The notes beneath the pieces were generated by a model. That model was given only the letters and a program-made list of their open reading frames with translations. It searched no databases and had not been told where the DNA came from. The position numbers and the translations under genes were made by a program. From Anaerolineae bacterium (GTDB lineage: Bacteria > Chloroflexota > Anaerolineae > Caldilineales > Caldilineaceae), in the NCBI GenBank assembly GCA_030432295.1, contig JAUIHI010000028.1, forward strand, positions 1-64,000: a stretch of DNA of 64,000 nt, read 5' to 3'. Positions 1-64,000 of the stretch are shown here, one piece after another. Position 1 is the first letter of the stretch, and every line of letters starts with the position of its first letter.

Positions 1-1159
1 CATTGATGGTGATAGTACATTGCCCCGAAGTTGTCGTGCAGGATGTGGGGCTGGCAGGCACAAAGACACCCAGCGCCGTATTGTTCAGCAGAGAGAAGTT
101 GACTGTCGTACCATTGGGCGCATTCACCCAACCGCCAGTGCCCAGGTTCTGCTCCACTATAGCCGTGAAGGTATGGGGCTGGTTCACCGCATTGATAGGT
201 GTCAGCGGGTCAAGCTTGATGCGCAGGTTCACATACGTCTTCTTAGCAGGATCAGAACCCCCGGCAGCCGTATTGCTGGCTCCGCCAGTCGTGCGGGTGC
301 GGCTGATGGCTGTTGGCGTGCTGCCGCCAAACCCATCGGGGATATTGACAGTCACATTTGCAGTGACCGTCCCTGTGGCCGTGAAGACCCCCGGTGTGGT
401 GCTGTTGATAGTCACCGTACATTGACCACTGGCGTTGGTCACTGTACTACAGTTGACCGGCGAGGAATTAGGCGTGCTGGGTACAGGGCTATAGGCAACC
501 GAAGGCGTTACTCCCTGTACGTTTGCCCACGCACCATTACCAATCTGGCTCTGCACCGTTGCGATAAATACGTGGGGGTCGCCCACGATATTCGTGGCTG
601 AGCCAGGTGTGAGGCTGATGCGCAGATTGACCTTCACCAAACCGAAGTCAGCGTCGTTGAAGTCAAGCTGATTCAGGGGCATCTCCTTATAATAGGCTAT
701 GCCCAGAGGCGTTGGGTCGCCACCAATGGTAGCGCCACTGGTGAAGACATAATCTTCCAATGCGCCCCCAGAAGCGAAATTGGTCGGATCGAGCACGACC
801 CAATATTTTTCATCGCCATCCACGGCGAAATCGTAATAGCCCGCGCCATTCGTCGTGGTGGTCGAGAGGTAATCGCTGGCCTCAAGTGTGCCGTTTGCGT
901 TCTGATCTTTGTACAGATTGACTTTGACGGTAGGGATGCCCGTTTCACCGATATCCTCTGCGCCATTCACGTTGAAATCGTTAAACACAGTGTCGCCGAT
1001 CGACGACTTGCCCAGGGGGGCGTCCACACCGGTCGGCGCATCGCCCGCGGCCATACTCACACCGACCGCCAGGGCCAACAGCATAACAAGAACAGCCAGG
1101 ACCCCCAGGGTTCTGGTTGTTCTGCGCCATGACTTTCCTTGCATAGATTCTCTACTCAT
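1..1159 (-). CDS. SdrD-B-like repeat surface protein (partial, 3' end outside window)
   Basis: The reading frame is open from an ATG at 1159 to the left edge, so only the N-terminal ~386 residues are present. A GGAGG ribosome-binding site lies 5 bases upstream of the start. Residues ~15-37 form a signal peptide ending near SMAAG. An SdrD-B-like domain follows directly (IGDTVFNDFNVNGAED..GIPTVKVNLYKD), then Ig-like beta-rich sequence with repeated INPxTP- and VTVN-type strands (filamin/invasin-like, seen twice). The product is therefore a secreted, probably cell-surface protein with a calcium-stabilised beta-domain. It lies directly downstream of a second, much larger SdrD-B protein on the same strand but is separated from it by a strong terminator, so it should be transcribed on its own. 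The exact ligand or function is unknown. Confidence 0.75.
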   Translation of the reverse strand, partial: MSRESMQGKSWRRTTRTLGVLAVLVMLLALAVGVSMAAGDAPTGVDAPLGKSSIGDTVFNDFNVNGAEDIGETGIPTVKVNLYKDQNANGTLEASDYLSTTTTNGAGYYDFAVDGDEKYWVVLDPTNFASGGALEDYVFTSGATIGGDPTPLGIAYYKEMPLNQLDFNDADFGLVKVNLRISLTPGSATNIVGDPHVFIATVQSQIGNGAWANVQGVTPSVAYSPVPSTPNSSPVNCSTVTNASGQCTVTINSTTPGVFTATGTVTANVTVNIPDGFGGSTPTAISRTRTTGGASNTAAGGSDPAKKTYVNLRIKLDPLTPINAVNQPHTFTAIVEQNLGTGGWVNAPNGTTVNFSLLNNTALGVFVPASPTSCTTTSGQCTITIN

Positions 1160-1757
1160 TTATTCCTCCACTATAGCTGCCTGTGATGACCAACGAAACA
1201 GAGTGATTACGAAAAAACCAGAATGATACGCTAATCGTTCCAATTGAAAGCATATCAGCCAAACATTGCGGCAAACATTACAGTCCTATATCCCAGGATT
1301 CCTCCTTAATACCTCCAGAAATCGATCTCCTGCGCATGCAATCAACATCCATATCATAGCATTGGGTCTGCGACAGTGCTCTTGCAGTTCACTGACAGTT
1401 TCAATCCTCTATGCATCCCAGGAATCAATGGGTGTATGCAAAATCACCTAGAGAAGAAGGCGTACTCGCGTACTGGTCTGGGCGGCTCACAGGGGTGAGG
1501 CACGTAGGGGTACTTACTCAACAACCCTATCCAAAAATACAGGATTTAAACAATAATTCAAATCCCCCAAATGGCATACCTACAAAACCTTACGGCAAAG
1601 CACATCACAAGTGAGCAGAGTCATCGAATCAACAGCAAAAAGAACAGCGAGTTGGCTAGCCGATATCGACTAGCCAACTCGCTGTTTTCGCTCATTCCCA
1701 CAAGCGTCTGGAAAGGTCTTGCAGACCCTACCTCCCTATGCTTGTGCTATTCAGCTA
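1160..1757. other. Intergenic region without a recognisable gene
   Basis: About 600 bases between two same-strand surface-protein genes. Apart from the strong hairpin at 1643-1686 and the ribosome-binding site of the downstream gene, I see no tRNA, small gene or repeat. The stretch is more AT-rich than its neighbours, as expected for a promoter region, but I could not pick a convincing -35/-10 pair. Confidence 0.5.
1643..1686 (-). terminator. Perfect 17-bp hairpin terminator of the giant surface-protein gene
   Basis: Arms 1643-1659 and 1670-1686 are perfectly complementary over 17 bp around a 10-base spacer whose centre (CGATATCG) is itself palindromic. Read on the minus strand the stem is followed by CTTTTT, and on the plus strand by TTTT, so it can act in both directions. 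It lies about 70 bases after the stop codon of the giant gene. Confidence 0.8.
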
Positions 1758-4700
1758 TCAACGAACAACGCTGGGCAGGAAGAGGCGTATTTCGCCAAAC
1801 TGGCCGAGGGTGAACTGCTGGGTGAAGCCGTCCAGCCCGATGATTTCCAGCAGATAGGTGTAGGGTTGCCCCGCCTCCGCACTGGGGTCCTCCCAACTGT
1901 AGCTGGCTCCCTCTGCCTGGCCCGGTTTCTGGGCTGGCAACGACGGGTTCGTGAGCAGTGTGGTGCTGCTGTCCGGGTTGATACGCAGCAGGTTGAAGCC
2001 CGCCACATTCACCTCAGAGACTGTCTGCCACGCGAGCAGCGCCCCGTTGTCCCCCTGCGTCACCTGGCTGTTGGTCACCAGCACCGCGGTCGGGTTGATG
2101 ATCTGCACCACATCCTGGGCCGACTGGTCGGGCAGAGGTGTGGGATTGGTGGGGGCTGGCCCCGGTCCATCCGGGTCCGATGTGGCCCCGGAGACCGTTG
2201 CCACATTGATAGTCACAGAATCGGTCAATTCCCCTGTATCCCTGATGCTGACAAAGTTGGCGATGATCTGCACGCTGGCATTCGGTGCCAGGGGGCCACT
2301 CCCACTCAGCAGGTCCGTCCAGTTGATGGTGCCGTCGTTGCTGTTGTCCACCGAAGCCGGGTTGGCCGACAGATAGCCGATGTACTCCTTGTCGTAGGTG
2401 TCAATCAGCGGCAGCTTCATCAGCCAGGTGGAGCCTGTATTGGTGATGCGGATGGAGAAGCTGATTGTCGTCCCCGGCCGCACCGGGCCGGGCGTGATTG
2501 TCGTCTTGGTCAGACTGAAGCGGGCAGGCGGCAGTACATAGCCGAAGTCCGCGGTCAGGTTTGTGTCACCCGTCTCTGCCGGGTTGAAATTCTGGATACA
2601 GTAGGGCGTGGCCTGGCTGTTGTTATCCGCGCCGGGAACCTGGGCCGTGCTCTTGGTGGCCCCCACCAACGCAGAGTTGGGGTCGGTCACCTGCACCAGA
2701 TAGTTACCGCTGGGCAGTCCCTTCGGATAATCGAAGAGATAGTTGGTGTTGCCGCTGCCCAGACTGCTGGCTGTGGTTTGCTTGCCCACATATACATCGC
2801 TGGCCGTGTTCAGGGTGCAGTTGTTGTCCAGGTCCAACCAGAGTTTGACCACCACATCGCCGATGGCCACCTCACCGCTGTCCAGCAGGCCGTTGTTGTT
2901 CACATCCGACCAGACGCTGTTGCCAATCTTGACTGCGCCTGGAGTGGTTGAGCTGTCCTTGTAGCCAAAGTCACCAGTCAGGTTGATACCGCCCAGGGGC
3001 AAGTTGATGGCGTAGGGCTGCTGTTGATTGTTGTTGTCGCTGCCTTGGCTTGGCCCCAGTGTAGTCACACTCAGACCGGTCAGGACGTTCTGTTTGTCGC
3101 TGACCGCGACGGTGTAGGTTCCGCTGGGCAGGTGGACAAAGCTGTAGTCGCCGCTGGCCCCGCTGGTGGTGGTCGCCAATTTGACGCCCGCCTCATACAG
3201 GTCCACAGTCACACCCGCCTGGCCCTGGTCTTTGCTGACCACATCGAAGAGACCGTTCAGGTCCGTCTCGATCCATATCTGGTTGCCAATCACCCCGACT
3301 TTGGGCTGGTTGGGCCGGCGATAGTAGCCGAAGTCCGCGGTCAGGTTGTTCTGCGCCACACCGAGGGTGATGGCGTAGGGGTCGGCTTTGTTGTGGTTGT
3401 TGGCCGTCTGATTGCTGCCCAACACCGACTTCTCGAAGTCGAAGAGCACCGCATTGGTATCGCTGACATGCACCAGATAGTTGCCCGCCACCAGACCGGT
3501 GAAGAGGTAGTTGCCCGTGTTGCCATCCAGCGCCGTTTTGGTGGTGGCAGTGGCGATGATCGGTTCGCCCGTATCCCAGGCTTTGTTGCCATTGGTGTCC
3601 CGAATCAGGGCCACGCTGACACCGCCCAGAGCCACGTCGCTGTTGTTGTAAACGCCGTCGTTGTCCTTATCCCAGAAGACCAGATTGCCGATTGTGCCGA
3701 AGACGCCGGAACCTGTGTAGCCGAAGTCCGCATCCAGCCGCTGTTCGCCAGCCAGCATGACATGCGGACCCCAAGTCGGGTCGGTGGTCACAGTCAGACC
3801 CGCAGGCGGGTTGACCGGCTGCACGGTGTAGGTGCCCTGGGGCACTTCGATATGATAGATTCCGGTCTCGTCGGTCACGCCGTCGTAGGTCACGCCGTCC
3901 GGGTCTGTGGCCCGCACAGTGATGCCGGGGATGCCCGGTTCGCTGGGCTGCTGCACACCGTCGCCATTGGCGTCGTACCAGACTGTATCACCGATCAGGG
4001 CTTTGCCTGGGTCAGTCGGTTCGTAGTAGCCGAAGTCTGCATCCTTGTAGACTGTGCCGCCCACCAATGTAATGGCCGGGGTCGGGTCGCTGGCGCTCTG
4101 GTTGCCCAGGGTATGCTCCAACGTTCCCAGATTGCCATTAGGATTGCTGGCTGCGGTCACATCCACGAAGTACTTGCCCGGCACCAGGTTCGGGAAGAGG
4201 TAGCCTCCGTCCCTGTCGGTCACGGTGCTGGCAACCTTCTCATCCGTGCCGATGTTGAGCACGTTGTTGTTGTTGGTGTCCCGGTAGAGGTCCAGCGCCA
4301 CATTGGGAATACCCGGCTCGCCCACATCCTGGATGCCGTCTTCGTTCGTGTCGTAGTAGACGAAGTCGCCGATGGCCGCGGGCAGGATGTAGCCAAAGTC
4401 AGCGGTCAGGTTGACCCCGGCTTTGGGCAGGACAATCGTATAGGCCTGCAACTGGTTGTTGTTGTCACTGCCCTGGATCGGCCCCAATTGGGTGATCCGA
4501 TAGCTAGCCAGTACATTCAGGCTGTCGGTGACACGGGTAGTGTAGTTGCCCGCAGGCAGACCCACAAAGCTGTAGTCGCCGCTGGGGCCAGTGGTAGTGG
4601 TGTCATAAACTACGCCGTCCTTCAGCAGTTGTACTGTGACACCTGGCTGGCCCATATCGCCGCTGCTGACATTGAAGACGCCATTGCCGTCGCTCTCGGT

Positions 4701-7700
4701 CCAGACCTGATTGCCGATGACGCCCACATCGGGCCGATCGGTCCGATAGTAGCCGAAGTCAGCGATCAGGTTCTGGCCGCCAGCGGTCAGGTTGAACCCG
4801 TAGGGGTCTGCCTGGTTGTTGTTGTCGCTGCCCTGGTTCGGCCCCAGGATAGTCCGGTTGTAGTCGAGCAACACCGAGTTGGTGTCGCTCACATGCACCA
4901 GATAGTTGCCCGCCACCAGTCCGGTGAAGAGGTAGTTGCCGTTACTGCCGAAACTGGCGTCTGTGGCCGCCGCGGTGGTGGTGGTGGCGATAATCGGCTC
5001 GCCCGCGTCCCACACTTTGTTGCCGTTGGTGTCCCGAATCAGACTGACACTGACGCCGCCCAGAGGCTTGTCGCTGCCGTCGTAGATACCGTTCCGGCTG
5101 GCTTTGTCTTCCACAAAGACCAGATTACCGGCCTTGCCCAGCAGACTGCCGGTGTCGTTGTAGCCGAAGTCCGCGTCCAGATATTGCTCGCCCGCATCCA
5201 CCTTCACCGGGCCGTGGGGCACGGGGGTGGTGGCGGTGTAGCCACCGGGCGGGTTGGTGGGAGCTACATTGTAGCTGCCTGGGTCTACTTCCACCCGATA
5301 GATGCCGTTGTCGTTGGTTGTGTCGCAGACAGGCGCACCGCCGCCCACTGGGGTGGCACAGACCTGGATATTGGGAATGCCTGGCTCGCTGGGCTGCTGC
5401 ACACCGTCGCCGTTGTCGTCGTACCAGACGGTGTCACCGATGATGGCCTTGCTGCCCGTGGGGTTCTTCACATAGCCAAAGTCCGCGTCCTCATACTTCA
5501 CCCCCGCGCCCAGGACGATCTTGGCGGTGGGGTCGGGCTTGGCCTGGTTGGCTACAATCTGAGTCAGACCAGCCAGTTTGTTGTTGGTGTCGGTGACATC
5601 CACGATATAGTCGCCCGCCACCAGTCCGGGGAAGAGATAGCCGCCGTCCGCGTCGGTCACTTTTGTGCCGATGAGGGGGTCGCCAGCGTTGATGGTTCCG
5701 CTGCCGTCCTTGTCCCGGTAGAGGTTCAGAGTCACATTGGGGATGCCCGGCTCGCCCACATCCTGGATGCCGTCCTTGTCCGCGTCGTACCAGACAAAGT
5801 CGCCGATGGCGCTGGGCCGGGTGTAGCCGAAGTCCGCGGTCAGATTCTCGTCGCCGGTGGCCAGGACAATCTGATAGGGCTGGAGTTGATTGTTGTCGTC
5901 GCTGCCCTGGTTGGGGCCAAGGGTCGTGACAATCCAGTCGTCCAGCACATTGAAACTGTCGCTGACCTGTACGGTATAGGTGCCGCTGGGCAGTTTGGTA
6001 AAGAGATAGTCGCCAGAAGCGCCCGTCGTTGTGGTGGCATAGGGGGTGCCGTTGCGATTGAGGACTACCGTCACACCGGCCTGGCCCACATCGCTCCCGG
6101 TCGGGTTGAAGAGGCCGTTGCCATCGCTCTCAATCCAGACCTGGTTGCCAATCTGGCCCAGGCTGGGGTCGATCTTGACATAGCCAAAGTCAGCGGTCAG
6201 GTTGTTACCACTGGTTGGCAGAGTAATGGCGTAGGGGTCGGCCTGGTTATTGTTGTCTGCACCAGCCGTGCCCAGTGTGGATTTGTTGTAGTTGAGCAGC
6301 ACCCCGTTGGTGTCGCTCACATGCACCAGATAGTTGCCCCCAGACAGGCCGGTGAATAGATAGCCGCCGTCTTTGTCTGTGGTGACGGTAGCTATCACTG
6401 GCTCGCCGCTGTCCCAGGCTTTATTGCCGTTGGCATCCCGGATCAGGTCCACGCTGACACCGGGCAGACCGCTCTCTGTGCCGCTGTTGAAGACGCCGTT
6501 GTCGTTGCCGTCCTCAAAGACCAGGTTACCGATGGTCCCCAGGTTGGGGCTGTCGTAGCCAAAGTCCGCGTCCATGTAGTGATCGCCCGCGCTCAACAGA
6601 GGCAGGGGATGGGGTACGGGTGTAGTGGCTGTCAGCCCAGCCGGGATGTCCGCCGGGTCTGGGGCAGCCGTGTAGCCGCTGCCGGGGTCCACCTTGACCA
6701 GGTAGTTCCCATTGGCATCTGTGTCGTCCGAGCCGATGGCTGTGCCGCTGCTGTTGAAGACGATGACAGTCACATTCGGAATGCCCGGTTCGCTGGGCTG
6801 CTGCACGCCATCGCCGTTGTAGTCGTACCAAACCGTATCGCCCACAAAGGCTTTGCCAGAGCTATTGTCCACGTAGCCGAAGTCCGCGTCTTTATAGACC
6901 TGGCCGGTGGTCAGGACGATGGCCGGGGTGGGATCGGTCTGGCTCTGGTTGGCCACGATGTGGACCAGACCCGCCAGTTTGCCGCCGATGTCCGTCACAT
7001 CCACAAAGTAGGTGCCCGGCTCCAGCCCGGTGAAGAGATAGCCGCCGTCCGCGTCGGTGACAGTGCTGTCCACTTTTGTGTCCGTGGCTGTGTTCAGCCC
7101 GGGGGTTCCGTCAGTATCCTTGTACAGATCCAATGTCACATTGGGAATGCCCGGCTCGCCCACATCCTGCACACCGTCTTTGTTGCTGTCGTACCAGACA
7201 AAGTCGCCGATGGCTCCCGAATTGGGCGGGTTGCAGTAGTGGCTGTCGTCGCTGGCCGTCGCGCCAGGGACTGTGGCCGTGGCCGTGTTCTTATAGGTAG
7301 TGCGACCGTTGGGATTCGTCACTACATTCTTGCAGCCCACCACATATTGATCGCTGCCCGATGTGTTGGGATCGATGGCGTTCAGCGCCTCGGCGGCTCG
7401 GGTCACCTGCAGGGTGAAGCTCTCGCCCGCTTGCAATATATTGTCGCTGAGGGAAGTGCCAGAGACCAGCGTTACTCCCGTATAGGGAGCGCTGAGGGTC
7501 TGCACGACACCGTTCACCATCAGATTGCCCACCACATTGTCGCTGACCTGAATGCCGCCGCGGGCAATGTCGAGAGTTCCGTTGTTCGTCACCAGATATT
7601 GCCAGGTGACAGTCGCGCCGGGGACAATCTGCTGCACATCTGCCCCGTCGGCGAAGTCCGCGCTGGCCCCGTTTGTGGTCTTCTCAATAGTAATACCGGG

Positions 7701-10700
7701 GGCCTGCACCTGGACCAGATAGTCCTCTACTTCGCCGTCCGCGGCCGCGCCCAGGGCTGTCAGGCCACCCGCGGTGCTCAACCGGAAGCGCGCGCCCAGG
7801 TTAGCACCTGTCACTGCGCCAGCCGGTACGGGCACGCTTAGATTGTTGTTGCCCGCCACAACCGATAGCTGGGCGATTGTTTCGCCACTGTCGTTGAAGT
7901 CGCCGTCGTTGTTCCAGTCGAAGAAGGCGTTTAATTTGGCCCCGCCCGAACTGTTGACAACGACCGTTGCAGTCTGGCCGACGATCAGCGTCGGGATAGT
8001 CACGCCGTCTTCGTCTGCGCCGTCGCCCGTGGCTGTGGCGTTGGGCTGGCCGTCTGGCTCGCCATCGACGGTAGCGCCCATCTTGAGCGTCGTAATCGTG
8101 TGGCGGGGGCCGTTGTTGGCCAGCAGGGTCTGGTAATTGCCTGGACCTGTGCTGCCTGATGTGTCGGGCAGATCGCCGAAGTCCAACGCTATAATCGCCA
8201 CACAGGCGTAGTCGGATTTGTCGCCAGGACTCGTGCCGTACTGATCCTTGGCGCCAAAGACCGTCGCCACATCACAGCTTTTGCCCGGCTGCTGTATGCG
8301 ATAGCCGAAGTCGGCATCCAGATAGTGATCATCCTGAGCCAGCGTCACCGGGTGAGGCTCGTTGGCCGTGGTCAGGACATAGTTGGCAGGCAGAGTGCTG
8401 TCATCCACATTCACACAGTAGTTGCCCCCAGGCAGGGTCGTGAAGAGGTAATCGCCATTGCCGCTGGTCACTTGGGTCTTGAAGGGCTGACCGCTGCCGG
8501 GGCAACTGCCCTGATAGAGGTTGACCGTCACATTATTGATACCCGGCTCGCCGTCGTTGTCCACAACATCCGTGCCGCCGTCGCCGTTGATGTCGTAGTA
8601 GACCCGATTGCCGATGGTGCCCTGTCCGGGGACATAGCCAAAGTCGGCTGTTCGATAGTCCTGGCCCGCGCTCAGGTTGACCGTTTTCGGTTCGTTGGCG
8701 GTGGTCAGCACGTAGCCCACAGGCAGGGTGCTCTCGTCCACATTCACCACATACGTACCGGCCTCCAGATTGCTGAAGATGTAGAAGCCGCTGGTTCCCG
8801 GTTCGGTCTCGGTGGTGCGCACCAGCACATTGTTCTTGTAGAGGTTGACCCGCACACCGGGGATACCGACTTCGTTCGGGTCCTGATCGCCCTGGGCATC
8901 CACATCGGCCCAGATGTAGTCGCCGATCAAGCCCAGTTTGTCGTCGTCCTTGCTGGGCGAGTTGTGCGCGCCAGCCAGGGTGACTGTACCGCAGTCTGTG
9001 CCCACACTGGACTTGGGAATCGAGAACTCATAGATCATATGCCATTCCCAATACTGACCGGGAGTGTCGTTCCAGTTGTAGGGTGGCGAGTGGTGTTCTA
9101 CATTGCCGTTTTCATATTCGGGCGACGGACCGTTGCCGTTCCAGCCCGAGTTGGTCAGGTTATAGGCCAAGGAACTGCTGGCCGCGTTGATGGGCGCATC
9201 ATAGAAATCGACAATGTAATTGCCGTTGTCTTCGCTGATGTAGTCCATCTCCAAATCTTCGTAGGTCCCGTTGGGGCCAGAGACAGTGAAGATAGCCTTA
9301 TCGCTGCCGTCCAAATTGCCGTAACTATGGCCATCCCAGCCGTCCAGCAGGAGATAGGGATCGTCATCGTCGGCGTAAACGTTGTCGTTGTAGGATCGGT
9401 CCACCACAAAGGCGTAGTAGCACATGGACGCGCCTGTATATTTGTAGAGGTTGCCCGGCGCATTGCCTGCCGGGTCCGAACGCCCTACAAACGTGTAGTC
9501 GGTTTCCAGCAGACCGTCCACCACCGGCTCGGCATCTGTTGCATTGGCGCTGCGGCCCGCACGGGTAATCGTCGCGGCCGTACTCTTCAGGGCTGTGAAA
9601 CGCACGGTGACACTGGTGAACGCGCCCACGGCCAAATTGCCCTGGGTTACGGTCAGATCGTTCCAGCGCACCACACCGCCGCTGACACTGCTCTGGGCCG
9701 GGGTGGCGCTGGCAAACTGCAAGTAGGTGGGGTCGTAGTAGTCCACCACCGGCAGAATATCGATGGGCACATTGCCCGTATTGGTGATGCGGATGGAAAA
9801 TTCGATAGTCGAACCGACCAGCGCTGGATCGCCGCTGATCAGCGTTTTGCTGATGGCGATATTGGGCACTGTGCGGTAGCCGAAGTCGGCGTCGTTGTAG
9901 TCCTGCCCCTTGGCCAGCACTACTTTTAGAGGTTCGTTGGCTGTGGTCAGCACATAATCACTGGGGACGGTGCTGTTCACCACATCCACAAAATAGGTGC
10001 CGGGGCCAAGACCGGTGAAGTCGTAGTCGCCATCACCGGCGGTGAAGCGGGTGTTGATGGCCAGGTCCGTGCCCGGCTCAAAAGTGCCGTTGCCCGTGTC
10101 CCGGTAAAGGTTGACCATCACACCGTTCAGACCCGGCTCGTTGCTATCCTGCACTTTGTCGCCGTCGTAGTCCTGCCAGACCCGGTCGCCGATGCTGCCA
10201 GCACAGGGGGTGACGGGAATCTCGTTGGAGCCGGTCTTGTTGGGCGAGATATGCACCGCATCAATGCTGGCGCTGCCAAAACCGGAACTGCCAAAGGCCG
10301 AACGGTCAAAGCGGAATTCGTAAAGATAGGGATATTGCCAGTCGGCAAAGAAAGCATTGACCGGCGTATAGTCGGCGTTGACCGGGGGCGAATTCTGGAA
10401 AAGATTGACTCCGCTAACCGTACAACTGGAAGAGCTGGAGCAGAAGCGATTCAGGTCGTAGCCAATAGAGGATTCCACAGCCACCTGGCTGGCATTGCCC
10501 ACATCCACACTGCCTTCGCCATCGGTCACACCGGCAGAGCCATAGCCCGAGGGCGTGGACAAACCGTCTTCCAGAAAATCAGCGGTCACATCGAAGATGA
10601 CTGTGCCGTTGCCGTCCCGCACAACGAGCTGCCCTTTGTCGCTGCCCTCCATACTGCCCAGGCTGCGACTGCCGCCCCAACTGGGGTGGGAACCATCGCC

Positions 10701-11981
10701 ATAGGTCGTGTCGGCGTGGGCCAATTCCATTTCCAGAATCACCCACACATAATCCGGGCTGGCTGCGTCGTAGAGACTCATCAGCCGGGCCAGCACATTG
10801 CCGCTGGCGTCACAATAATCCTGGGTGTTGGAGTCCAGACTCTGGGTATAGGCCAAATCCCGGCGACCGTCCAGCACAGGATCGGCCACCGGCGGATACC
10901 CGACCAGCGTCGTATCCTTGGCCGTGTCCACCGTGCCCTGGCTCAACCCGGTGGCGGTGACAGTCGTGATGTCTTTGGTCCCGTTGGGCGCATTGGCCGG
11001 AACCATCACCTCCACCAGAATTTTGTAGGAACCGTTGGGTCCCATAGGCGGGGTTTGGGTGATGGCCGTATCAGCCCCATCCTTGACACCGTTGCCGTTG
11101 ACATCCTTATAAATGTTGACTGTCCAGCCCTGATTGGAGACAGCGGTCAGTCCTACCGGTTCGTTGGTGAAGTCGGTGACTGTCACTGTATGGGCATAGA
11201 TATTGTTCTGCCCGGCTGTGCCCTGGGCCAGATTGTCCGGGGAGATGCCCACACCCACATCCCAACAAATCTGCAACTTGGGACGTTGGGAAGCTGTACC
11301 ATCGTTGCTGCTCTTAAACTTGATTTCGCTTTTGGGATTCGTGACGGGTGATTCCAAAATCACACCGTAATTGGTGGCCGGATTGGCTGCCCAGCTTTGA
11401 GCAGCCGCGGAGAGGTTGAAAGTGGCCCAATAGTCCTTGGCATCTTTGACAAATGCCTCGCTGTCCAGCACTGTACCGCTGTAATCACCGCCCAGCGTCG
11501 TCCACTCGTCGGTAGTGGCCTTGTCCTGATAGCGCCAGGTCACCTCATCTTCGGTCCAGAAATCCAGAAGCTGGTGGGCGCGCACAGTCGCGTTGCCATC
11601 TTTCACATCCTTGACCCACAGGGATAGCGTAGCGCTGGACACTTTTGCGTTGGTAGGCACAGCACCGGTCAGATCAAAGCGAAGCAACGACCGATACAAC
11701 TTGCCTGCTTCGGTCTTGACCACTAGTTCGCTGTCGTTCTTGTTTTCAGTGACGTTGTCCTGTCTGATGTAGGCATCACGGCTGGCTGCCTCGTTCGGCT
11801 GCAGGGTGGTGCAGGCTGCATCCGTGGCGGCAACGCCGACAGCCTGTCCAACCGGCGCGGGCGCGGCCAACAACAGACCCGTTTGCGGTCCCGGCAGGAC
11901 AGACAAAACCAGCCCAAGGACAAAAGCTGCCAGAACGCCCATGCGCAGGAAGGGAAAGGGGTGCTTGTGGGATGTAATCAT
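1758..11981 (-). CDS. Giant secreted multi-domain SdrD-B/DNRLRE repeat protein
   Basis: A protein of ~3407 residues. I start it at the ATG at 11981 because it is followed at once by a clear signal peptide (hydrophobic core FLRMGVLAAFVLGLVLSV); the frame stays open 46 codons further up, but that stretch looks non-coding. Order of domains: a DNRLRE-type domain (~60-245); two related beta-rich modules, each beginning DG..D; GEVED domain (ending GEVEDYLVQV); DUF11-like stretches; and 16 SdrD-B-like domains (IGD/IGN-x-V-W start, acidic GDGxxD loops, EPGIPxVxVxLY, ADFGY end). Domains 4-15 form three tandem four-domain cassettes. After a final DUF11-like domain the protein ends in FLPSVVR. SdrD-B folds are calcium-stabilised stalk domains in adhesins, so a long surface stalk or filament is likely; the ligand is unknown. 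No LPXTG motif or C-terminal membrane segment is visible. Confidence 0.85.
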   Translation of the reverse strand: MITSHKHPFPFLRMGVLAAFVLGLVLSVLPGPQTGLLLAAPAPVGQAVGVAATDAACTTLQPNEAASRDAYIRQDNVTENKNDSELVVKTEAGKLYRSLLRFDLTGAVPTNAKVSSATLSLWVKDVKDGNATVRAHQLLDFWTEDEVTWRYQDKATTDEWTTLGGDYSGTVLDSEAFVKDAKDYWATFNLSAAAQSWAANPATNYGVILESPVTNPKSEIKFKSSNDGTASQRPKLQICWDVGVGISPDNLAQGTAGQNNIYAHTVTVTDFTNEPVGLTAVSNQGWTVNIYKDVNGNGVKDGADTAITQTPPMGPNGSYKILVEVMVPANAPNGTKDITTVTATGLSQGTVDTAKDTTLVGYPPVADPVLDGRRDLAYTQSLDSNTQDYCDASGNVLARLMSLYDAASPDYVWVILEMELAHADTTYGDGSHPSWGGSRSLGSMEGSDKGQLVVRDGNGTVIFDVTADFLEDGLSTPSGYGSAGVTDGEGSVDVGNASQVAVESSIGYDLNRFCSSSSSCTVSGVNLFQNSPPVNADYTPVNAFFADWQYPYLYEFRFDRSAFGSSGFGSASIDAVHISPNKTGSNEIPVTPCAGSIGDRVWQDYDGDKVQDSNEPGLNGVMVNLYRDTGNGTFEPGTDLAINTRFTAGDGDYDFTGLGPGTYFVDVVNSTVPSDYVLTTANEPLKVVLAKGQDYNDADFGYRTVPNIAISKTLISGDPALVGSTIEFSIRITNTGNVPIDILPVVDYYDPTYLQFASATPAQSSVSGGVVRWNDLTVTQGNLAVGAFTSVTVRFTALKSTAATITRAGRSANATDAEPVVDGLLETDYTFVGRSDPAGNAPGNLYKYTGASMCYYAFVVDRSYNDNVYADDDDPYLLLDGWDGHSYGNLDGSDKAIFTVSGPNGTYEDLEMDYISEDNGNYIVDFYDAPINAASSSLAYNLTNSGWNGNGPSPEYENGNVEHHSPPYNWNDTPGQYWEWHMIYEFSIPKSSVGTDCGTVTLAGAHNSPSKDDDKLGLIGDYIWADVDAQGDQDPNEVGIPGVRVNLYKNNVLVRTTETEPGTSGFYIFSNLEAGTYVVNVDESTLPVGYVLTTANEPKTVNLSAGQDYRTADFGYVPGQGTIGNRVYYDINGDGGTDVVDNDGEPGINNVTVNLYQGSCPGSGQPFKTQVTSGNGDYLFTTLPGGNYCVNVDDSTLPANYVLTTANEPHPVTLAQDDHYLDADFGYRIQQPGKSCDVATVFGAKDQYGTSPGDKSDYACVAIIALDFGDLPDTSGSTGPGNYQTLLANNGPRHTITTLKMGATVDGEPDGQPNATATGDGADEDGVTIPTLIVGQTATVVVNSSGGAKLNAFFDWNNDGDFNDSGETIAQLSVVAGNNNLSVPVPAGAVTGANLGARFRLSTAGGLTALGAAADGEVEDYLVQVQAPGITIEKTTNGASADFADGADVQQIVPGATVTWQYLVTNNGTLDIARGGIQVSDNVVGNLMVNGVVQTLSAPYTGVTLVSGTSLSDNILQAGESFTLQVTRAAEALNAIDPNTSGSDQYVVGCKNVVTNPNGRTTYKNTATATVPGATASDDSHYCNPPNSGAIGDFVWYDSNKDGVQDVGEPGIPNVTLDLYKDTDGTPGLNTATDTKVDSTVTDADGGYLFTGLEPGTYFVDVTDIGGKLAGLVHIVANQSQTDPTPAIVLTTGQVYKDADFGYVDNSSGKAFVGDTVWYDYNGDGVQQPSEPGIPNVTVIVFNSSGTAIGSDDTDANGNYLVKVDPGSGYTAAPDPADIPAGLTATTPVPHPLPLLSAGDHYMDADFGYDSPNLGTIGNLVFEDGNDNGVFNSGTESGLPGVSVDLIRDANGNKAWDSGEPVIATVTTDKDGGYLFTGLSGGNYLVHVSDTNGVLLNYNKSTLGTAGADNNNQADPYAITLPTSGNNLTADFGYVKIDPSLGQIGNQVWIESDGNGLFNPTGSDVGQAGVTVVLNRNGTPYATTTTGASGDYLFTKLPSGTYTVQVSDSFNVLDDWIVTTLGPNQGSDDNNQLQPYQIVLATGDENLTADFGYTRPSAIGDFVWYDADKDGIQDVGEPGIPNVTLNLYRDKDGSGTINAGDPLIGTKVTDADGGYLFPGLVAGDYIVDVTDTNNKLAGLTQIVANQAKPDPTAKIVLGAGVKYEDADFGYVKNPTGSKAIIGDTVWYDDNGDGVQQPSEPGIPNIQVCATPVGGGAPVCDTTNDNGIYRVEVDPGSYNVAPTNPPGGYTATTPVPHGPVKVDAGEQYLDADFGYNDTGSLLGKAGNLVFVEDKASRNGIYDGSDKPLGGVSVSLIRDTNGNKVWDAGEPIIATTTTAAATDASFGSNGNYLFTGLVAGNYLVHVSDTNSVLLDYNRTILGPNQGSDNNNQADPYGFNLTAGGQNLIADFGYYRTDRPDVGVIGNQVWTESDGNGVFNVSSGDMGQPGVTVQLLKDGVVYDTTTTGPSGDYSFVGLPAGNYTTRVTDSLNVLASYRITQLGPIQGSDNNNQLQAYTIVLPKAGVNLTADFGYILPAAIGDFVYYDTNEDGIQDVGEPGIPNVALDLYRDTNNNNVLNIGTDEKVASTVTDRDGGYLFPNLVPGKYFVDVTAASNPNGNLGTLEHTLGNQSASDPTPAITLVGGTVYKDADFGYYEPTDPGKALIGDTVWYDANGDGVQQPSEPGIPGITVRATDPDGVTYDGVTDETGIYHIEVPQGTYTVQPVNPPAGLTVTTDPTWGPHVMLAGEQRLDADFGYTGSGVFGTIGNLVFWDKDNDGVYNNSDVALGGVSVALIRDTNGNKAWDTGEPIIATATTKTALDGNTGNYLFTGLVAGNYLVHVSDTNAVLFDFEKSVLGSNQTANNHNKADPYAITLGVAQNNLTADFGYYRRPNQPKVGVIGNQIWIETDLNGLFDVVSKDQGQAGVTVDLYEAGVKLATTTSGASGDYSFVHLPSGTYTVAVSDKQNVLTGLSVTTLGPSQGSDNNNQQQPYAINLPLGGINLTGDFGYKDSSTTPGAVKIGNSVWSDVNNNGLLDSGEVAIGDVVVKLWLDLDNNCTLNTASDVYVGKQTTASSLGSGNTNYLFDYPKGLPSGNYLVQVTDPNSALVGATKSTAQVPGADNNSQATPYCIQNFNPAETGDTNLTADFGYVLPPARFSLTKTTITPGPVRPGTTISFSIRITNTGSTWLMKLPLIDTYDKEYIGYLSANPASVDNSNDGTINWTDLLSGSGPLAPNASVQIIANFVSIRDTGELTDSVTINVATVSGATSDPDGPGPAPTNPTPLPDQSAQDVVQIINPTAVLVTNSQVTQGDNGALLAWQTVSEVNVAGFNLLRINPDSSTTLLTNPSLPAQKPGQAEGASYSWEDPSAEAGQPYTYLLEIIGLDGFTQQFTLGQFGEIRLFLPSVVR
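2932..7217 (-). repeat. Three tandem ~1.4-kb copies of a four-domain SdrD-B cassette
   Basis: Approximate boundaries are 5812-7217, 4376-5811 and 2932-4375 (1406, 1436 and 1444 bp). Each copy encodes four non-identical SdrD-B domains in the same order, beginning IGDFVWYD, IG/VGDTVWYD with QQPSEPG, IGNLVF, and IGNQVW/IGNQIW. Equivalent domains in different cassettes are more alike than neighbouring domains in one cassette, which shows that duplication of the whole cassette came after divergence of the four domains. Confidence 0.85.
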
Positions 11982-12437
11982 TTTTCCATCGCTCTCGGTG
12001 AATAGTGGTGTCACATCATTATTAACGACCAACCCGCTTGCAAGGCAGATGCAACAAGATGTATCAACAACGCAGGACTTTAGTGCTATAGCGTAATAGT
12101 ATACTAATTTAAGGGACAAGTGGTGTTACAGAACGCTGACAATTCAGGGAATATATGGAATTACAAAAACTAACACGATTTCGATGGGTTGGGAAATTTC
12201 ACAAGCGCAGGGGCAAAAGCCAGAAAAACACAGAAACAGCCTTCGCCTTGCACAGCACGGCTGTTGAAACAATTCTATACTCTGTTAAAGCTGCGCTTGC
12301 CTAGGGTATTACAGTACGTTGACATTTTTTCATGAAATAGAAATTCAAAAGGGGCGCTGCAAATAGCGCCCCTTCCCTTCGATTCACCCCTATAGCTTTT
12401 ATCTGCGAAAGCGATTACCAATAAAATTATGGGGGAT
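11982..12437. other. Intergenic region upstream of the giant gene
   Basis: About 450 AT-rich bases between the kinase gene and the giant gene. It holds the kinase terminator (12349-12374) and must hold the promoter of the giant gene; a TATACT hexamer (minus strand, about 12096-12101) is a candidate -10 but lacks a good -35. No small gene is evident. Confidence 0.45.
12349..12374 (-). terminator. Rho-independent terminator after the histidine-kinase gene
   Basis: Ten-bp GC-rich perfect arms (12349-12358 and 12365-12374) with a 6-base loop; on the minus strand the stem is followed by TTTTGAATTT. It lies 64 bases past the kinase stop and closes the hisS-to-kinase operon. Confidence 0.75.
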
Positions 12438-13652
12438 TCAACCGTTCACAACCGCGGCCATAGCCCCGTTCTGTGGCAAAACAACTGGTTCCACCACCGG
12501 TATAGTTATATGAAAAGTGCTGCCATGGCCCGGGCTGTTCTCATACCAGATTTCGCCCCCGTGCAACTCTACCAGAGAGCGGGTAATATACAGCCCCAAG
12601 CCTGCACCAGCCGTGCCATTCTTGCGCACTTGCTCACCCCGAAAGAACCGTTCAAAGAGACGGTTCTCCTCTGCCTCTTCAATGCCGTCGCCCTGGTCGG
12701 CCACAGAGAGACACAGGAACTCTCCTGACTTAGTCGGGTGCACTTGGAGGGCAAGCACCCCGCCATCGGGGGTGAATTTGCTGGCATTGCTGAGCAGGTG
12801 GCCCACCACCTGTTCCATGCGGGACGGATCGCAGAGTGCCTGGGGCAGGTCTGGGGGAATTTCCACATCCAGATGTTGGCGGCGGGCCGACAGTCGGGGT
12901 TCCAATTCCAACAGAGCATCATCCACCACCTGGTCGATAGAGACAGGACGCAGCACCAGCTCCAGCCTGTCCGAGTCGATGCGCGCGGCATCCAACAGTT
13001 CGTTGAGTGTGGTCAGCAGCCGCTCGGTACTCGTCTCGATCCAACCCAAATGTTCCAACTGCTCTGCGGTCAGGTTATCTTCGCCGCTGTCTTGCAGCAG
13101 TTCCAAAAAGCCGTAGATCGAGGTGAGTGGGGTGCGCAGTTCGTGGGCAGCCACAGAAATAAACGAAGAGCGAATCTCATTCATCAGCCGCAATTCTGTG
13201 TTGGAAGCGGCCAACTCCAGATTTTGCCATTCCATCCGCTGCTGTAGCAGACGCAATTCATTGTGGCGCTGCATCAATTCCTGCTGCACCACCCCGTGTT
13301 CGGTCACATCCTGCACCAGAAAGAGCAGCCCCGTCTCGCCACATTCCGGCAGGCGACAGGCACACAGCAGCAGCGTTACATAGCAGGTGTTACCCTGGGC
13401 ATCGGTGCGATTGACAGATTCCAGACGCAGGCGCTCCATGTCGCCGTTCTGCACCCCACGCACAGCCTCCTCGTTGCCCACCAATTCGGGAACCAATGCC
13501 AAGAGAGATTGCCCAATGGGATTGCCCTGTGTACTCTCGCCCCACAGAATCGCCGGATCGCCGGATACATCCTGCACAATCCATTCCTGATCTACCAGGG
13601 CATAGGCCATTCGCTGTTCCGAGAAAATCAACTGGGCAATCGAACTATTCAC
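12438..13652 (-). CDS. Soluble PAS-domain sensor histidine kinase
   Basis: 404 residues with a GTG start and a GGGAG ribosome-binding site. An N-terminal PAS-like domain (~10-120, ending FLVQDVTEH) is followed by a coiled coil (~121-160) and the HisKA domain with the phospho-acceptor His170 in AAHELRTPL. The HATPase domain has the N box (LLSNASKF, Asn289), G1 (DQGDGI, 319-324) and G2 (GAGLGL, 349-354). No membrane segment is present, so it senses a cytoplasmic signal or is recruited by a partner. It is the last gene of a co-directional operon with a response regulator, a coiled-coil protein, a longin-like protein and a small GTPase (14 bases after the GTPase stop). It probably phosphorylates the operon's own response regulator; this is inferred from context. 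Confidence 0.9.
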   Translation of the reverse strand: MNSSIAQLIFSEQRMAYALVDQEWIVQDVSGDPAILWGESTQGNPIGQSLLALVPELVGNEEAVRGVQNGDMERLRLESVNRTDAQGNTCYVTLLLCACRLPECGETGLLFLVQDVTEHGVVQQELMQRHNELRLLQQRMEWQNLELAASNTELRLMNEIRSSFISVAAHELRTPLTSIYGFLELLQDSGEDNLTAEQLEHLGWIETSTERLLTTLNELLDAARIDSDRLELVLRPVSIDQVVDDALLELEPRLSARRQHLDVEIPPDLPQALCDPSRMEQVVGHLLSNASKFTPDGGVLALQVHPTKSGEFLCLSVADQGDGIEEAEENRLFERFFRGEQVRKNGTAGAGLGLYITRSLVELHGGEIWYENSPGHGSTFHITIPVVEPVVLPQNGAMAAVVNG

Positions 13653-13666
13653 AATGCCACTCCCAT

Positions 13667-14185
13667 CTACAACTCGACAAGCGTACGGCCCAAAATGCGA
13701 AAGACATCTTCCACATTCTCACCCGTGCGTGCGCTTGTCACAAAGCACTTGGCCCCCAAACGGGCCGCGCCTGCTTCCACTTGGCTCAACAACAGATGCT
13801 GGTCTGGGCTGTCACTTTTGTTGGCTACGACAATCACCATTGCCTGGGGGCTAACCTGGCGCAGATCGGCCAGATAGCTATCCAAATTTGCCAGACTTTC
13901 CGGTCGGGTCAGGTCACAGACAAGAATTGCACCCGCCGCGCCCCGCATATAGCTGCCCCGCATCTGGCTAAAATCTTCGCTGCCAGCCAGGTCCCACAGC
14001 ATCATTGTCAATTCCACCACAGCACCGTCCACAGTCGGCACAGCCACAGTTTTGCGGCTTACCTTCACCCCGATAGTGCTGATATATTTTTCATCAAAGA
14101 GATCGTAGACAAAACGGCGTACCAGACTGGTTTTACCGACCGCAAAATCTCCTAATAGACAGACTTTCTTGCTGACCTTTCTCAC
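13667..14185 (-). CDS. Ras/Rab-like small GTPase
   Basis: 172 residues. I choose the GTG at 14185 because AAGGA lies 8 bases upstream and the G domain starts at once (MRKVSKKVCLLGD); a longer frame would overlap the preceding gene. All G motifs are present: P-loop GDFAVGKTS (12-20), switch-I Thr in ISTIG (~37), DLAG (65-68), NKSD (122-125) and TSAR. The switch-II motif is DLAGSE, so the catalytic Gln of Ras is replaced and intrinsic hydrolysis may be slow. There is no C-terminal prenylation Cys. Bacterial GTPases of this type act as polarity or signalling switches together with roadblock/longin-fold regulators, and such a protein is encoded directly upstream, ending 25 bases before this start. 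Confidence 0.9.
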   Translation of the reverse strand: MRKVSKKVCLLGDFAVGKTSLVRRFVYDLFDEKYISTIGVKVSRKTVAVPTVDGAVVELTMMLWDLAGSEDFSQMRGSYMRGAAGAILVCDLTRPESLANLDSYLADLRQVSPQAMVIVVANKSDSPDQHLLLSQVEAGAARLGAKCFVTSARTGENVEDVFRILGRTLVEL

Positions 14186-14210
14186 ACCACACGTCCTTGC
14201 CAGGAATGGC

Positions 14211-15206
14211 TCATGGGGCGACTTCCGTGCCCAGAGAGAGAAATGGCTCAAACCTCTGCCGGGCTGCCTCCTGCACCGTCGCCGCTTCGCCGTTATACTG
14301 GCGCAGAAACTCGATGCTCTCCTTCTCGAAGGCATAGATGCTCTTGTGAAGATCTGAACGAAAGCCAGTGGGCATCACCCCATCCAACACAATCCCCACA
14401 TAGGAATAGCGGGCAAATTCCAGGATCAGCTCTCTGTCGCCAAATTGGAGTTGATGCAGGCGATCTTTGCCGCCGCCCAACACCTGTTCGGCAAAGTCTC
14501 GGATGGCGGTGAGCATAGAACCGATCAGTTCCGAGTCCGCCGAGTTCTCCTCCGAGCGGGTTGCGTGCCAGAGGAGCAGGCCACTCTCCCGATGGATCAG
14601 ATAGACTTCCTGCACAGTGCAGGGCAGAGCAGAGCGCAGGGCCAGTTGGCTGTCGGGCACGCCACTAAAGAACGCTTTGATGCGTTGCCCTATGCGCTGG
14701 AAGTCTGTGGCGGCCTGCAACTTCTCATCGATCGAGCGGGCCAGATCGCGTATGGCTTCGGTCACAGCCCGCACAACAATCTGGCCGATGACCGGATAGA
14801 GGGCGTCGATAATCTCTTCCCGCGAGTCCTGAATCTGACGACGGATAGCCTCGCCCAGAATGGGGGCCACAGCCGCGGCCAGCGCGTTCTTGTCGTTGAC
14901 CCGATGGCGCAGACGGTCAACATCCGCGGCCAAAGTCTCCATCTGGTCCCGCTCGTTGCCAAAAAGGATCTTTTGCAGGGTGGACAATGCCTTGTCCTCT
15001 TCCGACCCGTCCCCTTCGCCCGATGGGTGGGAGTCAGGTGGCTGGTCCATCCCGCTCGCCTCCATGCCGCTCGTCTCCAGCATCTGCATGGCCAGTGCCC
15101 CGGCCTGCTGTTCAACCAGTTCATCTACAGCAGCATCGACCAGACGCCCCATTCCGGCGCGCCCGGTCGATGTATCACTGCTCTGATCTGGTCGTTGCGT
15201 ATTCAT
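14211..15206 (-). CDS. Longin/roadblock-like GTPase-associated protein
   Basis: 331 residues, no signal peptide or membrane segment. Residues ~1-70 are acidic and Ser/Gly-rich; ~75-100 carry a motif LQKILFGNERDQMETL followed by a helical, probably coiled-coil part (~85-190). The C-terminal ~130 residues (from about VQEVYLIHRESGLLLWHAT to the segment YSYVGIVLDG) have the strand-strand-helix-strand pattern of the roadblock/longin superfamily, whose members regulate small GTPases. This domain also recalls the N-terminal part of some cyanobacterial OmpA-family proteins, but no OmpA domain is present here. The gene sits between a coiled-coil gene sharing the ILFG motif and the GTPase gene. The GTPase-regulator role is inferred from fold pattern and neighbourhood. 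Confidence 0.6.
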   Translation of the reverse strand: MNTQRPDQSSDTSTGRAGMGRLVDAAVDELVEQQAGALAMQMLETSGMEASGMDQPPDSHPSGEGDGSEEDKALSTLQKILFGNERDQMETLAADVDRLRHRVNDKNALAAAVAPILGEAIRRQIQDSREEIIDALYPVIGQIVVRAVTEAIRDLARSIDEKLQAATDFQRIGQRIKAFFSGVPDSQLALRSALPCTVQEVYLIHRESGLLLWHATRSEENSADSELIGSMLTAIRDFAEQVLGGGKDRLHQLQFGDRELILEFARYSYVGIVLDGVMPTGFRSDLHKSIYAFEKESIEFLRQYNGEAATVQEAARQRFEPFLSLGTEVAP

Positions 15207-15211
15207 AGATG

Positions 15212-15607
15212 TTACTCAGAAGCCTGCAAAAGGCCGTCCAGCACGGCACTTATCGTACCGTTGCCTTTGATCTGGTTGCCCATTTCGATAAAGAGATTTC
15301 CCAATTGTTCCTTGTCCACCTTTGCGCTGCTCAACCGTTCCACAGACGAGCGCAACTCGGCCCGAATCTCGTCGTTCTCTGTTTGAAACGCCTGCCGGGC
15401 CTCCTGCAACTTCTGGCTGTGGGCGCTGTCCCGGTTTGCCAGCTCCTCATTGGTCCTGTCCAGGGCCTTTTGCAGCCGCTCCAAATCCCGTTGGAGTGTT
15501 GCAAAACGGGTGTCGTGATCACGAATCACACCACCAAATAGGATTTCTCGCACTCGTTCCAGGTCCTGAGGACTGGTTGCCGATTTTGAATTCTCTGCGT
15601 CGCTCAT
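15212..15607 (-). CDS. Coiled-coil protein with ILFG motif, operon partner of the GTPase
   Basis: 131 residues, start ATG with GAGGGG upstream. Residues ~15-25 (VREILFGGVIRD) match the motif LQKILFGNERDQ of the next gene, followed in both by heptads of the pattern LxxLxxDLxRLQ. A long coiled coil covers ~35-100, and the C-terminus (DKEQLGNLFIEMGNQIKG) is a conserved-looking short helix. The stop is 5 bases before the start of the longin-like gene, so they are surely co-translated. I do not recognise a named family; a scaffold or adaptor for the GTPase module is a guess from the shared motif. Confidence 0.65.
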   Translation of the reverse strand: MSDAENSKSATSPQDLERVREILFGGVIRDHDTRFATLQRDLERLQKALDRTNEELANRDSAHSQKLQEARQAFQTENDEIRAELRSSVERLSSAKVDKEQLGNLFIEMGNQIKGNGTISAVLDGLLQASE

Positions 15608-15661
15608 AATTCCCCTCGCAAATTTGTTTGTAAGTGTAAGTCACGGAAGTTACAACGATTA

Positions 15662-16393
15662 TTACGCATCAGCCTTTACCAAAAAACGGTATCCAATTCC
15701 GCGTTCCGTGCCCACATATTTCACACCGTTCGGTTTGGATTCGATTTTCTGGCGCAAGCGATGAATATGCACCCGGAGGGTATCTTCGAAGATTTCGTCC
15801 AAAGGCCAGATGCGGCGCAGCAGAAAGTCGTTGGTCACAGTGCGGCCTGCGTTGCGCATCAGAATAAAGAGGATTTTCGTCTCTGTGGGCGTCAATGAAA
15901 TCACCTCGCCATCGGACACCACCTGCTGATGGACGAAATCAACGGCCAGGTGCTGGTCCACCTGAATGATCGGATCGAGGGTGTAGGCAAAGTCGCCCAT
16001 GCGCCGCAGCACCCGCCCCACCCGGGCCATCAACTCCCGGGGGCTAAAGGGTTTGGTCACATAATCCTCGGCGAAATGCTCGATGCCCTGGATCACCACA
16101 TCCTCCTGGTCAACTGCGGTCAGCAAAATCACCGGCAAGTCGGCAAATTGCTGGACAGTTCGGCAGAACTCAAAACCGTCGATCCCCGGCATATTGATGT
16201 CAACAATTGCCAAATGGGGCAGGCCATCCTGCGCGATCCGATCCAGCGCATCACTGCCAGATGTGGCCGTCATCACACGATAGCCGCCCATGTCCAGTTT
16301 GCTGCTGACCAGCCGCACAATGGCCGGATCGTCATCCACCACCAGCACCCGAGGAAATTCGCTTGCATTTTTGTCGGGCAAAATCGAATCCAC
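15662..16393 (-). CDS. OmpR/PhoB-family response regulator
   Basis: 243 residues with a GTG start and AGGAG 6 bases upstream. The receiver domain (~15-130) has acidic residues Asp20-Asp21, phospho-acceptor Asp65 (AIVDINMPG), the Thr of LLTA and Lys114 (TKPF). The C-terminal winged helix (~145-240) contains LTPTETKILFILMRN and the recognition helix DTLRVHIHRLRQKIE, ending GIGYRF as usual for this family. The start lies only 9 bases after the hisS stop, and the kinase that probably feeds it is encoded four genes downstream in the same operon. Confidence 0.92.
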   Translation of the reverse strand: MDSILPDKNASEFPRVLVVDDDPAIVRLVSSKLDMGGYRVMTATSGSDALDRIAQDGLPHLAIVDINMPGIDGFEFCRTVQQFADLPVILLTAVDQEDVVIQGIEHFAEDYVTKPFSPRELMARVGRVLRRMGDFAYTLDPIIQVDQHLAVDFVHQQVVSDGEVISLTPTETKILFILMRNAGRTVTNDFLLRRIWPLDEIFEDTLRVHIHRLRQKIESKPNGVKYVGTERGIGYRFLVKADA

Positions 16394-16402
16394 TGCCTGC
16401 TC

Positions 16403-17782
16403 CTATCGATTCAATCGTCCATTAAGCCAATCGAAGATCTGTGCAGCTTCTACCTCCACCTGCTCACCACTGCGCAAATCTTTTACACCCACAACACCCT
16501 GGGCCACTTCATTTGGCCCCAGCAACAGGGCAAAGGGGATATTACGCTCATCCGCATACTTGAACTGCCGCCCATAGCGGTCCAGGTCCGGGTAGAGGTC
16601 CACCCGCAGCCCCTCGGCCCGTAGCTGGTGGGCCAGGAGCAGCGACGCAGCCTGGGTACTCTCGTCAAACTGTGTCACCAGCACTTGGGGCTGTCCGGCC
16701 AACTGTTCGGGGAACATTCCCCGTTCTTCCAAAATGAGCAGAATTCGCTCCAGGCCCAGGCTAAAGCCACAGGCAGGCATCGTCTGGTTGCTGAACATTC
16801 CCACCAGATCGTCGTAGCGCCCGCCGCCCCCGCCGGAGCCGCTCAGCCCGGGGAATTCGATCTCGAAAATTGCGCCGGTGTAGTAGCTCAACCCCCGGGC
16901 CAGAAAAGGGTCCAGATGCAGGTGTTCGGAGGCGGGGCCGTAGCTGCTCAGGGCCAGCACATCCTTCAACCCGGCCACACCCACACTGCCCTGCTCCGAG
17001 TCCTCCAGCAGGTCGCCCAGCCAGGCCATCCGTTCGCCCTCGTCTGCGGGCACGCTGTCGATGAAACCCATCAGCGTCGCCGTGGATTCGGCGCTGACCC
17101 CTCGATCCAGCAGTTCCGCCTCCACCCCGTTCGGGCCGATTTTGTCCAGTTTGTCCACAGCCACCAGAGCCGCGCCCTCCAATTCAGCCGGGATACCGGC
17201 CACTTCCATCAGCCCGCGCAGGATGCCCCTGTGGTTCAGACGCAGGGCAAAGCCGCTCTCGCCTTTGCCTGTAAAGCCCAAAGTTTGCAATACCTGTGCG
17301 CCCGCGGCCAGCACCTCCGCTTCCACCGCGGGGCTGGTAGACCCCACAATGTCCACGTCGCACTGGTAGAATTCCCGGTAGCGCCCTTTGGCCGGGCGGT
17401 CGGCCCGATAGACCGGGGCAATCTGATAGCGTTTGAAGTAGCGGGGCAGGTCGTTGCGATATTCGGCCACAATTCGGGCCAGGGGCACAGTCAGGTCATA
17501 GCGCAGCCCGGCATCGGCGATGCTCTCTTCCGTGGGATTGTTGTCCAGCGCGCGTTGCAATTTGTCGCCCCGCTTGGCAACCCGAAAGATGAGCTGGTCG
17601 CCCTCGTCGCCGTACTTGCCCAGCAGGGTGTCCAGCCGCTCCATAGCCGGGGTTTCCAAGGGTTCAAAGCCGTAGCTCTGGTAGATCCGTTCGATGACAT
17701 CGATCACATATTTTCGGCGCAGCACTTCTGCGGGCAGAAAATCCCGCGCGCCGCTGATTGGTTTTGTATTGAACCGGGCCAT
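16403..17782 (-). CDS. hisS: Histidine-tRNA ligase
   Basis: 459 residues, the usual length of a class II histidyl-tRNA synthetase. It charges tRNA-His with histidine using ATP. Motif RYDLTVPLAR (94-103), motif 2 (about 118-142, with RADRPAKGRYREFYQCD), the His-A loop ARGLSYYTG (~296-303) and motif 3 glycine-rich GGGGRYDDLVG are all present; the C-terminal anticodon-binding domain starts near QVLVTQFDE. It heads an operon of signalling genes, an unusual place for hisS: the response regulator starts 9 bases after its stop. A plausible promoter is 45 bases upstream. Confidence 0.97.
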   Translation of the reverse strand: MARFNTKPISGARDFLPAEVLRRKYVIDVIERIYQSYGFEPLETPAMERLDTLLGKYGDEGDQLIFRVAKRGDKLQRALDNNPTEESIADAGLRYDLTVPLARIVAEYRNDLPRYFKRYQIAPVYRADRPAKGRYREFYQCDVDIVGSTSPAVEAEVLAAGAQVLQTLGFTGKGESGFALRLNHRGILRGLMEVAGIPAELEGAALVAVDKLDKIGPNGVEAELLDRGVSAESTATLMGFIDSVPADEGERMAWLGDLLEDSEQGSVGVAGLKDVLALSSYGPASEHLHLDPFLARGLSYYTGAIFEIEFPGLSGSGGGGGRYDDLVGMFSNQTMPACGFSLGLERILLILEERGMFPEQLAGQPQVLVTQFDESTQAASLLLAHQLRAEGLRVDLYPDLDRYGRQFKYADERNIPFALLLGPNEVAQGVVGVKDLRSGEQVEVEAAQIFDWLNGRLNR

Positions 17783-17827
17783 TCACTCGCTCCACAAAAG
17801 ATGGGGAAGATATTGATACTCTGTCCG

Positions 17828-17856
17828 ATTGTACCACTTTTGTAGAGAGTATTGAA
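17828..17856 (-). promoter_or_regulatory. Putative sigma-70 promoter of the hisS operon
   Basis: On the minus strand TTCAAT (-35, 17851-17856) and TACAAT (-10, 17828-17833) are separated by 17 bases, giving a leader of about 40 nucleotides before hisS. The -10 is good, the -35 is weak. Confidence 0.5.
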
Positions 17857-17884
17857 AGAGGAGAAAGGAGGTGTTTAACGCTAT

Positions 17885-18979
17885 TTATTCTGGCCGCAAG
17901 CCAGAGGCAATGACTTCCCGATAGGCGGCCATGCGTTCCCGGCGTATGGCGCGCCGATGGCCCAGCAGCGCTTTGGCCCCTTCCAGACCCATCTGCACCC
18001 GAAATTCCAGCAGCAGATAGCCGCGCAGGAACTCTGCCCACAAGGGACCAAAATACTTGCCCACATAGCGCACTTTGCTGCGGTTGAAGCGGATGTGGCG
18101 CTGGGTGCTGACCTGCTCGCTGCTGCGCCCCTCGTAGTGGATCACCATTCCACCGGGCTCGTAGACCACCCGCCAGCCCGCGTTTTGGATGCGTTTGCAC
18201 AGGTCGGTCTCTTCGCTATACATAAAGAAGCTGGGGTCAAAACCGCCGACGCTTGCCAGCGCTTCGCCCCGCACCAGCAACGCCGCGCCCACCAGCCAGT
18301 CCACATCCTGGCGCACAGTCGGCGACCAGTCATCCACATAATAGCGCCGCGCCCAGGGATTGCCGGGCCACATCCGCCCCAGCCAGGTGCTCTCGAAGAA
18401 GCCGGTCAGCCGGGTAGGAAAGCGTCGTCGGGTACTTTGCAGGCTACCGTCCCCGTAGCGCAGTTGGGGCCCAATCACCCCAATCGAAGTGTCGTGGGCA
18501 ATCCCCGCATAGAGGGTCCACAGGCTGTTGGGGAGCAGTTCCGTGTCCGGGTTGAGGAAGTAGACGAAGTGGGGGGTGCGTTGCGGGTTGCGAGGGACGA
18601 GGGACGAATTGCGGGTTGCGGGTTGCGGGTCGTCTGTGGTCGGCGGTCCGCCGTCAGCCGTCAGCCGTCTCTCCGTCACATCGAAGCCCAGCGCCTCTAG
18701 CCCCCGGTTGTTGCCGCCGGTGAAGCCCAGATTTTCATCGCTGAGGATTGTCTCCACCCAGGGGAAGCGGCTGGGCAGCAGAGAGGGGGTGGCGTCGTCG
18801 CTGGCGTTGTCGACCACCAGCACCCGCAAAGTCCCAGCCCCATCCGGTCCAAAACGCCGCAGCAGGGGATCGTCTGTCGGCTCACTTTGCCGGGCAATCG
18901 ATTCCAGGCAAGCGCGCAGCAAATCCCACACATTCCAGGAGACGATGACGATGGCGAGGTCGGCGGAGGGAGGGTTCAT
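17885..18979 (-). CDS. GT2-family glycosyltransferase (rhamnosyltransferase-like)
   Basis: 364 residues. The GT-A fold begins with [26 protein letters not shown] and [13 protein letters not shown] form the nucleotide-binding part, and [11 protein letters not shown] holds the DxD-like metal site. [20 protein letters not shown] is the typical acceptor-side motif of this subfamily. It most likely transfers a nucleotide-activated sugar to a growing surface polysaccharide; donor and acceptor cannot be read from sequence. Between GLEAL and FLNPD, where relatives have only a few residues, about 38 residues of low complexity are inserted, encoded by short tandem repeats (18577-18680). The frame is kept, so the protein may still be active. 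Confidence 0.88.
18577..18680. repeat. Short tandem repeats inserted in the glycosyltransferase gene
   Basis: The stretch consists of GCGGGTT units (three consecutive near 18609-18630), GAGGGAC units (18592-18606) and GCCGTCA units (18650-18670). It codes in frame for Pro/Thr/Asp/Arg-rich sequence. Similar word-like repeats otherwise occur in the intergenic regions of this window. Confidence 0.7.
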
Positions 18980-19062
18980 TGGTGGATTGGGAAAGAGTGT
19001 GAACAGTGAGGAGCCATCGACAATCTAGCTACCCGACAGTTTCAATCTCGACTAGCGACGCC

Positions 19063-19138
19063 GGTTGAGCCTGTCGAAACCCAGGAGCGGGTCTACGAGC
19101 GATCGACCTGTAAGCCGCTGGTTTCGACAAACTCAACC
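19063..19138. repeat. Palindromic intergenic repeat, GGTTGAGCCTGTCGAAACC type
   Basis: Arms 19063-19081 and 19120-19138 are inverted repeats matching at 17 of 19 positions. The flanks GACTAGCG... and the arm core are shared, with changes, by the elements around pgm (22935-23073 and 24876-25032). It lies between two convergent-free minus-strand genes and could fold into a long RNA hairpin. Confidence 0.65.
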
Positions 19139-19179
19139 GACGCTCTCCGACTGGCTTCCCGACGATTTGTACTCGTGCG

Positions 19180-20343
19180 TCAACTACTGCGTTGCACCAC
19201 AAAGCCGCACAGGCCGATCAGCGACTCTTTGCTGCGGCTGTCGGAGAAGGTGGAGAGATTGGCAACTGCTTTGTGCAGGAAGCCAACTGCTTCGTCGCGG
19301 GCCGCATCGATGGCCGGGCTTTTGCGAATGGAACTCACCACTTCGGCCACCGCCCGGTTGAGCTGTTCCGCTTGCCCCTCTTCTGCGGCCTGGCGTGCGC
19401 TGGTCAGCCGTTCCACAAGCGCACGGGGATCGCTCTGCTGGCGCAAATAGTGGAGAAAGGGCAGGGTCAGCGTGCCCTGGCGCAGATCGCTGCCCGCTGG
19501 TTTGCCCAACGTGCGGTCATCGCCGGTGAAGTCCAGAATGTCGTCCATAATCTGAAACGCCATCCCGAAATGGTAGCCGAACTCCTTCAACTGCTCCACA
19601 CGGGGCGGGGGATAACCCGCCAGCACAGCCGCGGCCTCGCTGGCTGCGCTGAAAAGGCTGGCTGTCTTGGCATAGATGCGCTGGTAGTAGTTTTCCCATT
19701 CCTGGCCATACTGGTTGCGGGCAAAGAGTTGGCGCATCTCGCCATCGACGATAATTTGCAGGGTGTCGCTAAAGATTCGGATGACCCGGCTATTGCCCGT
19801 CTCGGCAGCAAAGTGGGCAGCCCGGGCAAACATATGATCCCCGGCCAGGACTGTTGCCCCCTGACTCCACGAGGCATTGAGGGTGGGCGCACCCCGGCGC
19901 AGAAGCGCGCCGTCGATCACATCGTCGTGGACGAGGGTAGCCGTATGCAGCATTTCCACCGCCGCGGCCAGGGATATCAGTTCCGGCTGGCCCGACCAGT
20001 CGCCGATGGGCTGTTCCAACTGGGCAGTCAACAGCGCCAGGGCCGGGCGCAGCCGCTTGCCGCCGCTGCCGATTAGCTCCACAAAGGCGTCGGCCAGGGG
20101 AGCAAAGACCGACGACTCGACCGTCTTCATCCGCTGTTCCACCTGGCACAGACCGCCCTGTGCCGGCTCCAACAGTTGACGAACGGATTGAGGCGTGCGC
20201 GCCAGAGGCGACGTGCCATTTGTATGCGCGTGATCCCCCGCATACTCCGCCGTTGGGACAGAGTGAGGGGCCTGTCTGGCGTTGTTGGGTCTGCTCAACT
20301 CGTCAGGCATGATTTTTGCAGCCACCGGCATGGTTCCACTCAT
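19180..20343 (-). CDS. Long-chain polyprenyl diphosphate synthase
   Basis: 387 residues from the ATG at 20343, chosen because it overlaps the tatD stop as ATGA; the frame extends further but only inside tatD. It condenses isopentenyl diphosphate onto an allylic primer to make all-trans polyprenyl diphosphate for quinones or as lipid carrier. First Asp-rich motif DDVID at 140-144 in [15 protein letters not shown], second DDILD at 267-271 followed by FTGDD, and the conserved GGKRLRP at ~94-100. The first ~60 residues are a non-conserved Pro/Ala/Thr-rich extension. Chain length is not readable. Translational coupling to tatD suggests one transcript. Confidence 0.92.
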
Positions 20344-21197
20344 TCTGTCAACCCAAAGAACGCAAGGGCCAGGGCGCTTGTGCGCCGACCCGTCTCCGCC
20401 ACAGAGGCGCCGGTCAATTGGGCCACCTTCTCTGCCACCAGCGCCACATGACCCGGTTCGTTGCGCTTGCCCCGATAGGGATGGGGCGTCAGATAGGGCG
20501 CATCGGTCTCGATCACCAGTCGGTCGGCACGCAGTTGCGGGATCAATTCGTGCATCTGCTGGGCATTTTTGAAGGTGACTGGCCCGGCAATCCCCAGCAA
20601 AAAATTCCAACTGTAGGCCCGCTCCGCCAGGGCCACATCGCCGCCAAAAGCGTGCAACACACCGGCGAAGGGGCGGGTGGCGAGGCGCGAATTACGAAAG
20701 TCTGCGCTCTCCACCCACGCTTCCAGCATCGCGGCTACGTCGTCAGAGGCGTCCCGGTTGTGGATGATTACCGGTAGCCCCAACTCGGCGGCCAACGCCA
20801 ACTGCACTCGAAAGGCTACGGCCTGCTGCTCCGGCGTCACTTTATCCCAGTAGTAGTCCAGCCCGATTTCACCGATGGCAACGACTTTGGGATGGGCGGC
20901 CAGTTGGCGCAACTCATCTACTGTCGCCGGGGCAAAATCGCCGCTGCTGTTGGGGTGCACCCCCACCGCCACATAGACTTCGGGTGTTGCCTCGGCCAAT
21001 GCCAGCGCGCCCCGGCACTGCGCCACATCGATACCGGGAATGACAATCCGCCGCACCCCGGCAGCCCGCGCCCGTTCCAGCACAGCGGCCCGGTCCTCGT
21101 CGAAATGGGCCAGGTCCAAATGGCAGTGACTATCCACCAGAAAGAACGAATCGTCACTTTCTCCCGGTTGTGAAGGCGTACTATGCGCTAGCATCAT
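20340..21197 (-). CDS. tatD: TatD-family metal-dependent DNase/hydrolase
   Basis: 285 residues. Metal ligands of the amidohydrolase barrel are visible: DSHCHLD near residue 22, GEIGLDYY, the His of PVIIHNRDA, the His of GVLHAFGG, and ETDAPYLTP. Family members are Mg-dependent 3'-5' exonucleases or phosphodiesterases. It is the first gene of a coupled pair with the polyprenyl synthase (ATGA overlap at 20340-20343). Confidence 0.93.
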
Positions 21198-21364
21198 CGT
21201 TTGTACATTTTATCACAGACGGGAATGCAGATAAAGTAGGGCTGATTGCAGGTAGTGAAAAAGCAAAAGGCAAAAAGGGAAGGCAAAAGTGCCAGGTGCT
21301 GATCATCCACAGCCATTCACCTCTCGCCTCTCCTTTTGACTTCTCCATTTGCCTTTTGTCTTCT

Positions 21365-22801
21365 TTACCCAATCCCCGCCAACCGCTGCCCGTCGGCCAG
21401 GATGTCGTCCACCAGATCGCCGTGGGTGGTTTCGGTGTAGACCCGGATCAGCGGCTCTGTGCCGGAGAAACGGACGAGGAGCCAGCCGCCATCTTCCATC
21501 ACAAATTTGTAGCCGTCGATCGTCACCAGTTCGATGATAGGGATACCGCCCAAAGTTTTGCCGGTGATGTCGATGCTGTCCAGTTTGGCTTTGGCAGCCT
21601 GCTTCATTTCGTCGCCGGTCAGCCGGGTGTCGATACGCCCGTAGAAGTGTTCGCCTACTGTGTCGAAGAGAATGCGCAGGAGTTCGGTCGGCTTCTTGCC
21701 TGTGCGCACCAAAAAGTCCAGCAGGTAGAGATTGGCGAGGATGCCGTCCCGCTCGGGCACGTGGCCCCGGAAGGCGTAGCCGCCGCTCTCTTCGCCACCG
21801 ATCAGCGCGTCGTGCTCCACCATCGCCGGGGCCACATATTTGAAGCCGACACCGGTGTTGACGACCGGCACACCGTAGATTTTGCCCAATTTGTCCAGCA
21901 TCGAAGTGGTGCTGAGAGTCTTGACAATCGTGCCCCGCTCGCCCCGCACTTCCAGCAGATAGTAGGCCAGCAGGCCGTAGACCCGTAGCTGGTCCACAAA
22001 ATCGCCGTTTTCGTCGCCAAAGCCGCAGCGGTCCGCGTCCCCGTCCAGAATGCAGACGCAATCCGCGCCCACTTGCTTGCCCACAGCCAGCCCCGCATCC
22101 ACATTGGGCGGAATCGGCTCCGGGCGGGACATCTCCGGGAAAATCGGGTTGCGCTCGGCGTGGACTTCGATGATCTCGGTTTTGCCGCCGCCCAGAATCT
22201 CGGTCAGCCAGCCCGCGCCGTTGCCCCACATATTGTCCACGACGACTTTGAGGCCAGCGTCTTTGATGGGCTGCACGTCGATCAGCCCGGCCAGATGGGT
22301 CAGATAGGCGGGTTTGGGGTTGAAGTACTCGACCGCGCCGCTCTTCAGCGCCTCCCGCAAGGGTGTACGGCGGATGGCAGCCGCGTCGCCCGCCGCGGGG
22401 ATGCGGGCTTCGATGGCCTTCAGCCCTTCCGGGTCAATCGCGCCGCCGCCCGCGTCCCGCACTTTGAATCCGTTGTCCTCGGGCGGGTTGTGGCTGGCTG
22501 TGACGTTGACCGCGCCTACCGCGCCCAGAGCCGGTGCACTGAAGCTAATGACCGGTGTCGGCGTCGCGCCGTCGGTCAGATGGACGTGGAAACCGTTGCC
22601 CGCCAGCACTTCGGCCACCGCAGCCGCGAAATGTTCGCCCAGAAAACGTTTGTCGTGGCCGACGACGACCGCCTTGCCGTCGTGGCCTTCGCTGCTCAAC
22701 CAGGCCGCAAACCCTTGCGCACAGCGGCGCACATTGGCAAAAGTATAGTCCTCGGCGATGCGTCCCCGCCAGCCGTCAGTTCCGAATTTGATGTCGCTCA
22801 T
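21365..22801 (-). CDS. Phosphoglucomutase/phosphomannomutase-family phosphohexomutase
   Basis: 478 residues from the ATG at 22801, which has AGGAGC upstream and begins [13 protein letters not shown], the standard family start. The active-site phosphoserine lies in [11 protein letters not shown], the Mg-binding loop is DGDADR, the sugar-specificity loop is GGEESGG and the phosphate-binding loop is RFSGTEPL. It interconverts hexose 1- and 6-phosphates. A second, E. coli Pgm-type enzyme is encoded just upstream, so the two probably differ in substrate; glucose versus mannose cannot be decided from sequence. Confidence 0.93.
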
Positions 22802-23132
22802 GCGTGCTCCTGAAAAAGATGAAAAGAAGGACACGGATTTGCACGGAAAAAGCGGATTTACACCGCGGTGTCTTAGGTACACCGTAAAATTTTTCTGGCC
22901 TTGTGCAAATTCGATAGCGAGACGATCAACCAAGCCAGTGAGCGCTGATTGAGTAGCCGAGTCTTCGAGGCGTATCGAAATCAAGCGAACGGGTAAACGA
23001 GCCTTCTCAATTCTACCCGCTTGGTTTCGATACGGCTGGCAACAGTCCCAGCCTACTCAACCGGCGCTAGTCCTATGCAGTTCGCTATCCGTGTAAAGTC
23101 CGTTCTATCTGTGAGAATCCGTGTCCGTTTGT
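22802..23132. other. Repeat-rich gap between the two phosphohexomutase genes
   Basis: No gene. It contains a palindromic element (22935-23073) flanked on both sides by copies of the word-like repeat 'gaatccgtgtccgt...tccgtgtaaa' (about 22828-22865 and 23085-23140). Both mutases may share a transcript, but the gap is long enough for a promoter. Confidence 0.6.
22935..23073 (+). repeat. Palindromic repeat element, copy A, downstream of pgm
   Basis: Begins CCAGTGAGCGCTGATTGAGT and ends ACTCAACCGGCGCTAGTCC. It is near-identical to the reverse complement of 24876-25032, and is itself an imperfect palindrome with two GTATCGAAA-containing arms. No protein is encoded, so it would be a non-autonomous, MITE- or REP-like element. 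Confidence 0.75.
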
Positions 23133-24797
<1,665 letters not shown>

Positions 24798-24875
24798 CTT
24801 TCTGCTCCTGATTGGGAAACCACAAAGTCACAAAGCCACGAAGAAAAGAGAACTGAAGGGCACGGGTTCTGGCAA

Positions 24876-25032
24876 GACTAGCGCCGGTTGAGTAGGCGGG
24901 TGCTGTTTCCCGCCGTATCGAAACCCAGCGGGTGTACACAGAAATATTCGTAGACCCGTTCGCTTGATTTCGATACGCCTCGAAGACGCAGAATCCTTCG
25001 GATTCTGATGGCACTCAATCAGCGCTCACTGG
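24876..25032 (-). repeat. Palindromic repeat element, copy B, upstream of pgm
   Basis: Reads GACTAGCGCCGGTTGAGTAG at its left end and CTCAATCAGCGCTCACTGG at its right end; its reverse complement matches copy A (22935-23073) along the whole length apart from point changes and an extra small hairpin (AGAATCC..GGATTCT, about 24991-25007). Confidence 0.75.
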
Positions 25033-25087
25033 ACTATTTGTGCTATCCGTGCAAATCCATTCCATCCGTGAAAATCCGTGTCCGTTT

Positions 25088-26644
25088 TTATCGATACAAC
25101 TCCACCCCCGCCAGTTCTCGTTTGCGCCGGGCGATGAAGTCGGCCAGGGCGTCCTGTTTGGCGATGTCCAGGGGCGGGGCCTCGTACTGGGCCAGCAGCT
25201 CCTTCCAGAGCAGATTGGCCCGCATGGGCGCATCGAAACGTCCGGCTTCGTCCCAGGTTTCATAGGGCAGCCGGTCGGCCAGGAAGGGCTGGTAGAAGGC
25301 GGTCTGGTAGCGTTCCTTCGTATGCTCCGTGCCCAAATGATGACCGCCGGGACCGATCTGACCGATCTCCGCCAGGGCCAGGGACGCGTCGCTGGTGTCA
25401 ATGCCCTGCAAAAAGTGCTGGAACATGGCCAGATGCTCCACATCCATCACAAATTTCTCGAAGGAGGCGGTCAGCCCGCTCTCCAGCCAGCCCACCGCGT
25501 GCATCACAAAATTGGTGCGGGCCAGCATACAGGGCCAGATGGACCACTGAGTTTCCAGCGCGGCCTGGGCGTCGGCCACCTTCGCGGTCGTCAGTGTGCC
25601 GCTACCCCGGTAGGGGAGATTGTAGCGGCGGGCCATCTGCGCGCCCAGCATCAGCGCCCAGGCCCCCTCCGGCGTACCAAAGGCCGGTGCACCGGATTTC
25701 AGGTCCACATTTGTGGTAAAGCCGCCGTAGATGACCGGCGCACCGGGGCGGGCCAGTTGGGCCAGGGCAATCCCAGCCAGAGCTTCGGCGTTCTGCTGGG
25801 CCACCGCGGAAGCCGTCGTCACCGGACTCATCACCCCGGCCAGAATAAAAGGGGTGATAATCGTCACCTGACCAGCCCGGGCATAGGTGATCAGCCCGCC
25901 GATCATCCGGTCGTCGTAGCGCAGGGGGCTGTTGGCGTTGATAATCCCACCGATGACCGGGCCGTCCGCGGGCAAGGGCGACCCGAAAATAATCTCCGCC
26001 GCGGCCAGGGCATCGGCGGGGATAACCCGTCCGTGGGCTGCTTCCATCATTACTTTGTCGGCGAAGGTGAAGCCCGCCCACAGCCGTTCCAAATGGCGCA
26101 GAGAGACGGGGATGTCGTGGGGGACAATCAACTGCTCGCCGGCCATGTGCAGCACACCGGTCATCTGTACCAGTTTTTGAAAATTGTGCAGGTCGGCCAG
26201 TGTGCCAGGCCGCCGCCCCTTGTCCAGATCACTGGCGAAGACTGTGCCGCCGTTGGGGGCACAGATGGCCCGGTCGTCGCCGATGACAATTGTGTGGGCC
26301 GGGTTGCGGGCGTGCCAGGTGAAACGTTCGGGCGCTTTGCCCACCAGTTCCAGCACCAGCCTCCGCTCCATCTTCACCCGCCGCTTGCTGTGATCGACGG
26401 TTGCGCCCGCCTTCTCCCACAAATCCAGCGCTTCCGCGTCCAGAAAGTCGATGCCAATCTCTTCCAGAATGCGCATGGATGCGTCGTGGATGCGCTCGAC
26501 GCCTTCTGCTCCCAACAGTTCCACCGGTGTCAGACTGTTATGGATAGTCTGAAAGGGGATGGAGAGATAGGGCGAGCGGGCGCGCTCCTTGCGCAGGGCT
26601 TCGTGGCGAGCGTTGCGGGCGGAGCGATCTTCGCGGATGGTCAT
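25088..26644 (-). CDS. MttB-superfamily methyltransferase without pyrrolysine
   Basis: 518 residues, about the family length. Members demethylate quaternary or tertiary amines and pass the methyl group to a corrinoid protein; true MttB uses pyrrolysine encoded by an in-frame TAG. Here the frame is continuous with no internal TAG, so this is a non-Pyl member as in glycine-betaine (MtgB-like) enzymes. Recognisable blocks include VERIHDASMRILEEIGIDF at the N-terminus, a GGTVFASD/GTLADLHNFQKL block and GGHHLGTEHTKERY near the C-terminus. No corrinoid protein, MtgA/MtrH or activating enzyme lies nearby, so the acceptor partner and substrate are unknown. Confidence 0.85.
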   Translation of the reverse strand: MTIREDRSARNARHEALRKERARSPYLSIPFQTIHNSLTPVELLGAEGVERIHDASMRILEEIGIDFLDAEALDLWEKAGATVDHSKRRVKMERRLVLELVGKAPERFTWHARNPAHTIVIGDDRAICAPNGGTVFASDLDKGRRPGTLADLHNFQKLVQMTGVLHMAGEQLIVPHDIPVSLRHLERLWAGFTFADKVMMEAAHGRVIPADALAAAEIIFGSPLPADGPVIGGIINANSPLRYDDRMIGGLITYARAGQVTIITPFILAGVMSPVTTASAVAQQNAEALAGIALAQLARPGAPVIYGGFTTNVDLKSGAPAFGTPEGAWALMLGAQMARRYNLPYRGSGTLTTAKVADAQAALETQWSIWPCMLARTNFVMHAVGWLESGLTASFEKFVMDVEHLAMFQHFLQGIDTSDASLALAEIGQIGPGGHHLGTEHTKERYQTAFYQPFLADRLPYETWDEAGRFDAPMRANLLWKELLAQYEAPPLDIAKQDALADFIARRKRELAGVELYR

Positions 26645-26666
26645 CAGTATGCCCTTGTGGTCATAG

Positions 26667-26725
26667 AGGATATTAGGTATTGGATATTCCGTAAGCGAGA
26701 CACACTATCCAATACCCAATATCCT
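26667..26725. repeat. 20-bp inverted repeat between methyltransferase and phosphatase genes
   Basis: Arms 26667-26686 and 26706-26725 (AGGATATTAGGTATTGGATA and its complement) differ at one position; the spacer is 19 bases. The right arm overlaps the stop codon of the inositol-monophosphatase-like gene. No T-run follows, so it is a repeat or RNA processing hairpin rather than a typical terminator. Confidence 0.65.
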
Positions 26726-27545
26726 ATGTCTGCCGCGCGGCCTGGATGTTTTCGAGCAGCGCCTGGTGGACGCCGGACTGCCCGTTGCTGGCGACCAGAC
26801 CCGTTGCGCCAAAGGCGTAGGGAGCACCCGCGTAGTCTGTCACAACACCGCCAGCCTCCCGCACCAGAAGCAGACCAGCGCCCACATCCCAGGGGTTCAG
26901 AAAGCCTTCCCAGAAGCTGGAATAGATGCCCGCGGCCACGTGGGCCAGATCGAGCGCGGCAGAACCCATACGGCGCACATCCCGGCAGAAGGGCGAGATG
27001 CGCACAAATTCCCGGTAGTTGTTGTCCTCGTTCAGCCCCCGGTGGGTGGGAAAGCCTGTACCCACCAGCCCCGCGCCCAGAGTCTCTGCATTGCTGACCC
27101 GCATCTGCTCCGTGCGGCCATCGGCCCAACAGCGCCACGCACCGCCGCCTGCTTGCGCCCAAAAGAGTTCGCCGTAGGGCAGGTGCAGGGTGACCGCCAG
27201 CAGCGCTTCTTCAGCCCGATAAAGCGCCAGATTCACCGCCCACCAGGGCACGCCGGACGCGTAGTTGGTGGTTCCATCGATGGGGTCCACCAGCCAGTAG
27301 AGGTCGGTATCCGGCGGCTGATTGCTCTCTTCGCCCCAGAAACCGATGGAAGGGTCCAGGGCTGTCAGCTTCTCGCGCAGGAGATGTTCGCTGGCTACAT
27401 CGGCTTCTGTGACCAGATCGTAGGCGTTGGCTTTGGTGCGGATGGCGCTCAGGCCGGCCTGCATTTCCACAGTCAATTGACCGGCCTGGCGGGCGATGGC
27501 AATCACAGCGTCCCGGTCAACGGGCAATTTTGTCAGGTGGGACAA
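26724..27545 (-). CDS. Inositol monophosphatase-family phosphatase
   Basis: 273 residues with a TTG start directly after the TAA of the preceding gene; a strong GGAGG lies 8 bases upstream, which supports this start. Metal and catalytic motifs are GEES, DPIDGTTNY and, near the C-terminus, NPWDVGAGLLLVREAGG. The family hydrolyses inositol phosphates, or fructose-1,6-bisphosphate, histidinol phosphate or PAP in other branches; the exact substrate cannot be told. It is co-transcribed with the PH-domain gene upstream. Confidence 0.9.
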   Translation of the reverse strand: MSHLTKLPVDRDAVIAIARQAGQLTVEMQAGLSAIRTKANAYDLVTEADVASEHLLREKLTALDPSIGFWGEESNQPPDTDLYWLVDPIDGTTNYASGVPWWAVNLALYRAEEALLAVTLHLPYGELFWAQAGGGAWRCWADGRTEQMRVSNAETLGAGLVGTGFPTHRGLNEDNNYREFVRISPFCRDVRRMGSAALDLAHVAAGIYSSFWEGFLNPWDVGAGLLLVREAGGVVTDYAGAPYAFGATGLVASNGQSGVHQALLENIQAARQT

Positions 27546-28094
27546 TTACATCTCCTCCCGATAGGCGAGACCGCGGCGCTGCTTTTCGGTCATTGTGGCG
27601 CGACGGATCAGTTCCCGCACATCGGCAGGGTTTGTAATGTTGTTCAGGGTATATTCGGGGTTGCTGGGGTCGTTGCTGACGATTGTGACATCGCCCACAT
27701 TCAGGGCACGCTCGCCCACGTGCTGATGAACAGTCGTATCCCGCACCCGCACCAGTTCGATTTCTTCGATGCTGCGGCCCAGCAGACCGCGGATGACACG
27801 AATGCGTTGGCTGGTCAGCTCGTAGCGGATGCCGATGCTGAGCAGGGGGCGGCCCGACCAGAGCAGCACTTCCTCGGCAGTGGGGTCGTCGTTGTGCTGC
27901 GCGACGGGGGCAATGGCCCGGTCGCCTTCGCTTTCGATGCTGTCCAGCGCAGCGAAAACCCCATCGGCCAGGGCATTGACCACTGCCTGCAATTGGGCCT
28001 GGGGAATAGCGTCCACATTCACGCCGCTCTCGGCCAGGGACTGATAGAATTGAGATGTGACAGTATTGCGTACTTCTTGCCGATTCATACGCAC
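27546..28094 (-). CDS. Bacterial PH-domain protein (YdbS/bPH2 type)
   Basis: 182 residues, no membrane segment. Residues ~1-55 are helical; a bacterial PH domain covers ~72-165 ([42 protein letters not shown], then [15 protein letters not shown]). In this family the PH domain binds lipids, peptides or itself, but most members have unknown function. The stop codon touches the TTG start of the phosphatase gene, so translation is coupled. Confidence 0.75.
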
Positions 28095-28422
28095 TCCTCG
28101 CGGGTTGCAATGCTCAAAGCACAGGGGAAAGAGACGATGGGAGTATCATAGCATCTGCCCCCAGCCAGCGCAACCGGATCACCGTCTGGTTTGGTTTTCC
28201 ACCCCTTTTTGGGGTATAGTGAGAGGTGCAAAACGGAACATTTGTTCACACCTTCCCGGTTGTGAATTCAATAGAAGATTCGACTGCAAAAGAGAGATTC
28301 TCCCGCGGAGACGCCGGGGCGCAGAGATATTCAGGAAAGGAATCCGTTCCGATCTGTGTTTATCAGCGTTTATCAGCGGCTCAAAAGGCATTTTGCAGCA
28401 GACGCATAGAAAGGAATCGAAA
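28095..28422. other. Divergent intergenic region with word-like repeats
   Basis: This separates the minus-strand PH gene from the plus-strand metallo-hydrolase gene. It holds a candidate promoter (28191-28220) and, at about 28285-28380, degenerate repeats of the 'cgcggagacgc..gcgcagag' and 'tttatcagcgtttatcagcgg' type. No gene is seen. Confidence 0.55.
28191..28220 (+). promoter_or_regulatory. Candidate promoter of the metallo-hydrolase gene
   Basis: TTGGTT (28191-28196) and TATAGT (28215-28220) are spaced by 18 bases. The leader to the GTG start would be about 195 nucleotides and includes the repeat-rich stretch. Confidence 0.45.
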
Positions 28423-29079
28423 GTGGAAATCACCTGGTACGGACTCTCCTGTTTTCGCCTGCGCGAGAAGGGGACAACTGTCATCTGCGATCCCTATGAC
28501 AAAAAAGTGGCTGGCCTGGCAATGCCCCGTATCAAAGCAGATATTGTGACAGTCAGCCATGACCGGCCCGGGCACAATGCGATTTCGGCTGTGACCGGCG
28601 AGCCAAAGATATTCTCTGGCCCTGGCGATTACGAAGTGGGCGGCGTGCTGATCACAGGATTGACCACCTTTCACAAAGCAGCCAACGGCGAAGCACCCGA
28701 ACGCAATGTGGCCTATTTCTTCGATTTTGAGGGCTTCACCATCGGTCATCTGGGCGATCTGGGCCAGATTCCCCACCAGCGCCAGGTGGAAGAGTTGGGC
28801 GAGATCGATGTGCTGCTGGTCCCGGTCAGCGGCCACAACACACTGGACGCCTCGCGCATGACCGAAGTGATCAGCCTGCTGGAGCCGCGCATCGTCATCC
28901 CCATGCACTATCTGCATTCGGGTTTGGGCGAAGTCATCGGCGAGACGCTGGAGCCGGTGGACAAATTTCTCAAAGAGTTAGGCGTGGCAGAGCCGGAGAC
29001 GGTCTCGACGCTCAAGATCACCAAAGGTCAACTGCCCGAAGAGACCCAAGTCATTCTGTTGGAGCCGTCAGCCTCGTAG
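28423..29079 (+). CDS. Metallo-beta-lactamase-fold hydrolase (Lactamase_B_3 type) with degenerate metal motif
   Basis: 218 residues from a GTG at 28423, chosen because AAGGA lies 8 bases upstream and the fold begins at once ([13 protein letters not shown]). The fold is that of the UlaG-like group: [46 protein letters not shown] and IPMHYLHSG. In the first motif the canonical HxHxDH becomes His46-x4-His51 (HDRPGH), so two of the usual metal ligands are replaced; metal use or activity may differ from normal members. No operon partner; the nickel-SOD gene follows with its own promoter. Confidence 0.8.
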
Positions 29080-29153
29080 CGTGTATTCTGATTTTGGAGA
29101 GACCTGGCAGGTCTGACGCCCCGGATGTGGGATGCACCGCCTCGTAGGATCAT

Positions 29154-29182
29154 TTGACGCTGTTCTGCGCGACTTGTATACT
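29154..29182 (+). promoter_or_regulatory. Sigma-70 promoter of sodN
   Basis: TTGACG (-35, 29154-29159) and TATACT (-10, 29177-29182) with exactly 17 bases between. The transcript would start near 29189 and have an ~80-nucleotide leader. Confidence 0.75.
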
Positions 29183-29268
29183 ATAGACACCGCCCAATAA
29201 AATCGCTGCCTTTCGCGGCGAATTATTGCAGTCAGTTTTCTCAAACCATTTGCAGAAAGGAACGATCT

Positions 29269-29742
29269 ATGTTGAAGGAAATGATCGCCGCTCGCATTGC
29301 CAACGGCCCTCTGGAAGAAGTCAGTGCCCACTGCGACGGCCCCTGTGGCGTCTACGATCCTGCGTCGGCCCGCATCGCAGCCGAGGCTGCCCTCTCCATG
29401 ACCAAGAAGATTCTGGCCCTGACTCCCCCAGACACAGGCGATTCCGCTGCTATGGCCGCCTACCTCAATACGGTCAGCCGCTACGTCACCATCAAAGAGC
29501 AGCAGGCACACCTGGCCAAGGAAGAACTGCTCGTCCTGTGGACCGACTACTTTAAGCCAGTGCATCTGGACGCCTACCCGAACCTGCACGACACCTTCTG
29601 GAAAGCCGCCAAACTCTGCTCTGCCGTGAAAGTGGAAGTGAGCCTGGACCACGCCAACGAACTGATGGCCGCCATTCAGGAAATCCACAACATTTTCTGG
29701 GCCACCAAGAGCCGGGACGTGACCTACTACACCGCTTCCTAA
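29269..29742 (+). CDS. sodN: Nickel-containing superoxide dismutase precursor
   Basis: 157 residues with an AAGGAA ribosome-binding site. It converts superoxide to hydrogen peroxide and oxygen with a nickel ion bound by the 'nickel hook'. The hook HCDGPCGVYDP begins at His21, after a 20-residue leader that must be removed so that His21 becomes residue 1 of the mature enzyme. The rest is the four-helix bundle typical of the family (LAKEELLVLWTDYFKPVHLDAYPNLH, split here as two segments). The maturation peptidase gene lies downstream behind a terminator. Probably induced by nickel availability, but no operator is recognisable. Confidence 0.95.
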   Translation: MLKEMIAARIANGPLEEVSAHCDGPCGVYDPASARIAAEAALSMTKKILALTPPDTGDSAAMAAYLNTVSRYVTIKEQQAHLAKEELLVLWTDYFKPVHLDAYPNLHDTFWKAAKLCSAVKVEVSLDHANELMAAIQEIHNIFWATKSRDVTYYTAS

Positions 29743-29771
29743 TTCCGGTGGTGGTCACTGAAGTGTAAAAT

Positions 29772-29826
29772 AGTGAGCAGTTATCAGTGGTGCGACAACG
29801 CTATTGATAACTGCTCACTTTTTGTT
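29772..29826 (+). terminator. Terminator between sodN and sodX
   Basis: Perfect 15-bp arms (29772-29786 and 29805-29819) with an 18-base loop, followed by TTTTTGTTTT. Placed 30 bases after the sodN stop and just before sodX, it should make sodX transcription lower than that of sodN or depend on read-through. Confidence 0.8.
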
Positions 29827-29831
29827 TTGTA

Positions 29832-30200
29832 ATGGGGGGGGATGAGGAGATGTCGGACAAACTACCCAAAAGTGGCTGGATGGAGATGTTTCGTTGGCGG
29901 ATGGGTCGTCGCCGCGCCTTCCGGGTGGTGGGCGAGTCGATGATGCCAACAATTCCCCCCGAAGCGGTGATCTTTTTCGATCCCGGGGCCTACGACGACA
30001 ATCCACCCCAAATAGGGGATGTGGTGATCTCCCGCCATCCCTTTCAGACAGACGTGCAAATGGTCAAACGGGTGGCGGAGATTCGGGAGGACGGGCGCTA
30101 TGTGTTACACAGCGACAACCCCGCGGGAAGCGACAGCCGGGGCTTCGGCTCTATGCCCCGAGGCCATATTTTGGGACGGGTGACGAGCCGGTTGAAGTAG
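29832..30200 (+). CDS. sodX: Nickel-SOD maturation peptidase (S24/S26 family)
   Basis: 122 residues (start at 29832; the in-frame ATG at 29850 is an alternative with a G-rich tract 8 bases upstream). It cleaves the SodN leader to free the nickel-binding histidine. The catalytic Ser36 is in VVGESMMPTI and the general-base Lys79 in MVKRVAEI, giving the Ser/Lys dyad of signal-peptidase-like enzymes; the region HSDNPAGSDSRGFG is also typical. There is no transmembrane segment, as expected for a cytoplasmic processing enzyme. Its place directly after sodN supports the assignment. Confidence 0.9.
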   Translation: MGGDEEMSDKLPKSGWMEMFRWRMGRRRAFRVVGESMMPTIPPEAVIFFDPGAYDDNPPQIGDVVISRHPFQTDVQMVKRVAEIREDGRYVLHSDNPAGSDSRGFGSMPRGHILGRVTSRLK

Positions 30201-30201
30201 A

Positions 30202-30236
30202 AAAAAGTCGAACTTCTGACAGAAGTTCGACTTTTT
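30202..30236. terminator. Bidirectional terminator, AGAAGTTCGACTT hairpin
   Basis: Perfect 16-bp arms (30202-30217 and 30221-30236) with a 3-base loop, A-run on the left and T-run on the right. It sits between the convergent sodX and ABC-permease genes and can serve both. The stem sequence recurs at other gene ends in the window. Confidence 0.85.
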
Positions 30237-30247
30237 CGATTGGGCGA

Positions 30248-31183
30248 TCACTGCCGTCCCCGGGGGTCCATTGCATCGCGCAGACCGTCGCCCATAAAGT
30301 TGATACTGAGGATCGTCAGGGAGATAAAGAGACCGGGCCAGAAGATCAGCCAGGTGTTTTGAGTCATAAAATCTTTGTTCTCAAAGAGCAGCCGCCCCCA
30401 AGTGGGCACATCCGACGGGAAGCCCAGACCGAGGAATGAGAGGGCCGATTCGGTGAGGATGGCTGCGGCCACGCCAAGAGTGGCCGAGACGATAATCGGG
30501 CTGAGGACATTGGGAAGAATGTGTCGCCAGAGGATGCCGCTCTCTTTGGTTCCCACGCAGACCGCCGCCTCGATGAATTCTTTACGTTTCAGCGAAAGCA
30601 CAGTTCCCCGCACCACACGGGCCGTGGGCATCCACCCCAGCAGGCCGATCACCGCCACCACCAGCACAAATATCCCCAGTTCCAGCCCCAGCCAGGCGCG
30701 CAGAGTGTCTCGGAAAAGCATAATAATCACCAGCAGCAGCGGCAACTGGGGCAGGGCCAGCATCAGATCGGTGAAACGCATCAGCGGATTGTCCAGCGCT
30801 TCAAAGTAGCCGGAGAGAATGCCGATGAATGTACCAAAAACCATCGCCACCAGCATCGCCACGATTCCCACGGCCAGAGAAATACGCCCGCCGGTCAGAT
30901 TGCGGGCCAGGGTATCGCGGCCCAAATCGTCGGTTCCCAGCGGGTGGTCCGCGCCGGGCGGCAGGCTGGAGTTCATAATGTCGATATATTCCGGGCTGAC
31001 TGTGTAGACCAACGGGCCAACAAATGTGCCCAGCATCAAAATCAACAATACGATTGTGCCAAAAAGAGCCAGTTTGTGCCTGCGATAGCGCAGCCAGACA
31101 TCGCCCCAGAGGGTGCGGTGCTTGCGAGTTGAAATGGCTTGGACCAGTGGTGTCTCTGCCACAGTCGTTGATTGAACGGCCAT
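30248..31183 (-). CDS. Peptide-type ABC transporter permease, DppC-like
   Basis: 311 residues with a cytoplasmic N-terminal segment, a first membrane helix at ~40-60 (LALFGTIVLLILMLGTF) and five more. The segment HPLGTDDLGRDTLARNLTGGRISLAVG is the family signature before helix 2 (quoted in parts), and the EAA-loop region (EFIEAAVCVGTKESGILWRHILPN, in parts) contacts the ATPase. It imports oligopeptides, dipeptides, nickel or similar solutes. It starts 12 bases after the DppB-like gene; ATPase genes are absent. Confidence 0.92.
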   Translation of the reverse strand: MAVQSTTVAETPLVQAISTRKHRTLWGDVWLRYRRHKLALFGTIVLLILMLGTFVGPLVYTVSPEYIDIMNSSLPPGADHPLGTDDLGRDTLARNLTGGRISLAVGIVAMLVAMVFGTFIGILSGYFEALDNPLMRFTDLMLALPQLPLLLVIIMLFRDTLRAWLGLELGIFVLVVAVIGLLGWMPTARVVRGTVLSLKRKEFIEAAVCVGTKESGILWRHILPNVLSPIIVSATLGVAAAILTESALSFLGLGFPSDVPTWGRLLFENKDFMTQNTWLIFWPGLFISLTILSINFMGDGLRDAMDPRGRQ

Positions 31184-31195
31184 CGGTATATGTTC

Positions 31196-32212
31196 CTAGG
31201 AATAACTGATACGCGGATCGAGGATGCCATAGATCACATCCGCGACCAGATTGAAGAGGACGATAAGAAAAGCGAAGATAAAGACAACCGTCTGAATGAG
31301 TGGGATGTCGTTGACCTGAATGGCGCTGATGAGGAGCGCCCCCAACCCATTGATGCGGAATATCTGCTCGGTGATGATGGCCCCGCCAAAGATAGTGGGT
31401 ATGCCCAGGGCAATCAGCGTAATCACAGGGATCAGGCTGTTGCGCAAAATGTGGCGGATGATAATATAGCGCTCGCGAAATCCCTTGGCCCGCACTGTGC
31501 GCACGTAGTCCATCGGGATATTGTCCAGCATAGACGAGCGGGTGAAGCGGGCCAGGGCCGCAGCCTGGAAGAAGCCCAGCACCGTCACCGGCATAATCAC
31601 TTGCTTCATCTGCAGGACAAAACTGGCCCAGTCGTTTACCACCAGATTCGTATTGTAGATGGAGGGAAACCACTTCAATTTGACGCTGAAGATAATAATA
31701 AAGAGGAGGCCAGTGAAAAAGGTGGGCACAGAATAGCCGAGGACGGAAAAGACTGTGCCGATCTGGTCCACGAAAGAGTATTGCTTGACTGCTGAAATCA
31801 CGCCCAGAGGAATGGCGATGAGGATTGCCATAATATATGCCAGCCCTACCACCCAAATCGTCTGTGGAACCCGTTCGGCAATTAAGTCGAAGACCGGTGT
31901 ACCCCGGCTGCCCCAGGAAGAGAGCCGCACAGTCGTATCCGGATCGAGAATCTGTGTACCCAAGGCATTCTGCACAAGCATCACCGGTTCGATGTAGAAG
32001 AACTGGCGCAACCAGAGGGTATATTTGACGAGGAATGGTTTGTCAAGCCCCATTGCCTCCCGAATCATCTGGCGCACTTCGGGCCGGATGGTTTCGGGCA
32101 GCGCGCTGGTCGGGTCGCCGGGGGCCAGTTCCAGCACGCCAAAGACGACAAAGCTGATGGCAAAAAGGGTGATAATTGCGGTGATAGTACGTCGGATCAG
32201 ATAATTGCTCAA
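31196..32212 (-). CDS. Peptide-type ABC transporter permease, DppB-like
   Basis: 338 residues. An N-terminal membrane helix (YLIRRTITAIITLFAISFVVFG, in part) is followed by a periplasmic loop and five helices; the EAA-like loop DYVRTVRAKGFRERYIIIRHILRN (in parts) is typical. The periplasmic loop is somewhat enlarged (~60-130). It pairs with the DppC-like subunit and is downstream of the substrate-binding lipoprotein gene, from which it is separated by an 89-base gap with hairpins. Confidence 0.92.
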   Translation of the reverse strand: MSNYLIRRTITAIITLFAISFVVFGVLELAPGDPTSALPETIRPEVRQMIREAMGLDKPFLVKYTLWLRQFFYIEPVMLVQNALGTQILDPDTTVRLSSWGSRGTPVFDLIAERVPQTIWVVGLAYIMAILIAIPLGVISAVKQYSFVDQIGTVFSVLGYSVPTFFTGLLFIIIFSVKLKWFPSIYNTNLVVNDWASFVLQMKQVIMPVTVLGFFQAAALARFTRSSMLDNIPMDYVRTVRAKGFRERYIIIRHILRNSLIPVITLIALGIPTIFGGAIITEQIFRINGLGALLISAIQVNDIPLIQTVVFIFAFLIVLFNLVADVIYGILDPRISYS

Positions 32213-32236
32213 AGAGTCACCCCACTATGGAAACAG

Positions 32237-32274
32237 CTATGCAGGGGTGCGGTTTTAACCACACCCCTGCATAG
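32237..32274 (-). terminator. Intra-operon hairpin between binding-protein and permease genes
   Basis: Perfect 13-bp arms (32237-32249 and 32262-32274) with a 12-base loop; no T-run follows on the minus strand. A smaller hairpin (AGAAGTT/AACTTCT, 32282-32296) lies just before it in transcription. Such hairpins usually stabilise the upstream mRNA or attenuate read-through so that more binding protein than permease is made. Confidence 0.6.
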
Positions 32275-32301
32275 ACCAGTTAGAAGTTCAACTTCTATGC
32301 T

Positions 32302-34110
32302 TTATTCGCTCCGGCTCCACTCAAAGATGTTCCACATCTCCGTGTCCCAGCCGCCGTTCATGCGCACACCTTGCAGGCTGCTGATCCGGGCGGAAACACT
32401 GCCGCGGTGGACCAACGGAATCTGGAAGAAGTTCTGCACATTGATGTCGTTGAGCTGCTTGACGATGGATTCCCGCTCGGAGCCGACCGGTGTAGTGGTC
32501 AGTTGGCGGAAGAGTTCGTCGTAGGCCGGATCACAGCCGCGGAAGTTGTTGCCACCGCCCCAACTATTGTCCTTGCCGGCGACGAACTCACACTGCCACA
32601 GGGACAGATGCTGCTGTGGGTCGATAGCAGGACCGGTGGTGTACATCTCCACATCAGTGAAGAATTTCTGGTAGGTGTCCGGGCTGTTGGGGTCACCGCC
32701 GAAGAAGACACCGGCGTCGATGTTGATTAGCTCGGTATCGATGCCCAGCTCTGTCCACCACTGCTTGATCAGGGCCTGGGTCTTCTGGCGCACAGCATTG
32801 GTGCTGGTCTGGTAGCGCACTACCAGCGGGACGCCCTCGTACTCGCGGATGCCATCGCCATCTGTATCCACAACGCCGTTGTCATCCAACAGTGCGATCG
32901 CGCCGTCGATGTCCTGGGTCAAGCACCAGTCGTTGGCGTCGGATGCGTAATGGGGCGGACCGGGAATCACGTTACAGACTGGCGCTCCGGCAAAGCCGTA
33001 GAGCTGCTCTGCAATAATATTGCGGTCGATGGCCATAGACATAGCCTGGGGAATGGGCTTGAAGGTCAGGAATGGGTGCGGGTTGTTGCCATCATCATAC
33101 TCGGCACGCATGTCGCCCAGAGCCGGATCCGGGTTAGCCTGGTTGACCAGAATGCGCTCGACGTTGCCTGCCAACGAAACCATGATTTCGCCGTTGCCAG
33201 CCGCCAGCATCTCTTCCAAAATCTGTGGCTCAACCTGCAAGTTCCATGCATAATCCGCTTCGGCTGTCTCTAGCACAGCACGCGCCGCCGAAGCAGCGTC
33301 GCCGCCGCCCTTGAAGACGACCTTGTCAAAGTAGGCTGGGTCACCCCGCCATTCGGGATTACGTTCGTAGGTCGCCACGTCGTTGACTTTGAAGTCGACC
33401 AACACGTACGGGCCAGTACCCAGGGGAGCCAAGTTCTGTTCAGAGCAGGACTGAGCCGCCGCACCAATGCAGTCCGCAAATTGGGTGGCGTTCAGGATAT
33501 GGCCGGGGGAGCCGACAAAAGCAGTGTACGGGTAGGGGGTTGGGTTGCCGAAGGTGACCTTCACCGTGTAGTCGTCTAGCGCCTCTACACTCGTGACACC
33601 ATCGAATTGGGTGATGTTGGTGCAACCGGTCGCTTCTTCACTACAGTAATTGTAGGTGAAGACGACGTCTGCCGAAGTGAAATCAGAGCCATCAGACCAC
33701 TTGACGCCCTCTTTCAGCTTCCAGGTGACAGTGGTGAGGTCCTCAGAAACGCCGCCGTTTTCCACCGTGGGAATCTCTGCCGCCAGTTTCGGGTAGAGTT
33801 CACCCTCAGGTGTGATGTTGGCCAGAGGTTCCAGCGTGATGGCGCCAGCGTCGTGATCCTTTGTACCACCGGAGAGGTGGTTGTTAGGCAGAGAGGCCGC
33901 CTGCCAGTAGAGGATATTCAACACCTTTTCGCCATCGGAATCGGCTGGGGCAGCCTCGGCCGGTGCTTCTGCCGCGGGCGCGGCTTCTTGCGCGGCGGGG
34001 GCGGCACCGGGCTGTGCTGGCGCGGCTGCGGGACAGGCAGCCAGGACCAAAGCCAGGGCAGCCAGCAGCACAATCAAACGCATCGAACGGCTTGCTTTGA
34101 GTAGACGCAT
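32302..34110 (-). CDS. Substrate-binding lipoprotein of a peptide-type ABC transporter (SBP_bac_5)
   Basis: 602 residues from the ATG at 34110, chosen for its GGAGA ribosome-binding site and the lipoprotein signal right behind it (LVLAAC, lipid-modified Cys26). An Ala/Pro/Glu-rich linker (~27-65) is followed by the family-5 binding fold, with WKLKEGVKWSDGSDFTSADV as its signature. It captures a peptide or other solute outside the membrane and hands it to the two permeases encoded downstream. A strong promoter lies ~275 bases upstream, so the message has a long leader. Confidence 0.92.
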   Translation of the reverse strand: MRLLKASRSMRLIVLLAALALVLAACPAAAPAQPGAAPAAQEAAPAAEAPAEAAPADSDGEKVLNILYWQAASLPNNHLSGGTKDHDAGAITLEPLANITPEGELYPKLAAEIPTVENGGVSEDLTTVTWKLKEGVKWSDGSDFTSADVVFTYNYCSEEATGCTNITQFDGVTSVEALDDYTVKVTFGNPTPYPYTAFVGSPGHILNATQFADCIGAAAQSCSEQNLAPLGTGPYVLVDFKVNDVATYERNPEWRGDPAYFDKVVFKGGGDAASAARAVLETAEADYAWNLQVEPQILEEMLAAGNGEIMVSLAGNVERILVNQANPDPALGDMRAEYDDGNNPHPFLTFKPIPQAMSMAIDRNIIAEQLYGFAGAPVCNVIPGPPHYASDANDWCLTQDIDGAIALLDDNGVVDTDGDGIREYEGVPLVVRYQTSTNAVRQKTQALIKQWWTELGIDTELINIDAGVFFGGDPNSPDTYQKFFTDVEMYTTGPAIDPQQHLSLWQCEFVAGKDNSWGGGNNFRGCDPAYDELFRQLTTTPVGSERESIVKQLNDINVQNFFQIPLVHRGSVSARISSLQGVRMNGGWDTEMWNIFEWSRSE

Positions 34111-34427
34111 GAGCTTCTCCTTGTTGAAACTACATTGATATAAAAAACACTCTATGGAATAAATCGATATAGCTTGTAGCAGAAACAGGCGCATAGGAAG
34201 ATCGCCAGTTTCCACACCAAACAATCAGGTGGCAACAGTGGAACGCATAGGAAGCAAAAGGCCGAGAGAGGCGGTTCAGGCCAGCATCATCGATGATGAA
34301 AGGCCGTTGTCAGGGTACACTCAGGGGAATTGAGCTAAACCAGACACCAGTCACAGAGGAGAGAATCATAAATTTCCCTTGACTGGGCAAGATACTACAA
34401 TTTTTTTCGCTGCTTGTCAAACTCACT
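34111..34427. other. Long leader region of the ABC-transporter operon
   Basis: Between the promoter at 34392-34420 and the start codon lie about 275 untranslated bases with a CATCATCGATGATG palindrome (34287-34300) and a pyrimidine-rich strip. It matches no riboswitch I can recognise; no gene is seen. Confidence 0.5.
34392..34420 (-). promoter_or_regulatory. Strong sigma-70 promoter of the ABC-transporter operon
   Basis: On the minus strand TTGACA (34415-34420) and TAGTAT (34392-34397) with 17 bases between, in an A-rich context. It overlaps the end of the preceding gene by a few bases only. Confidence 0.75.
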
Positions 34428-36053
34428 TTATGAAGTCTGCGACGCCGGGGAAGATTCGGCAAGACGCACAAGCGCAGCCTGCACATTGTTGGGGACGTGC
34501 CGCGCCCGCTGTTTCAGAAAATCCAGAATGCGCTGGGGGGTGATCCCTTCGCCAGCGGCACGTTGCAGGCTGCGCTGGCTGATCTGATAGACAAAGTGGG
34601 GGTAGCTGGCTTGCCACTGGGCAAAGCGTTCCACCCGAAAACGGTCTGTCAACGGCGTACCAAAGGGAACGCTGACTGTGTAATCTTCGCCCACGACCAG
34701 CGGGCTGCGGGCCGCTTCTTCGGGAAGAGGTGAATCGTGGCCCAGCCAGACCGCACCCAACGGACTGAGCGCAATCAACATATCGTCCCCTGCTGATGGT
34801 TCGGCCAGAGAAAATGCATTCAGCCAATAGAGGGGGCCGCTGAACAGAAAGCGCAACAGCGCGCCCTCCACATCTTCCCAGTGGTCGAAACCTTTCAGAA
34901 ATTCCTTCGTAGAGCTATCGCGGATATACCAACTGTCATAGTCGCCCGTGGGCCGCTGGAAATCCGGGGCTGTCTCTTTGATGGCATCGATCACATCGGA
35001 CTGGCTATACCAGAGACCGGGCTGCAAACGGGCCAGCAGACCGACGACGACTTCCCGGGTGCGCTGGGGTTCGTTGCTCCAATTGCCGCCGGAACAGTCC
35101 AGCCCAGGCGTGCGCAGGAGATCGTTCCAATCGGGCGATCCACGCCAGCCTTCCCACAGGGCAAACATCTGCTCGTGACGGTTCTGTTCCAAAAAGGTGT
35201 AGACCCGGTTGCCATTCAGCCGCACCCGTTCTCCGTCCCGGCGCAGCAGCCCCAGACGGTTTACCAGGTGGAGAAGCAGGGCCAGCCGCACATCTTCCAC
35301 CCGCTGACCGTCGCCGGTCTCCTGGGCAGCGCCGGGCAGCACAAAGCCATCGGTGGATTGTAGCCGTTCCAGCAGCAGGGAGACGTCGTCGGGGTGGGGG
35401 CCCCGCTCGGACATACGCAGCCCTTCGGTATGCAGAAAGCCGAGCAGAGCGCCGATGTCTTCCAGAAAAGTCCCTTCGTCCACCAGCATACGGGCGGCAG
35501 GCGGGGATGGAACGGGAATGACGGCCAGCCCTTCCCCGTCCTCGACAGAGGCGGGCTTGGGCAGCCAGGGGATCACATCTTTGGGGATGTAGACAATTGT
35601 GTGGGCATTTTGCCCCGCACCTTTGAAACCCCGGCCCAGCAGCCCGTAGTAGTAGAGCAGTTCGGTCACACTTTCCGGCGTGTGCCAGGGCTGCTCCCGT
35701 TCCAGTTTGGCCGGCCCCATCTGGCGGACGCTGCCGAATTCCCGGCTGAACTGGGCTTCGCTCTGTTCACCGCCTTCGGTCAAGAGGGCATCCAGCGCGG
35801 CCTGGGCCTGGGGGTGATAGTCCACCACCTCTTGATAGGCCATCAGAACGGATGTGGGGTCGGAGACCTGCGCGGCCAGCACGTCGATAGCCTCCCGGCG
35901 ATTTTCGGCGGCATCCAAAAATGCGCCGCGCAGTTCGGCGATGACCTGGAGCAGAATATCGGGATAGTCGGCAAACATCTGGCCGGTGGTAGGCATAGAA
36001 GGTATCTGGGTAGGGACAGGTTGGCTGTGGGCAGCTTTCGGATTTGTTGTCAC
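34428..36053 (-). CDS. Helicase-associated-domain (XPB/Ssl2-like) protein
   Basis: 541 residues from a GTG at 36053 (an ATG at codon 20 is the alternative; neither has a clear ribosome-binding site). No signal peptide. The C-terminal ~70 residues (RFRVERFAQWQASYPHFVYQISQRSLQRAAGEGITPQRILDFLKQRA, quoted in parts: YQISQRSLQRA and PQRILDFLKQRA) match the pattern of the helicase-associated 'XPB/Ssl2 N-terminal-like' domain found in Actinobacteria and Chloroflexota without a helicase motor. The middle has several winged-helix-like stretches (LLLHLVNRLGLLRRDGERVRLN, in part). The protein is likely nucleic-acid related; its function is unknown. It is transcribed away from the DUF1232 gene. Confidence 0.5.
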   Translation of the reverse strand: MTTNPKAAHSQPVPTQIPSMPTTGQMFADYPDILLQVIAELRGAFLDAAENRREAIDVLAAQVSDPTSVLMAYQEVVDYHPQAQAALDALLTEGGEQSEAQFSREFGSVRQMGPAKLEREQPWHTPESVTELLYYYGLLGRGFKGAGQNAHTIVYIPKDVIPWLPKPASVEDGEGLAVIPVPSPPAARMLVDEGTFLEDIGALLGFLHTEGLRMSERGPHPDDVSLLLERLQSTDGFVLPGAAQETGDGQRVEDVRLALLLHLVNRLGLLRRDGERVRLNGNRVYTFLEQNRHEQMFALWEGWRGSPDWNDLLRTPGLDCSGGNWSNEPQRTREVVVGLLARLQPGLWYSQSDVIDAIKETAPDFQRPTGDYDSWYIRDSSTKEFLKGFDHWEDVEGALLRFLFSGPLYWLNAFSLAEPSAGDDMLIALSPLGAVWLGHDSPLPEEAARSPLVVGEDYTVSVPFGTPLTDRFRVERFAQWQASYPHFVYQISQRSLQRAAGEGITPQRILDFLKQRARHVPNNVQAALVRLAESSPASQTS

Positions 36054-36075
36054 GCAGGCAAAATTTCGTTATACT
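36047..36075 (+). promoter_or_regulatory. Sigma-70 promoter of the DUF1232 gene
   Basis: TTGTCA (36047-36052) and TATACT (36070-36075) with 17 bases between. The -35 overlaps the first codons of the divergent gene; the leader to 36108 is only ~26 bases. Confidence 0.7.
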
Positions 36076-36107
36076 GGTTCCACAACTGTGGAAGGAGTTG
36101 GAAGACA

Positions 36108-36512
36108 ATGGCAAACAGCAAAACAGGCCCGCAAGGGAGTAGTTGGAATATTGCACACATTTTACGGGATATGGCCGTAACTTGGCAACTGATGGGAGAC
36201 CCGCAGGTTTCGGGGCTGCTCAAACTGGCGCTGCCGGTCTTTGCATTTCTCTATTGGGTGTCGCCCATCGACCTGTTGGTGGGTATGCCTTTTGACGATA
36301 TCGCGGTTATGGTTCTCGCCAGCCGGGTCTTTGTCCAGTTGGCCCCACTCGCCGCGGTGGAGCGGGCGATGCGCCGATTGGGCCGTTTTGGCGGCTACTC
36401 CCAGCAGTCCCCGCCCCCATCCGATCAACCGGACAAAGACGTGTGGGATGTGTGGGACGATGACAGCGACGGCAAGACGATTCAAGGGGATTGGCGGGTA
36501 GTGGATGATTAA
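36108..36512 (+). CDS. DUF1232/YkvA-type small membrane protein
   Basis: 134 residues from the ATG at 36108 (GGAG 13 bases upstream). One or two hydrophobic segments (~33-70) contain LPVFAFLYWVSPIDLLVG and PFDDIAVMVLASRVFVQLAP, the DUF1232 signature (SPIDLxP...DDxxVL). The C-terminal tail is acidic and Trp-rich (VWDVWDDDSDG). The family is widespread and of unknown function, in some cases linked to cell envelope. It has its own promoter. Confidence 0.75.
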   Translation: MANSKTGPQGSSWNIAHILRDMAVTWQLMGDPQVSGLLKLALPVFAFLYWVSPIDLLVGMPFDDIAVMVLASRVFVQLAPLAAVERAMRRLGRFGGYSQQSPPPSDQPDKDVWDVWDDDSDGKTIQGDWRVVDD

Positions 36513-36598
36513 AGATGGACAACCCACGATTCAACCCAATACGTCGACTGGAAAAAGGGTAAACCTGTAATTTTCCCAAACAGAGGTTGGAGGCAGCA

Positions 36599-36940
36599 AT
36601 GCGTGTCAAAGAGATCGAAATGGCAATTATGAATCTACCGGCAGCCGAAGTCGGTGCTCTTGCCACTTGGCTGGATAAGTATTATGCCTCTCTTTGGGAA
36701 CAAGAAATTGAAGCTGACATAAATTCAGATCGATTGGACTCATTGCTGGCGGAGATCGACGAAGAAGACGCGATATCAGAACTGTCTACACAGAATCCAC
36801 ACCGCCAGGCCACATTGGCTGCTATTCAAAGTGGAAAATATGCGAGCGTTCTCAGCAACGGTGATTCGTTACCCTCGGATCTATTTGCAGCCAGCAAGAC
36901 AAAAGAAAAGGCAATCGAGGAGCGGCGTTGGGTGCAATGA
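36599..36940 (+). CDS. Putative antitoxin-like small protein
   Basis: 113 residues from the ATG at 36599, with GGAGG 6 bases upstream. Residues ~1-52 (IEMAIMNLPAAEVGALATWL and WEQEIEADINSDRLDSLLAEI) resemble the 'MxxIExAIxxLPxxExxxLxxWFxxxxxxxWDxQIExDxxxGRLDxL' pattern of hypothetical proteins that often precede RelE/ParE-type toxins. Here no toxin follows, and the C-terminal half is unlike that family. I call it an orphan antitoxin-like protein with modest confidence. Confidence 0.5.
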   Translation: MRVKEIEMAIMNLPAAEVGALATWLDKYYASLWEQEIEADINSDRLDSLLAEIDEEDAISELSTQNPHRQATLAAIQSGKYASVLSNGDSLPSDLFAASKTKEKAIEERRWVQ

Positions 36941-37019
36941 CCAACGTTTGATCCACTTGTGCCACTTCAATTATCGCCCATTCAGTTTATTCGTTGAACC
37001 ATTTGCCGGGGAAAAAGCG

Positions 37020-37232
37020 ATGAACGATAATCAACCCAAACCCAAAGCTGAAGACGCCATCAAAGCCGGTCTCCTGGACGACATTCTGGCCCGGATCGAC
37101 GCGGAGTATGCCAACTACAAGCAGACACCCGTCTTCACCTGCCAGGAAGAAGAACTGGCCTACTGGTCACGCATGGCACCGACAGACAGCAACGAAACTT
37201 CATCCAAATCCACTACCGAAAAGTCAGACTGA
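37020..37232 (+). CDS. Small hypothetical protein coupled to a MerR-like regulator
   Basis: 70 residues from the ATG at 37020, with GGGGA upstream. Sequence is acidic and hydrophilic (DDILARIDAEYANYKQTP, EEELAYWSRMAP). I do not recognise the family. Its stop codon overlaps the next start (TGATG), so it is translated together with the MerR-like coiled-coil protein and is probably a partner or small adaptor. Confidence 0.6.
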   Translation: MNDNQPKPKAEDAIKAGLLDDILARIDAEYANYKQTPVFTCQEEELAYWSRMAPTDSNETSSKSTTEKSD

Positions 37233-37888
37233 TGAGCGAACAGAGCGCCTCCTACTCCGTCAAGGAAAGCACCAGCCAGGGCTTCTCCGAAGTGACCGAA
37301 CTGCTCGACGTCGCGCCGGGGACTCTGCGCCGCTGGATTCAGCGTTTCGCTCCCTATCTGCAAACCACGGCCACCGAGAGCAGCAGCCGCTACACTGCCT
37401 CTGATGTGGAGACGCTGAGTATTGTGCGTGGGCTGCTGGCCGAGGGCAACACCTACGAGCAGATCGCCCATCGGTTGAAAGTGATGCAGTCGGCCCACCA
37501 ATCCCAGATTGTCGAGGGTGATGAGGAGCCAACGCCCCGACCGCTGGCGACCCCTAATGCGGGCCAGCTAAACCGGGCGGTGGGCGACGCAGTGCAGACT
37601 ATCACCGACACCCAAAAGGCGATCCTCAACAGCCAGACTTCCATCCGGGATCTGTTGGGGGTGGTGGTGCAGGACAACTTCAACCTGAAAGAGGAAAACC
37701 GCAAACTGCGGGAACGGATGCTGGAAATTGAGCGGGTGCAGGCCGAGTATCAGCGCCGGGAAGAGACCCGCAAAGAACGTCTGGAGAGCCGCCTGCGCGC
37801 ACTCGAAGGCACCCTCGGCGCATTGCAGCAGCAGGTGGCCCACTGGGTAGAGCTACAGCGCCAGCGCCGTCGGAGCTGGTTTTGGTAA
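37232..37888 (+). CDS. MerR-like HTH protein with coiled coil
   Basis: 218 residues. Residues ~17-85 form a MerR-type helix-turn-helix (FSEVTELLDVAPGTLRRWIQRF, in part; SRYTASDVETLSIVRGLLAEG and TYEQIAHRLKVM). Residues ~110-205 are a long coiled coil rich in Glu/Arg, and the protein ends in QRRRSWFW. No membrane segment and no metal-binding Cys. This layout is typical of MerR-like chromosome-associated or regulatory proteins; the target is unknown. Translation is coupled to the 70-residue protein upstream. Confidence 0.75.
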   Translation: MSEQSASYSVKESTSQGFSEVTELLDVAPGTLRRWIQRFAPYLQTTATESSSRYTASDVETLSIVRGLLAEGNTYEQIAHRLKVMQSAHQSQIVEGDEEPTPRPLATPNAGQLNRAVGDAVQTITDTQKAILNSQTSIRDLLGVVVQDNFNLKEENRKLRERMLEIERVQAEYQRREETRKERLESRLRALEGTLGALQQQVAHWVELQRQRRRSWFW

Positions 37889-37928
37889 AAAAGGGACTGG
37901 GGACTGGGCGATTTCCAGTCACCAATCT

Positions 37929-39329
37929 CTACTCCACAATCTCCAATTCTCTTTTACTGACGAACGTCTCCGCCAGCAGCGGTTCCCCCACCAGATCGTA
38001 CTCCATCGCGCCGTTGATATGCACTTCCATCATCGAGCCAATCGGCGCGCCAGAGACGCCGGGGACCAGTACCAACCCGTCCACTTCCGGAGCGTCCCGG
38101 TAGCTGCGGCCTAAAAGAAGCGGGTCTCCGCTGCCTTCGATCTCCCCTTCGCCCTCGACCAAAATTTCCAACATTCGCCCCACCAGCGCCTGATTCTTGC
38201 GCAGGCTGATGGGCTGCTGCACTTCCATCAGCCGCCCGTAGCGTTCCTGCTTTATCTCCTCCGCCACCTGATCCGGCAATGTGGCCGACGGCGTGCCCGG
38301 CTCCGGGCTGAAGGTGAACGCGCCCACTTTGTCGAATTCGATGGCTTTGGCAAAGTCGAGCAGCCCCTGAAATTCTTCTTCCGTCTCGCCGGGATAGCCG
38401 ACAATAAAAGTCGTACGCAGGGCGATGTCGGGCATGGCCGCGCGCAGCTTTGCCATGTGGTCGTAGACCATTTCCAGACGGCTGGGACGGCGCATCCGCT
38501 TGAGGGTGCGGGGGTCGCCGTGTTGCAAGGGCATATCCAAATAGGGGACAATCTTCGGCTGGCTCGCCATCACCTCCACCAGTTCGTCGGTGACGTGGCC
38601 GGGGTAGGCGTACATCAGACGGATCCAGCGCAGGTCGCTGCTGGTGCGGTTGCCCAGTGCGGCGAGAAGGCGGGGCAGACTGTTGGGTTCGCCCCAATCC
38701 CGCCCGTAATCTGTGCTGTCCTGGGCCACCAGCACCAGTTCCTTTGCGCCCGCGGCTACCAGTGCGTTGGCCTCGTCCACAATCGCTTCCAGGGGGCGAC
38801 TGCGCAGTTTGCCCTTAAAACTGGGAATTGTGCAGAAGGCGCAGGGCGCGTTGCAGCCATCGGAAATCTTCAGATAGGCGCTGCCCGCGGCCACAGGTGG
38901 ACGGGGGACCGCGGCTTCGTAGCTTTCGTCCGGGTCGCCGAGCAGAGAGTACTGCTGGAGCTTGCGCCGCTTGCTACTGCCATTGCCTCGGATGCCATTG
39001 ACCAGCTCCATCACATCCATCCAGCGCCGGGTTCCCAGCAGCCCATCCACGCCAGGGACGCGAGCCAGCACTTCTTCCCCGTTGCGCTGGGCCAGACAGC
39101 CCGCGGCAATGAGCATCTGCCCCCGCTTCTTCGTACCAGCCAGTTCCTGCAAGACGCCAATTGACTCTTCTTTGGCCGCTTCCAGAAAGCCGCAGGTGTT
39201 GACAATCAGCACATCGGCCCGGGCCGCGTTGGTGGTGGCTCGCAGGTCGGCCTGCTGCAATAGCATTTCCATGCCGTCGCTGTCCACTTTGTTTTTGGGG
39301 CAGCCCATTGTAATCAAATGATATTTCAA
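37929..39329 (-). CDS. rimO: Ribosomal protein uS12 methylthiotransferase RimO
   Basis: 466 residues. It inserts sulfur and a methyl group at Asp89 of ribosomal protein S12 with two [4Fe-4S] clusters and SAM. The N-terminal UPF0004 domain begins [11 protein letters not shown] with cluster Cys residues also in VNTCGFLE and AAGCLAQR; the radical-SAM motif is CNAPCAFC (three Cys, CxxxCxxC); the C-terminal TRAM domain begins near [19 protein letters not shown] with VDS separates RimO from MiaB. Its ATG overlaps the stop of the phosphoesterase gene upstream (ATGA). Confidence 0.95.
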
Positions 39330-39955
39330 GGATCGATCTCCAGTATCCGATAGGGATAGACATTCATCACATCTGTTTCTTCATAACGAGTACAGGTGAT
39401 GGCGTCGTTGCGGTAGATATGAATGTGGCCGTGGAGCAGATAGCGAGGCCGGAAGTAGCGCATAAAGGCCAGAAAGGATCTGAAACCCGTGTGTGCCCGG
39501 TCGGTCTCGTCGTGGATGCCCCTGGGCGGCGAATGGCAGACCAGCACATCCAGCCAGCGCCCGTGGCGTATCCGATTGTAGAGAAGGCCGGGGATCATCC
39601 GGGCGATGTTGCCCCACATTTCGCTGTCGGTGTATTGAAAAGGCCCCCGGTTATAACGAATCGACCCTTCCAGCCCGGCCAGCAACAGCCCCTGCTCGCA
39701 ATAGGTTTGCCCGTGCAGATTGACAGCCCCACCCGGCGCGCTCACCACCGTATTGTTGGACCAATACTCAGCGATCTGGGCGTGGTTGCCGTAGACAAAA
39801 TAGGCTGGTTTGTCCAGCATACTCACAATGTAGTCCACGTAGTAGTAGGGCAGATCGCCACAACTCAGAATCAGGTCGACCTGACCGATCTGGCTGCGAA
39901 TGCCGGGGCTGTAGAGAGAAGGGACGATTTTGTCGCTGATGGTGAGTATACGCAT
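39326..39955 (-). CDS. Calcineurin-like metallophosphoesterase
   Basis: 209 residues from the ATG at 39955 (codon 14 of the open frame, start of the fold). The family motifs are SCGDL, YGNHA, CHSPPRG and HGHIH. The first motif, normally DxH, reads SDKIV, so one metal-ligand His is missing; I believe this is common in Chloroflexota relatives of this 'SPGIR..LPYYY' type, but cannot check. It probably hydrolyses phosphomonoesters or diesters. It is coupled to rimO by a four-base overlap. Confidence 0.82.
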
Positions 39956-40045
39956 AACTGAGCTATTGTAGCACTGCGCGGAAAGGGGGGTCAAAGAGGA
40001 GAGGGTGTGGGTTGCAAATTTCGGGTTGCAGCGAGCTCTAACTAT

Positions 40046-42037
40046 TCATTGCTCACCGCCGCTGACTGTCCAATCTGCCTGGAATAGCTCTACCATTCGT
40101 GCGTAAAGCCCAGGCACATTCACCAGCAGGCTCACCTCCCGATTAATTTTGTGGCTGATCTCCCCGCCGTTGACGCTGCCCACCAACAGCCAGCGCTCGT
40201 CGCCAATCGCCAGCGAGCCAGCTTTGGCGTGGATACCCGCGCCGGCCGGGTTGCCTGTCGCCGCCTGAATGTTCAGTCCTTCCGCCTGGGCGACCAGCCG
40301 CAGATAGTCGGCGGTGGCCCGGTTGCCCCTGTCGTCGCCCGGTTCGTCGAAGTAGCTGTCCAGCAGCACCCGCACCAGCGCCCCCCGCCGTGCAGCGTCG
40401 ATCAGTCCAGCCAAGCGGAGGTTGGGGTCTGCCACGGGATTGCTGAAAGTGTCGCCCCAATATTTGTGCTCGTATAACTGCACCCAGCGGATTTCGTCGC
40501 CCGATGCAGCCCGGTCCAGCAGTGCAGCCAACGGATTGTCTGGACGGGTCGAATCTTCCGGCGTGGTCAGCAGGGCAAAAGTAAAATCTCCCGTATACGT
40601 CACCTGCTGACGGAAAGGCGCGGGGCGCAGTTCTTCCGGCGGCAGATCCGGCGGCGTATAGCCTTCCGGGGGACCGTCTTTGGTTGGGTCATAGGGACGC
40701 AAGTCCCAGAAAATCTCCGGCTGCCAGTCGTGGGCAAAGAGCGCGGCCAACTGCTCCGTCACAGCCGCCGCGTCGGTGAAAAGATAGAGACCCCGGCGGC
40801 CCGGCGGCACACTGTTGTTGACCGGTGCTGGCATCGAATCCGTCGTCAGATTCTCTGTGCCGACAAAAGCGCGGGCGCTATCCGCAATCCCATATTTGGC
40901 GTGCAGGAAACGGTAGCGGGGACGGAAACCGTTGGGCGCGTCGGCCCGGCTGTCCAGAAAGTAGACCTGCCCGCCCGCTTTGACAATCTGCGCCACCGAC
41001 CAGCGCTGAAGATCGCTGATGCCGCCGGTCGGTCCCCCTTCCAGCAACAGACGCACAGCCACACCCCGCTGGGCCGCGGCTGCTATCTCCTGGGCCAGGA
41101 GCGGATGCTCCAGCGTGTAAAGGGAAAGTGCCAGACTGCTCTGCGCACTGCGAAAAAAGTCGGCCATCGGCTCGTAGAGTCCGTCCGGGCCGATGGCGAG
41201 GGTGAGGGTTCCACTGGCCGGAATGGGCTGGGTTTGCGGTTGCCAGTCCGCTTGCCGGTCTGCTTGCCGGTCCGCTTGCCAAAGCCGCCAGCCGGGGAAG
41301 AAAACCTGTCGCCCCCAGGCCAGATCAGCCACATCCCCGCTCCAATCCGCCGCGCTGTCGGTGTCGGCGAAGGAGCCAGCCCCAGCCGGTTTGCGACGGA
41401 ACACCTGCCCTTCGCTGCCAATCGCGCCCCGGTTGTAGAGCTGGGCCGCGGTCCCGTTCCACCCCGCGGGAATCAGACTTTCGTCGCCGTAGACCAGCAC
41501 ATCCACGGCCTGCCCATCCGGCGTTACGAGTTGGATCGCCCCACCGCTGTTGGTCAGCCGGGGCGCGTTGCCGGTCAGGTCTGGTACGGTCGGGTCGTCG
41601 TCGCCGCCCCATTCGCAGCCCGGGGCGAAGCCGAATGTGCGGCGGAAGATCGTGGGGTCTGCCGTACACCAGAGACCCGTGTGGACAGGAATTGCCAGTG
41701 TACTGGTGATGGGAAAAGTGGCTGTGCGCCCGTTGCCATTGATCTGCCAGCCAGCCAGCGGTGCAGCAATTGGCCCGTTGTTCCAGAGCCAGAGCGCTTC
41801 GTCCCCTTCGCCGCTGATGGCGCTGTCGATGTGGGCCGCCGCAATCAACAATCGGGGCGCAGGTGGGCGCTGGATCAGAGGCAGGTAGAGGGTAGAGGTA
41901 ATCGGATCGGCGGTGGAAAGGCGCAGAGGAAAGGATGCATTTGCCGATGGCGTCGGAGCCATCAGGGCAACCAAACAGAGAAACAGAAGAATCACTGGCG
42001 CTGAGAAAACCAGCCAGCGCTGTGGTCGCTGGGCCAT
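40046..42037 (-). CDS. Secreted lamin-tail and phospholipase-D-like domain protein
   Basis: 663 residues. An N-terminal signal or membrane anchor (~8-33) is followed by the motif LYLPLIQR (50-57), a lamin-tail-like beta domain (~65-245) and two phospholipase-D half-domains. Each half has the His-x-Lys of the HKD motif: HAK at 379-381 and HAK at 603-605 (the latter with GDERWLLVGSVNGG), so the pair could form one active site. PLD-fold secreted enzymes cut phospholipids or nucleic acids; lamin-tail domains often accompany extracellular nucleases. The linker contains a 12-bp tandem repeat (QADR)n. A substrate cannot be assigned. Confidence 0.82.
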   Translation of the reverse strand: MAQRPQRWLVFSAPVILLFLCLVALMAPTPSANASFPLRLSTADPITSTLYLPLIQRPPAPRLLIAAAHIDSAISGEGDEALWLWNNGPIAAPLAGWQINGNGRTATFPITSTLAIPVHTGLWCTADPTIFRRTFGFAPGCEWGGDDDPTVPDLTGNAPRLTNSGGAIQLVTPDGQAVDVLVYGDESLIPAGWNGTAAQLYNRGAIGSEGQVFRRKPAGAGSFADTDSAADWSGDVADLAWGRQVFFPGWRLWQADRQADRQADWQPQTQPIPASGTLTLAIGPDGLYEPMADFFRSAQSSLALSLYTLEHPLLAQEIAAAAQRGVAVRLLLEGGPTGGISDLQRWSVAQIVKAGGQVYFLDSRADAPNGFRPRYRFLHAKYGIADSARAFVGTENLTTDSMPAPVNNSVPPGRRGLYLFTDAAAVTEQLAALFAHDWQPEIFWDLRPYDPTKDGPPEGYTPPDLPPEELRPAPFRQQVTYTGDFTFALLTTPEDSTRPDNPLAALLDRAASGDEIRWVQLYEHKYWGDTFSNPVADPNLRLAGLIDAARRGALVRVLLDSYFDEPGDDRGNRATADYLRLVAQAEGLNIQAATGNPAGAGIHAKAGSLAIGDERWLLVGSVNGGEISHKINREVSLLVNVPGLYARMVELFQADWTVSGGEQ
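41240..41280. repeat. 12-bp in-frame tandem repeat in the PLD-protein gene
   Basis: Units TTGCCAGTCCGC, TTGCCGGTCTGC, TTGCCGGTCCGC and a partial TTGCC. It codes for QADRQADRQADWQ in the linker between lamin-tail and PLD domains; copy number could vary between strains without a frameshift. Confidence 0.75.
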
Positions 42038-42088
42038 CGTCTGTCCCCACAGAAAGTGTCTACAAAAAAGCGCAGATGTCGAGGAAAC

Positions 42089-42146
42089 CGATCACAAAGC
42101 CACAAAGAAGAGGAAGTGGCTATCTTTCTTTGTGGCTTTGTGATCG
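42089..42146. repeat. 21-bp perfect inverted repeat
   Basis: Arms 42089-42109 and 42126-42146 are perfectly complementary (21 of 21) around a 16-base spacer. The sequence is of the intergenic 'atcacaaagccacaaag' type. It lies between the CcmI-like gene end and the start of the PLD gene and probably acts as a terminator or mRNA-stabilising hairpin for the ccm genes. Confidence 0.75.
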
Positions 42147-42155
42147 AAATTTACT

Positions 42156-42704
42156 TTACGCAGGCGTTCCGCAGTTGGCACAGAATTTGTGTTGCGGGGC
42201 CAGAGCCTGACCGCAGTTGGTACAGAAACGAACAGGGGCTTCTCCAGCGGGCGCTGCCACAGCCGGGGCCAGTGCTGGCGCTGTTGACGCGGCTGGCGCG
42301 GCTACCTGCGCCGCTGCTGGCGTTGCCACCGGCGCAGATTTGCCATTCACTGCAACCGGGGCTGTGCGGGTCTTGCGCAGACGGGCAATCTCCACCTCCA
42401 ACGTCTCGTCCAAATGCGCGCTCTGGGGCGCGAGTTTGTCGATCTGTTGCAGATAGCCGATGGCCTGCTGACGCAGCCGGGCGTTGAAGCGTTCGTAATC
42501 TTCTGCGCTGAGTTTGCCCACCTGGTGGTCAAACTCCAGGTCTTTGATGGCAACCAATACCCCATCTTTGCGGCTGATCAGTTCGGTGAGCCGGTCGTCT
42601 TCGATAGGCACATCCGGCGCGGCTCGGCTGAGCAGAGGCCAAAGCACATAAACCCCTGCACCGGCAGAGAGGAGAAGGGCGAGAAGGAAAGTGGTCCAGA
42701 GCAT
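42156..42704 (-). CDS. CcmI-like membrane protein with zinc-ribbon tail
   Basis: 182 residues from the ATG at 42704, which starts just before the only membrane helix (LWTTFLLALLLSAGAGVYVLW, in part). The part after the helix (RLTELISRKDGVLVAIKDLEFDHQVGKLSAEDYERF, in parts) is the CcmI-like 'LExDxxxGKLSxxDYxxL' pattern; then an Ala/Pro-rich linker and a C-terminal zinc ribbon with CTNCG and CANCG. CcmI binds apocytochrome in cytochrome c maturation. It lies 104 bases downstream of ccmF, supporting a role there; the zinc ribbon is unusual. Confidence 0.65.
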   Translation of the reverse strand: MLWTTFLLALLLSAGAGVYVLWPLLSRAAPDVPIEDDRLTELISRKDGVLVAIKDLEFDHQVGKLSAEDYERFNARLRQQAIGYLQQIDKLAPQSAHLDETLEVEIARLRKTRTAPVAVNGKSAPVATPAAAQVAAPAASTAPALAPAVAAPAGEAPVRFCTNCGQALAPQHKFCANCGTPA

Positions 42705-42808
42705 AGGAAACAGCCTTATGGCAGGTAGAAAAGATACAAATTTACAGGTCGAAGGTGGCAGGCGACGGCGCAATCATTGCGCATTCCGCCGTCTGCCTTC
42801 CCCATTCA

Positions 42809-44803
42809 TCAGTCCCCGGCAGCGGCAACCGCAGCCCCGACGGGTATATTCGTTGTGCGTTTGACGGGATGGGGCCAACTGGCGATGAGCGTGCCCAAAA
42901 TCAGCACCAGACCACCGATCCACATCCAAGCAGTGAGCGGGTTGATGAAGATCGTAAGTGTGACGGTCGATCCGCCATTCTCCCAGCCGTTGAGCAGAAC
43001 GTAGACATCTTCCGTCAGCGTCATACGCAGGCCAACTTCACTGGTAGGCATATCCGGCGTCTTGTCGTAGAGGTTGCGCAGGGGCAGGAGTGAGCCGACC
43101 ATTTTTCCGTTGCTGTCGTGGACGATCATCCGCGCCCCGATCTCCGTGCGATTGGAAGCCCGGTTGTTTTCCAGCCCCACATACGTCAATTCATAGCCGC
43201 CCAACTCAACTTTCGCGCCGGGGGCCAGGGTGACATTTGTCGTCTGCTGGAAGAATTCGTTGCCAATGATGGCGACCGCAATCATCACCATCCCCAGGTG
43301 GACGATATAGCCGCCGTAGCGCCGCCCGTTGCGCCGCATCAGACTGCCCATAGCCACAAAGACATTTTCGTTGTTGGTCATCCGTCGGGCAATGACACCC
43401 CGCACAAATTCCTGGACGATTGTAGCTGTGGCAAAGGCGCAGATGGCCAGCCCAACCGACGGCCAGGGATTGGGGGTGAGGAAGATAGCCAGCACACCCA
43501 TTACCACACCAGCAATCAAAGGCCAGGTGAACTGTTGGCGCAAGGCTTTCATCCCGGTGCGCCGCCAGCCCAGCAGAGGGCCAATACCCATCAGTAAAAA
43601 GAGGAGCAGAAAGAGCGGGCCGTTGACTTTGTTGAAGAAGGGGGCCGCCACACTGATACGCTCACCGGTCAGGATTTCGCTGAACATCGGGAAAAACGTG
43701 CCCCAGAGGGTGGCAAAAGTGATGCTGGCAAAGAGCCAGTTGTTGCCCAGAAAGGCAGCTTCCCGGCTGGAATAGGAGTCGATGGACTGTTCGTCTTTGA
43801 GCAGATAGAGCCGTTTGAAGAGCAGCCAGAGAAAGCCAAAGACAATCAGAATCATAAAGCCCAGGAAGAGGGGGCCGACATCGCTCAGGGCGAAACTATG
43901 CACACTTTCCAGCACACCGCTGCGGGTGGTGAATGTGCCCAAAATGACCAGGAAATAGGTGAGCCAGATCAGCACCACATTCCAAACCTTCATGACACCC
44001 CGCTGCTCCTGAATAATAATGCTGTGCAGAAAGGCCGTGCCCGTCAGCCAGGGCAGGAAGCTGGCATTCTCTACCGGGTCCCAGGCCCAATAGCCGCCCC
44101 AGCCTAACTCCATATAGGCCCACTGGCTGCCCATCAGAATCCCCGCGGAGAGGAACATCCACGGGATGAGAGTCCAGCGGCGCACAGTGCGCACCCATTC
44201 GTTGCCCACCCGTTTGCTGATCAGCGCGCCCACAGCAAAGGCAAAGGGAACCGCCAGCCCTACATAGCCCAGATAGAGCATCACCGGGTGGATGACCATC
44301 CAGTAATTTTGCAGGAGCGGATTCAGCCCCTGGCCGTCGGCGGGAATGAAGGTGGACTGTTTGAAGGGATTGGCAGCGAAGACGAGCAGAATGAGGAAAA
44401 AGAGAGATGTCCCCAGCATCACAGCATTGACGTAAGGCATCAGCACCTGATGGCGACGGCGATTGAACACGGCCACCGCCACGCTGTAGAGGGAGAGCAG
44501 CAGTGACCAGAAAAGCAGACTGCCCGCCTGCCCGCCCCACAGAGCCGAAAACTTGTAAAAGTTGGGCAGCGCCCGTTCCGAGTGGTTCCAGACATAAGTG
44601 AGTTGGAACTGATCGGAGAGCAGGCCATACCAGAGCATTATCGCCGCAATGCCCACCAGACCAGCCACAGCGTAGACAGCGTGAAAGCTGCTCTCTACCA
44701 GCCGCTGGTTGCGCAGTTGCCCGCCAGCAAAGCCAAATACAACACCTGCACCAGAGAGAACCAGCGCTGTAACAAGAATTAGATAACCGATGTTGAATAG
44801 CAT
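42809..44803 (-). CDS. ccmF: Cytochrome c haem lyase subunit CcmF
   Basis: 664 residues with about 14 membrane helices. CcmF takes haem from CcmE and, with CcmH, joins it to CXXCH motifs outside the membrane. The tryptophan-rich WWD motif ([18 protein letters not shown]) is at 235-252, and conserved histidines in [10 protein letters not shown] (~172) and in the [12 protein letters not shown] segment follow. The last ~130 residues form the periplasmic domain ([15 protein letters not shown] onward). It is in a row with ccmG and ccmH, close to the multihaem cytochromes it must serve. Confidence 0.95.
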
Positions 44804-44905
44804 AGGGATTCTTTCCTAAATGAACGAAGTGAGCAGCACTCTTTCAAAGAAACGTGAGACGTGCAACGTGAGGGTAAGCGACGATTTCACGTTTCACGAC
44901 ACGCC

Positions 44906-45493
44906 TCACTTAGGCCGAATTTTCGCCAGAAACCCATCCATCTGGGCCTGGCTGGTGATGGGACCGACGATCACATCGACGATTTTACCTTCGGGATCGA
45001 TGAAAAATGTCTCTGGCACGCCCTGAATGCCGTAGCGCCGGGCCACCTGACTGCGCAGGTCTGGCCCGTTGGGATAGGTGATGTCGTACTCGGCCAGATA
45101 GGCTTTGGCCGCGGGTTCCTGGTCCAGATAGTCCAGCCCCAAAAAGATAATGCCGTTGCCCTGCTCCCGTCGCCAGGTGCTTTCCAGCATCGCGGCCTCT
45201 TCCCGGCAGGGGTCGCACCAACTGGCCCAGAAGTTGACCATCACCCCCTGGCCCCGCAGATCGTCCAGATTGATAGTCTCCCCTTCAAAGGTGGTGAACT
45301 CCAAAGGGGGAGCGAGACCCTCGGCCCGGTGTTCGGTCTTGGCTGTGCCCAGACGCATAGCGAGAAAGATGACAAAAATCAAAGGCACAAGCACAAAAAT
45401 AGCTCGCCAGATTACCACCGCTTTGGACACCGGAGCCGTTTCGCTCGGGAGATCAGGCAGGGGACCCGTCTGGGTTTCGGTCATTTCAGTCAT
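44906..45493 (-). CDS. ccmG: Thioredoxin-like protein CcmG/DsbE
   Basis: 195 residues from the ATG at 45493, which overlaps the ccmH stop by 8 bases. A membrane anchor (~27-46) is followed by a thioredoxin fold: [13 protein letters not shown] holds the redox pair Cys93/Cys96, GVPETFFID is the cis-proline loop. It keeps apocytochrome CXXCH thiols reduced before haem attachment. The acidic insertion LDYLDQEP is typical of CcmG. Confidence 0.92.
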
Positions 45494-46004
45494 AACGGGA
45501 AAGCTCCTGCTCCAACTTCTGTGAATAGTCATCGGCCTGGGCCGCGGTTTGTGCCCCGGTTGTTTCAGCCCCGGAAGGGTCGGATGCGGACTGGGGCCGG
45601 ATCATTCGACGAATGCCGTACCAGACGAAAAGGCCGCCACCCACCAGTCCCAGCACTGGCAGAATCCACGCCAGCCAGTTGAAGCCCTCCGTGGGCGGCT
45701 GACCGTAGACCTGTGGCCCGTACTGTTCGGCAAAATATTCCCGAATCTCCACTTCGCTGGCTCCCTCGGCCAGTTTGATGGCGATCATATCCTTCATCTG
45801 CTCACAGGCTTTGAGTTCGCAGGCATCCAGACGCACGCCGCTGCACAGGGGACACCAGAGACCCCGGGCCACTTCGTTCACCTGATCCGCCGTGATGGCG
45901 CTGGTGTCGGGCGTGGGCGTCTGGGCATATGTCGCGCTCGTGAATGACAAAAGAATAAGGGAAAAGACAAGAATACGGATGAAGGAAATGGAACGAATTT
46001 TCAC
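45486..46004 (-). CDS. ccmH: Cytochrome c-type biogenesis protein CcmH (CcmL)
   Basis: 172 residues: signal peptide (~1-27, cleaved near TYAQ), then a helical domain with the redox motif LWCPLCSG (Cys51, Cys54) and a C-terminal membrane helix (~110-128). CcmH reduces apocytochrome disulfides with CcmG. The usual motif is LRCxxCQ; here Arg and Gln are replaced (LWCPLCSG) and two further Cys (DACELKAC) follow, a variant I have seen described for Gram-positive-like and Chloroflexota proteins but cannot verify here. First gene of the ccmHGF row. Confidence 0.88.
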
Positions 46005-46148
46005 GGATAAAATCTGCCTTATTCAAGCTCTGCCTATGCGGAGCGAAAGAATCGATGAAATTAATATCTGACTGGATGGTTGCCTGAGTATACCACATCC
46101 ACGCCTAGTCACTGCAAGGAATTTTCCGATTTTCAATTTTGAAAGAAA

Positions 46149-46177
46149 ACCTGCCAGGCCCAAAAGACCTGGCAGGT
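46149..46177 (-). terminator. Hairpin terminator of the 10-haem cytochrome gene
   Basis: Perfect 10-bp arms ACCTGCCAGG (46149-46158) and its complement (46168-46177), followed on the minus strand by TTTTCTTTC. The stem is of the widely repeated CCTGGCAGGT type; a related palindrome (AGACCTGGCAGGTCT) is at 29099-29113. Confidence 0.7.
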
Positions 46178-46234
46178 CTCTGCCTTCACGTTTCACGCAT
46201 CACACATCGCGTTCCACGTATCACATGCTACGTA

Positions 46235-48388
46235 CTACGGGCGTTCCATATCAGACACATCGACTCCCAAATCTTCCAGGCTGTCGTACAGCACCTGTAG
46301 GATGTAGGCTCCGTTGTGGGCAAAGGCGCCCGGGTCCTTTGCTACGTACTGATAGTTGTAGGCGGCCTGCAAGAGGCGCGGCGTCCAACTGGCAAAGCCA
46401 TTGGTACGCACTGCTTCATCTGCATCCGCTTCGCCGTTGCCGTTGGTGTCGGCAAAGAAGTAGGGGTACGAGTGGGATTCGTAGACAATACCGGTTTCCA
46501 CAGTCGCCAGCGCGTATTCTTGCATCGCCGCGTACAGGTCATCCGTCATTGACTGAATCTCGTAGTAGATCCCTTCTTCGTCGTCGCCATTGCCGTTGTA
46601 GTCGCCAAAGTTGTAGCGGATATCGTGAATGTCTTCACTATCCTCTATCTCCGAATGACATTCTACACAGGTCGCTTCGTTCGTCTGCAAGCTGTGGGCA
46701 CCGTGACAATCCGAGCATTTGGCCGCTTCATCCACGTGCTCAAAGAAGCCCGCATACTCCTTGTCGGGGTATTGGAAGGCTCCGTTGGCATCCGCGCCAA
46801 AGCGAGTCGCGCCCGCCGCAAAGTAGTGAACGTTCAAGAAGCGCAGTTTGTCTGATGTGGCATCGGCTTCGATACCCGCGGTCAAATTCTCTACGCTCTT
46901 GCCGGACTCACGTCCCTGGTGGCAGGTCATACACAGATTGGTGTTGGTGTCCTCAGCTTCCATATACTCTCGAGCATCGATTGTCGCACCGCTGGGGAAG
47001 GTCACACTCTCGACTTCGTAGAGGGTGAATTCGACCAGATCGTTGTGACAGGTGGAGCACTGGAAGCCATTGGCGATGGGTTCGCTGACGTTGACGCCTT
47101 CTTTGATGTAGGTGGGCAGACCACCTGCGCTGTGACAACGCGCACAACTGCCCGACACTTCACCGTCGTCATCCCAGTGGCGGAAAGCCTCTTCGGAACC
47201 GGCAAAGTGACCGGCGTCGATGCGAGACATGGCAGACATATCCACAGCGCTGTCACCCAGCGCCGCGTTCAGGTCCATCATCGAGTCGTACATCAACTGA
47301 ATGTCATATTTGCCGCCGTGGGCATAGGCCCCCGGGTCCTTCTGATAGGTCTGGTAGTTGTAGGTTGCCTTGACCAGACGCGGTGTCCAGGTGGCATAGC
47401 CACCCTCGTCATCGTCTCTGACGTCGTTGCCATTGGCATCGGCGAAGAAGTAGGGATAGCTGCTGCTGTCGTAGATGATGGCGGTGGTCAGGACAGTGGT
47501 GGAATAGCTCTGGATGGCGCTATACAGAAGCTCAGAGACTCCCTGAAGCTCGTAATAGATGCCCTCCTCCATATCGCCGTCACCGTCATAATCGCGCAAC
47601 GAGCCTGCCATGCGCACATCCATCAGGTCTTCGACACTCTCCACACCCTCGTGACACGCCGCGCACTCGCTCACTTTGACTTCCAGCGTGTGGGCGTTGT
47701 GACAGTCGGTGCAGGTGCTGTAACCATCTACGTGGGCAAAGTTGCCATCGTAGGTATTGCCGTCATACTCATAGCCACCCTTGGCCAGCGTGCCATATTT
47801 CGTAGCGGCCGCCGGGAAGTAGTGGATGTTGCGGAAACTGAGACTGGCGCTGAGGGTGTCATCGGTTTCTACAGCGGCGTCGGTAATTCGTTGATCGACG
47901 CTAATTTTGGACTCGCGTCCTTGATGACATTCCATACAGCGGGCTTCTGCACCGAGGCCAGTGAGTTCGATGCCGGACGGCATAACGACGCTTGTCTTAT
48001 CCATCGTTGCGTCGTTATGACAGGCAACACACGAAACCACTTCGCCTACGGCTACTGCGGCGTCGACGACGCCGGCTTCGCTGCCATCGGCTCCCAGATA
48101 GTCCTGATATCCGGAAGTGCTGTGACATTTGGCGCAGCTTGTGGGAACCTCAGCCGGATCGTCCGCATCCCAGTGGATGAAGGCTTCGGCAGTTACATCC
48201 GCGTGGGGAGAGGCGGCCCATTCTGCTACATAAGGCACAACCAAATCCGTCAACGGATCGCGAGGTTCTTCTTCCTGTTGGGGAGCCACCGGCTCCACCC
48301 CCAGGCTCTGCTTACCAATCGCACGATCGGCAGTCACAGCGAAGACCAGCATCACGACAATACTAGCGAGGAGAAAGATCTTTCTCAT
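46235..48388 (-). CDS. Secreted decahaem c-type cytochrome with duplicated pentahaem/EF-hand module
   Basis: 717 residues from the ATG at 48388 (AAGGAG upstream), starting with a signal peptide (MRKIFLLASIVVMLVFAV). Ten CXXCH motifs: CAKCH, CVACH, CMECH, CTDCH, CAACH in the first half and CARCH, CSTCH, CMTCH, CSDCH, CVECH in the second. The two halves are tandem copies of ~335 residues, each followed by EF-hand-like calcium loops (DYDGDGDMEEG, DANGNDVRDDDEGG; then DYNGNGDDEEG, DTNGNGEADADEA). No membrane anchor, so it should be soluble in the outer compartment or bound to the surface cytochromes. It is likely an electron shuttle of the adjacent respiratory complex; partner and acceptor are unknown. 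Confidence 0.88.
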   Translation of the reverse strand: MRKIFLLASIVVMLVFAVTADRAIGKQSLGVEPVAPQQEEEPRDPLTDLVVPYVAEWAASPHADVTAEAFIHWDADDPAEVPTSCAKCHSTSGYQDYLGADGSEAGVVDAAVAVGEVVSCVACHNDATMDKTSVVMPSGIELTGLGAEARCMECHQGRESKISVDQRITDAAVETDDTLSASLSFRNIHYFPAAATKYGTLAKGGYEYDGNTYDGNFAHVDGYSTCTDCHNAHTLEVKVSECAACHEGVESVEDLMDVRMAGSLRDYDGDGDMEEGIYYELQGVSELLYSAIQSYSTTVLTTAIIYDSSSYPYFFADANGNDVRDDDEGGYATWTPRLVKATYNYQTYQKDPGAYAHGGKYDIQLMYDSMMDLNAALGDSAVDMSAMSRIDAGHFAGSEEAFRHWDDDGEVSGSCARCHSAGGLPTYIKEGVNVSEPIANGFQCSTCHNDLVEFTLYEVESVTFPSGATIDAREYMEAEDTNTNLCMTCHQGRESGKSVENLTAGIEADATSDKLRFLNVHYFAAGATRFGADANGAFQYPDKEYAGFFEHVDEAAKCSDCHGAHSLQTNEATCVECHSEIEDSEDIHDIRYNFGDYNGNGDDEEGIYYEIQSMTDDLYAAMQEYALATVETGIVYESHSYPYFFADTNGNGEADADEAVRTNGFASWTPRLLQAAYNYQYVAKDPGAFAHNGAYILQVLYDSLEDLGVDVSDMERP

Positions 48389-48710
48389 AGATAATGGACT
48401 CCTTTCGGGAATCACAGAGTGGCTCTACCCAAAGGCCAGCTACTCAGCGCTGCAAGACCGGCTTTGGCATATGTAGAGTCACGGGTTACTCGCATGACTG
48501 TTGTGACAATACAAAACTGCAATCACAATGTTCTACTACAGTTTAGTTTGCGCTGGGAATCACCCCCTTTCGAGTGCGGAATGCAGAAGTTGGAATGCGG
48601 AATGAAGACCGCAGGGAGCGAACAGTTTTAACCCAAGTTACTGGCGATGGATCAAAACCTGAGAGCCGAAATCGTCACTTCCTCCCCTATTCCTCATTCC
48701 CATTCCCCAT
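48389..48710. other. Intergenic region between the 10-haem gene and the cytochrome b gene
   Basis: About 320 bases with word-like repeats ('ggaatgcagaagttggaatgcgg', ~48580-48603; 'cctcattcccattccccattc', ~48690-48710). It must hold the end of the cytochrome block and the promoter of the 10-haem gene, but no convincing hexamer pair is visible. No gene is seen. Confidence 0.5.
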
Positions 48711-49568
48711 TCACTGTGCTGGCGAGAATACCTCTACTGTCTGTCTCGGCACAGTCGTAATGGCCGTTTCCTCGAAAGTGACGAAGAAGTAGACGCTGAC
48801 CAGCATAACGAGAGAAAAGATAACGGCCACCGGGAGATAGAGGCGCTGGCGGCGACGCAGAACTTCTGGGTCCACCGTTTTGGCCGGGCTGCTCTCAATG
48901 GCGGCCAATTCAAGCGGATGTTCTTCCTCCATCTCGTGGCGGTTGAGCCATCCGCTGAACATACTTTTGTTGAAATTCTTCACGTGGACGTTGTACATGT
49001 GCCAGGTGACAATCGACAGCACCGCGAGCAGGGCCTCTCCGCCGTGGGCTGCTTTGGCTGCGGGGATAAGCTCACCGGGCAGCATGCGGGTGGTGGCAAT
49101 CGGGTTCCAGAGGACAAAGCCGGTCAGAATCATAATGACTGTCCCCCAGACCACCGCCCAATATTCCACTTTTTCGCCAAAGGTATAACGCCCCATCTTG
49201 GGCGGCTCTTTGATCAGGCCGAAGTTGTATCCCAGACTCTGCACCACATCTACAACATCTTTCCAGCCGGGCAACATCGACATCTGCACCCGTTTTACCA
49301 CCAGCCGGTAGCCGACACCCACCAGGTGATAGATGGAACCGACAATCAGCACAATCGCCGCGGTGTGGTGGATGAAACGGGTCAGTTCGATGCCGCCCAT
49401 CAGCCGGATCATCCCTTCGCCCCAGCCCGTGTCGGGATATTTCTGGGGCAGGCCCGTGATAGAGAGGATTGTAAAGCTGAGAATCAGCAGAGCGTGTTCA
49501 ATGCGTTGTCCCGTGTCAAAACGGGGATAGCGTTCACTTTTGTGGTTCCCAGTCGTTTTGTGGCTCAT
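48711..49568 (-). CDS. Membrane cytochrome b (b561/FdnI-like), electron entry subunit
   Basis: 285 residues with five membrane helices (about 26-44, 62-85, 130-150, 170-195, 240-262). His residues placed as haem-b ligands are in RIEHALL (helix 1), RFIHHTAA and IYHLVGVG (helix 2) and WHMYNVHVKNF (helix 4), the pattern of formate-dehydrogenase gamma/hydrogenase cytochrome b. It would pass electrons between the quinone pool and the multihaem cytochromes. The start overlaps the stop of the 15-haem gene (ATGA), whose C-terminal membrane helix probably docks here. Confidence 0.85.
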   Translation of the reverse strand: MSHKTTGNHKSERYPRFDTGQRIEHALLILSFTILSITGLPQKYPDTGWGEGMIRLMGGIELTRFIHHTAAIVLIVGSIYHLVGVGYRLVVKRVQMSMLPGWKDVVDVVQSLGYNFGLIKEPPKMGRYTFGEKVEYWAVVWGTVIMILTGFVLWNPIATTRMLPGELIPAAKAAHGGEALLAVLSIVTWHMYNVHVKNFNKSMFSGWLNRHEMEEEHPLELAAIESSPAKTVDPEVLRRRQRLYLPVAVIFSLVMLVSVYFFVTFEETAITTVPRQTVEVFSPAQ

Positions 49569-51268
49569 TCTTCCCCCTCCTCTTTGCGGGGTTTGGCTGC
49601 TCGTCGGCTGCGCAGACTGTCACCTGTGCGCCGATAGACATCCGAACCGATGAGCAGGGCAAATCCGCCCACTACCACCGGAATCAGAATCTGGTAGAAA
49701 AGATTGATGTAATAGACCAGCGGATTGTGTTCCGGCGACGGCTCGAAGTGGCTTGTCCAGGATGCCGGGAAGTTGGCGTTGGCGTCCGGGTGACACTGCT
49801 GGCAGGTGACCACCAGATTGTCTTTGATCACCTGGGAATGCTCGTCGTTGGCGGGCAGAATGTTGTGAACGCCGTGGCAGTCGTAGCAGACGGCTTTGTT
49901 CGTCTCCTGCCAGGGCGTCTGCTTCTCAAAGAGCGCCACAGTCGTGCCGTGGAAATCGGCCACGTATGTGTCAAAGACTGCTGTGGAAATGTCATACTTC
50001 GCCATCAGCGTCTCGTCCGCGTGGCAACTGGCGCACAGATTGGGCGATTCCACCCGGAACTGGGCTGTCTGGGGCGGCGCAATGTTGTGAACACCGTGAC
50101 AGTCCGTGCAGACCGGTACATCCGGGTTCTGCTCGCCGAGCAGAGCCGCGCCGTGGACACTGCCTGCGTACTGTTCATTGATTGTGGAATGGCACTGCCC
50201 GCACGTATCCGATATCCGCTCGCGTGGCTCGTTGGGCGGCTGGATGTTGTGGCTGCCGTGGCAATCCGCGCAGGACGCCGCGGCCAACTCACCCCGCTCT
50301 CTGGCTGCCTCGTGCACCCCGTCGTGCTCCAACGCCGCAATATCCGTGTGACACTCCTGGCAGAGATCGTCCATTTCCAGAGTCAAGCCCCGGGCGTCGT
50401 CCACAGTGAGAGGCGCATGGGGAAAGGCGTAGCGCTCTTCATCCCGGTGGCAACTGGTGCAGCTCAGGGGAGAATAACTATTCTCCACCATCGACGAGCC
50501 GTGGACCGAATCGGTGATCGTGGCCGGGTCCACATGCAATGGGACCTCCTCGCCCGAAGCCAGTTCAAGACTGCTATCCAACAGCAGGTGACAATTGCGG
50601 CAGCTCATATCCGCCGGGTAGACGGGTTTGTCGGTATGACAGGTCTGGCAAGTTTGATCCGGCCCCAAATTGGCGGCCAATTCTGCGTGGACCTCTCCAA
50701 CTTTGGGATCGTCGTAGGTCTGATGGCAACTTTGGCAGGTCGCCACCGGGTCTGCGCTCAGCGTTTCTGCCGGTGTCACACTGTGGCCCTGGCCGTGACA
50801 ATCCACACAGCCGGGCAGATTGGGGTTGTCCACCGCGTTCAGATGGCCGGGGTTGTGCTGGTCCAGGGGCGTGTGACAGCTCTGGCAACTCTCGCCGACC
50901 TGCGTCCGGTACTCCTCCAGCGTCGTCGCCGGGTTGGGCAGATGGGGATAGCGGTAGTTGGTGTCGTTGCGATGGCAATCGACACAATTGACCGGAGCGG
51001 CCGCATCGCTGCCGTGGGCAGAAGCCAGCAGAGTGTCCAAATCCACGTCCAGCGGCAGAAGCTCACCGGAGGGCAGGGGCAGGCTGTGCTCGTTGTCGCC
51101 GTGACAGCCTACACAGGGCGAATCCGGTGAGGGCGATTGGGCAAGAGTTGGTGTCGGCAGCATCAGCCAGAAGGCAATTAGACAAAAAACAGCTACCGAT
51201 AAAACTCGCCACGCGGGGACCGCAGAAGCCGCAGATTTTCGCAGAGGGAATCCGTGCAAATCTGTCAT
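49565..51268 (-). CDS. 15-haem membrane-anchored c-type cytochrome
   Basis: 567 residues from the ATG at 51268, ahead of a signal peptide with core LSVAVFCLIAFWLML. Fifteen CXXCH motifs: CVGCH, CVDCH, CQSCH, CVDCH, CQSCH, CQTCH, CRNCH, CTSCH, CQECH, CADCH, CGQCH, CTDCH, CASCH, CYDCH, CQQCH. Haems 1-5 and 7-11 are two copies of one pentahaem module (with LPSGELLPL-/ASGEEVPLH-, Y..PH and CxDCHGxH landmarks); 12-15 are two CxDCHGVHNI...CxxCH units. A C-terminal membrane helix (FYQILIPVVVGGFALLIGSDVY, in part) anchors it. Long haem chain next to cytochrome b: likely an electron wire out of the membrane. The start codon lies in a word-like repeat. Confidence 0.88.
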   Translation of the reverse strand: MTDLHGFPLRKSAASAVPAWRVLSVAVFCLIAFWLMLPTPTLAQSPSPDSPCVGCHGDNEHSLPLPSGELLPLDVDLDTLLASAHGSDAAAPVNCVDCHRNDTNYRYPHLPNPATTLEEYRTQVGESCQSCHTPLDQHNPGHLNAVDNPNLPGCVDCHGQGHSVTPAETLSADPVATCQSCHQTYDDPKVGEVHAELAANLGPDQTCQTCHTDKPVYPADMSCRNCHLLLDSSLELASGEEVPLHVDPATITDSVHGSSMVENSYSPLSCTSCHRDEERYAFPHAPLTVDDARGLTLEMDDLCQECHTDIAALEHDGVHEAARERGELAAASCADCHGSHNIQPPNEPRERISDTCGQCHSTINEQYAGSVHGAALLGEQNPDVPVCTDCHGVHNIAPPQTAQFRVESPNLCASCHADETLMAKYDISTAVFDTYVADFHGTTVALFEKQTPWQETNKAVCYDCHGVHNILPANDEHSQVIKDNLVVTCQQCHPDANANFPASWTSHFEPSPEHNPLVYYINLFYQILIPVVVGGFALLIGSDVYRRTGDSLRSRRAAKPRKEEGEE

Positions 51269-51312
51269 ATCCGTGTCAATCCGTGTTCGTTTTTTTTGGT
51301 TAGAAATCGAAA

Positions 51313-52989
51313 TTAAGATTCCGGTGCGCCAATGTCGATCCATTGAATAATCCACTCCAATTCCCTCGGGGCAAGGCTGTTGGGATGGCCCTTGCGTTGA
51401 TATTCCACCAGCAGGCTTTCGGCAGCAGCACCCGGCACAAGAGCCGGTCCCAAATTGCCGCCTGCCATAAATTCGTCGTAACTTTCCAGATAGAGCCCAG
51501 CCGTGCCGCCGTGACAGGCCGCGCAGCGGGACTGTAAAATTGGCCCGATCAGGTCGTCCCAGGTCAATCCGCTCTCCGGATAAGTCGGCAGAGAATCCAC
51601 CAGGACATTTGTCAATTCGATAATGCGGGTGGCGTCCAGCCCGGCGTAAATCCACTCTGTCGCATGACAAGCGCTGTTGGCACAAAAGCTGGAGTTGTCG
51701 CTTCCGCCCGCATTGGAAACGTCGTGACAGCCTTCGCATGTCCCATCGAACTCAAAGCGATGGCGGCTGATCCAATTGCTGTCGATGTGTGATTCCGGCT
51801 CAAAGGTGTTGGCAATTGCCAGAGTCGGCAGGGTTCCATCCGGTCGGCTCTCCACCGGAATCGTATGGCAGAGATTGCATTCGATACGGATGCTCTCCTG
51901 GGCTTCGTTCAGGTGCTTACCATCGTGACAGCGGAAGCAGCCTGCGGAATCGTCGTGGCCCACATTGTTGGGATGGGTCTCCCACGTCACGTCCATATTC
52001 GGATAGAACATCCGCTCGTAGATTGCCATCAGTTCGTCTACCGCATCCGAGACCGTCGCTTCGTAGCGGGTGTAATATTCCGGCCAATTGACCGCATAGA
52101 ACTGTTTCAAGCCCAGAATCGCCGTGCGGGCCTCTTCGATATTGGGATAATTCCGATCCATCACCGCTATGGCATATTTTTTGATGTACGGAATATCTGG
52201 GGAAACTATCCCCCGGGCCAGAGCGTCGTTCAGCGCATCGTCTGGCGTGGCAAAAGGATGTGAATCCCGGTTGTGACAGGTCATACAGTCCATTGTGCGC
52301 AGATTGGCCTGATTCTGCTCGACAAAATCGGCTGGGAGATCGACTTCTGTGTCAGTGAAAATCTCCGTGCGCCCATCCGCGGCGTATGTCACCTGCACCC
52401 AGGGAATCTCCTGCTCCAGATGGCGGTCATCGGTGAAAATGTAGTCCACTTGATTTTCGATATGCCAGTGGATGCCTTTGCCCTGGCCTTCCCGCTCGGT
52501 CCCACCGCCGGTTTTGAAGGCCATATACATCACCGAAAGCTCGTTGTTCTTCTCCGCGTCGTAGCGCTTGAACTCCCGCAGGCTGTCGTCAGAAAACTTC
52601 TCTGGGCTGTGGCAGCGCTCACAGGCTTGCGAGGCCGGGCGCAACTTTTTTGAATAGATGGGCACTTCGTAGCTGGCCCCCACAAACTCCACTACGTGGC
52701 TGATATCCTGAGCCTTGCGGGTGAATTGGGTGGCAATGTAATCCCGCCCGATGTGACAATCCACACAGTTCACCCGGGAATGGACCGATGCCTGCCACGC
52801 CTCGTATTGGGGCGGCATTGTGTGGCAGGTTGTGCCACAGAAAACCGAACGGTTCGTATATTCCCATCCCGCCCCAGCCAGGGCAAAGACCACCAGCCCG
52901 GCAAAGACAACCGTTGCATAGGGCATCAACCGTAGCCACAGGGGCGATGAACGCTCCGGGGTGATAAAACGATTGAGTCTATCAAGCAT
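51313..52989 (-). CDS. NapC/NirT-like membrane-anchored multihaem cytochrome with unusual haem motifs
   Basis: 558 residues. An N-terminal membrane helix (~22-42) is followed by a NapC/NrfH-like start: CGTTCH (51-56, a CX3CH motif), then VHSRVNCVDCHIG. Further CXXCH motifs: CERCH, CMTCH, CFRCH, CNLCH, CEGCH and CAACH (489-493), plus CANSACH (436-442, a CX4CH motif). That gives up to nine haems, seven canonical. The last ~80 residues are a planctomycete-type cytochrome c domain (LIGPILQSRCAACHG ... PRELEWIIQWIDIGAPE). NapC/NrfH proteins oxidise quinol and pass electrons outward. Its ATG overlaps the stop of the 13-haem gene by 8 bases. Confidence 0.87.
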   Translation of the reverse strand: MLDRLNRFITPERSSPLWLRLMPYATVVFAGLVVFALAGAGWEYTNRSVFCGTTCHTMPPQYEAWQASVHSRVNCVDCHIGRDYIATQFTRKAQDISHVVEFVGASYEVPIYSKKLRPASQACERCHSPEKFSDDSLREFKRYDAEKNNELSVMYMAFKTGGGTEREGQGKGIHWHIENQVDYIFTDDRHLEQEIPWVQVTYAADGRTEIFTDTEVDLPADFVEQNQANLRTMDCMTCHNRDSHPFATPDDALNDALARGIVSPDIPYIKKYAIAVMDRNYPNIEEARTAILGLKQFYAVNWPEYYTRYEATVSDAVDELMAIYERMFYPNMDVTWETHPNNVGHDDSAGCFRCHDGKHLNEAQESIRIECNLCHTIPVESRPDGTLPTLAIANTFEPESHIDSNWISRHRFEFDGTCEGCHDVSNAGGSDNSSFCANSACHATEWIYAGLDATRIIELTNVLVDSLPTYPESGLTWDDLIGPILQSRCAACHGGTAGLYLESYDEFMAGGNLGPALVPGAAAESLLVEYQRKGHPNSLAPRELEWIIQWIDIGAPES

Positions 52990-54847
52990 CGGACGCCCTC
53001 CTGGACCAGAACCAGCGACCAGCGAGCAACAATAGAATCAGCCCCACCAGCCCTAATCCTGCAAAGAAGAAAGGCCGCACCCAGGCGAAATCCACATACG
53101 CGCTGACTTCGTGGCGTTCGCCAACCGAGGGCAATGGCGTAGGAACCGGCGGCGCAACCGGCGTCGGGCCTGGCTCAAAGACGTATTCCGTACGCACAAT
53201 CGAATAATTTTCTTTGGCCCAATTGATCGTCTCTGCTGCCCACTCTGCCGTTTCCGCCTGATCCGTGTGGCACTGGTTACAGGCGTTAGGCTGAAACTCC
53301 ACCCCGCCGTACTCCAGACTGCCTTGGGGATTGGGCTGGGAGAAAGTGTGGTTGTGAATGTCATATTCCACAGCCGATGTCGCCATCAGCGGTATATGAC
53401 AATCGTTGCAGGCAAAGTCCCGCTTGGTAATGGCCTGCTGGTGGTACGGGATGTGCCGGGCCAGAGTCGTCTTTTCCGCGTGGCAGCCGCTACACAGTTC
53501 ATTCGTAGGCAGGATTGTCTGGGACGGCCCTAATCCTTTTTCGTGGGCCACGTGGCAGGTGGAGCAGGTCAGTTCATCCGATTCCTGCATTTTGTTGCTT
53601 TGAATCCAATCCGTGTACTGCTGGTTGTGGATTTTGGCGCTGCCATCTGGCCAAAGGGTCGTCTCATCCGCGGTAAAAGTGAAGTGATCGGTCAATGTAT
53701 CGCCGGGCTGATAGCTGGCCGGGAAGGGATGTCCCTCCAGCGATTCACCCCGGCTGTGACAGGCCCCGCAGACCTGATCGTCCGGTTCACTGAAGACTGC
53801 CACTTCTTCCGGTGCGTCCGCGTGTGCCTCGCCCGGCCCGTGGCAATCCTCACAGCCGATGCCAAACTCCTGGAACTCCCAGGCAGCGGTATCCAGCCCG
53901 GTCACGTGGCAGAAGCTGCACTCCGTCCGCCAGTTGACCGTCTCACCCTCGGCCCGGTGATCCACTACCCATTCCTGGGTGGCGATATTCCACTGGCCGG
54001 GCAGGACCAGCAGTTCGCCTTCCTCGGTTTCGGCGATAAAGCGCTGCTGCCACTTCTGGCCGATTACATACTTCACATCGGCCAAGCCAAAGGATAGCGC
54101 CAATTCCGGCTGCTCAAAATCGGCCAAAATCGCGTCCGGCGCAAGGCTTGGGTCGTGAATCGTCCTGGCGTGGAGGGTATCCCCCCAGCCCAGATAGTTG
54201 TCTGTGTGACAGCCCAGACAGGTGCGGCTGCCCACATAACCATCCGCGCCTTCCCCCAGACCAGTGCGGGGAGCGATCAGCGCCTGTGCCCAATCCTCCG
54301 CCTGCTCTGTGTGGCAGGCCAGACAGTTGGGGGCCATTGCCTCGGCAATCTGAGCAACCGGTGCAATGGCGTGGCTGCCATGACATTCCACACAGTTGGG
54401 CAGATCGGCTGGGGCCACATTTGCCACTGGCTCCTCATCCTCTGCATTGCGGTGCAGGGGATTGTGATAGACGTGACACTCCTGGCAGTTCTGGCTGGCA
54501 AGCGCCGTATATTCGTCCCGGCTCTGGGCCGGTTTGGTCGGGTGAGGATAGCGGTAGCGGGTCGGCCCCAGATGACAACTGGTGCAGCCCACCTCCACTT
54601 CCCCACTGCGGTTGTGAGGCGATGCGGCCAATTCACCCGGCAGGGCCAGCAGCGGCAATTCCTCTCCAGAAGGCAGTGTGAAGACACGTTGGTTGTCCTG
54701 ATGACAGCCGATGCACGCCCCATCCGGGGGGGGCGGATCGGCGTAGACGGTTGCAACATCTATCGCGCCAATCCAGGCCAGCCCGAGCAGCAGCAGCCCA
54801 CCCCAGACGAGTATCTGTGTTTTACACAGTGCCCCTCTTGCCATCAT
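52982..54847 (-). CDS. 13-haem membrane-anchored c-type cytochrome
   Basis: 621 residues: signal/anchor helix (~12-32), 13 CXXCH motifs (CIGCH, CTSCH, CQECH, CVECH, CLACH, CLGCH, CSFCH, CEDCH, CGACH, CSTCH, CSGCH, CNDCH, CNQCH) and a C-terminal membrane helix (~588-610). Haems 1-5 form the pentahaem module also found twice in the 15-haem protein; haems 6-13 form an octahaem module (VGSRTCLGCH, VIGQKWQQRF, CSFCHVTG, CEDCHGPG, CNDCHIPL) collinear with the octahaem lipoprotein encoded next. The octahaem part resembles cytochrome c554-type folds. Placed between the lipoprotein and the NapC-like gene, it is a probable bridge of the complex. Confidence 0.87.
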   Translation of the reverse strand: MMARGALCKTQILVWGGLLLLGLAWIGAIDVATVYADPPPPDGACIGCHQDNQRVFTLPSGEELPLLALPGELAASPHNRSGEVEVGCTSCHLGPTRYRYPHPTKPAQSRDEYTALASQNCQECHVYHNPLHRNAEDEEPVANVAPADLPNCVECHGSHAIAPVAQIAEAMAPNCLACHTEQAEDWAQALIAPRTGLGEGADGYVGSRTCLGCHTDNYLGWGDTLHARTIHDPSLAPDAILADFEQPELALSFGLADVKYVIGQKWQQRFIAETEEGELLVLPGQWNIATQEWVVDHRAEGETVNWRTECSFCHVTGLDTAAWEFQEFGIGCEDCHGPGEAHADAPEEVAVFSEPDDQVCGACHSRGESLEGHPFPASYQPGDTLTDHFTFTADETTLWPDGSAKIHNQQYTDWIQSNKMQESDELTCSTCHVAHEKGLGPSQTILPTNELCSGCHAEKTTLARHIPYHQQAITKRDFACNDCHIPLMATSAVEYDIHNHTFSQPNPQGSLEYGGVEFQPNACNQCHTDQAETAEWAAETINWAKENYSIVRTEYVFEPGPTPVAPPVPTPLPSVGERHEVSAYVDFAWVRPFFFAGLGLVGLILLLLAGRWFWSRRASDA

Positions 54848-54863
54848 TCACCCAACCCATCGG

Positions 54864-56096
54864 CTATGGCTTATTCAGGCTACCAGCCAGTTCCCGCTCG
54901 TGGAAGCCCAGGGCCGCTTCCTGCAGCTCCTCATCAGTCAACTCTGTCCCCCGGCCACCGTCGTAGTGACACCCCCGACAGGCAGGCACCACTGTCAGAT
55001 AGGGTTCTGAAAAACCGTCTCTGTCGAACTGACTCGTCTCCATCGGGTTGATGGCGAAAAGATGGGTATGCACATCTGCGCTGAATTGGGCCGGATCACT
55101 CAATGCACTCACTGTCAGCAATGGCATGTGACAGTCGGTACAGGTGGCGTGGCGGCGGTCGTTGATCTTCTGGTAATCGGCATTCTCGAAATGGCAACTC
55201 TCGCAGTCGGTTTTGATGCCTTCTCCCCGACTCGCATATTTTATCGTCTCATGGGGGTTGTGACAGTCCACACAGTCCATCACCCGCTTTTTAGAAGAGA
55301 AGAGTTCGTCGTACTGCTGATTGTGGGCGATGAAACCGTCCTGCCCTTCCAAAGCCAATTGATCTTCCCGGCTGTGGCAGGTTCCGCACGATTCCGAATC
55401 CCGGATGATAGGCATATCCACCATATACGGATCGTTCACGTGATGTTCCGCGGGTCCGTGACAAGCCTCACAACCCACGCCATCCTCAGCCCACATGCCG
55501 ACCAGCCCCGGCAGCCCGTCCTGATTGCCTTCCGCCCGGTAGCCGGTGGTGTGACACGATCCACACGTAAAGGATTGTTGCTCAGCCGCGTGAAAATCCA
55601 CCCAATCGTCCCCCATATCCAAGTCGTTGTTGGGCAGACGGTATTCGGCGGTAGCGGTAATGATATATCCCTGAAGATCGACGAAATTGGCCTTCCAGCC
55701 ATAGCCACCGATCACATAAAGAATGTCATCCCACGCATAGCCTTCCGGCGGATTGGGCACTTCGGAGAAGGGGTAGGTGGGCGCTTCCCCATCCACCACT
55801 TTTGTCAACGGATGGGCGTGCCCTGTATTGCTATAGGATGTAAACAGTTCCTCATGGCATTCCTGGCAGGCATCCGAGCCGACGTAGACAGGAGGGGCAA
55901 AGGCGACGCCCGCTGGGCCTGCGGGGCCTTCCGGGCCAGACGCGCCAGTAGAGCCGGGCGGGCCTGCCACCCCTTCGGGTCCCTGGGGACCGGGCGCACC
56001 TACAGGACCAGCGGGGCCAACCGGCCCTGCAATGCCGCAGGCTGCCAAAAGGGATAGGGCCGCAATCAGAAAAATTGCAAGGACTAGACGCTTCAT
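54864..56096 (-). CDS. Octahaem cytochrome lipoprotein with collagen-like stalk
   Basis: 410 residues from the ATG at 56096 (GGGAGG upstream). A lipoprotein signal ends LLAAC (lipid-modified Cys20). It is followed by 14 Gly-X-Y collagen triplets (21-63, rich in GPA, GPV and GPE), then eight CXXCH motifs: CQECH, CGSCH, CEACH, CGTCH, CVDCH, CESCH, CTDCH and CRGCH, with VGSDACQECH and VIGGYGWKANFV landmarks shared with the octahaem module of the 13-haem protein. Membrane-tethered and held away by a rigid, probably trimeric stalk, it is well placed as the outermost electron donor or acceptor. It is the first gene of the coupled cytochrome block; no clear promoter. Confidence 0.88.
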   Translation of the reverse strand: MKRLVLAIFLIAALSLLAACGIAGPVGPAGPVGAPGPQGPEGVAGPPGSTGASGPEGPAGPAGVAFAPPVYVGSDACQECHEELFTSYSNTGHAHPLTKVVDGEAPTYPFSEVPNPPEGYAWDDILYVIGGYGWKANFVDLQGYIITATAEYRLPNNDLDMGDDWVDFHAAEQQSFTCGSCHTTGYRAEGNQDGLPGLVGMWAEDGVGCEACHGPAEHHVNDPYMVDMPIIRDSESCGTCHSREDQLALEGQDGFIAHNQQYDELFSSKKRVMDCVDCHNPHETIKYASRGEGIKTDCESCHFENADYQKINDRRHATCTDCHMPLLTVSALSDPAQFSADVHTHLFAINPMETSQFDRDGFSEPYLTVVPACRGCHYDGGRGTELTDEELQEAALGFHERELAGSLNKP

Positions 56097-56263
56097 ACTT
56101 CCCTCCCATGCACAACGGTGTGATTCTGACCAGAATCGAAACGAGCACACTTCATTATTAAATCGGTGGCTATAGTGTAGTCTACTGTGTTATGTGAACG
56201 CAAGCACCGGTCAACTGACCAGTAGTAGAGCTGCCGACGTGGAGATAAAAAGGGGGTTTTGGA

Positions 56264-56298
56264 GTGGAGGCTGGGGATTGAAATACCCCAGCCTCCAC
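56264..56298 (-). terminator. Strong hairpin after the dihaem cytochrome gene
   Basis: Perfect 13-bp GC-rich arms (56264-56276 and 56286-56298) with a 9-base loop, beginning 6 bases after the stop codon on the minus strand, and followed further on by CCCTTTTTAT. Confidence 0.8.
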
Positions 56299-56304
56299 AT
56301 CCTT

Positions 56305-58197
56305 CTATTCACTCAACTGCAAAGCCACTGTCAACAGTTCCGCCTTGAGGCGCGCCCGCTGCTGCTGCCAATTCTCATCACTCACCTCGCCCACCGCGTG
56401 GAGATCGTCCAGTTTGGCGATGCGCTGGAGCAGGTCGGTGCGCTGGCGGCGCATCATCGCCTTTGTGTCGGTGCTGGTATGCGCCATTCGCGCCCGCCAG
56501 GCCCAGGCGAGAACACCCACCACCCCAAACAACAGAACACCCCCCAATACCCAGGGCGTCCACCCCTCCAACTGGGGAACCCGGGCCGAGACGCCTGCGC
56601 TTTGGGTTCCAGATGCGCCAGAAGCACCCGTTGTGCCAGCCGCGGCACGGGGATCGATGTCACCAGCCGCGAGTAGATCAGAAAACTGGGCCGACACACT
56701 CTGATCCGGTGTGATATTCTCGCTCTGCCACATCTGATAGGTCTGCCCCTGAATGTCCTGGGGGCCAAAGCTCTCCAGCCCGGTGACAGAAATCTGCATT
56801 CCGGGTAGTTCCGAGACCAGCAGGTTCAGGCTATTGGCCGGATAGGGCACAGCACCAGAAAATTCGGTGGAGGTTCCATTGTAGGGCAGTGCATAGCGCA
56901 CCACCACCTGGCGTGTGCCTGTGCCGGGGACAACCGGCGCTGTGTCGAAGATCGTGTGGCCCACCTGCAAAAAGCGGCCACCCAACTCGCCATTGTCAAA
57001 AGTAATTTCGACCGCGGCTGGGGGCACGGGAATCGCCACCGTAACCGGCGTCTCCACGCCTTCCACTGTCCGGCCTGTGAAGGCCCGATCCATATTGTTG
57101 CTATAGGCGTAAATCTGGGCCACAATCAGCGCGCCGGGCTGGGAATCCACAATCCAGTGTGCCCGTTCCAGGGTGATGCCACTCTCGTCATCCGTCGGCT
57201 CATAGACATTGACAGTAGTTTCCAGGCTGTCGGTTCCTTCGCCGTACATCAGAATCGGGCTACTATAGCTGATTCCGTCCAGGGTGACCGAAGCAAAATA
57301 GACCACTGATGGGTCCGTCGCCAGATTGGCGAAGGAAAAATCGCCCTCGGCCGTTAGGGTGTCGGTGAAGGCCACAACCGGCGTGAAATCCACAAAGCCT
57401 TCCAGCAGAACCTCCAGCCCCTCCACCGACGCGCCGCCCGCAGTGCCCTGCTCCACCCGGCCAGTGAGTACGCCCGTGCCGGGCCGATAGGCCGAGGCCC
57501 AAATTGGGTTATAGCTAAAGGTACGCACAAATTCCAGCACATTGCGCTGCTGCTCTTCGGTGAAGTCTGCGCCCACCTCCGGGTGGGCCGCCTGCCAGCC
57601 CGTCAGCCAACCGGCCTGGCTGATCGCCATAGCATAGCGGGTGTCGCTGAAATCGCTGATCACATCGCCGCCGTTGGGACCGTCCCCCGCGCCCGTCTCC
57701 CCGTGACATTCGGCGCAGGCCCCGGTGTAAAGCAGTCCGCCCGTCTCGACAGAAAATTGGTCGGTATGCAGATTCCAGGCATAGGCCACTGCATTCCAGA
57801 TTTGGGCGTCGCTCAATGTATTGCCCCAGGGAGGCATCAATTTTTCAAGGCGTCCGAATTTGGCTGTGTGGAAAAGCTCGGCGGGACTGCGCTCCCAGAC
57901 AGCAGTGGGGTCGGCGAAGGCCGTGGCCGGGTCGGGCAGACTGGGTGCGGTGGGGCCATCTCCCAGCCCGGTCTCGCCGTGACAGGGAGCGCAGTTCTCG
58001 GCATAGAGCGGGCTACCCGCCCGTGCACTGGGTATGGTGTCTGGCGCAGGAACCTGGGCCAGATCGAAGGGTGGCGAAGGCTGCTGCCCTGCGGGTGCGG
58101 GTGTCTCATCGGCCAGCAGCAGGCCAGGTAAAAGAAGTGCGCTGACGAGAAGCAGCATCAACAAGGAGATACGGCGTAAGGACCAAACGGATCGCAT
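56305..58197 (-). CDS. Membrane-anchored dihaem cytochrome c with beta-domain and C-terminal helix bundle
   Basis: 630 residues from the ATG at 58197, ahead of a signal peptide. Two cytochrome c domains carry CAPCH (69-73, with Met121 of LEKLMPPWG as sixth ligand) and CAECH (161-165). A carboxypeptidase-regulatory-like beta domain (from ~GVLTGRVEQG) and a further beta-rich part follow, then a membrane helix (WVLGGVLLFGVVGVLAWAW) and a cytoplasmic CcmI/SHOCT-like tail (LLQRIAKLDDLHAVGEVSDENWQQ, in part). It may be a soluble-side electron acceptor or a sensor-like subunit of the neighbouring cytochromes. It stands in its own unit after ccmE. Confidence 0.8.
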   Translation of the reverse strand: MRSVWSLRRISLLMLLLVSALLLPGLLLADETPAPAGQQPSPPFDLAQVPAPDTIPSARAGSPLYAENCAPCHGETGLGDGPTAPSLPDPATAFADPTAVWERSPAELFHTAKFGRLEKLMPPWGNTLSDAQIWNAVAYAWNLHTDQFSVETGGLLYTGACAECHGETGAGDGPNGGDVISDFSDTRYAMAISQAGWLTGWQAAHPEVGADFTEEQQRNVLEFVRTFSYNPIWASAYRPGTGVLTGRVEQGTAGGASVEGLEVLLEGFVDFTPVVAFTDTLTAEGDFSFANLATDPSVVYFASVTLDGISYSSPILMYGEGTDSLETTVNVYEPTDDESGITLERAHWIVDSQPGALIVAQIYAYSNNMDRAFTGRTVEGVETPVTVAIPVPPAAVEITFDNGELGGRFLQVGHTIFDTAPVVPGTGTRQVVVRYALPYNGTSTEFSGAVPYPANSLNLLVSELPGMQISVTGLESFGPQDIQGQTYQMWQSENITPDQSVSAQFSDLLAAGDIDPRAAAGTTGASGASGTQSAGVSARVPQLEGWTPWVLGGVLLFGVVGVLAWAWRARMAHTSTDTKAMMRRQRTDLLQRIAKLDDLHAVGEVSDENWQQQRARLKAELLTVALQLSE

Positions 58198-58251
58198 GTA
58201 AGTTGCTCTTGTGTGGAAAAAAACGCGGATGCAGACGTTACAGGTAAAGAA

Positions 58252-58284
58252 AAGGCCGGTCGTCGCGTCAAACCGACCGGCCTT
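58252..58284 (-). terminator. Terminator of ccmE
   Basis: Perfect 11-bp arms AAGGCCGGTCG (58252-58262) and complement (58274-58284), followed on the minus strand by TTCTTTACC. It lies between ccmE and the dihaem gene. Confidence 0.75.
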
Positions 58285-58312
58285 CACTGGTTACGGGTAA
58301 CTGCTAACCCTC

Positions 58313-58795
58313 CTAGCGGGTAGACTGGACAAAGACTTCTTCCGGCTCTTCCTCATAGCGGCTGGGACACTTCAACAGCAGTGTGTCTGCCTGGAAGGAG
58401 CCATCGCTCAACAGTTCACCCTCGATAATCGCAGAGGCGGCCCGCACAAAGTTGTCTGGACGGGGACCATAGAAGACGATGGGAAGCTGCTCGTGGCTGC
58501 TCTCATCAGCTATGGTAAAACGCAACGTCATCTCTTGAGGTTTCCAGTCCTCGCTGCCCTCTACCACATTTCCGCTTACCCGCACCCGCTGCCCGGTGAG
58601 GGCGGGTGCGCGGTCCAGGGTTTCGGCCACGGTCAGGAAATAGGCTCCGGTCGAGACTGTAGAGTAGACAATCAACACCACAACCAGGGCCAACATAATA
58701 ACGCCACCCAAAATAAATTTGAGATTGCCATTTTTTGGCTTGGCCCCGGCCAGACTGTCGGGAATCGAAGGGATGTATTCGGCAGTGTGGGTCAT
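58313..58795 (-). CDS. ccmE: Haem chaperone CcmE, CxxxY type
   Basis: 160 residues from the ATG at 58795 (a TTG at 58831 is a weaker alternative). One membrane helix (~27-47) then an OB-fold beta domain ([60 protein letters not shown]). CcmE binds haem covalently and hands it to CcmF. In most bacteria the binding motif is HxxxY; here it is CPSRY (Cys143, Tyr147), the CxxxY variant known from some Desulfovibrio and archaea, which needs no CcmH-type lyase of the usual kind. Separate from ccmFGH, it has its own promoter. No CcmABCD in the window. Confidence 0.9.
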
Positions 58796-58861
58796 AGGTT
58801 TGCTCTTTTTCGGTTCAGAAGTCGGCCCCAAACAGGCCCATGAGATTCACAATTACTGGAA

Positions 58862-58889
58862 AGTATACCATAGTTTAGCATTTAGTCAA
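58862..58889 (-). promoter_or_regulatory. Sigma-70 promoter of ccmE
   Basis: On the minus strand TTGACT (58884-58889) and TATACT (58862-58867) spaced by 16 bases; leader of about 60 nucleotides. Confidence 0.7.
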
Positions 58890-59021
58890 CGCGGAAACGC
58901 TACCCATATGGGGAGTATTGAAACTGTTCTGCTATCAGTTTTGCAGGTTTTGGGCAATCGACCAAAGGCTGGTAAAGTCAACTTGCTATCTTTGGCTGAT
59001 TTGCGCGGGGAGAAGGCTCGC

Positions 59022-59714
59022 ATGCCCAACAAAATTCTGATTGTCGATGACGACCCGATGCTCTCTGAGTTGATCGGCTATAACCTGGAGAGCGAAGGGT
59101 ATGCGATTGTCCGCGCACAGGATGGACGGGAAGGATTGGCAAAGTTTGAGACCGAGCAGCCAGACCTGGTGATTCTGGACGTTTCTATGCCCAAACTCAA
59201 CGGCTGGGAAGTCTGCGAGCGCATCCGGGCCGTCTCCGACACGCCGGTGATGATGCTCACGGCCCAGGGCCGGGAAGAGGATATTGTGCGCGGGCTGGAT
59301 TTGGGTGCAGATGACTATCTGACCAAACCCTTTCAGGTGCGGGTGCTGCTGGCCCGCATCCGGGCAGCCCTGCGCCGTGCCCATCTCAGCCCGGAGCCGG
59401 AGCCGGAAGTCACCTACGCCGACGACTATCTGGTCATCGATCTGGCCGACCGACGGGTCACAGTGGACGGCGAAATCACCAAACTGACGCCAACCGAATA
59501 CAAATTGTTGGCTTTTCTGGTGGAAAATAAGGGTCGGATTCTCACCTTTCGCCAAATTTTGGAAAATGTCTGGGGCTTCGAATACATCGACGACATCGAC
59601 TATCTGCGGGTCTACATCTGGCATCTGCGCAAAAAGATCGAACAGGATTCCAAGAATCCAGTCTATCTCCTCAACGAACTCAGCACGGGCTACCGTTTCG
59701 TACCGCAAAACTGA
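59022..59714 (+). CDS. OmpR/PhoB-family response regulator
   Basis: 230 residues from the ATG at 59022 (AGAAGG upstream). Receiver: Asp9-Asp11 acidic pocket (VDDDP), phospho-acceptor Asp53 (ILDVSMPK), Thr80, Lys102 (TKPF). Winged helix: [17 protein letters not shown] and [15 protein letters not shown], with the terminal GYRFV. No kinase is adjacent, so the partner is elsewhere. It is divergent from ccmE; the shared gap may carry control sites. Confidence 0.92.
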
Positions 59715-59720
59715 TTTGCC

Positions 59721-61031
59721 CTACGCGCGCTCCATCCACCAATCCCACAGCAGCAGCAGAACCAGCAGCCCGCTCATCAGCCCAATCTGCACCACCACCA
59801 CCTGTTGCAGCGAACTGTGGAAAAACCAAAGTGCGATCACCTGGGCCACCCCACCGATGACCGCCAGCGTTCCCCCCCGCCCGTTGCCGATGGAAAGCCG
59901 ATAGGTGATGACCACATTGGACAACGAATAGAGGGTCGTTGCCACGGCATACAATCCCAGCAGAGGTGCAATCGAGAGATAGGCTTCTCCGAAGAGAATG
60001 CCGACCACCAGTTCCGGGAAGAGAAACGCGCCGCCGGTGACGACCACCGAAACCGTCAGCACCGCGCCCAATGACATCCACAGATAGCGTCGATGGGGTT
60101 GCCCCTTTTGGTGGAGTTGGGCCACAGCGGGCAGCAGCACCGTCACCACCGACCAGGTGGCAAAAAAGACGATGCGCCCAATCAGCGCCAGGGCTGCGTA
60201 GTGTCCCGCATCGACCGGCGCAAAGAAGTGTTTGACAATCAGCACATCGCTGTTGTTGATCAGAATCTGGCCGATGAGGGCCAGGCTGACCGGCCCGGCA
60301 AAGACGAGGGCGGCCCGCTGATCCGCTGGGCTGAAGCGGGCGTCCCCCGGCAGTCCTCTGGCCCCCAGCCGGGCCACCAGCCAGGTAGCGACAAACGAGA
60401 GAGTCAGCGCGGCCACAGCCCCATTCACCGACCAGCCCAGGGCCACCAGCCCAATGCCGATGATCAGCCGCGCCCACATCTCGGCCTGATAGCTGGCCGA
60501 GAGCAGCAGAAAACGCAACTGCCCCTGCAAAATGCCCCGGTCCACCCCCTGGACAAAATAGACGGGTATCCCGACACCGAGCAGAATGAAAGGCCAGGCC
60601 GACGCTGTGTGGAAGAAAGCCTGCAACTGGCCCGCGCCCAAAATCAGCGCCAGTGCCAGCCCAATCCCGAAAATCCAGCCCCAGCCCACAGACCAGCGGC
60701 GCAGACCGGAGACCCGTGCAATATCCTCTTCCGCGCTGTAGGCTGCGCTGAACTTGGCCACAACCGTTTGCAGGGTAGCGGTGATGAGGGTCAGCACCAG
60801 CATAAAAGTGACGATCAGACTCAGGTCCGCGAAGTCGGCTGGTCCTAGCCAGCGCCCCAGAATCAGATTGAAGAGATAATTGCCCAGATTGACAATCGTT
60901 GTGCTGACCAGCAGCAGCGCGCTGCCTGTGACCAGACCCGACGACGCCGCCGCGCGCAGAGGCCGGGGAAGCCATCCCAGGCGTTCTTTTGTCTCGCTAT
61001 CCTGCGACACTATTGGGTCGATGGGGTCCAT
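59721..61031 (-). CDS. Polysaccharide flippase (Wzx/MATE-like)
   Basis: 436 residues from the ATG at 61031, preferred for its GGGAGA site; a GTG 14 codons up is possible. About 12 hydrophobic segments are seen, with the typical pattern of a polysaccharide/lipid flippase (LILGRWLGPADFADLSLIV at helix 2, TLQTVVAKFSAAY at helix 3). It would move lipid-linked glycan units across the membrane, in keeping with the glycosyltransferases at 17885 and 63594. It ends 6 bases before the response-regulator stop on the opposite strand. Confidence 0.85.
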   Translation of the reverse strand: MDPIDPIVSQDSETKERLGWLPRPLRAAASSGLVTGSALLLVSTTIVNLGNYLFNLILGRWLGPADFADLSLIVTFMLVLTLITATLQTVVAKFSAAYSAEEDIARVSGLRRWSVGWGWIFGIGLALALILGAGQLQAFFHTASAWPFILLGVGIPVYFVQGVDRGILQGQLRFLLLSASYQAEMWARLIIGIGLVALGWSVNGAVAALTLSFVATWLVARLGARGLPGDARFSPADQRAALVFAGPVSLALIGQILINNSDVLIVKHFFAPVDAGHYAALALIGRIVFFATWSVVTVLLPAVAQLHQKGQPHRRYLWMSLGAVLTVSVVVTGGAFLFPELVVGILFGEAYLSIAPLLGLYAVATTLYSLSNVVITYRLSIGNGRGGTLAVIGGVAQVIALWFFHSSLQQVVVVQIGLMSGLLVLLLLWDWWMERA

Positions 61032-61060
61032 CTGCTTCTCCCGCAGCCAAAAGGCTCTAA

Positions 61061-61139
61061 AAGTCCCCGGCACTTTCTGTTTCCAAGCGAGCCGGAATGT
61101 CGCAATCAGCCGCTGTTGTGCGTGCAGTGCCGGGGACTT
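61061..61139. repeat. Inverted repeat AAGTCCCCGGCACT
   Basis: Perfect 14-bp arms at 61061-61074 and 61126-61139 with a 51-base spacer. The word 'agtgccggggactt' is a widely scattered intergenic repeat. It sits between the STAS gene stop and the flippase start, and the left arm lies in the flippase 5' region. Confidence 0.65.
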
Positions 61140-61151
61140 CGGACTGAAAAT

Positions 61152-61478
61152 TTAGTTGGCTGGGACTGAATCCAACATATCGAAGACTTTGTCGAAACGG
61201 GTGAGCAGAAGAATCCGCTGCACTGCCTCGGATGCGGGCTTCACCAGCTTGACATCTCCCCCGGCCTGGCGGGCGCGTTTGAGCAGACTGACCAGCACAG
61301 CCATCCCCGCGCTGTCCAGAAAGGGCGTCTGGGAGAGATCGATGACGAATTGGGTGACGCCTTCCGCCAGCAGCGCCTCCAACCGTTCGCGCATTTGGGG
61401 TGCGCTAAAGGCGTCGAGCCGTTCTTTGGGGGCCACAACTACTGTGCGGCTGAGTTGTTCGGTGACTGTGATTTCCAC
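61152..61478 (-). CDS. STAS-domain anti-sigma factor antagonist (SpoIIAA/RsbV-like)
   Basis: 108 residues, one STAS domain. The phosphorylatable Ser is Ser56 in PFLDSAGMAVL. In partner-switching, the dephosphorylated form binds the RsbW-like kinase and frees its target. The kinase gene lies 54 bases upstream, past a hairpin. A second STAS gene stands at the head of the cluster. Confidence 0.9.
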   Translation of the reverse strand: MEITVTEQLSRTVVVAPKERLDAFSAPQMRERLEALLAEGVTQFVIDLSQTPFLDSAGMAVLVSLLKRARQAGGDVKLVKPASEAVQRILLLTRFDKVFDMLDSVPAN

Positions 61479-61496
61479 TGGGATGCTCCTCGATTG

Positions 61497-61529
61497 AGCA
61501 GTTCGACTTCTGCGAGAAGTCGAACTGCT
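61497..61529 (-). terminator. AGCAGTTCGACTTCT hairpin between kinase and STAS genes
   Basis: Perfect 15-bp arms (61497-61511 and 61515-61529) with a 3-base loop. It begins 3 bases after the RsbW-like stop codon. Same stem family as 30202-30236. No T-run, so partial read-through into the STAS gene is likely. Confidence 0.65.
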
Positions 61530-61532
61530 GGC

Positions 61533-61973
61533 TTATGCGCGCTGGGGAATCTGTTTGACCAGACGCCAGCGATTGTTGCCCGGTGCGGGCTGATAGTCCA
61601 CTTCGTCCATCAATTGCTGGATCAGCCAGATGCCCAGGCCGTGCTCTTTGGGTTCGTCCAAATTGGGTGCTGCCCAGCCGGCTTTGTCGAAAATGTGCGG
61701 CGCGTTGTCGCGCACAGAAATGATCAGACGCAACGGGGCCTCGGCCAGCTCCAAATCGACAGCGATTTTCCCGGACTCTCCGGCATAGCCGTGTTTGACG
61801 ATATTTGTGCAAAGCTCCTGCACAGCCAGGACGATATTGTAGGTGACGATTTCCGGCTCTTCAACCCCGTCGATCTGGGCAATGTAGTCTTCAATCTTTG
61901 CGCTCACCTGGCGCAGGGCCTCCAGCGTAGCAGGGATGACAATCTGTAGGGGTTTACCCGTCGCTGTTGTCAT
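61533..61973 (-). CDS. RsbW-like serine kinase/anti-sigma factor (HATPase_c)
   Basis: 146 residues from the ATG at 61973, overlapping the phosphatase stop as ATGA. GHKL fold: VQELCTNIVKHGY is the N box, VRDNAPHIF the G1-like motif, and KEHGLGIWLIQQLMDEV the G2 box. It phosphorylates the STAS proteins and, by analogy, may hold a sigma factor or other effector inactive; no sigma factor is encoded here. Confidence 0.9.
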   Translation of the reverse strand: MTTATGKPLQIVIPATLEALRQVSAKIEDYIAQIDGVEEPEIVTYNIVLAVQELCTNIVKHGYAGESGKIAVDLELAEAPLRLIISVRDNAPHIFDKAGWAAPNLDEPKEHGLGIWLIQQLMDEVDYQPAPGNNRWRLVKQIPQRA

Positions 61974-63106
61974 CGAGCTACCCCCTTGAAGACAAGCAGG
62001 GTCTGGTCGTCGGTCTGGTGCCACTGATCGCTGAATTCAGCCACCTGCTGCAGAATCTGCTGGCCGATTGTGCCCGCGGGCTGGTCGGCCAGGGTTTGAA
62101 TCCATTCCAGCAACAGATCGTAGCCCACCCGCTCACCCGCCGGGTTCTCCGCTTCGAAGATGCCATCGGAGCAGACGACCAGCAGATCGCCGGAAGCCAA
62201 CGGCAATGATTCCCTGGCAAAAAAGTGTTTGGAAAGGATGCCCAGGGGTGGGTCCGGAGCCTCTACAATACAGCAATCGCCCCCTGCCGGGCAGTGAACC
62301 ACCAGCGAATGGCCCGCATTGGCGTAGGCCAATTGCCGGTTGATGCCGTCGTAGTGGCCCAGAAAGACAGTAATGAATTTGCCCACATCCGAGAGATCGT
62401 CGTAGAGGTCCCGGTTGACTTGGGTCATGGCAGCTTCGGGGGAGTAGAGCCGCTGGGTCGCGCCCTGCAGCGCTGTGCGCGCCGAAGTCATAATCATTGC
62501 CGCTGGCAGTCCTTTGCCACTTACGTCGGCCACCATAAAGATCAACTGATCCTTTTCAACCAGGCGGAAGTCGTAGAAATCCCCGCCGATCTCCTTGGCC
62601 GGTCGGCAATGGCTGAATATCTCCAGCCCGGCCACGGCTGGCGCGGTGCGCTCAATCAGATGTTTTTGAATGGTAGCGGCTTCGGCCATCTCGCCGGAAA
62701 CCGATGCCGCGCCCTGCTGCTGCATATTTTGACGCTGGCGCAGCAGGGCCGCGATGCGGGCTTTCAGTTCGGTCATCGCAAAGGGCTTGGCCAGATAATC
62801 CACCCCGCCCGCCTCAAAACCGGTCAGCCGATCTTCCAGCGTGCCTCGGGCCGTCAAAAAAATAATCGGCACAGCCGCGGTGCGCGGGTCTTCCTGTAGC
62901 TTGCGGCTGATCTCAAAGCCGGTCATACCCGGCAACTGCACATCGAGCAGAATCAGATCCAATTGGCCTGCCCGGGAAGCCGCGGCCAGACCGCTCGCGC
63001 CGTCTTCGGCGGTTTCGATGCGATAGCCATCGGTGGACAGTTCGTAGGCGACCAACTCCCGCAGGGAGGGATCGTCTTCGACGTAAAGAATGGAAGCACT
63101 CATCAA
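61970..63106 (-). CDS. Response regulator with PP2C (SpoIIE/RsbU-type) phosphatase
   Basis: 378 residues. The receiver (~1-122) has Asp55 (LILLDVQLPG), Thr85 and Lys108 (AKPF). After a short linker, the PP2C-type domain (~140-378) has the metal motifs KEIGGDFYDF (Asp176), VADVSGKGLPAAM, VCSDGIFEAEN and TDDQTLLV. Phosphorylation of the receiver should switch the phosphatase on, which then dephosphorylates the STAS antagonists. Direct coupling to the RsbW-like kinase gene supports this. Confidence 0.93.
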   Translation of the reverse strand: MMSASILYVEDDPSLRELVAYELSTDGYRIETAEDGASGLAAASRAGQLDLILLDVQLPGMTGFEISRKLQEDPRTAAVPIIFLTARGTLEDRLTGFEAGGVDYLAKPFAMTELKARIAALLRQRQNMQQQGAASVSGEMAEAATIQKHLIERTAPAVAGLEIFSHCRPAKEIGGDFYDFRLVEKDQLIFMVADVSGKGLPAAMIMTSARTALQGATQRLYSPEAAMTQVNRDLYDDLSDVGKFITVFLGHYDGINRQLAYANAGHSLVVHCPAGGDCCIVEAPDPPLGILSKHFFARESLPLASGDLLVVCSDGIFEAENPAGERVGYDLLLEWIQTLADQPAGTIGQQILQQVAEFSDQWHQTDDQTLLVFKGVAR

Positions 63107-63142
63107 AAAAAACTCCTGTGCAGTTCGTGCGTCGTGGCCGGT

Positions 63143-63502
63143 CTACGCCGTTGCGGTAGACCTGTCGAAGTGGCGCGCTGCTTCGTCCACATCGGAAAAA
63201 ATGGGGAAGACCCGATCCAGCCGGGTCAACTCGAAGATGACCCGCACAGGCTGGCGCAGGGCACAGAGCAGGAGATCGCCCTCCGCTTCCCGTGTCAGCT
63301 TCATACCCCGCACCAGCGCGGCCAGGGCTGTGGAATCGATGAAGTTGACACCGCTCAGGTCGATAATCAGATGGGAGCGGCCCGCGGCCTGTTCAGCATC
63401 CAGCCAACTGCGCACCTGAGATTCCTCGTAGGCATCGAAGCGCCCTTCCAAAGCCAACAGGCCGATGCTGCCATCTGCCAACACACTGGGTTTCACATTC
63501 AT
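63143..63502 (-). CDS. STAS-domain anti-sigma factor antagonist, second copy
   Basis: 119 residues, one STAS domain with Ser57 in NFIDSTALAAL. First gene of the partner-switching cluster (start 63502). It differs clearly from the STAS protein at 61152, so the two may compete for the same kinase or answer to different inputs. Its last codons lie in a stretch with 'gtagacctgtcgaagtgg' resembling the palindromic repeat words. Confidence 0.9.
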   Translation of the reverse strand: MNVKPSVLADGSIGLLALEGRFDAYEESQVRSWLDAEQAAGRSHLIIDLSGVNFIDSTALAALVRGMKLTREAEGDLLLCALRQPVRVIFELTRLDRVFPIFSDVDEAARHFDRSTATA

Positions 63503-63593
63503 TGGATCACCTTCCCTGTACGATTGAGCCGAATCAACAAACTGTCAGAAGTTCGATTCCTACTGAGAAGTCGAACTCCTTTTCTTTGCCCCG

Positions 63594-64000
63594 TCAACGG
63601 CTGGGCAGCCCTTCCAGATGGATCAGATACCAGTCCACCACATCGGCGATGGGCAGCCCCCGCGACGCATGGAAGTTGCGCATCCCCATTTCCTTACGAT
63701 AGTCCGAGTTGGCCAGGATGCGCTCGATGGCGTCGGCCAGACTTTCCACATCGCCGGGCGTGAAAAACTCACCCGTATAGCCCTCTTCGCTGATCACTTC
63801 GGCAAAGTCACCGATTTTGGGCAGCACGACCGCTTTGCCGTAATCCCCGGCCTGGTGCAGCACGCCGGAACTGCCGGTGGTACTGGTGTAGGGGAATACG
63901 GCCACCGCGGCCTCCTGAAAGATGCGGGGCACGTCTTCCTCGGCCACATATCCGGTGAAGCGCAGATTGTCCAGGTGGGCGTAATGCTCCTCCACCCCGG
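63594..64000 (-). CDS. Glycosyltransferase family 4 C-terminal part (partial, 5' end outside window)
   Basis: The frame is open to the right edge; about 135 residues are visible. LRFTGYVAEEDVPRIFQEA and AVFPYTSTTGSSGVLHQAGDYGKAVV are the donor-binding region of a GT-B-fold retaining glycosyltransferase, with the family Glu motif modified to GSSGVLHQA. C-terminal helices end in HLEGLPSR. Role: sugar transfer to a surface glycan, in line with the flippase gene. A GTG at 63995 would be an internal codon, not the start. Confidence 0.85.
   Translation of the reverse strand, partial: GVEEHYAHLDNLRFTGYVAEEDVPRIFQEAAVAVFPYTSTTGSSGVLHQAGDYGKAVVLPKIGDFAEVISEEGYTGEFFTPGDVESLADAIERILANSDYRKEMGMRNFHASRGLPIADVVDWYLIHLEGLPSR

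Follow-up and report, generated by a model that had tools for sequence, protein, structure and literature searches.

In the 64,000 nucleotides analysed here (contig JAUIHI010000028.1, positions 1 to 64,000, hereafter the window), a cluster of multihaem cytochrome genes probably specifies a conduit for respiratory electrons in a monoderm member of the Chloroflexota, in which two quinol dehydrogenases (the pair E/D and the protein C) would feed the OcwA-type cytochromes A and B for extracellular electron transfer. This quinone-to-surface route, proposed earlier in a first-pass annotation, stands as the best reading of the locus. Sediments, groundwater, sludge and anammox reactors are all rich in Chloroflexota, yet we know of no role assigned so far to the large cytochromes of these bacteria; besides, the crossing of the wall by respiratory electrons in cells devoid of an outer membrane has, to our knowledge, been outlined for a few thermophilic Firmicutes only. 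The cluster offers a concrete candidate electron route for this phylum and joins families that have been studied apart, namely ImcH, CbcL and OcwA.

Gene layout and conservation of the unit

The cytochrome genes A, B, C, D and E lie on the minus strand and are transcribed in that order, with intergenic gaps of 16, -8, 44 and -4 bases. Taken together, their products carry 43 CXXCH motifs (0.23 expected from composition-preserving shuffles of the same proteins), plus one CX3CH and one CX4CH, both in C. Order and gaps match the first-pass annotation exactly, and its motif counts, collagen-stalked lipoprotein, cytochrome b and Chloroflexota host, the latter through a 95% identical relative labelled Caldilineaceae, were all confirmed. 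The histidine of CXXCH is invariant among homologues throughout A, H and the nine-haem core of D, and nearly invariant in B and C. Conserved free histidines also keep pace with the number of haems, with 9 for 9 in the D core, 13 for 13 in B and at least 10 for the 10 CXXCH of H. No CXXCK motif, the signature of the catalytic haem of NrfA, occurs in A-E, F or H.

The extent of five genes was drawn too narrowly, as the conserved unit comprises at least six cytochrome genes together with ccm genes, all on the minus strand. The sixth member, H (46235..48388), is an exported 10-haem cytochrome made of two similar halves, with no sequence relative in the PDB. Beyond it stand ccmH (45486..46004; PF03918, 72.2 bits), a ccmG/ResA-type thioredoxin gene (44906..45532) and the haem lyase gene ccmF (42809..44803); on the side of A are found F (56305..58197), with two class-I cytochrome c domains (PF13442 x2) and ccm-associated in relatives, and the haem chaperone gene ccmE (58313..58801; PF03100, 86.7 bits). 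With about 55 c-type haems to be served, the ccm genes would supply haem maturation.

A conserved cluster was recovered by homology in related Caldilineales, which keep the order ccmE-F-A-B-C-D-E-H-ccmH-ccmG-ccmF at about 37-75% identity, the operon being conserved in the loci L072, L073, L178 and L180. In two further loci (L179 and L181), A-D-E-H is retained while B and C are absent, indicating that B-C is a separable module, and the initial view of all subunits forming one complex is not borne out. A or B is missing from many relatives, which counts against the conduit reading. Scans of the cluster for promoters and terminators gave no excess over shuffles (6 vs 5.1 and 13 vs 10.0), so that the transcription unit is defined by spacing and synteny. 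In addition, no homologue of C was found in the plasmid collection.

The candidate quinol dehydrogenases

The protein C (51313..52989, minus strand) bears nine haem sites and a C-terminal PSCyt1-type domain. Besides seven CXXCH, it displays a CX3CH at residue 51 (CGTTCH), just after its single N-terminal TM segment (residues 21-39), and a CX4CH at residue 436; in the alignment with NrfH (PDB 2j7a_C), each falls on an ordinary CX2CH site, and their histidines are kept in 78 and 77, respectively, of 80 homologues, so they are very probably real haem sites. The match to 2j7a_C by HMM reached an E-value of 3e-15, and the structural model (pLDDT 85.4) recovered the NrfH fold with a Z-score of 8.2 over 142 residues, the next unrelated row being at 4.6; only NrfH stood out in the structural library search. 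The middle of the protein (about residues 107-408) gave no convincing structural match, an absence which is not probative. Of the two NrfH residues that we take to act at the quinol site, Lys82 is kept in C (as Lys92) but Asp89 is not, a point against the conduit reading. The NapC-like quinol oxidase recognised from the outset is upheld, C having a NapC/NrfH quinol dehydrogenase domain.

The hallmarks of ImcH are a CX3CH beside an N-terminal TM segment, five to nine further CXXCH and typically three N-terminal TM segments, with single-TM exceptions such as the homologue from Anaerolinea thermophila, a member of the Chloroflexi (PMC6295460). C shares with ImcH of Geobacter, a member of the NapC/NirT family, the N-terminal TM segment, the adjoining CX3CH, at least six further CXXCH and the NrfH fold. 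It differs from the typical form in the extra CX4CH haem site, the PSCyt1-type domain, its encoding with a CbcL-type pair and the presence of one TM segment instead of three, for which reason it is named here ImcH-type rather than ImcH.

The second candidate is encoded by two genes overlapping by 4 bases. D (49565..51268, minus strand) is a 15-haem (15 CXXCH) cytochrome with a signal-like N-terminus and a C-terminal TM anchor, the nine-haem C-terminal core of which corresponds to the c-type half of a CbcL-type protein; E (48711..49568, minus strand) is an FdnI-like di-haem cytochrome b (PF01292) with no CXXCH, corresponding to the b-type half. The D core matched chain 6r2q_A at an E-value of 1.4e-12, which we take to be an MtrA chain although the PDB entry labels it otherwise, and E matched FdnI (1kqf_C) at 3.5e-14. 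His25, 67, 175 and 190 of E align with His18, 57, 155 and 169 of FdnI, presumably its haem-b ligands, all four being kept. Conserved haem-b histidines in the membrane domain are a trait of CbcL/MtrH/MtoC as well, and the D core and E are collinear with fused multihaem-cytochrome b proteins, found at nine loci in other phyla (L126, L134 and L140 among them); at seven of the nine, the fused gene lies directly upstream of a C-type gene. While CbcL/MtrH/MtoC is a single polypeptide, D and E are separate and the N-terminal part of D adds six haems; since fused collinear homologues exist, they are filed as a split CbcL-type pair and not as CbcL. Both assignments, that of C and that of D and E, follow published features and the fused metagenome homologues rather than the named Geobacter ImcH and CbcL sequences. 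No Chloroflexi appeared among the organisms for which a survey from 2018 listed CbcL homologues (PMC6295460). In the cytochrome b tree, the split Chloroflexota forms stand apart from the fused forms of other phyla, with a root made unsure by the very long FdnI outgroup branch.

The OcwA/OmhA-type cytochromes A and B

A (54864..56096, minus strand, ATG at 56096) is a c554/OcwA/MccA-type lipoprotein, in which the lipobox LAAC is followed by about 15 Gly-X-Y triplets and an octahaem head (8 CXXCH). It matched the Pfam family Collagen (PF01391) at 29.3 bits for a cut-off of 27.2, as well as PF13435, and the stalk is retained in 15 of its 17 homologues. Lipobox and stalk fit a predicted location at the cell surface. 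Being collagen-like, the stalk is therefore probably trimeric and, considering the textbook rise per residue of collagen, would extend over roughly 12 nm, which leads to the testable structural idea of a collagen stalk serving as spacer for a surface cytochrome. The literature searched for collagen together with multihaem cytochromes yielded nothing. There is no sign of a phage origin of A, its PHROGs matches being only collagen-like phage tail fibres and confined to the stalk. The AlphaFold model of A (18 sequences) was set aside at a pLDDT of 39.7.

B (52982..54847, minus strand) carries 13 CXXCH, a C-terminal TM anchor and an OcwA-like middle domain (residues 203-419). Profile comparisons identify A and B as homologues of OcwA (6i5b; E-values of 5e-26 and 6e-29, respectively) and of OmhA (3e-13 and 1.6e-11 against 6qvm, an entry taken as OmhA of Carboxydothermus ferrireducens from its length and name); the C-terminal half of A also matches the sulfite reductase MccA (4rkm, 4.6e-9). 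A and B have in common with OcwA (Thermincola potens, PDB 6I5B) and OmhA both haems 1-4 and an insert that separates haem 1 from haem 2; a motif in each of them also aligns with the His-His position of haem 2. The distal HH281/282 of OcwA aligns with the motif H-H/N-x-Q-Y/F of the A family, where 12 of 18 sequences have HH and 2 have HN; A and B of the window both have HN, the second residue being Asn. However, OcwA has nine haems and OmhA 11, vs. 8 in A and 13 in B, and the nine-haem arrangement of OcwA with a second open haem 5 is found in neither. Unlike OcwA and OmhA, moreover, A is tethered by a lipid anchor and a collagen stalk, and B is held by a C-terminal TM segment. OcwA serves Fe(III) reduction as the surface terminal reductase of a monoderm (PMC6703420). 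OmhA, likewise from a monoderm iron reducer, occurs on the surface of the cell as well as on biogenic magnetite (PMC7829351).

A probable route from quinone to surface, and competing explanations

In the favoured conduit, menaquinol would be oxidised at the membrane by E and electrons passed on to D, with C as a second route of menaquinol oxidation. D, H and C would act as wires carrying electrons outward, presumably through contact between the proteins, to B and A as OcwA-type terminal cytochromes, which may in turn pass them on, at the wall or farther out, to minerals of Fe(III)/Mn(IV), to humics, or to electrodes or other cells. Regarding the envelope, Omp85 was found neither in the genome itself nor in 8 relatives (against 7 positives among 14 control genomes), and the host seems, on gene content, to be without an outer membrane; no porin conduit is thus expected. 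The likeness of the D core to the MtrA chain of 6r2q does not extend to MtrCAB, which needs a beta-barrel, and the cluster has no beta-barrel porin gene. NrfHA was likewise rejected, since C has the NrfH fold but NrfA and CXXCK are lacking, as were MccA, for want of a spare Cys, and the CISM complexes (NrfCD, Qrc, alternative complex III), with no NrfD-type or Fe-S subunit among the cluster genes.

A different destination for the electrons would be a soluble acceptor (nitrite, hydroxylamine, tetrathionate or another oxyanion) reduced outside the membrane, with C and E/D oxidising quinol and A and B being catalytic via an open haem like haem 2 of OcwA. The alignment of both proteins with OcwA through haems 1-4, including the HH281/282 position, speaks for it, together with the MccA match of A and the action of OcwA-type and c554-type proteins on nitrogen compounds: OcwA, which has a five-coordinate haem 2, reduces nitrite and hydroxylamine, although nitrite turnover is very low at 1 per min (PMC6703420). 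The absence of a catalytic reductase, as first annotated, holds for CXXCK in A-E and is too strong as stated, the alignment of both A and B with OcwA extending through precisely this haem. Nevertheless, the open haem of A and B is only putative, a copper site of MccA type would lack its spare Cys, and the further wire-like subunits and long stalk exceed what such a reaction needs, which makes this explanation unlikely. Inward flow appears more unlikely still. Here Fe(II), a partner cell or a cathode would give up electrons to the surface cytochromes, quinone would be reduced via E/D (or C), and the chain would end on oxygen or nitrogen oxides. Organisms with CbcL/MtrH/MtoC homologues do include oxidisers of Fe(II) as well as reducers of Fe(III), but the ImcH homologues recorded all came from Fe(III) reducers (PMC6295460), which weighs against inward flow given the ImcH-type nature of C. 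The genome carries two haem-copper oxidases (two COX1 genes), a point for inward flow and against the favoured conduit, and the organism is probably facultative. In Ardenticatena maritima, a Chloroflexota isolate, extracellular electron transfer is proven both anodically and cathodically, a precedent for the phylum; that this isolate has at most seven haem motifs in any one protein, and so does not use this cluster, counts against the favoured conduit (PMC5808234). Finally, with more than 50 haems per set and a catalytic site that is putative, the proteins could mainly buffer electrons or hand them on to further redox proteins bound in the wall, a dedicated extracellular acceptor being absent, an improbable role given the conserved lipid-anchored collagen stalk of A and the homology to surface terminal reductases.

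Within the quinone-to-surface reading, a bolder version is conceivable yet doubtful, namely a self-contained machine for extracellular respiration uniting in one operon both Geobacter kinds of quinol dehydrogenase, for acceptors of different potential, with trimeric cytochromes on collagen stalks, the wall being spanned by stalked haem heads and not by a porin or nanowire. In Geobacter, ImcH and CbcL serve different redox potentials, and finding both types in one operon therefore raises a sharp question on potential-dependent respiration.

The literature searched contained no published description of the cluster, no characterised homologous cluster and no experiment on any of its members; single components are characterised elsewhere. 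To that extent its initial qualification as novel is retained, and it is not wholly unknown because C is ImcH-type, D and E are CbcL-type and A and B are OcwA/OmhA-type. What is new is the combination of these already known families, the split CbcL in Chloroflexota and the collagen stalk. CbcL-type and ImcH-type genes stand side by side in several phyla. As a side observation, a separate NrfD trio adjoins the D-E-C genes of relatives.

Cluster architecture and conservation

The five genes run in the order A-B-C-D-E on the minus strand, from position 56096 down to 48711, with intergenic gaps of 16, -8, 44 and -4 bases, and their haem motif counts (8 in A, 13 in B, 7+2 in C, 15 in D and 0 in E) agree with the first-pass annotation, as do the lipobox followed by a collagen-like stalk in A, the NapC/NrfH domain of C and the cytochrome b of E (PF01292). 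The CXXCH motifs total 43, against 0.23 in shuffled proteins. The proposed quinone-to-surface reading is broadly supported, but the parts belong to recognisable families; new are the way they are combined, the CbcL pair split over two genes and an OcwA-type head on a stalk.

The exported ten-haem cytochrome H, made of two similar halves, starts at 48388, 322 bases after E, and is followed by ccmH, ccmG and ccmF in that order, while ccmE and F, the latter with a pair of class-I cytochrome c domains, lie upstream of A. The order ccmE-F-A-B-C-D-E-H-ccmH-ccmG-ccmF recurs in Caldilineaceae SJ384 (L073), where identities are 38-74%, and is almost complete in CFX7 (L072) and locus L178; L180 carries A-B-C-D-E-H, its C being located by tblastn (66%), and L179 and L181 keep A-D-E-H with B and C absent. 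Within the family, A was found in 17 of 46 genomes, representing 10 of 17 genera. The core shared across the wider Anaerolineae is H-D-E-C, in which D has nine haems. The source genome (6.7 Mb, 100% complete) belongs to a Caldilineales-type Chloroflexota, its C sharing 95% identity with the C of a MAG labelled Litorilinea aerophila.

Besides, an OmpR-type response regulator (58863-59714, plus strand), divergent from ccmE, is a possible regulator of the unit. In other Anaerolineae, a divergent trio of NrfD, TAT Fe-S protein and 8-haem cytochrome adjoins D-E-C (L032-L036, L095, L103). In L038 (1793-7294) and L107, 22- and 32-haem cytochromes are inserted upstream of D-E-C.

The predicted quinol-oxidising subunits

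D and E together make up a CbcL-type protein split over two genes. Single polypeptides in nine loci of other phyla match the nine-haem D core and then the membrane domain of E in collinear order. The loci are L126 (9 haems plus cytochrome b; labelled Deltaproteobacteria), L134 and L146 (Ignavibacteria), L148 (Bacteroidota), L135, L138 and L149 (Acidobacteria), L136 (Thiotrichales) and L140; in seven of the nine, a C-type gene follows the fused gene after 1-140 bases. D and E both lie within 6 kb of C in 39 of the 62 C loci that are flanked by 4 kb or more on each side. In the D core (52 sequences), the proximal His is invariant at all nine haems and nine free His are conserved. No CbcL homologues were reported from Chloroflexi in a 2018 survey (PMC6295460).

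C is ImcH-type. Homologues of ImcH combine N-terminal TM segments, an adjacent atypical CX3CH and five to nine CX2CH (Zhong and Shi 2018, PMC6295460); the sole Chloroflexi homologue in that survey has one TM (PMC6295460), as does C. The AlphaFold model of C (pLDDT 85.4) has NrfH as its sole convincing structural match (Z 8.2 across 142 residues, against 4.6 for the next, unrelated structure), and in the HMM alignment this match is split between residues ~25-106 and 408-445, so that C looks like an NrfH-like tetrahaem protein with some 300 residues and further haems inserted. Both odd haem motifs align there with ordinary NrfH haem sites. Lys92 of C, nearly invariant among 80 homologues, aligns with NrfH Lys82; in the alignment with NrfH, Asp89 is not kept. 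Lys82 and Asp89 are quinol-site residues of NrfH. A PSCyt1-type mono-haem domain forms the C-terminus of C (51316-51530) and also ends E in L033, L051, L052, L060 and L061, thus recurring on different subunits.

Predicted surface heads and the envelope

A and B are OcwA-type. Profile searches matched A to OcwA (5e-26), MccA (4.6e-9) and 6qvm (3e-13), the last taken as OmhA from its 681 residues and name, and B to OcwA (6e-29). The open haems of OcwA are haem 2, under His281/282, and haem 5, under His380/381 (PMC6703420), which by counting (offset 29) are chain positions 252/253 and 351/352. The counterpart of His281/282 reads H-H-x-Q-Y/F in 12 of 18 A proteins and H-N in A and B of the window. 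The conserved free His of A (five invariant, two more in 14-15 of 18) could ligate six haems as bis-His, in which case one His-Met haem and one open haem would presumably remain, as in OcwA. The collagen stalk occurs in 15 of 17 A homologues and is therefore a kept feature rather than an accident of one genome. A 6-haem lipoprotein cytochrome adjoining H (L036:15644-16642) has a collagen-like stalk and a different head.

Omp85 was not found in the source genome or in eight relatives carrying the genes, the search being positive in 7 of 14 control genomes, and the literature treats Anaerolineales as having no Gram-negative envelope (PMC7399161, PMC5808234). One would therefore not expect a conduit through a porin, and in such an envelope a head on a lipid-anchored stalk is a sensible design.

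Proposed electron route and related systems

Most likely, quinol would be oxidised by E with electrons passing to D, C would provide a second site of quinol oxidation, and electrons would then travel along D, H and B to leave for external acceptors via A and B. In Geobacter, ImcH and CbcL are used at different potentials, and the two dehydrogenase types in one operon may by analogy serve acceptors of different potential. In gene content B-C is a separable module, lost in some loci that retain A-D-E-H, which fits two parallel branches.

Extracellular electron transfer is already known in Chloroflexota from Ardenticatena maritima, but the strain studied, in which seven is the highest number of haem motifs in any protein (PMC5808234), thus relies on something else; in Anaerolineales of anode reactors, large cytochromes were noted without assignment (PMC7399161). 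A literature search, with preprints and most subscription journals outside its reach, found no published account of the A-E cluster or of a collagen-stalked cytochrome.

Genome G000 holds other multihaem loci. On contig G000:C45, at ~129-133 kb (L172:7052-11379), an octahaem cytochrome of the tetrathionate reductase family (TIGR04315, 564 bits) adjoins a 927-aa seven-haem protein fused to cytochrome b, and a second locus on G000:C16 at ~131 kb (L173:9050-13071) combines an NrfD-like protein with 8-haem c554-like and 7-haem cytochromes.
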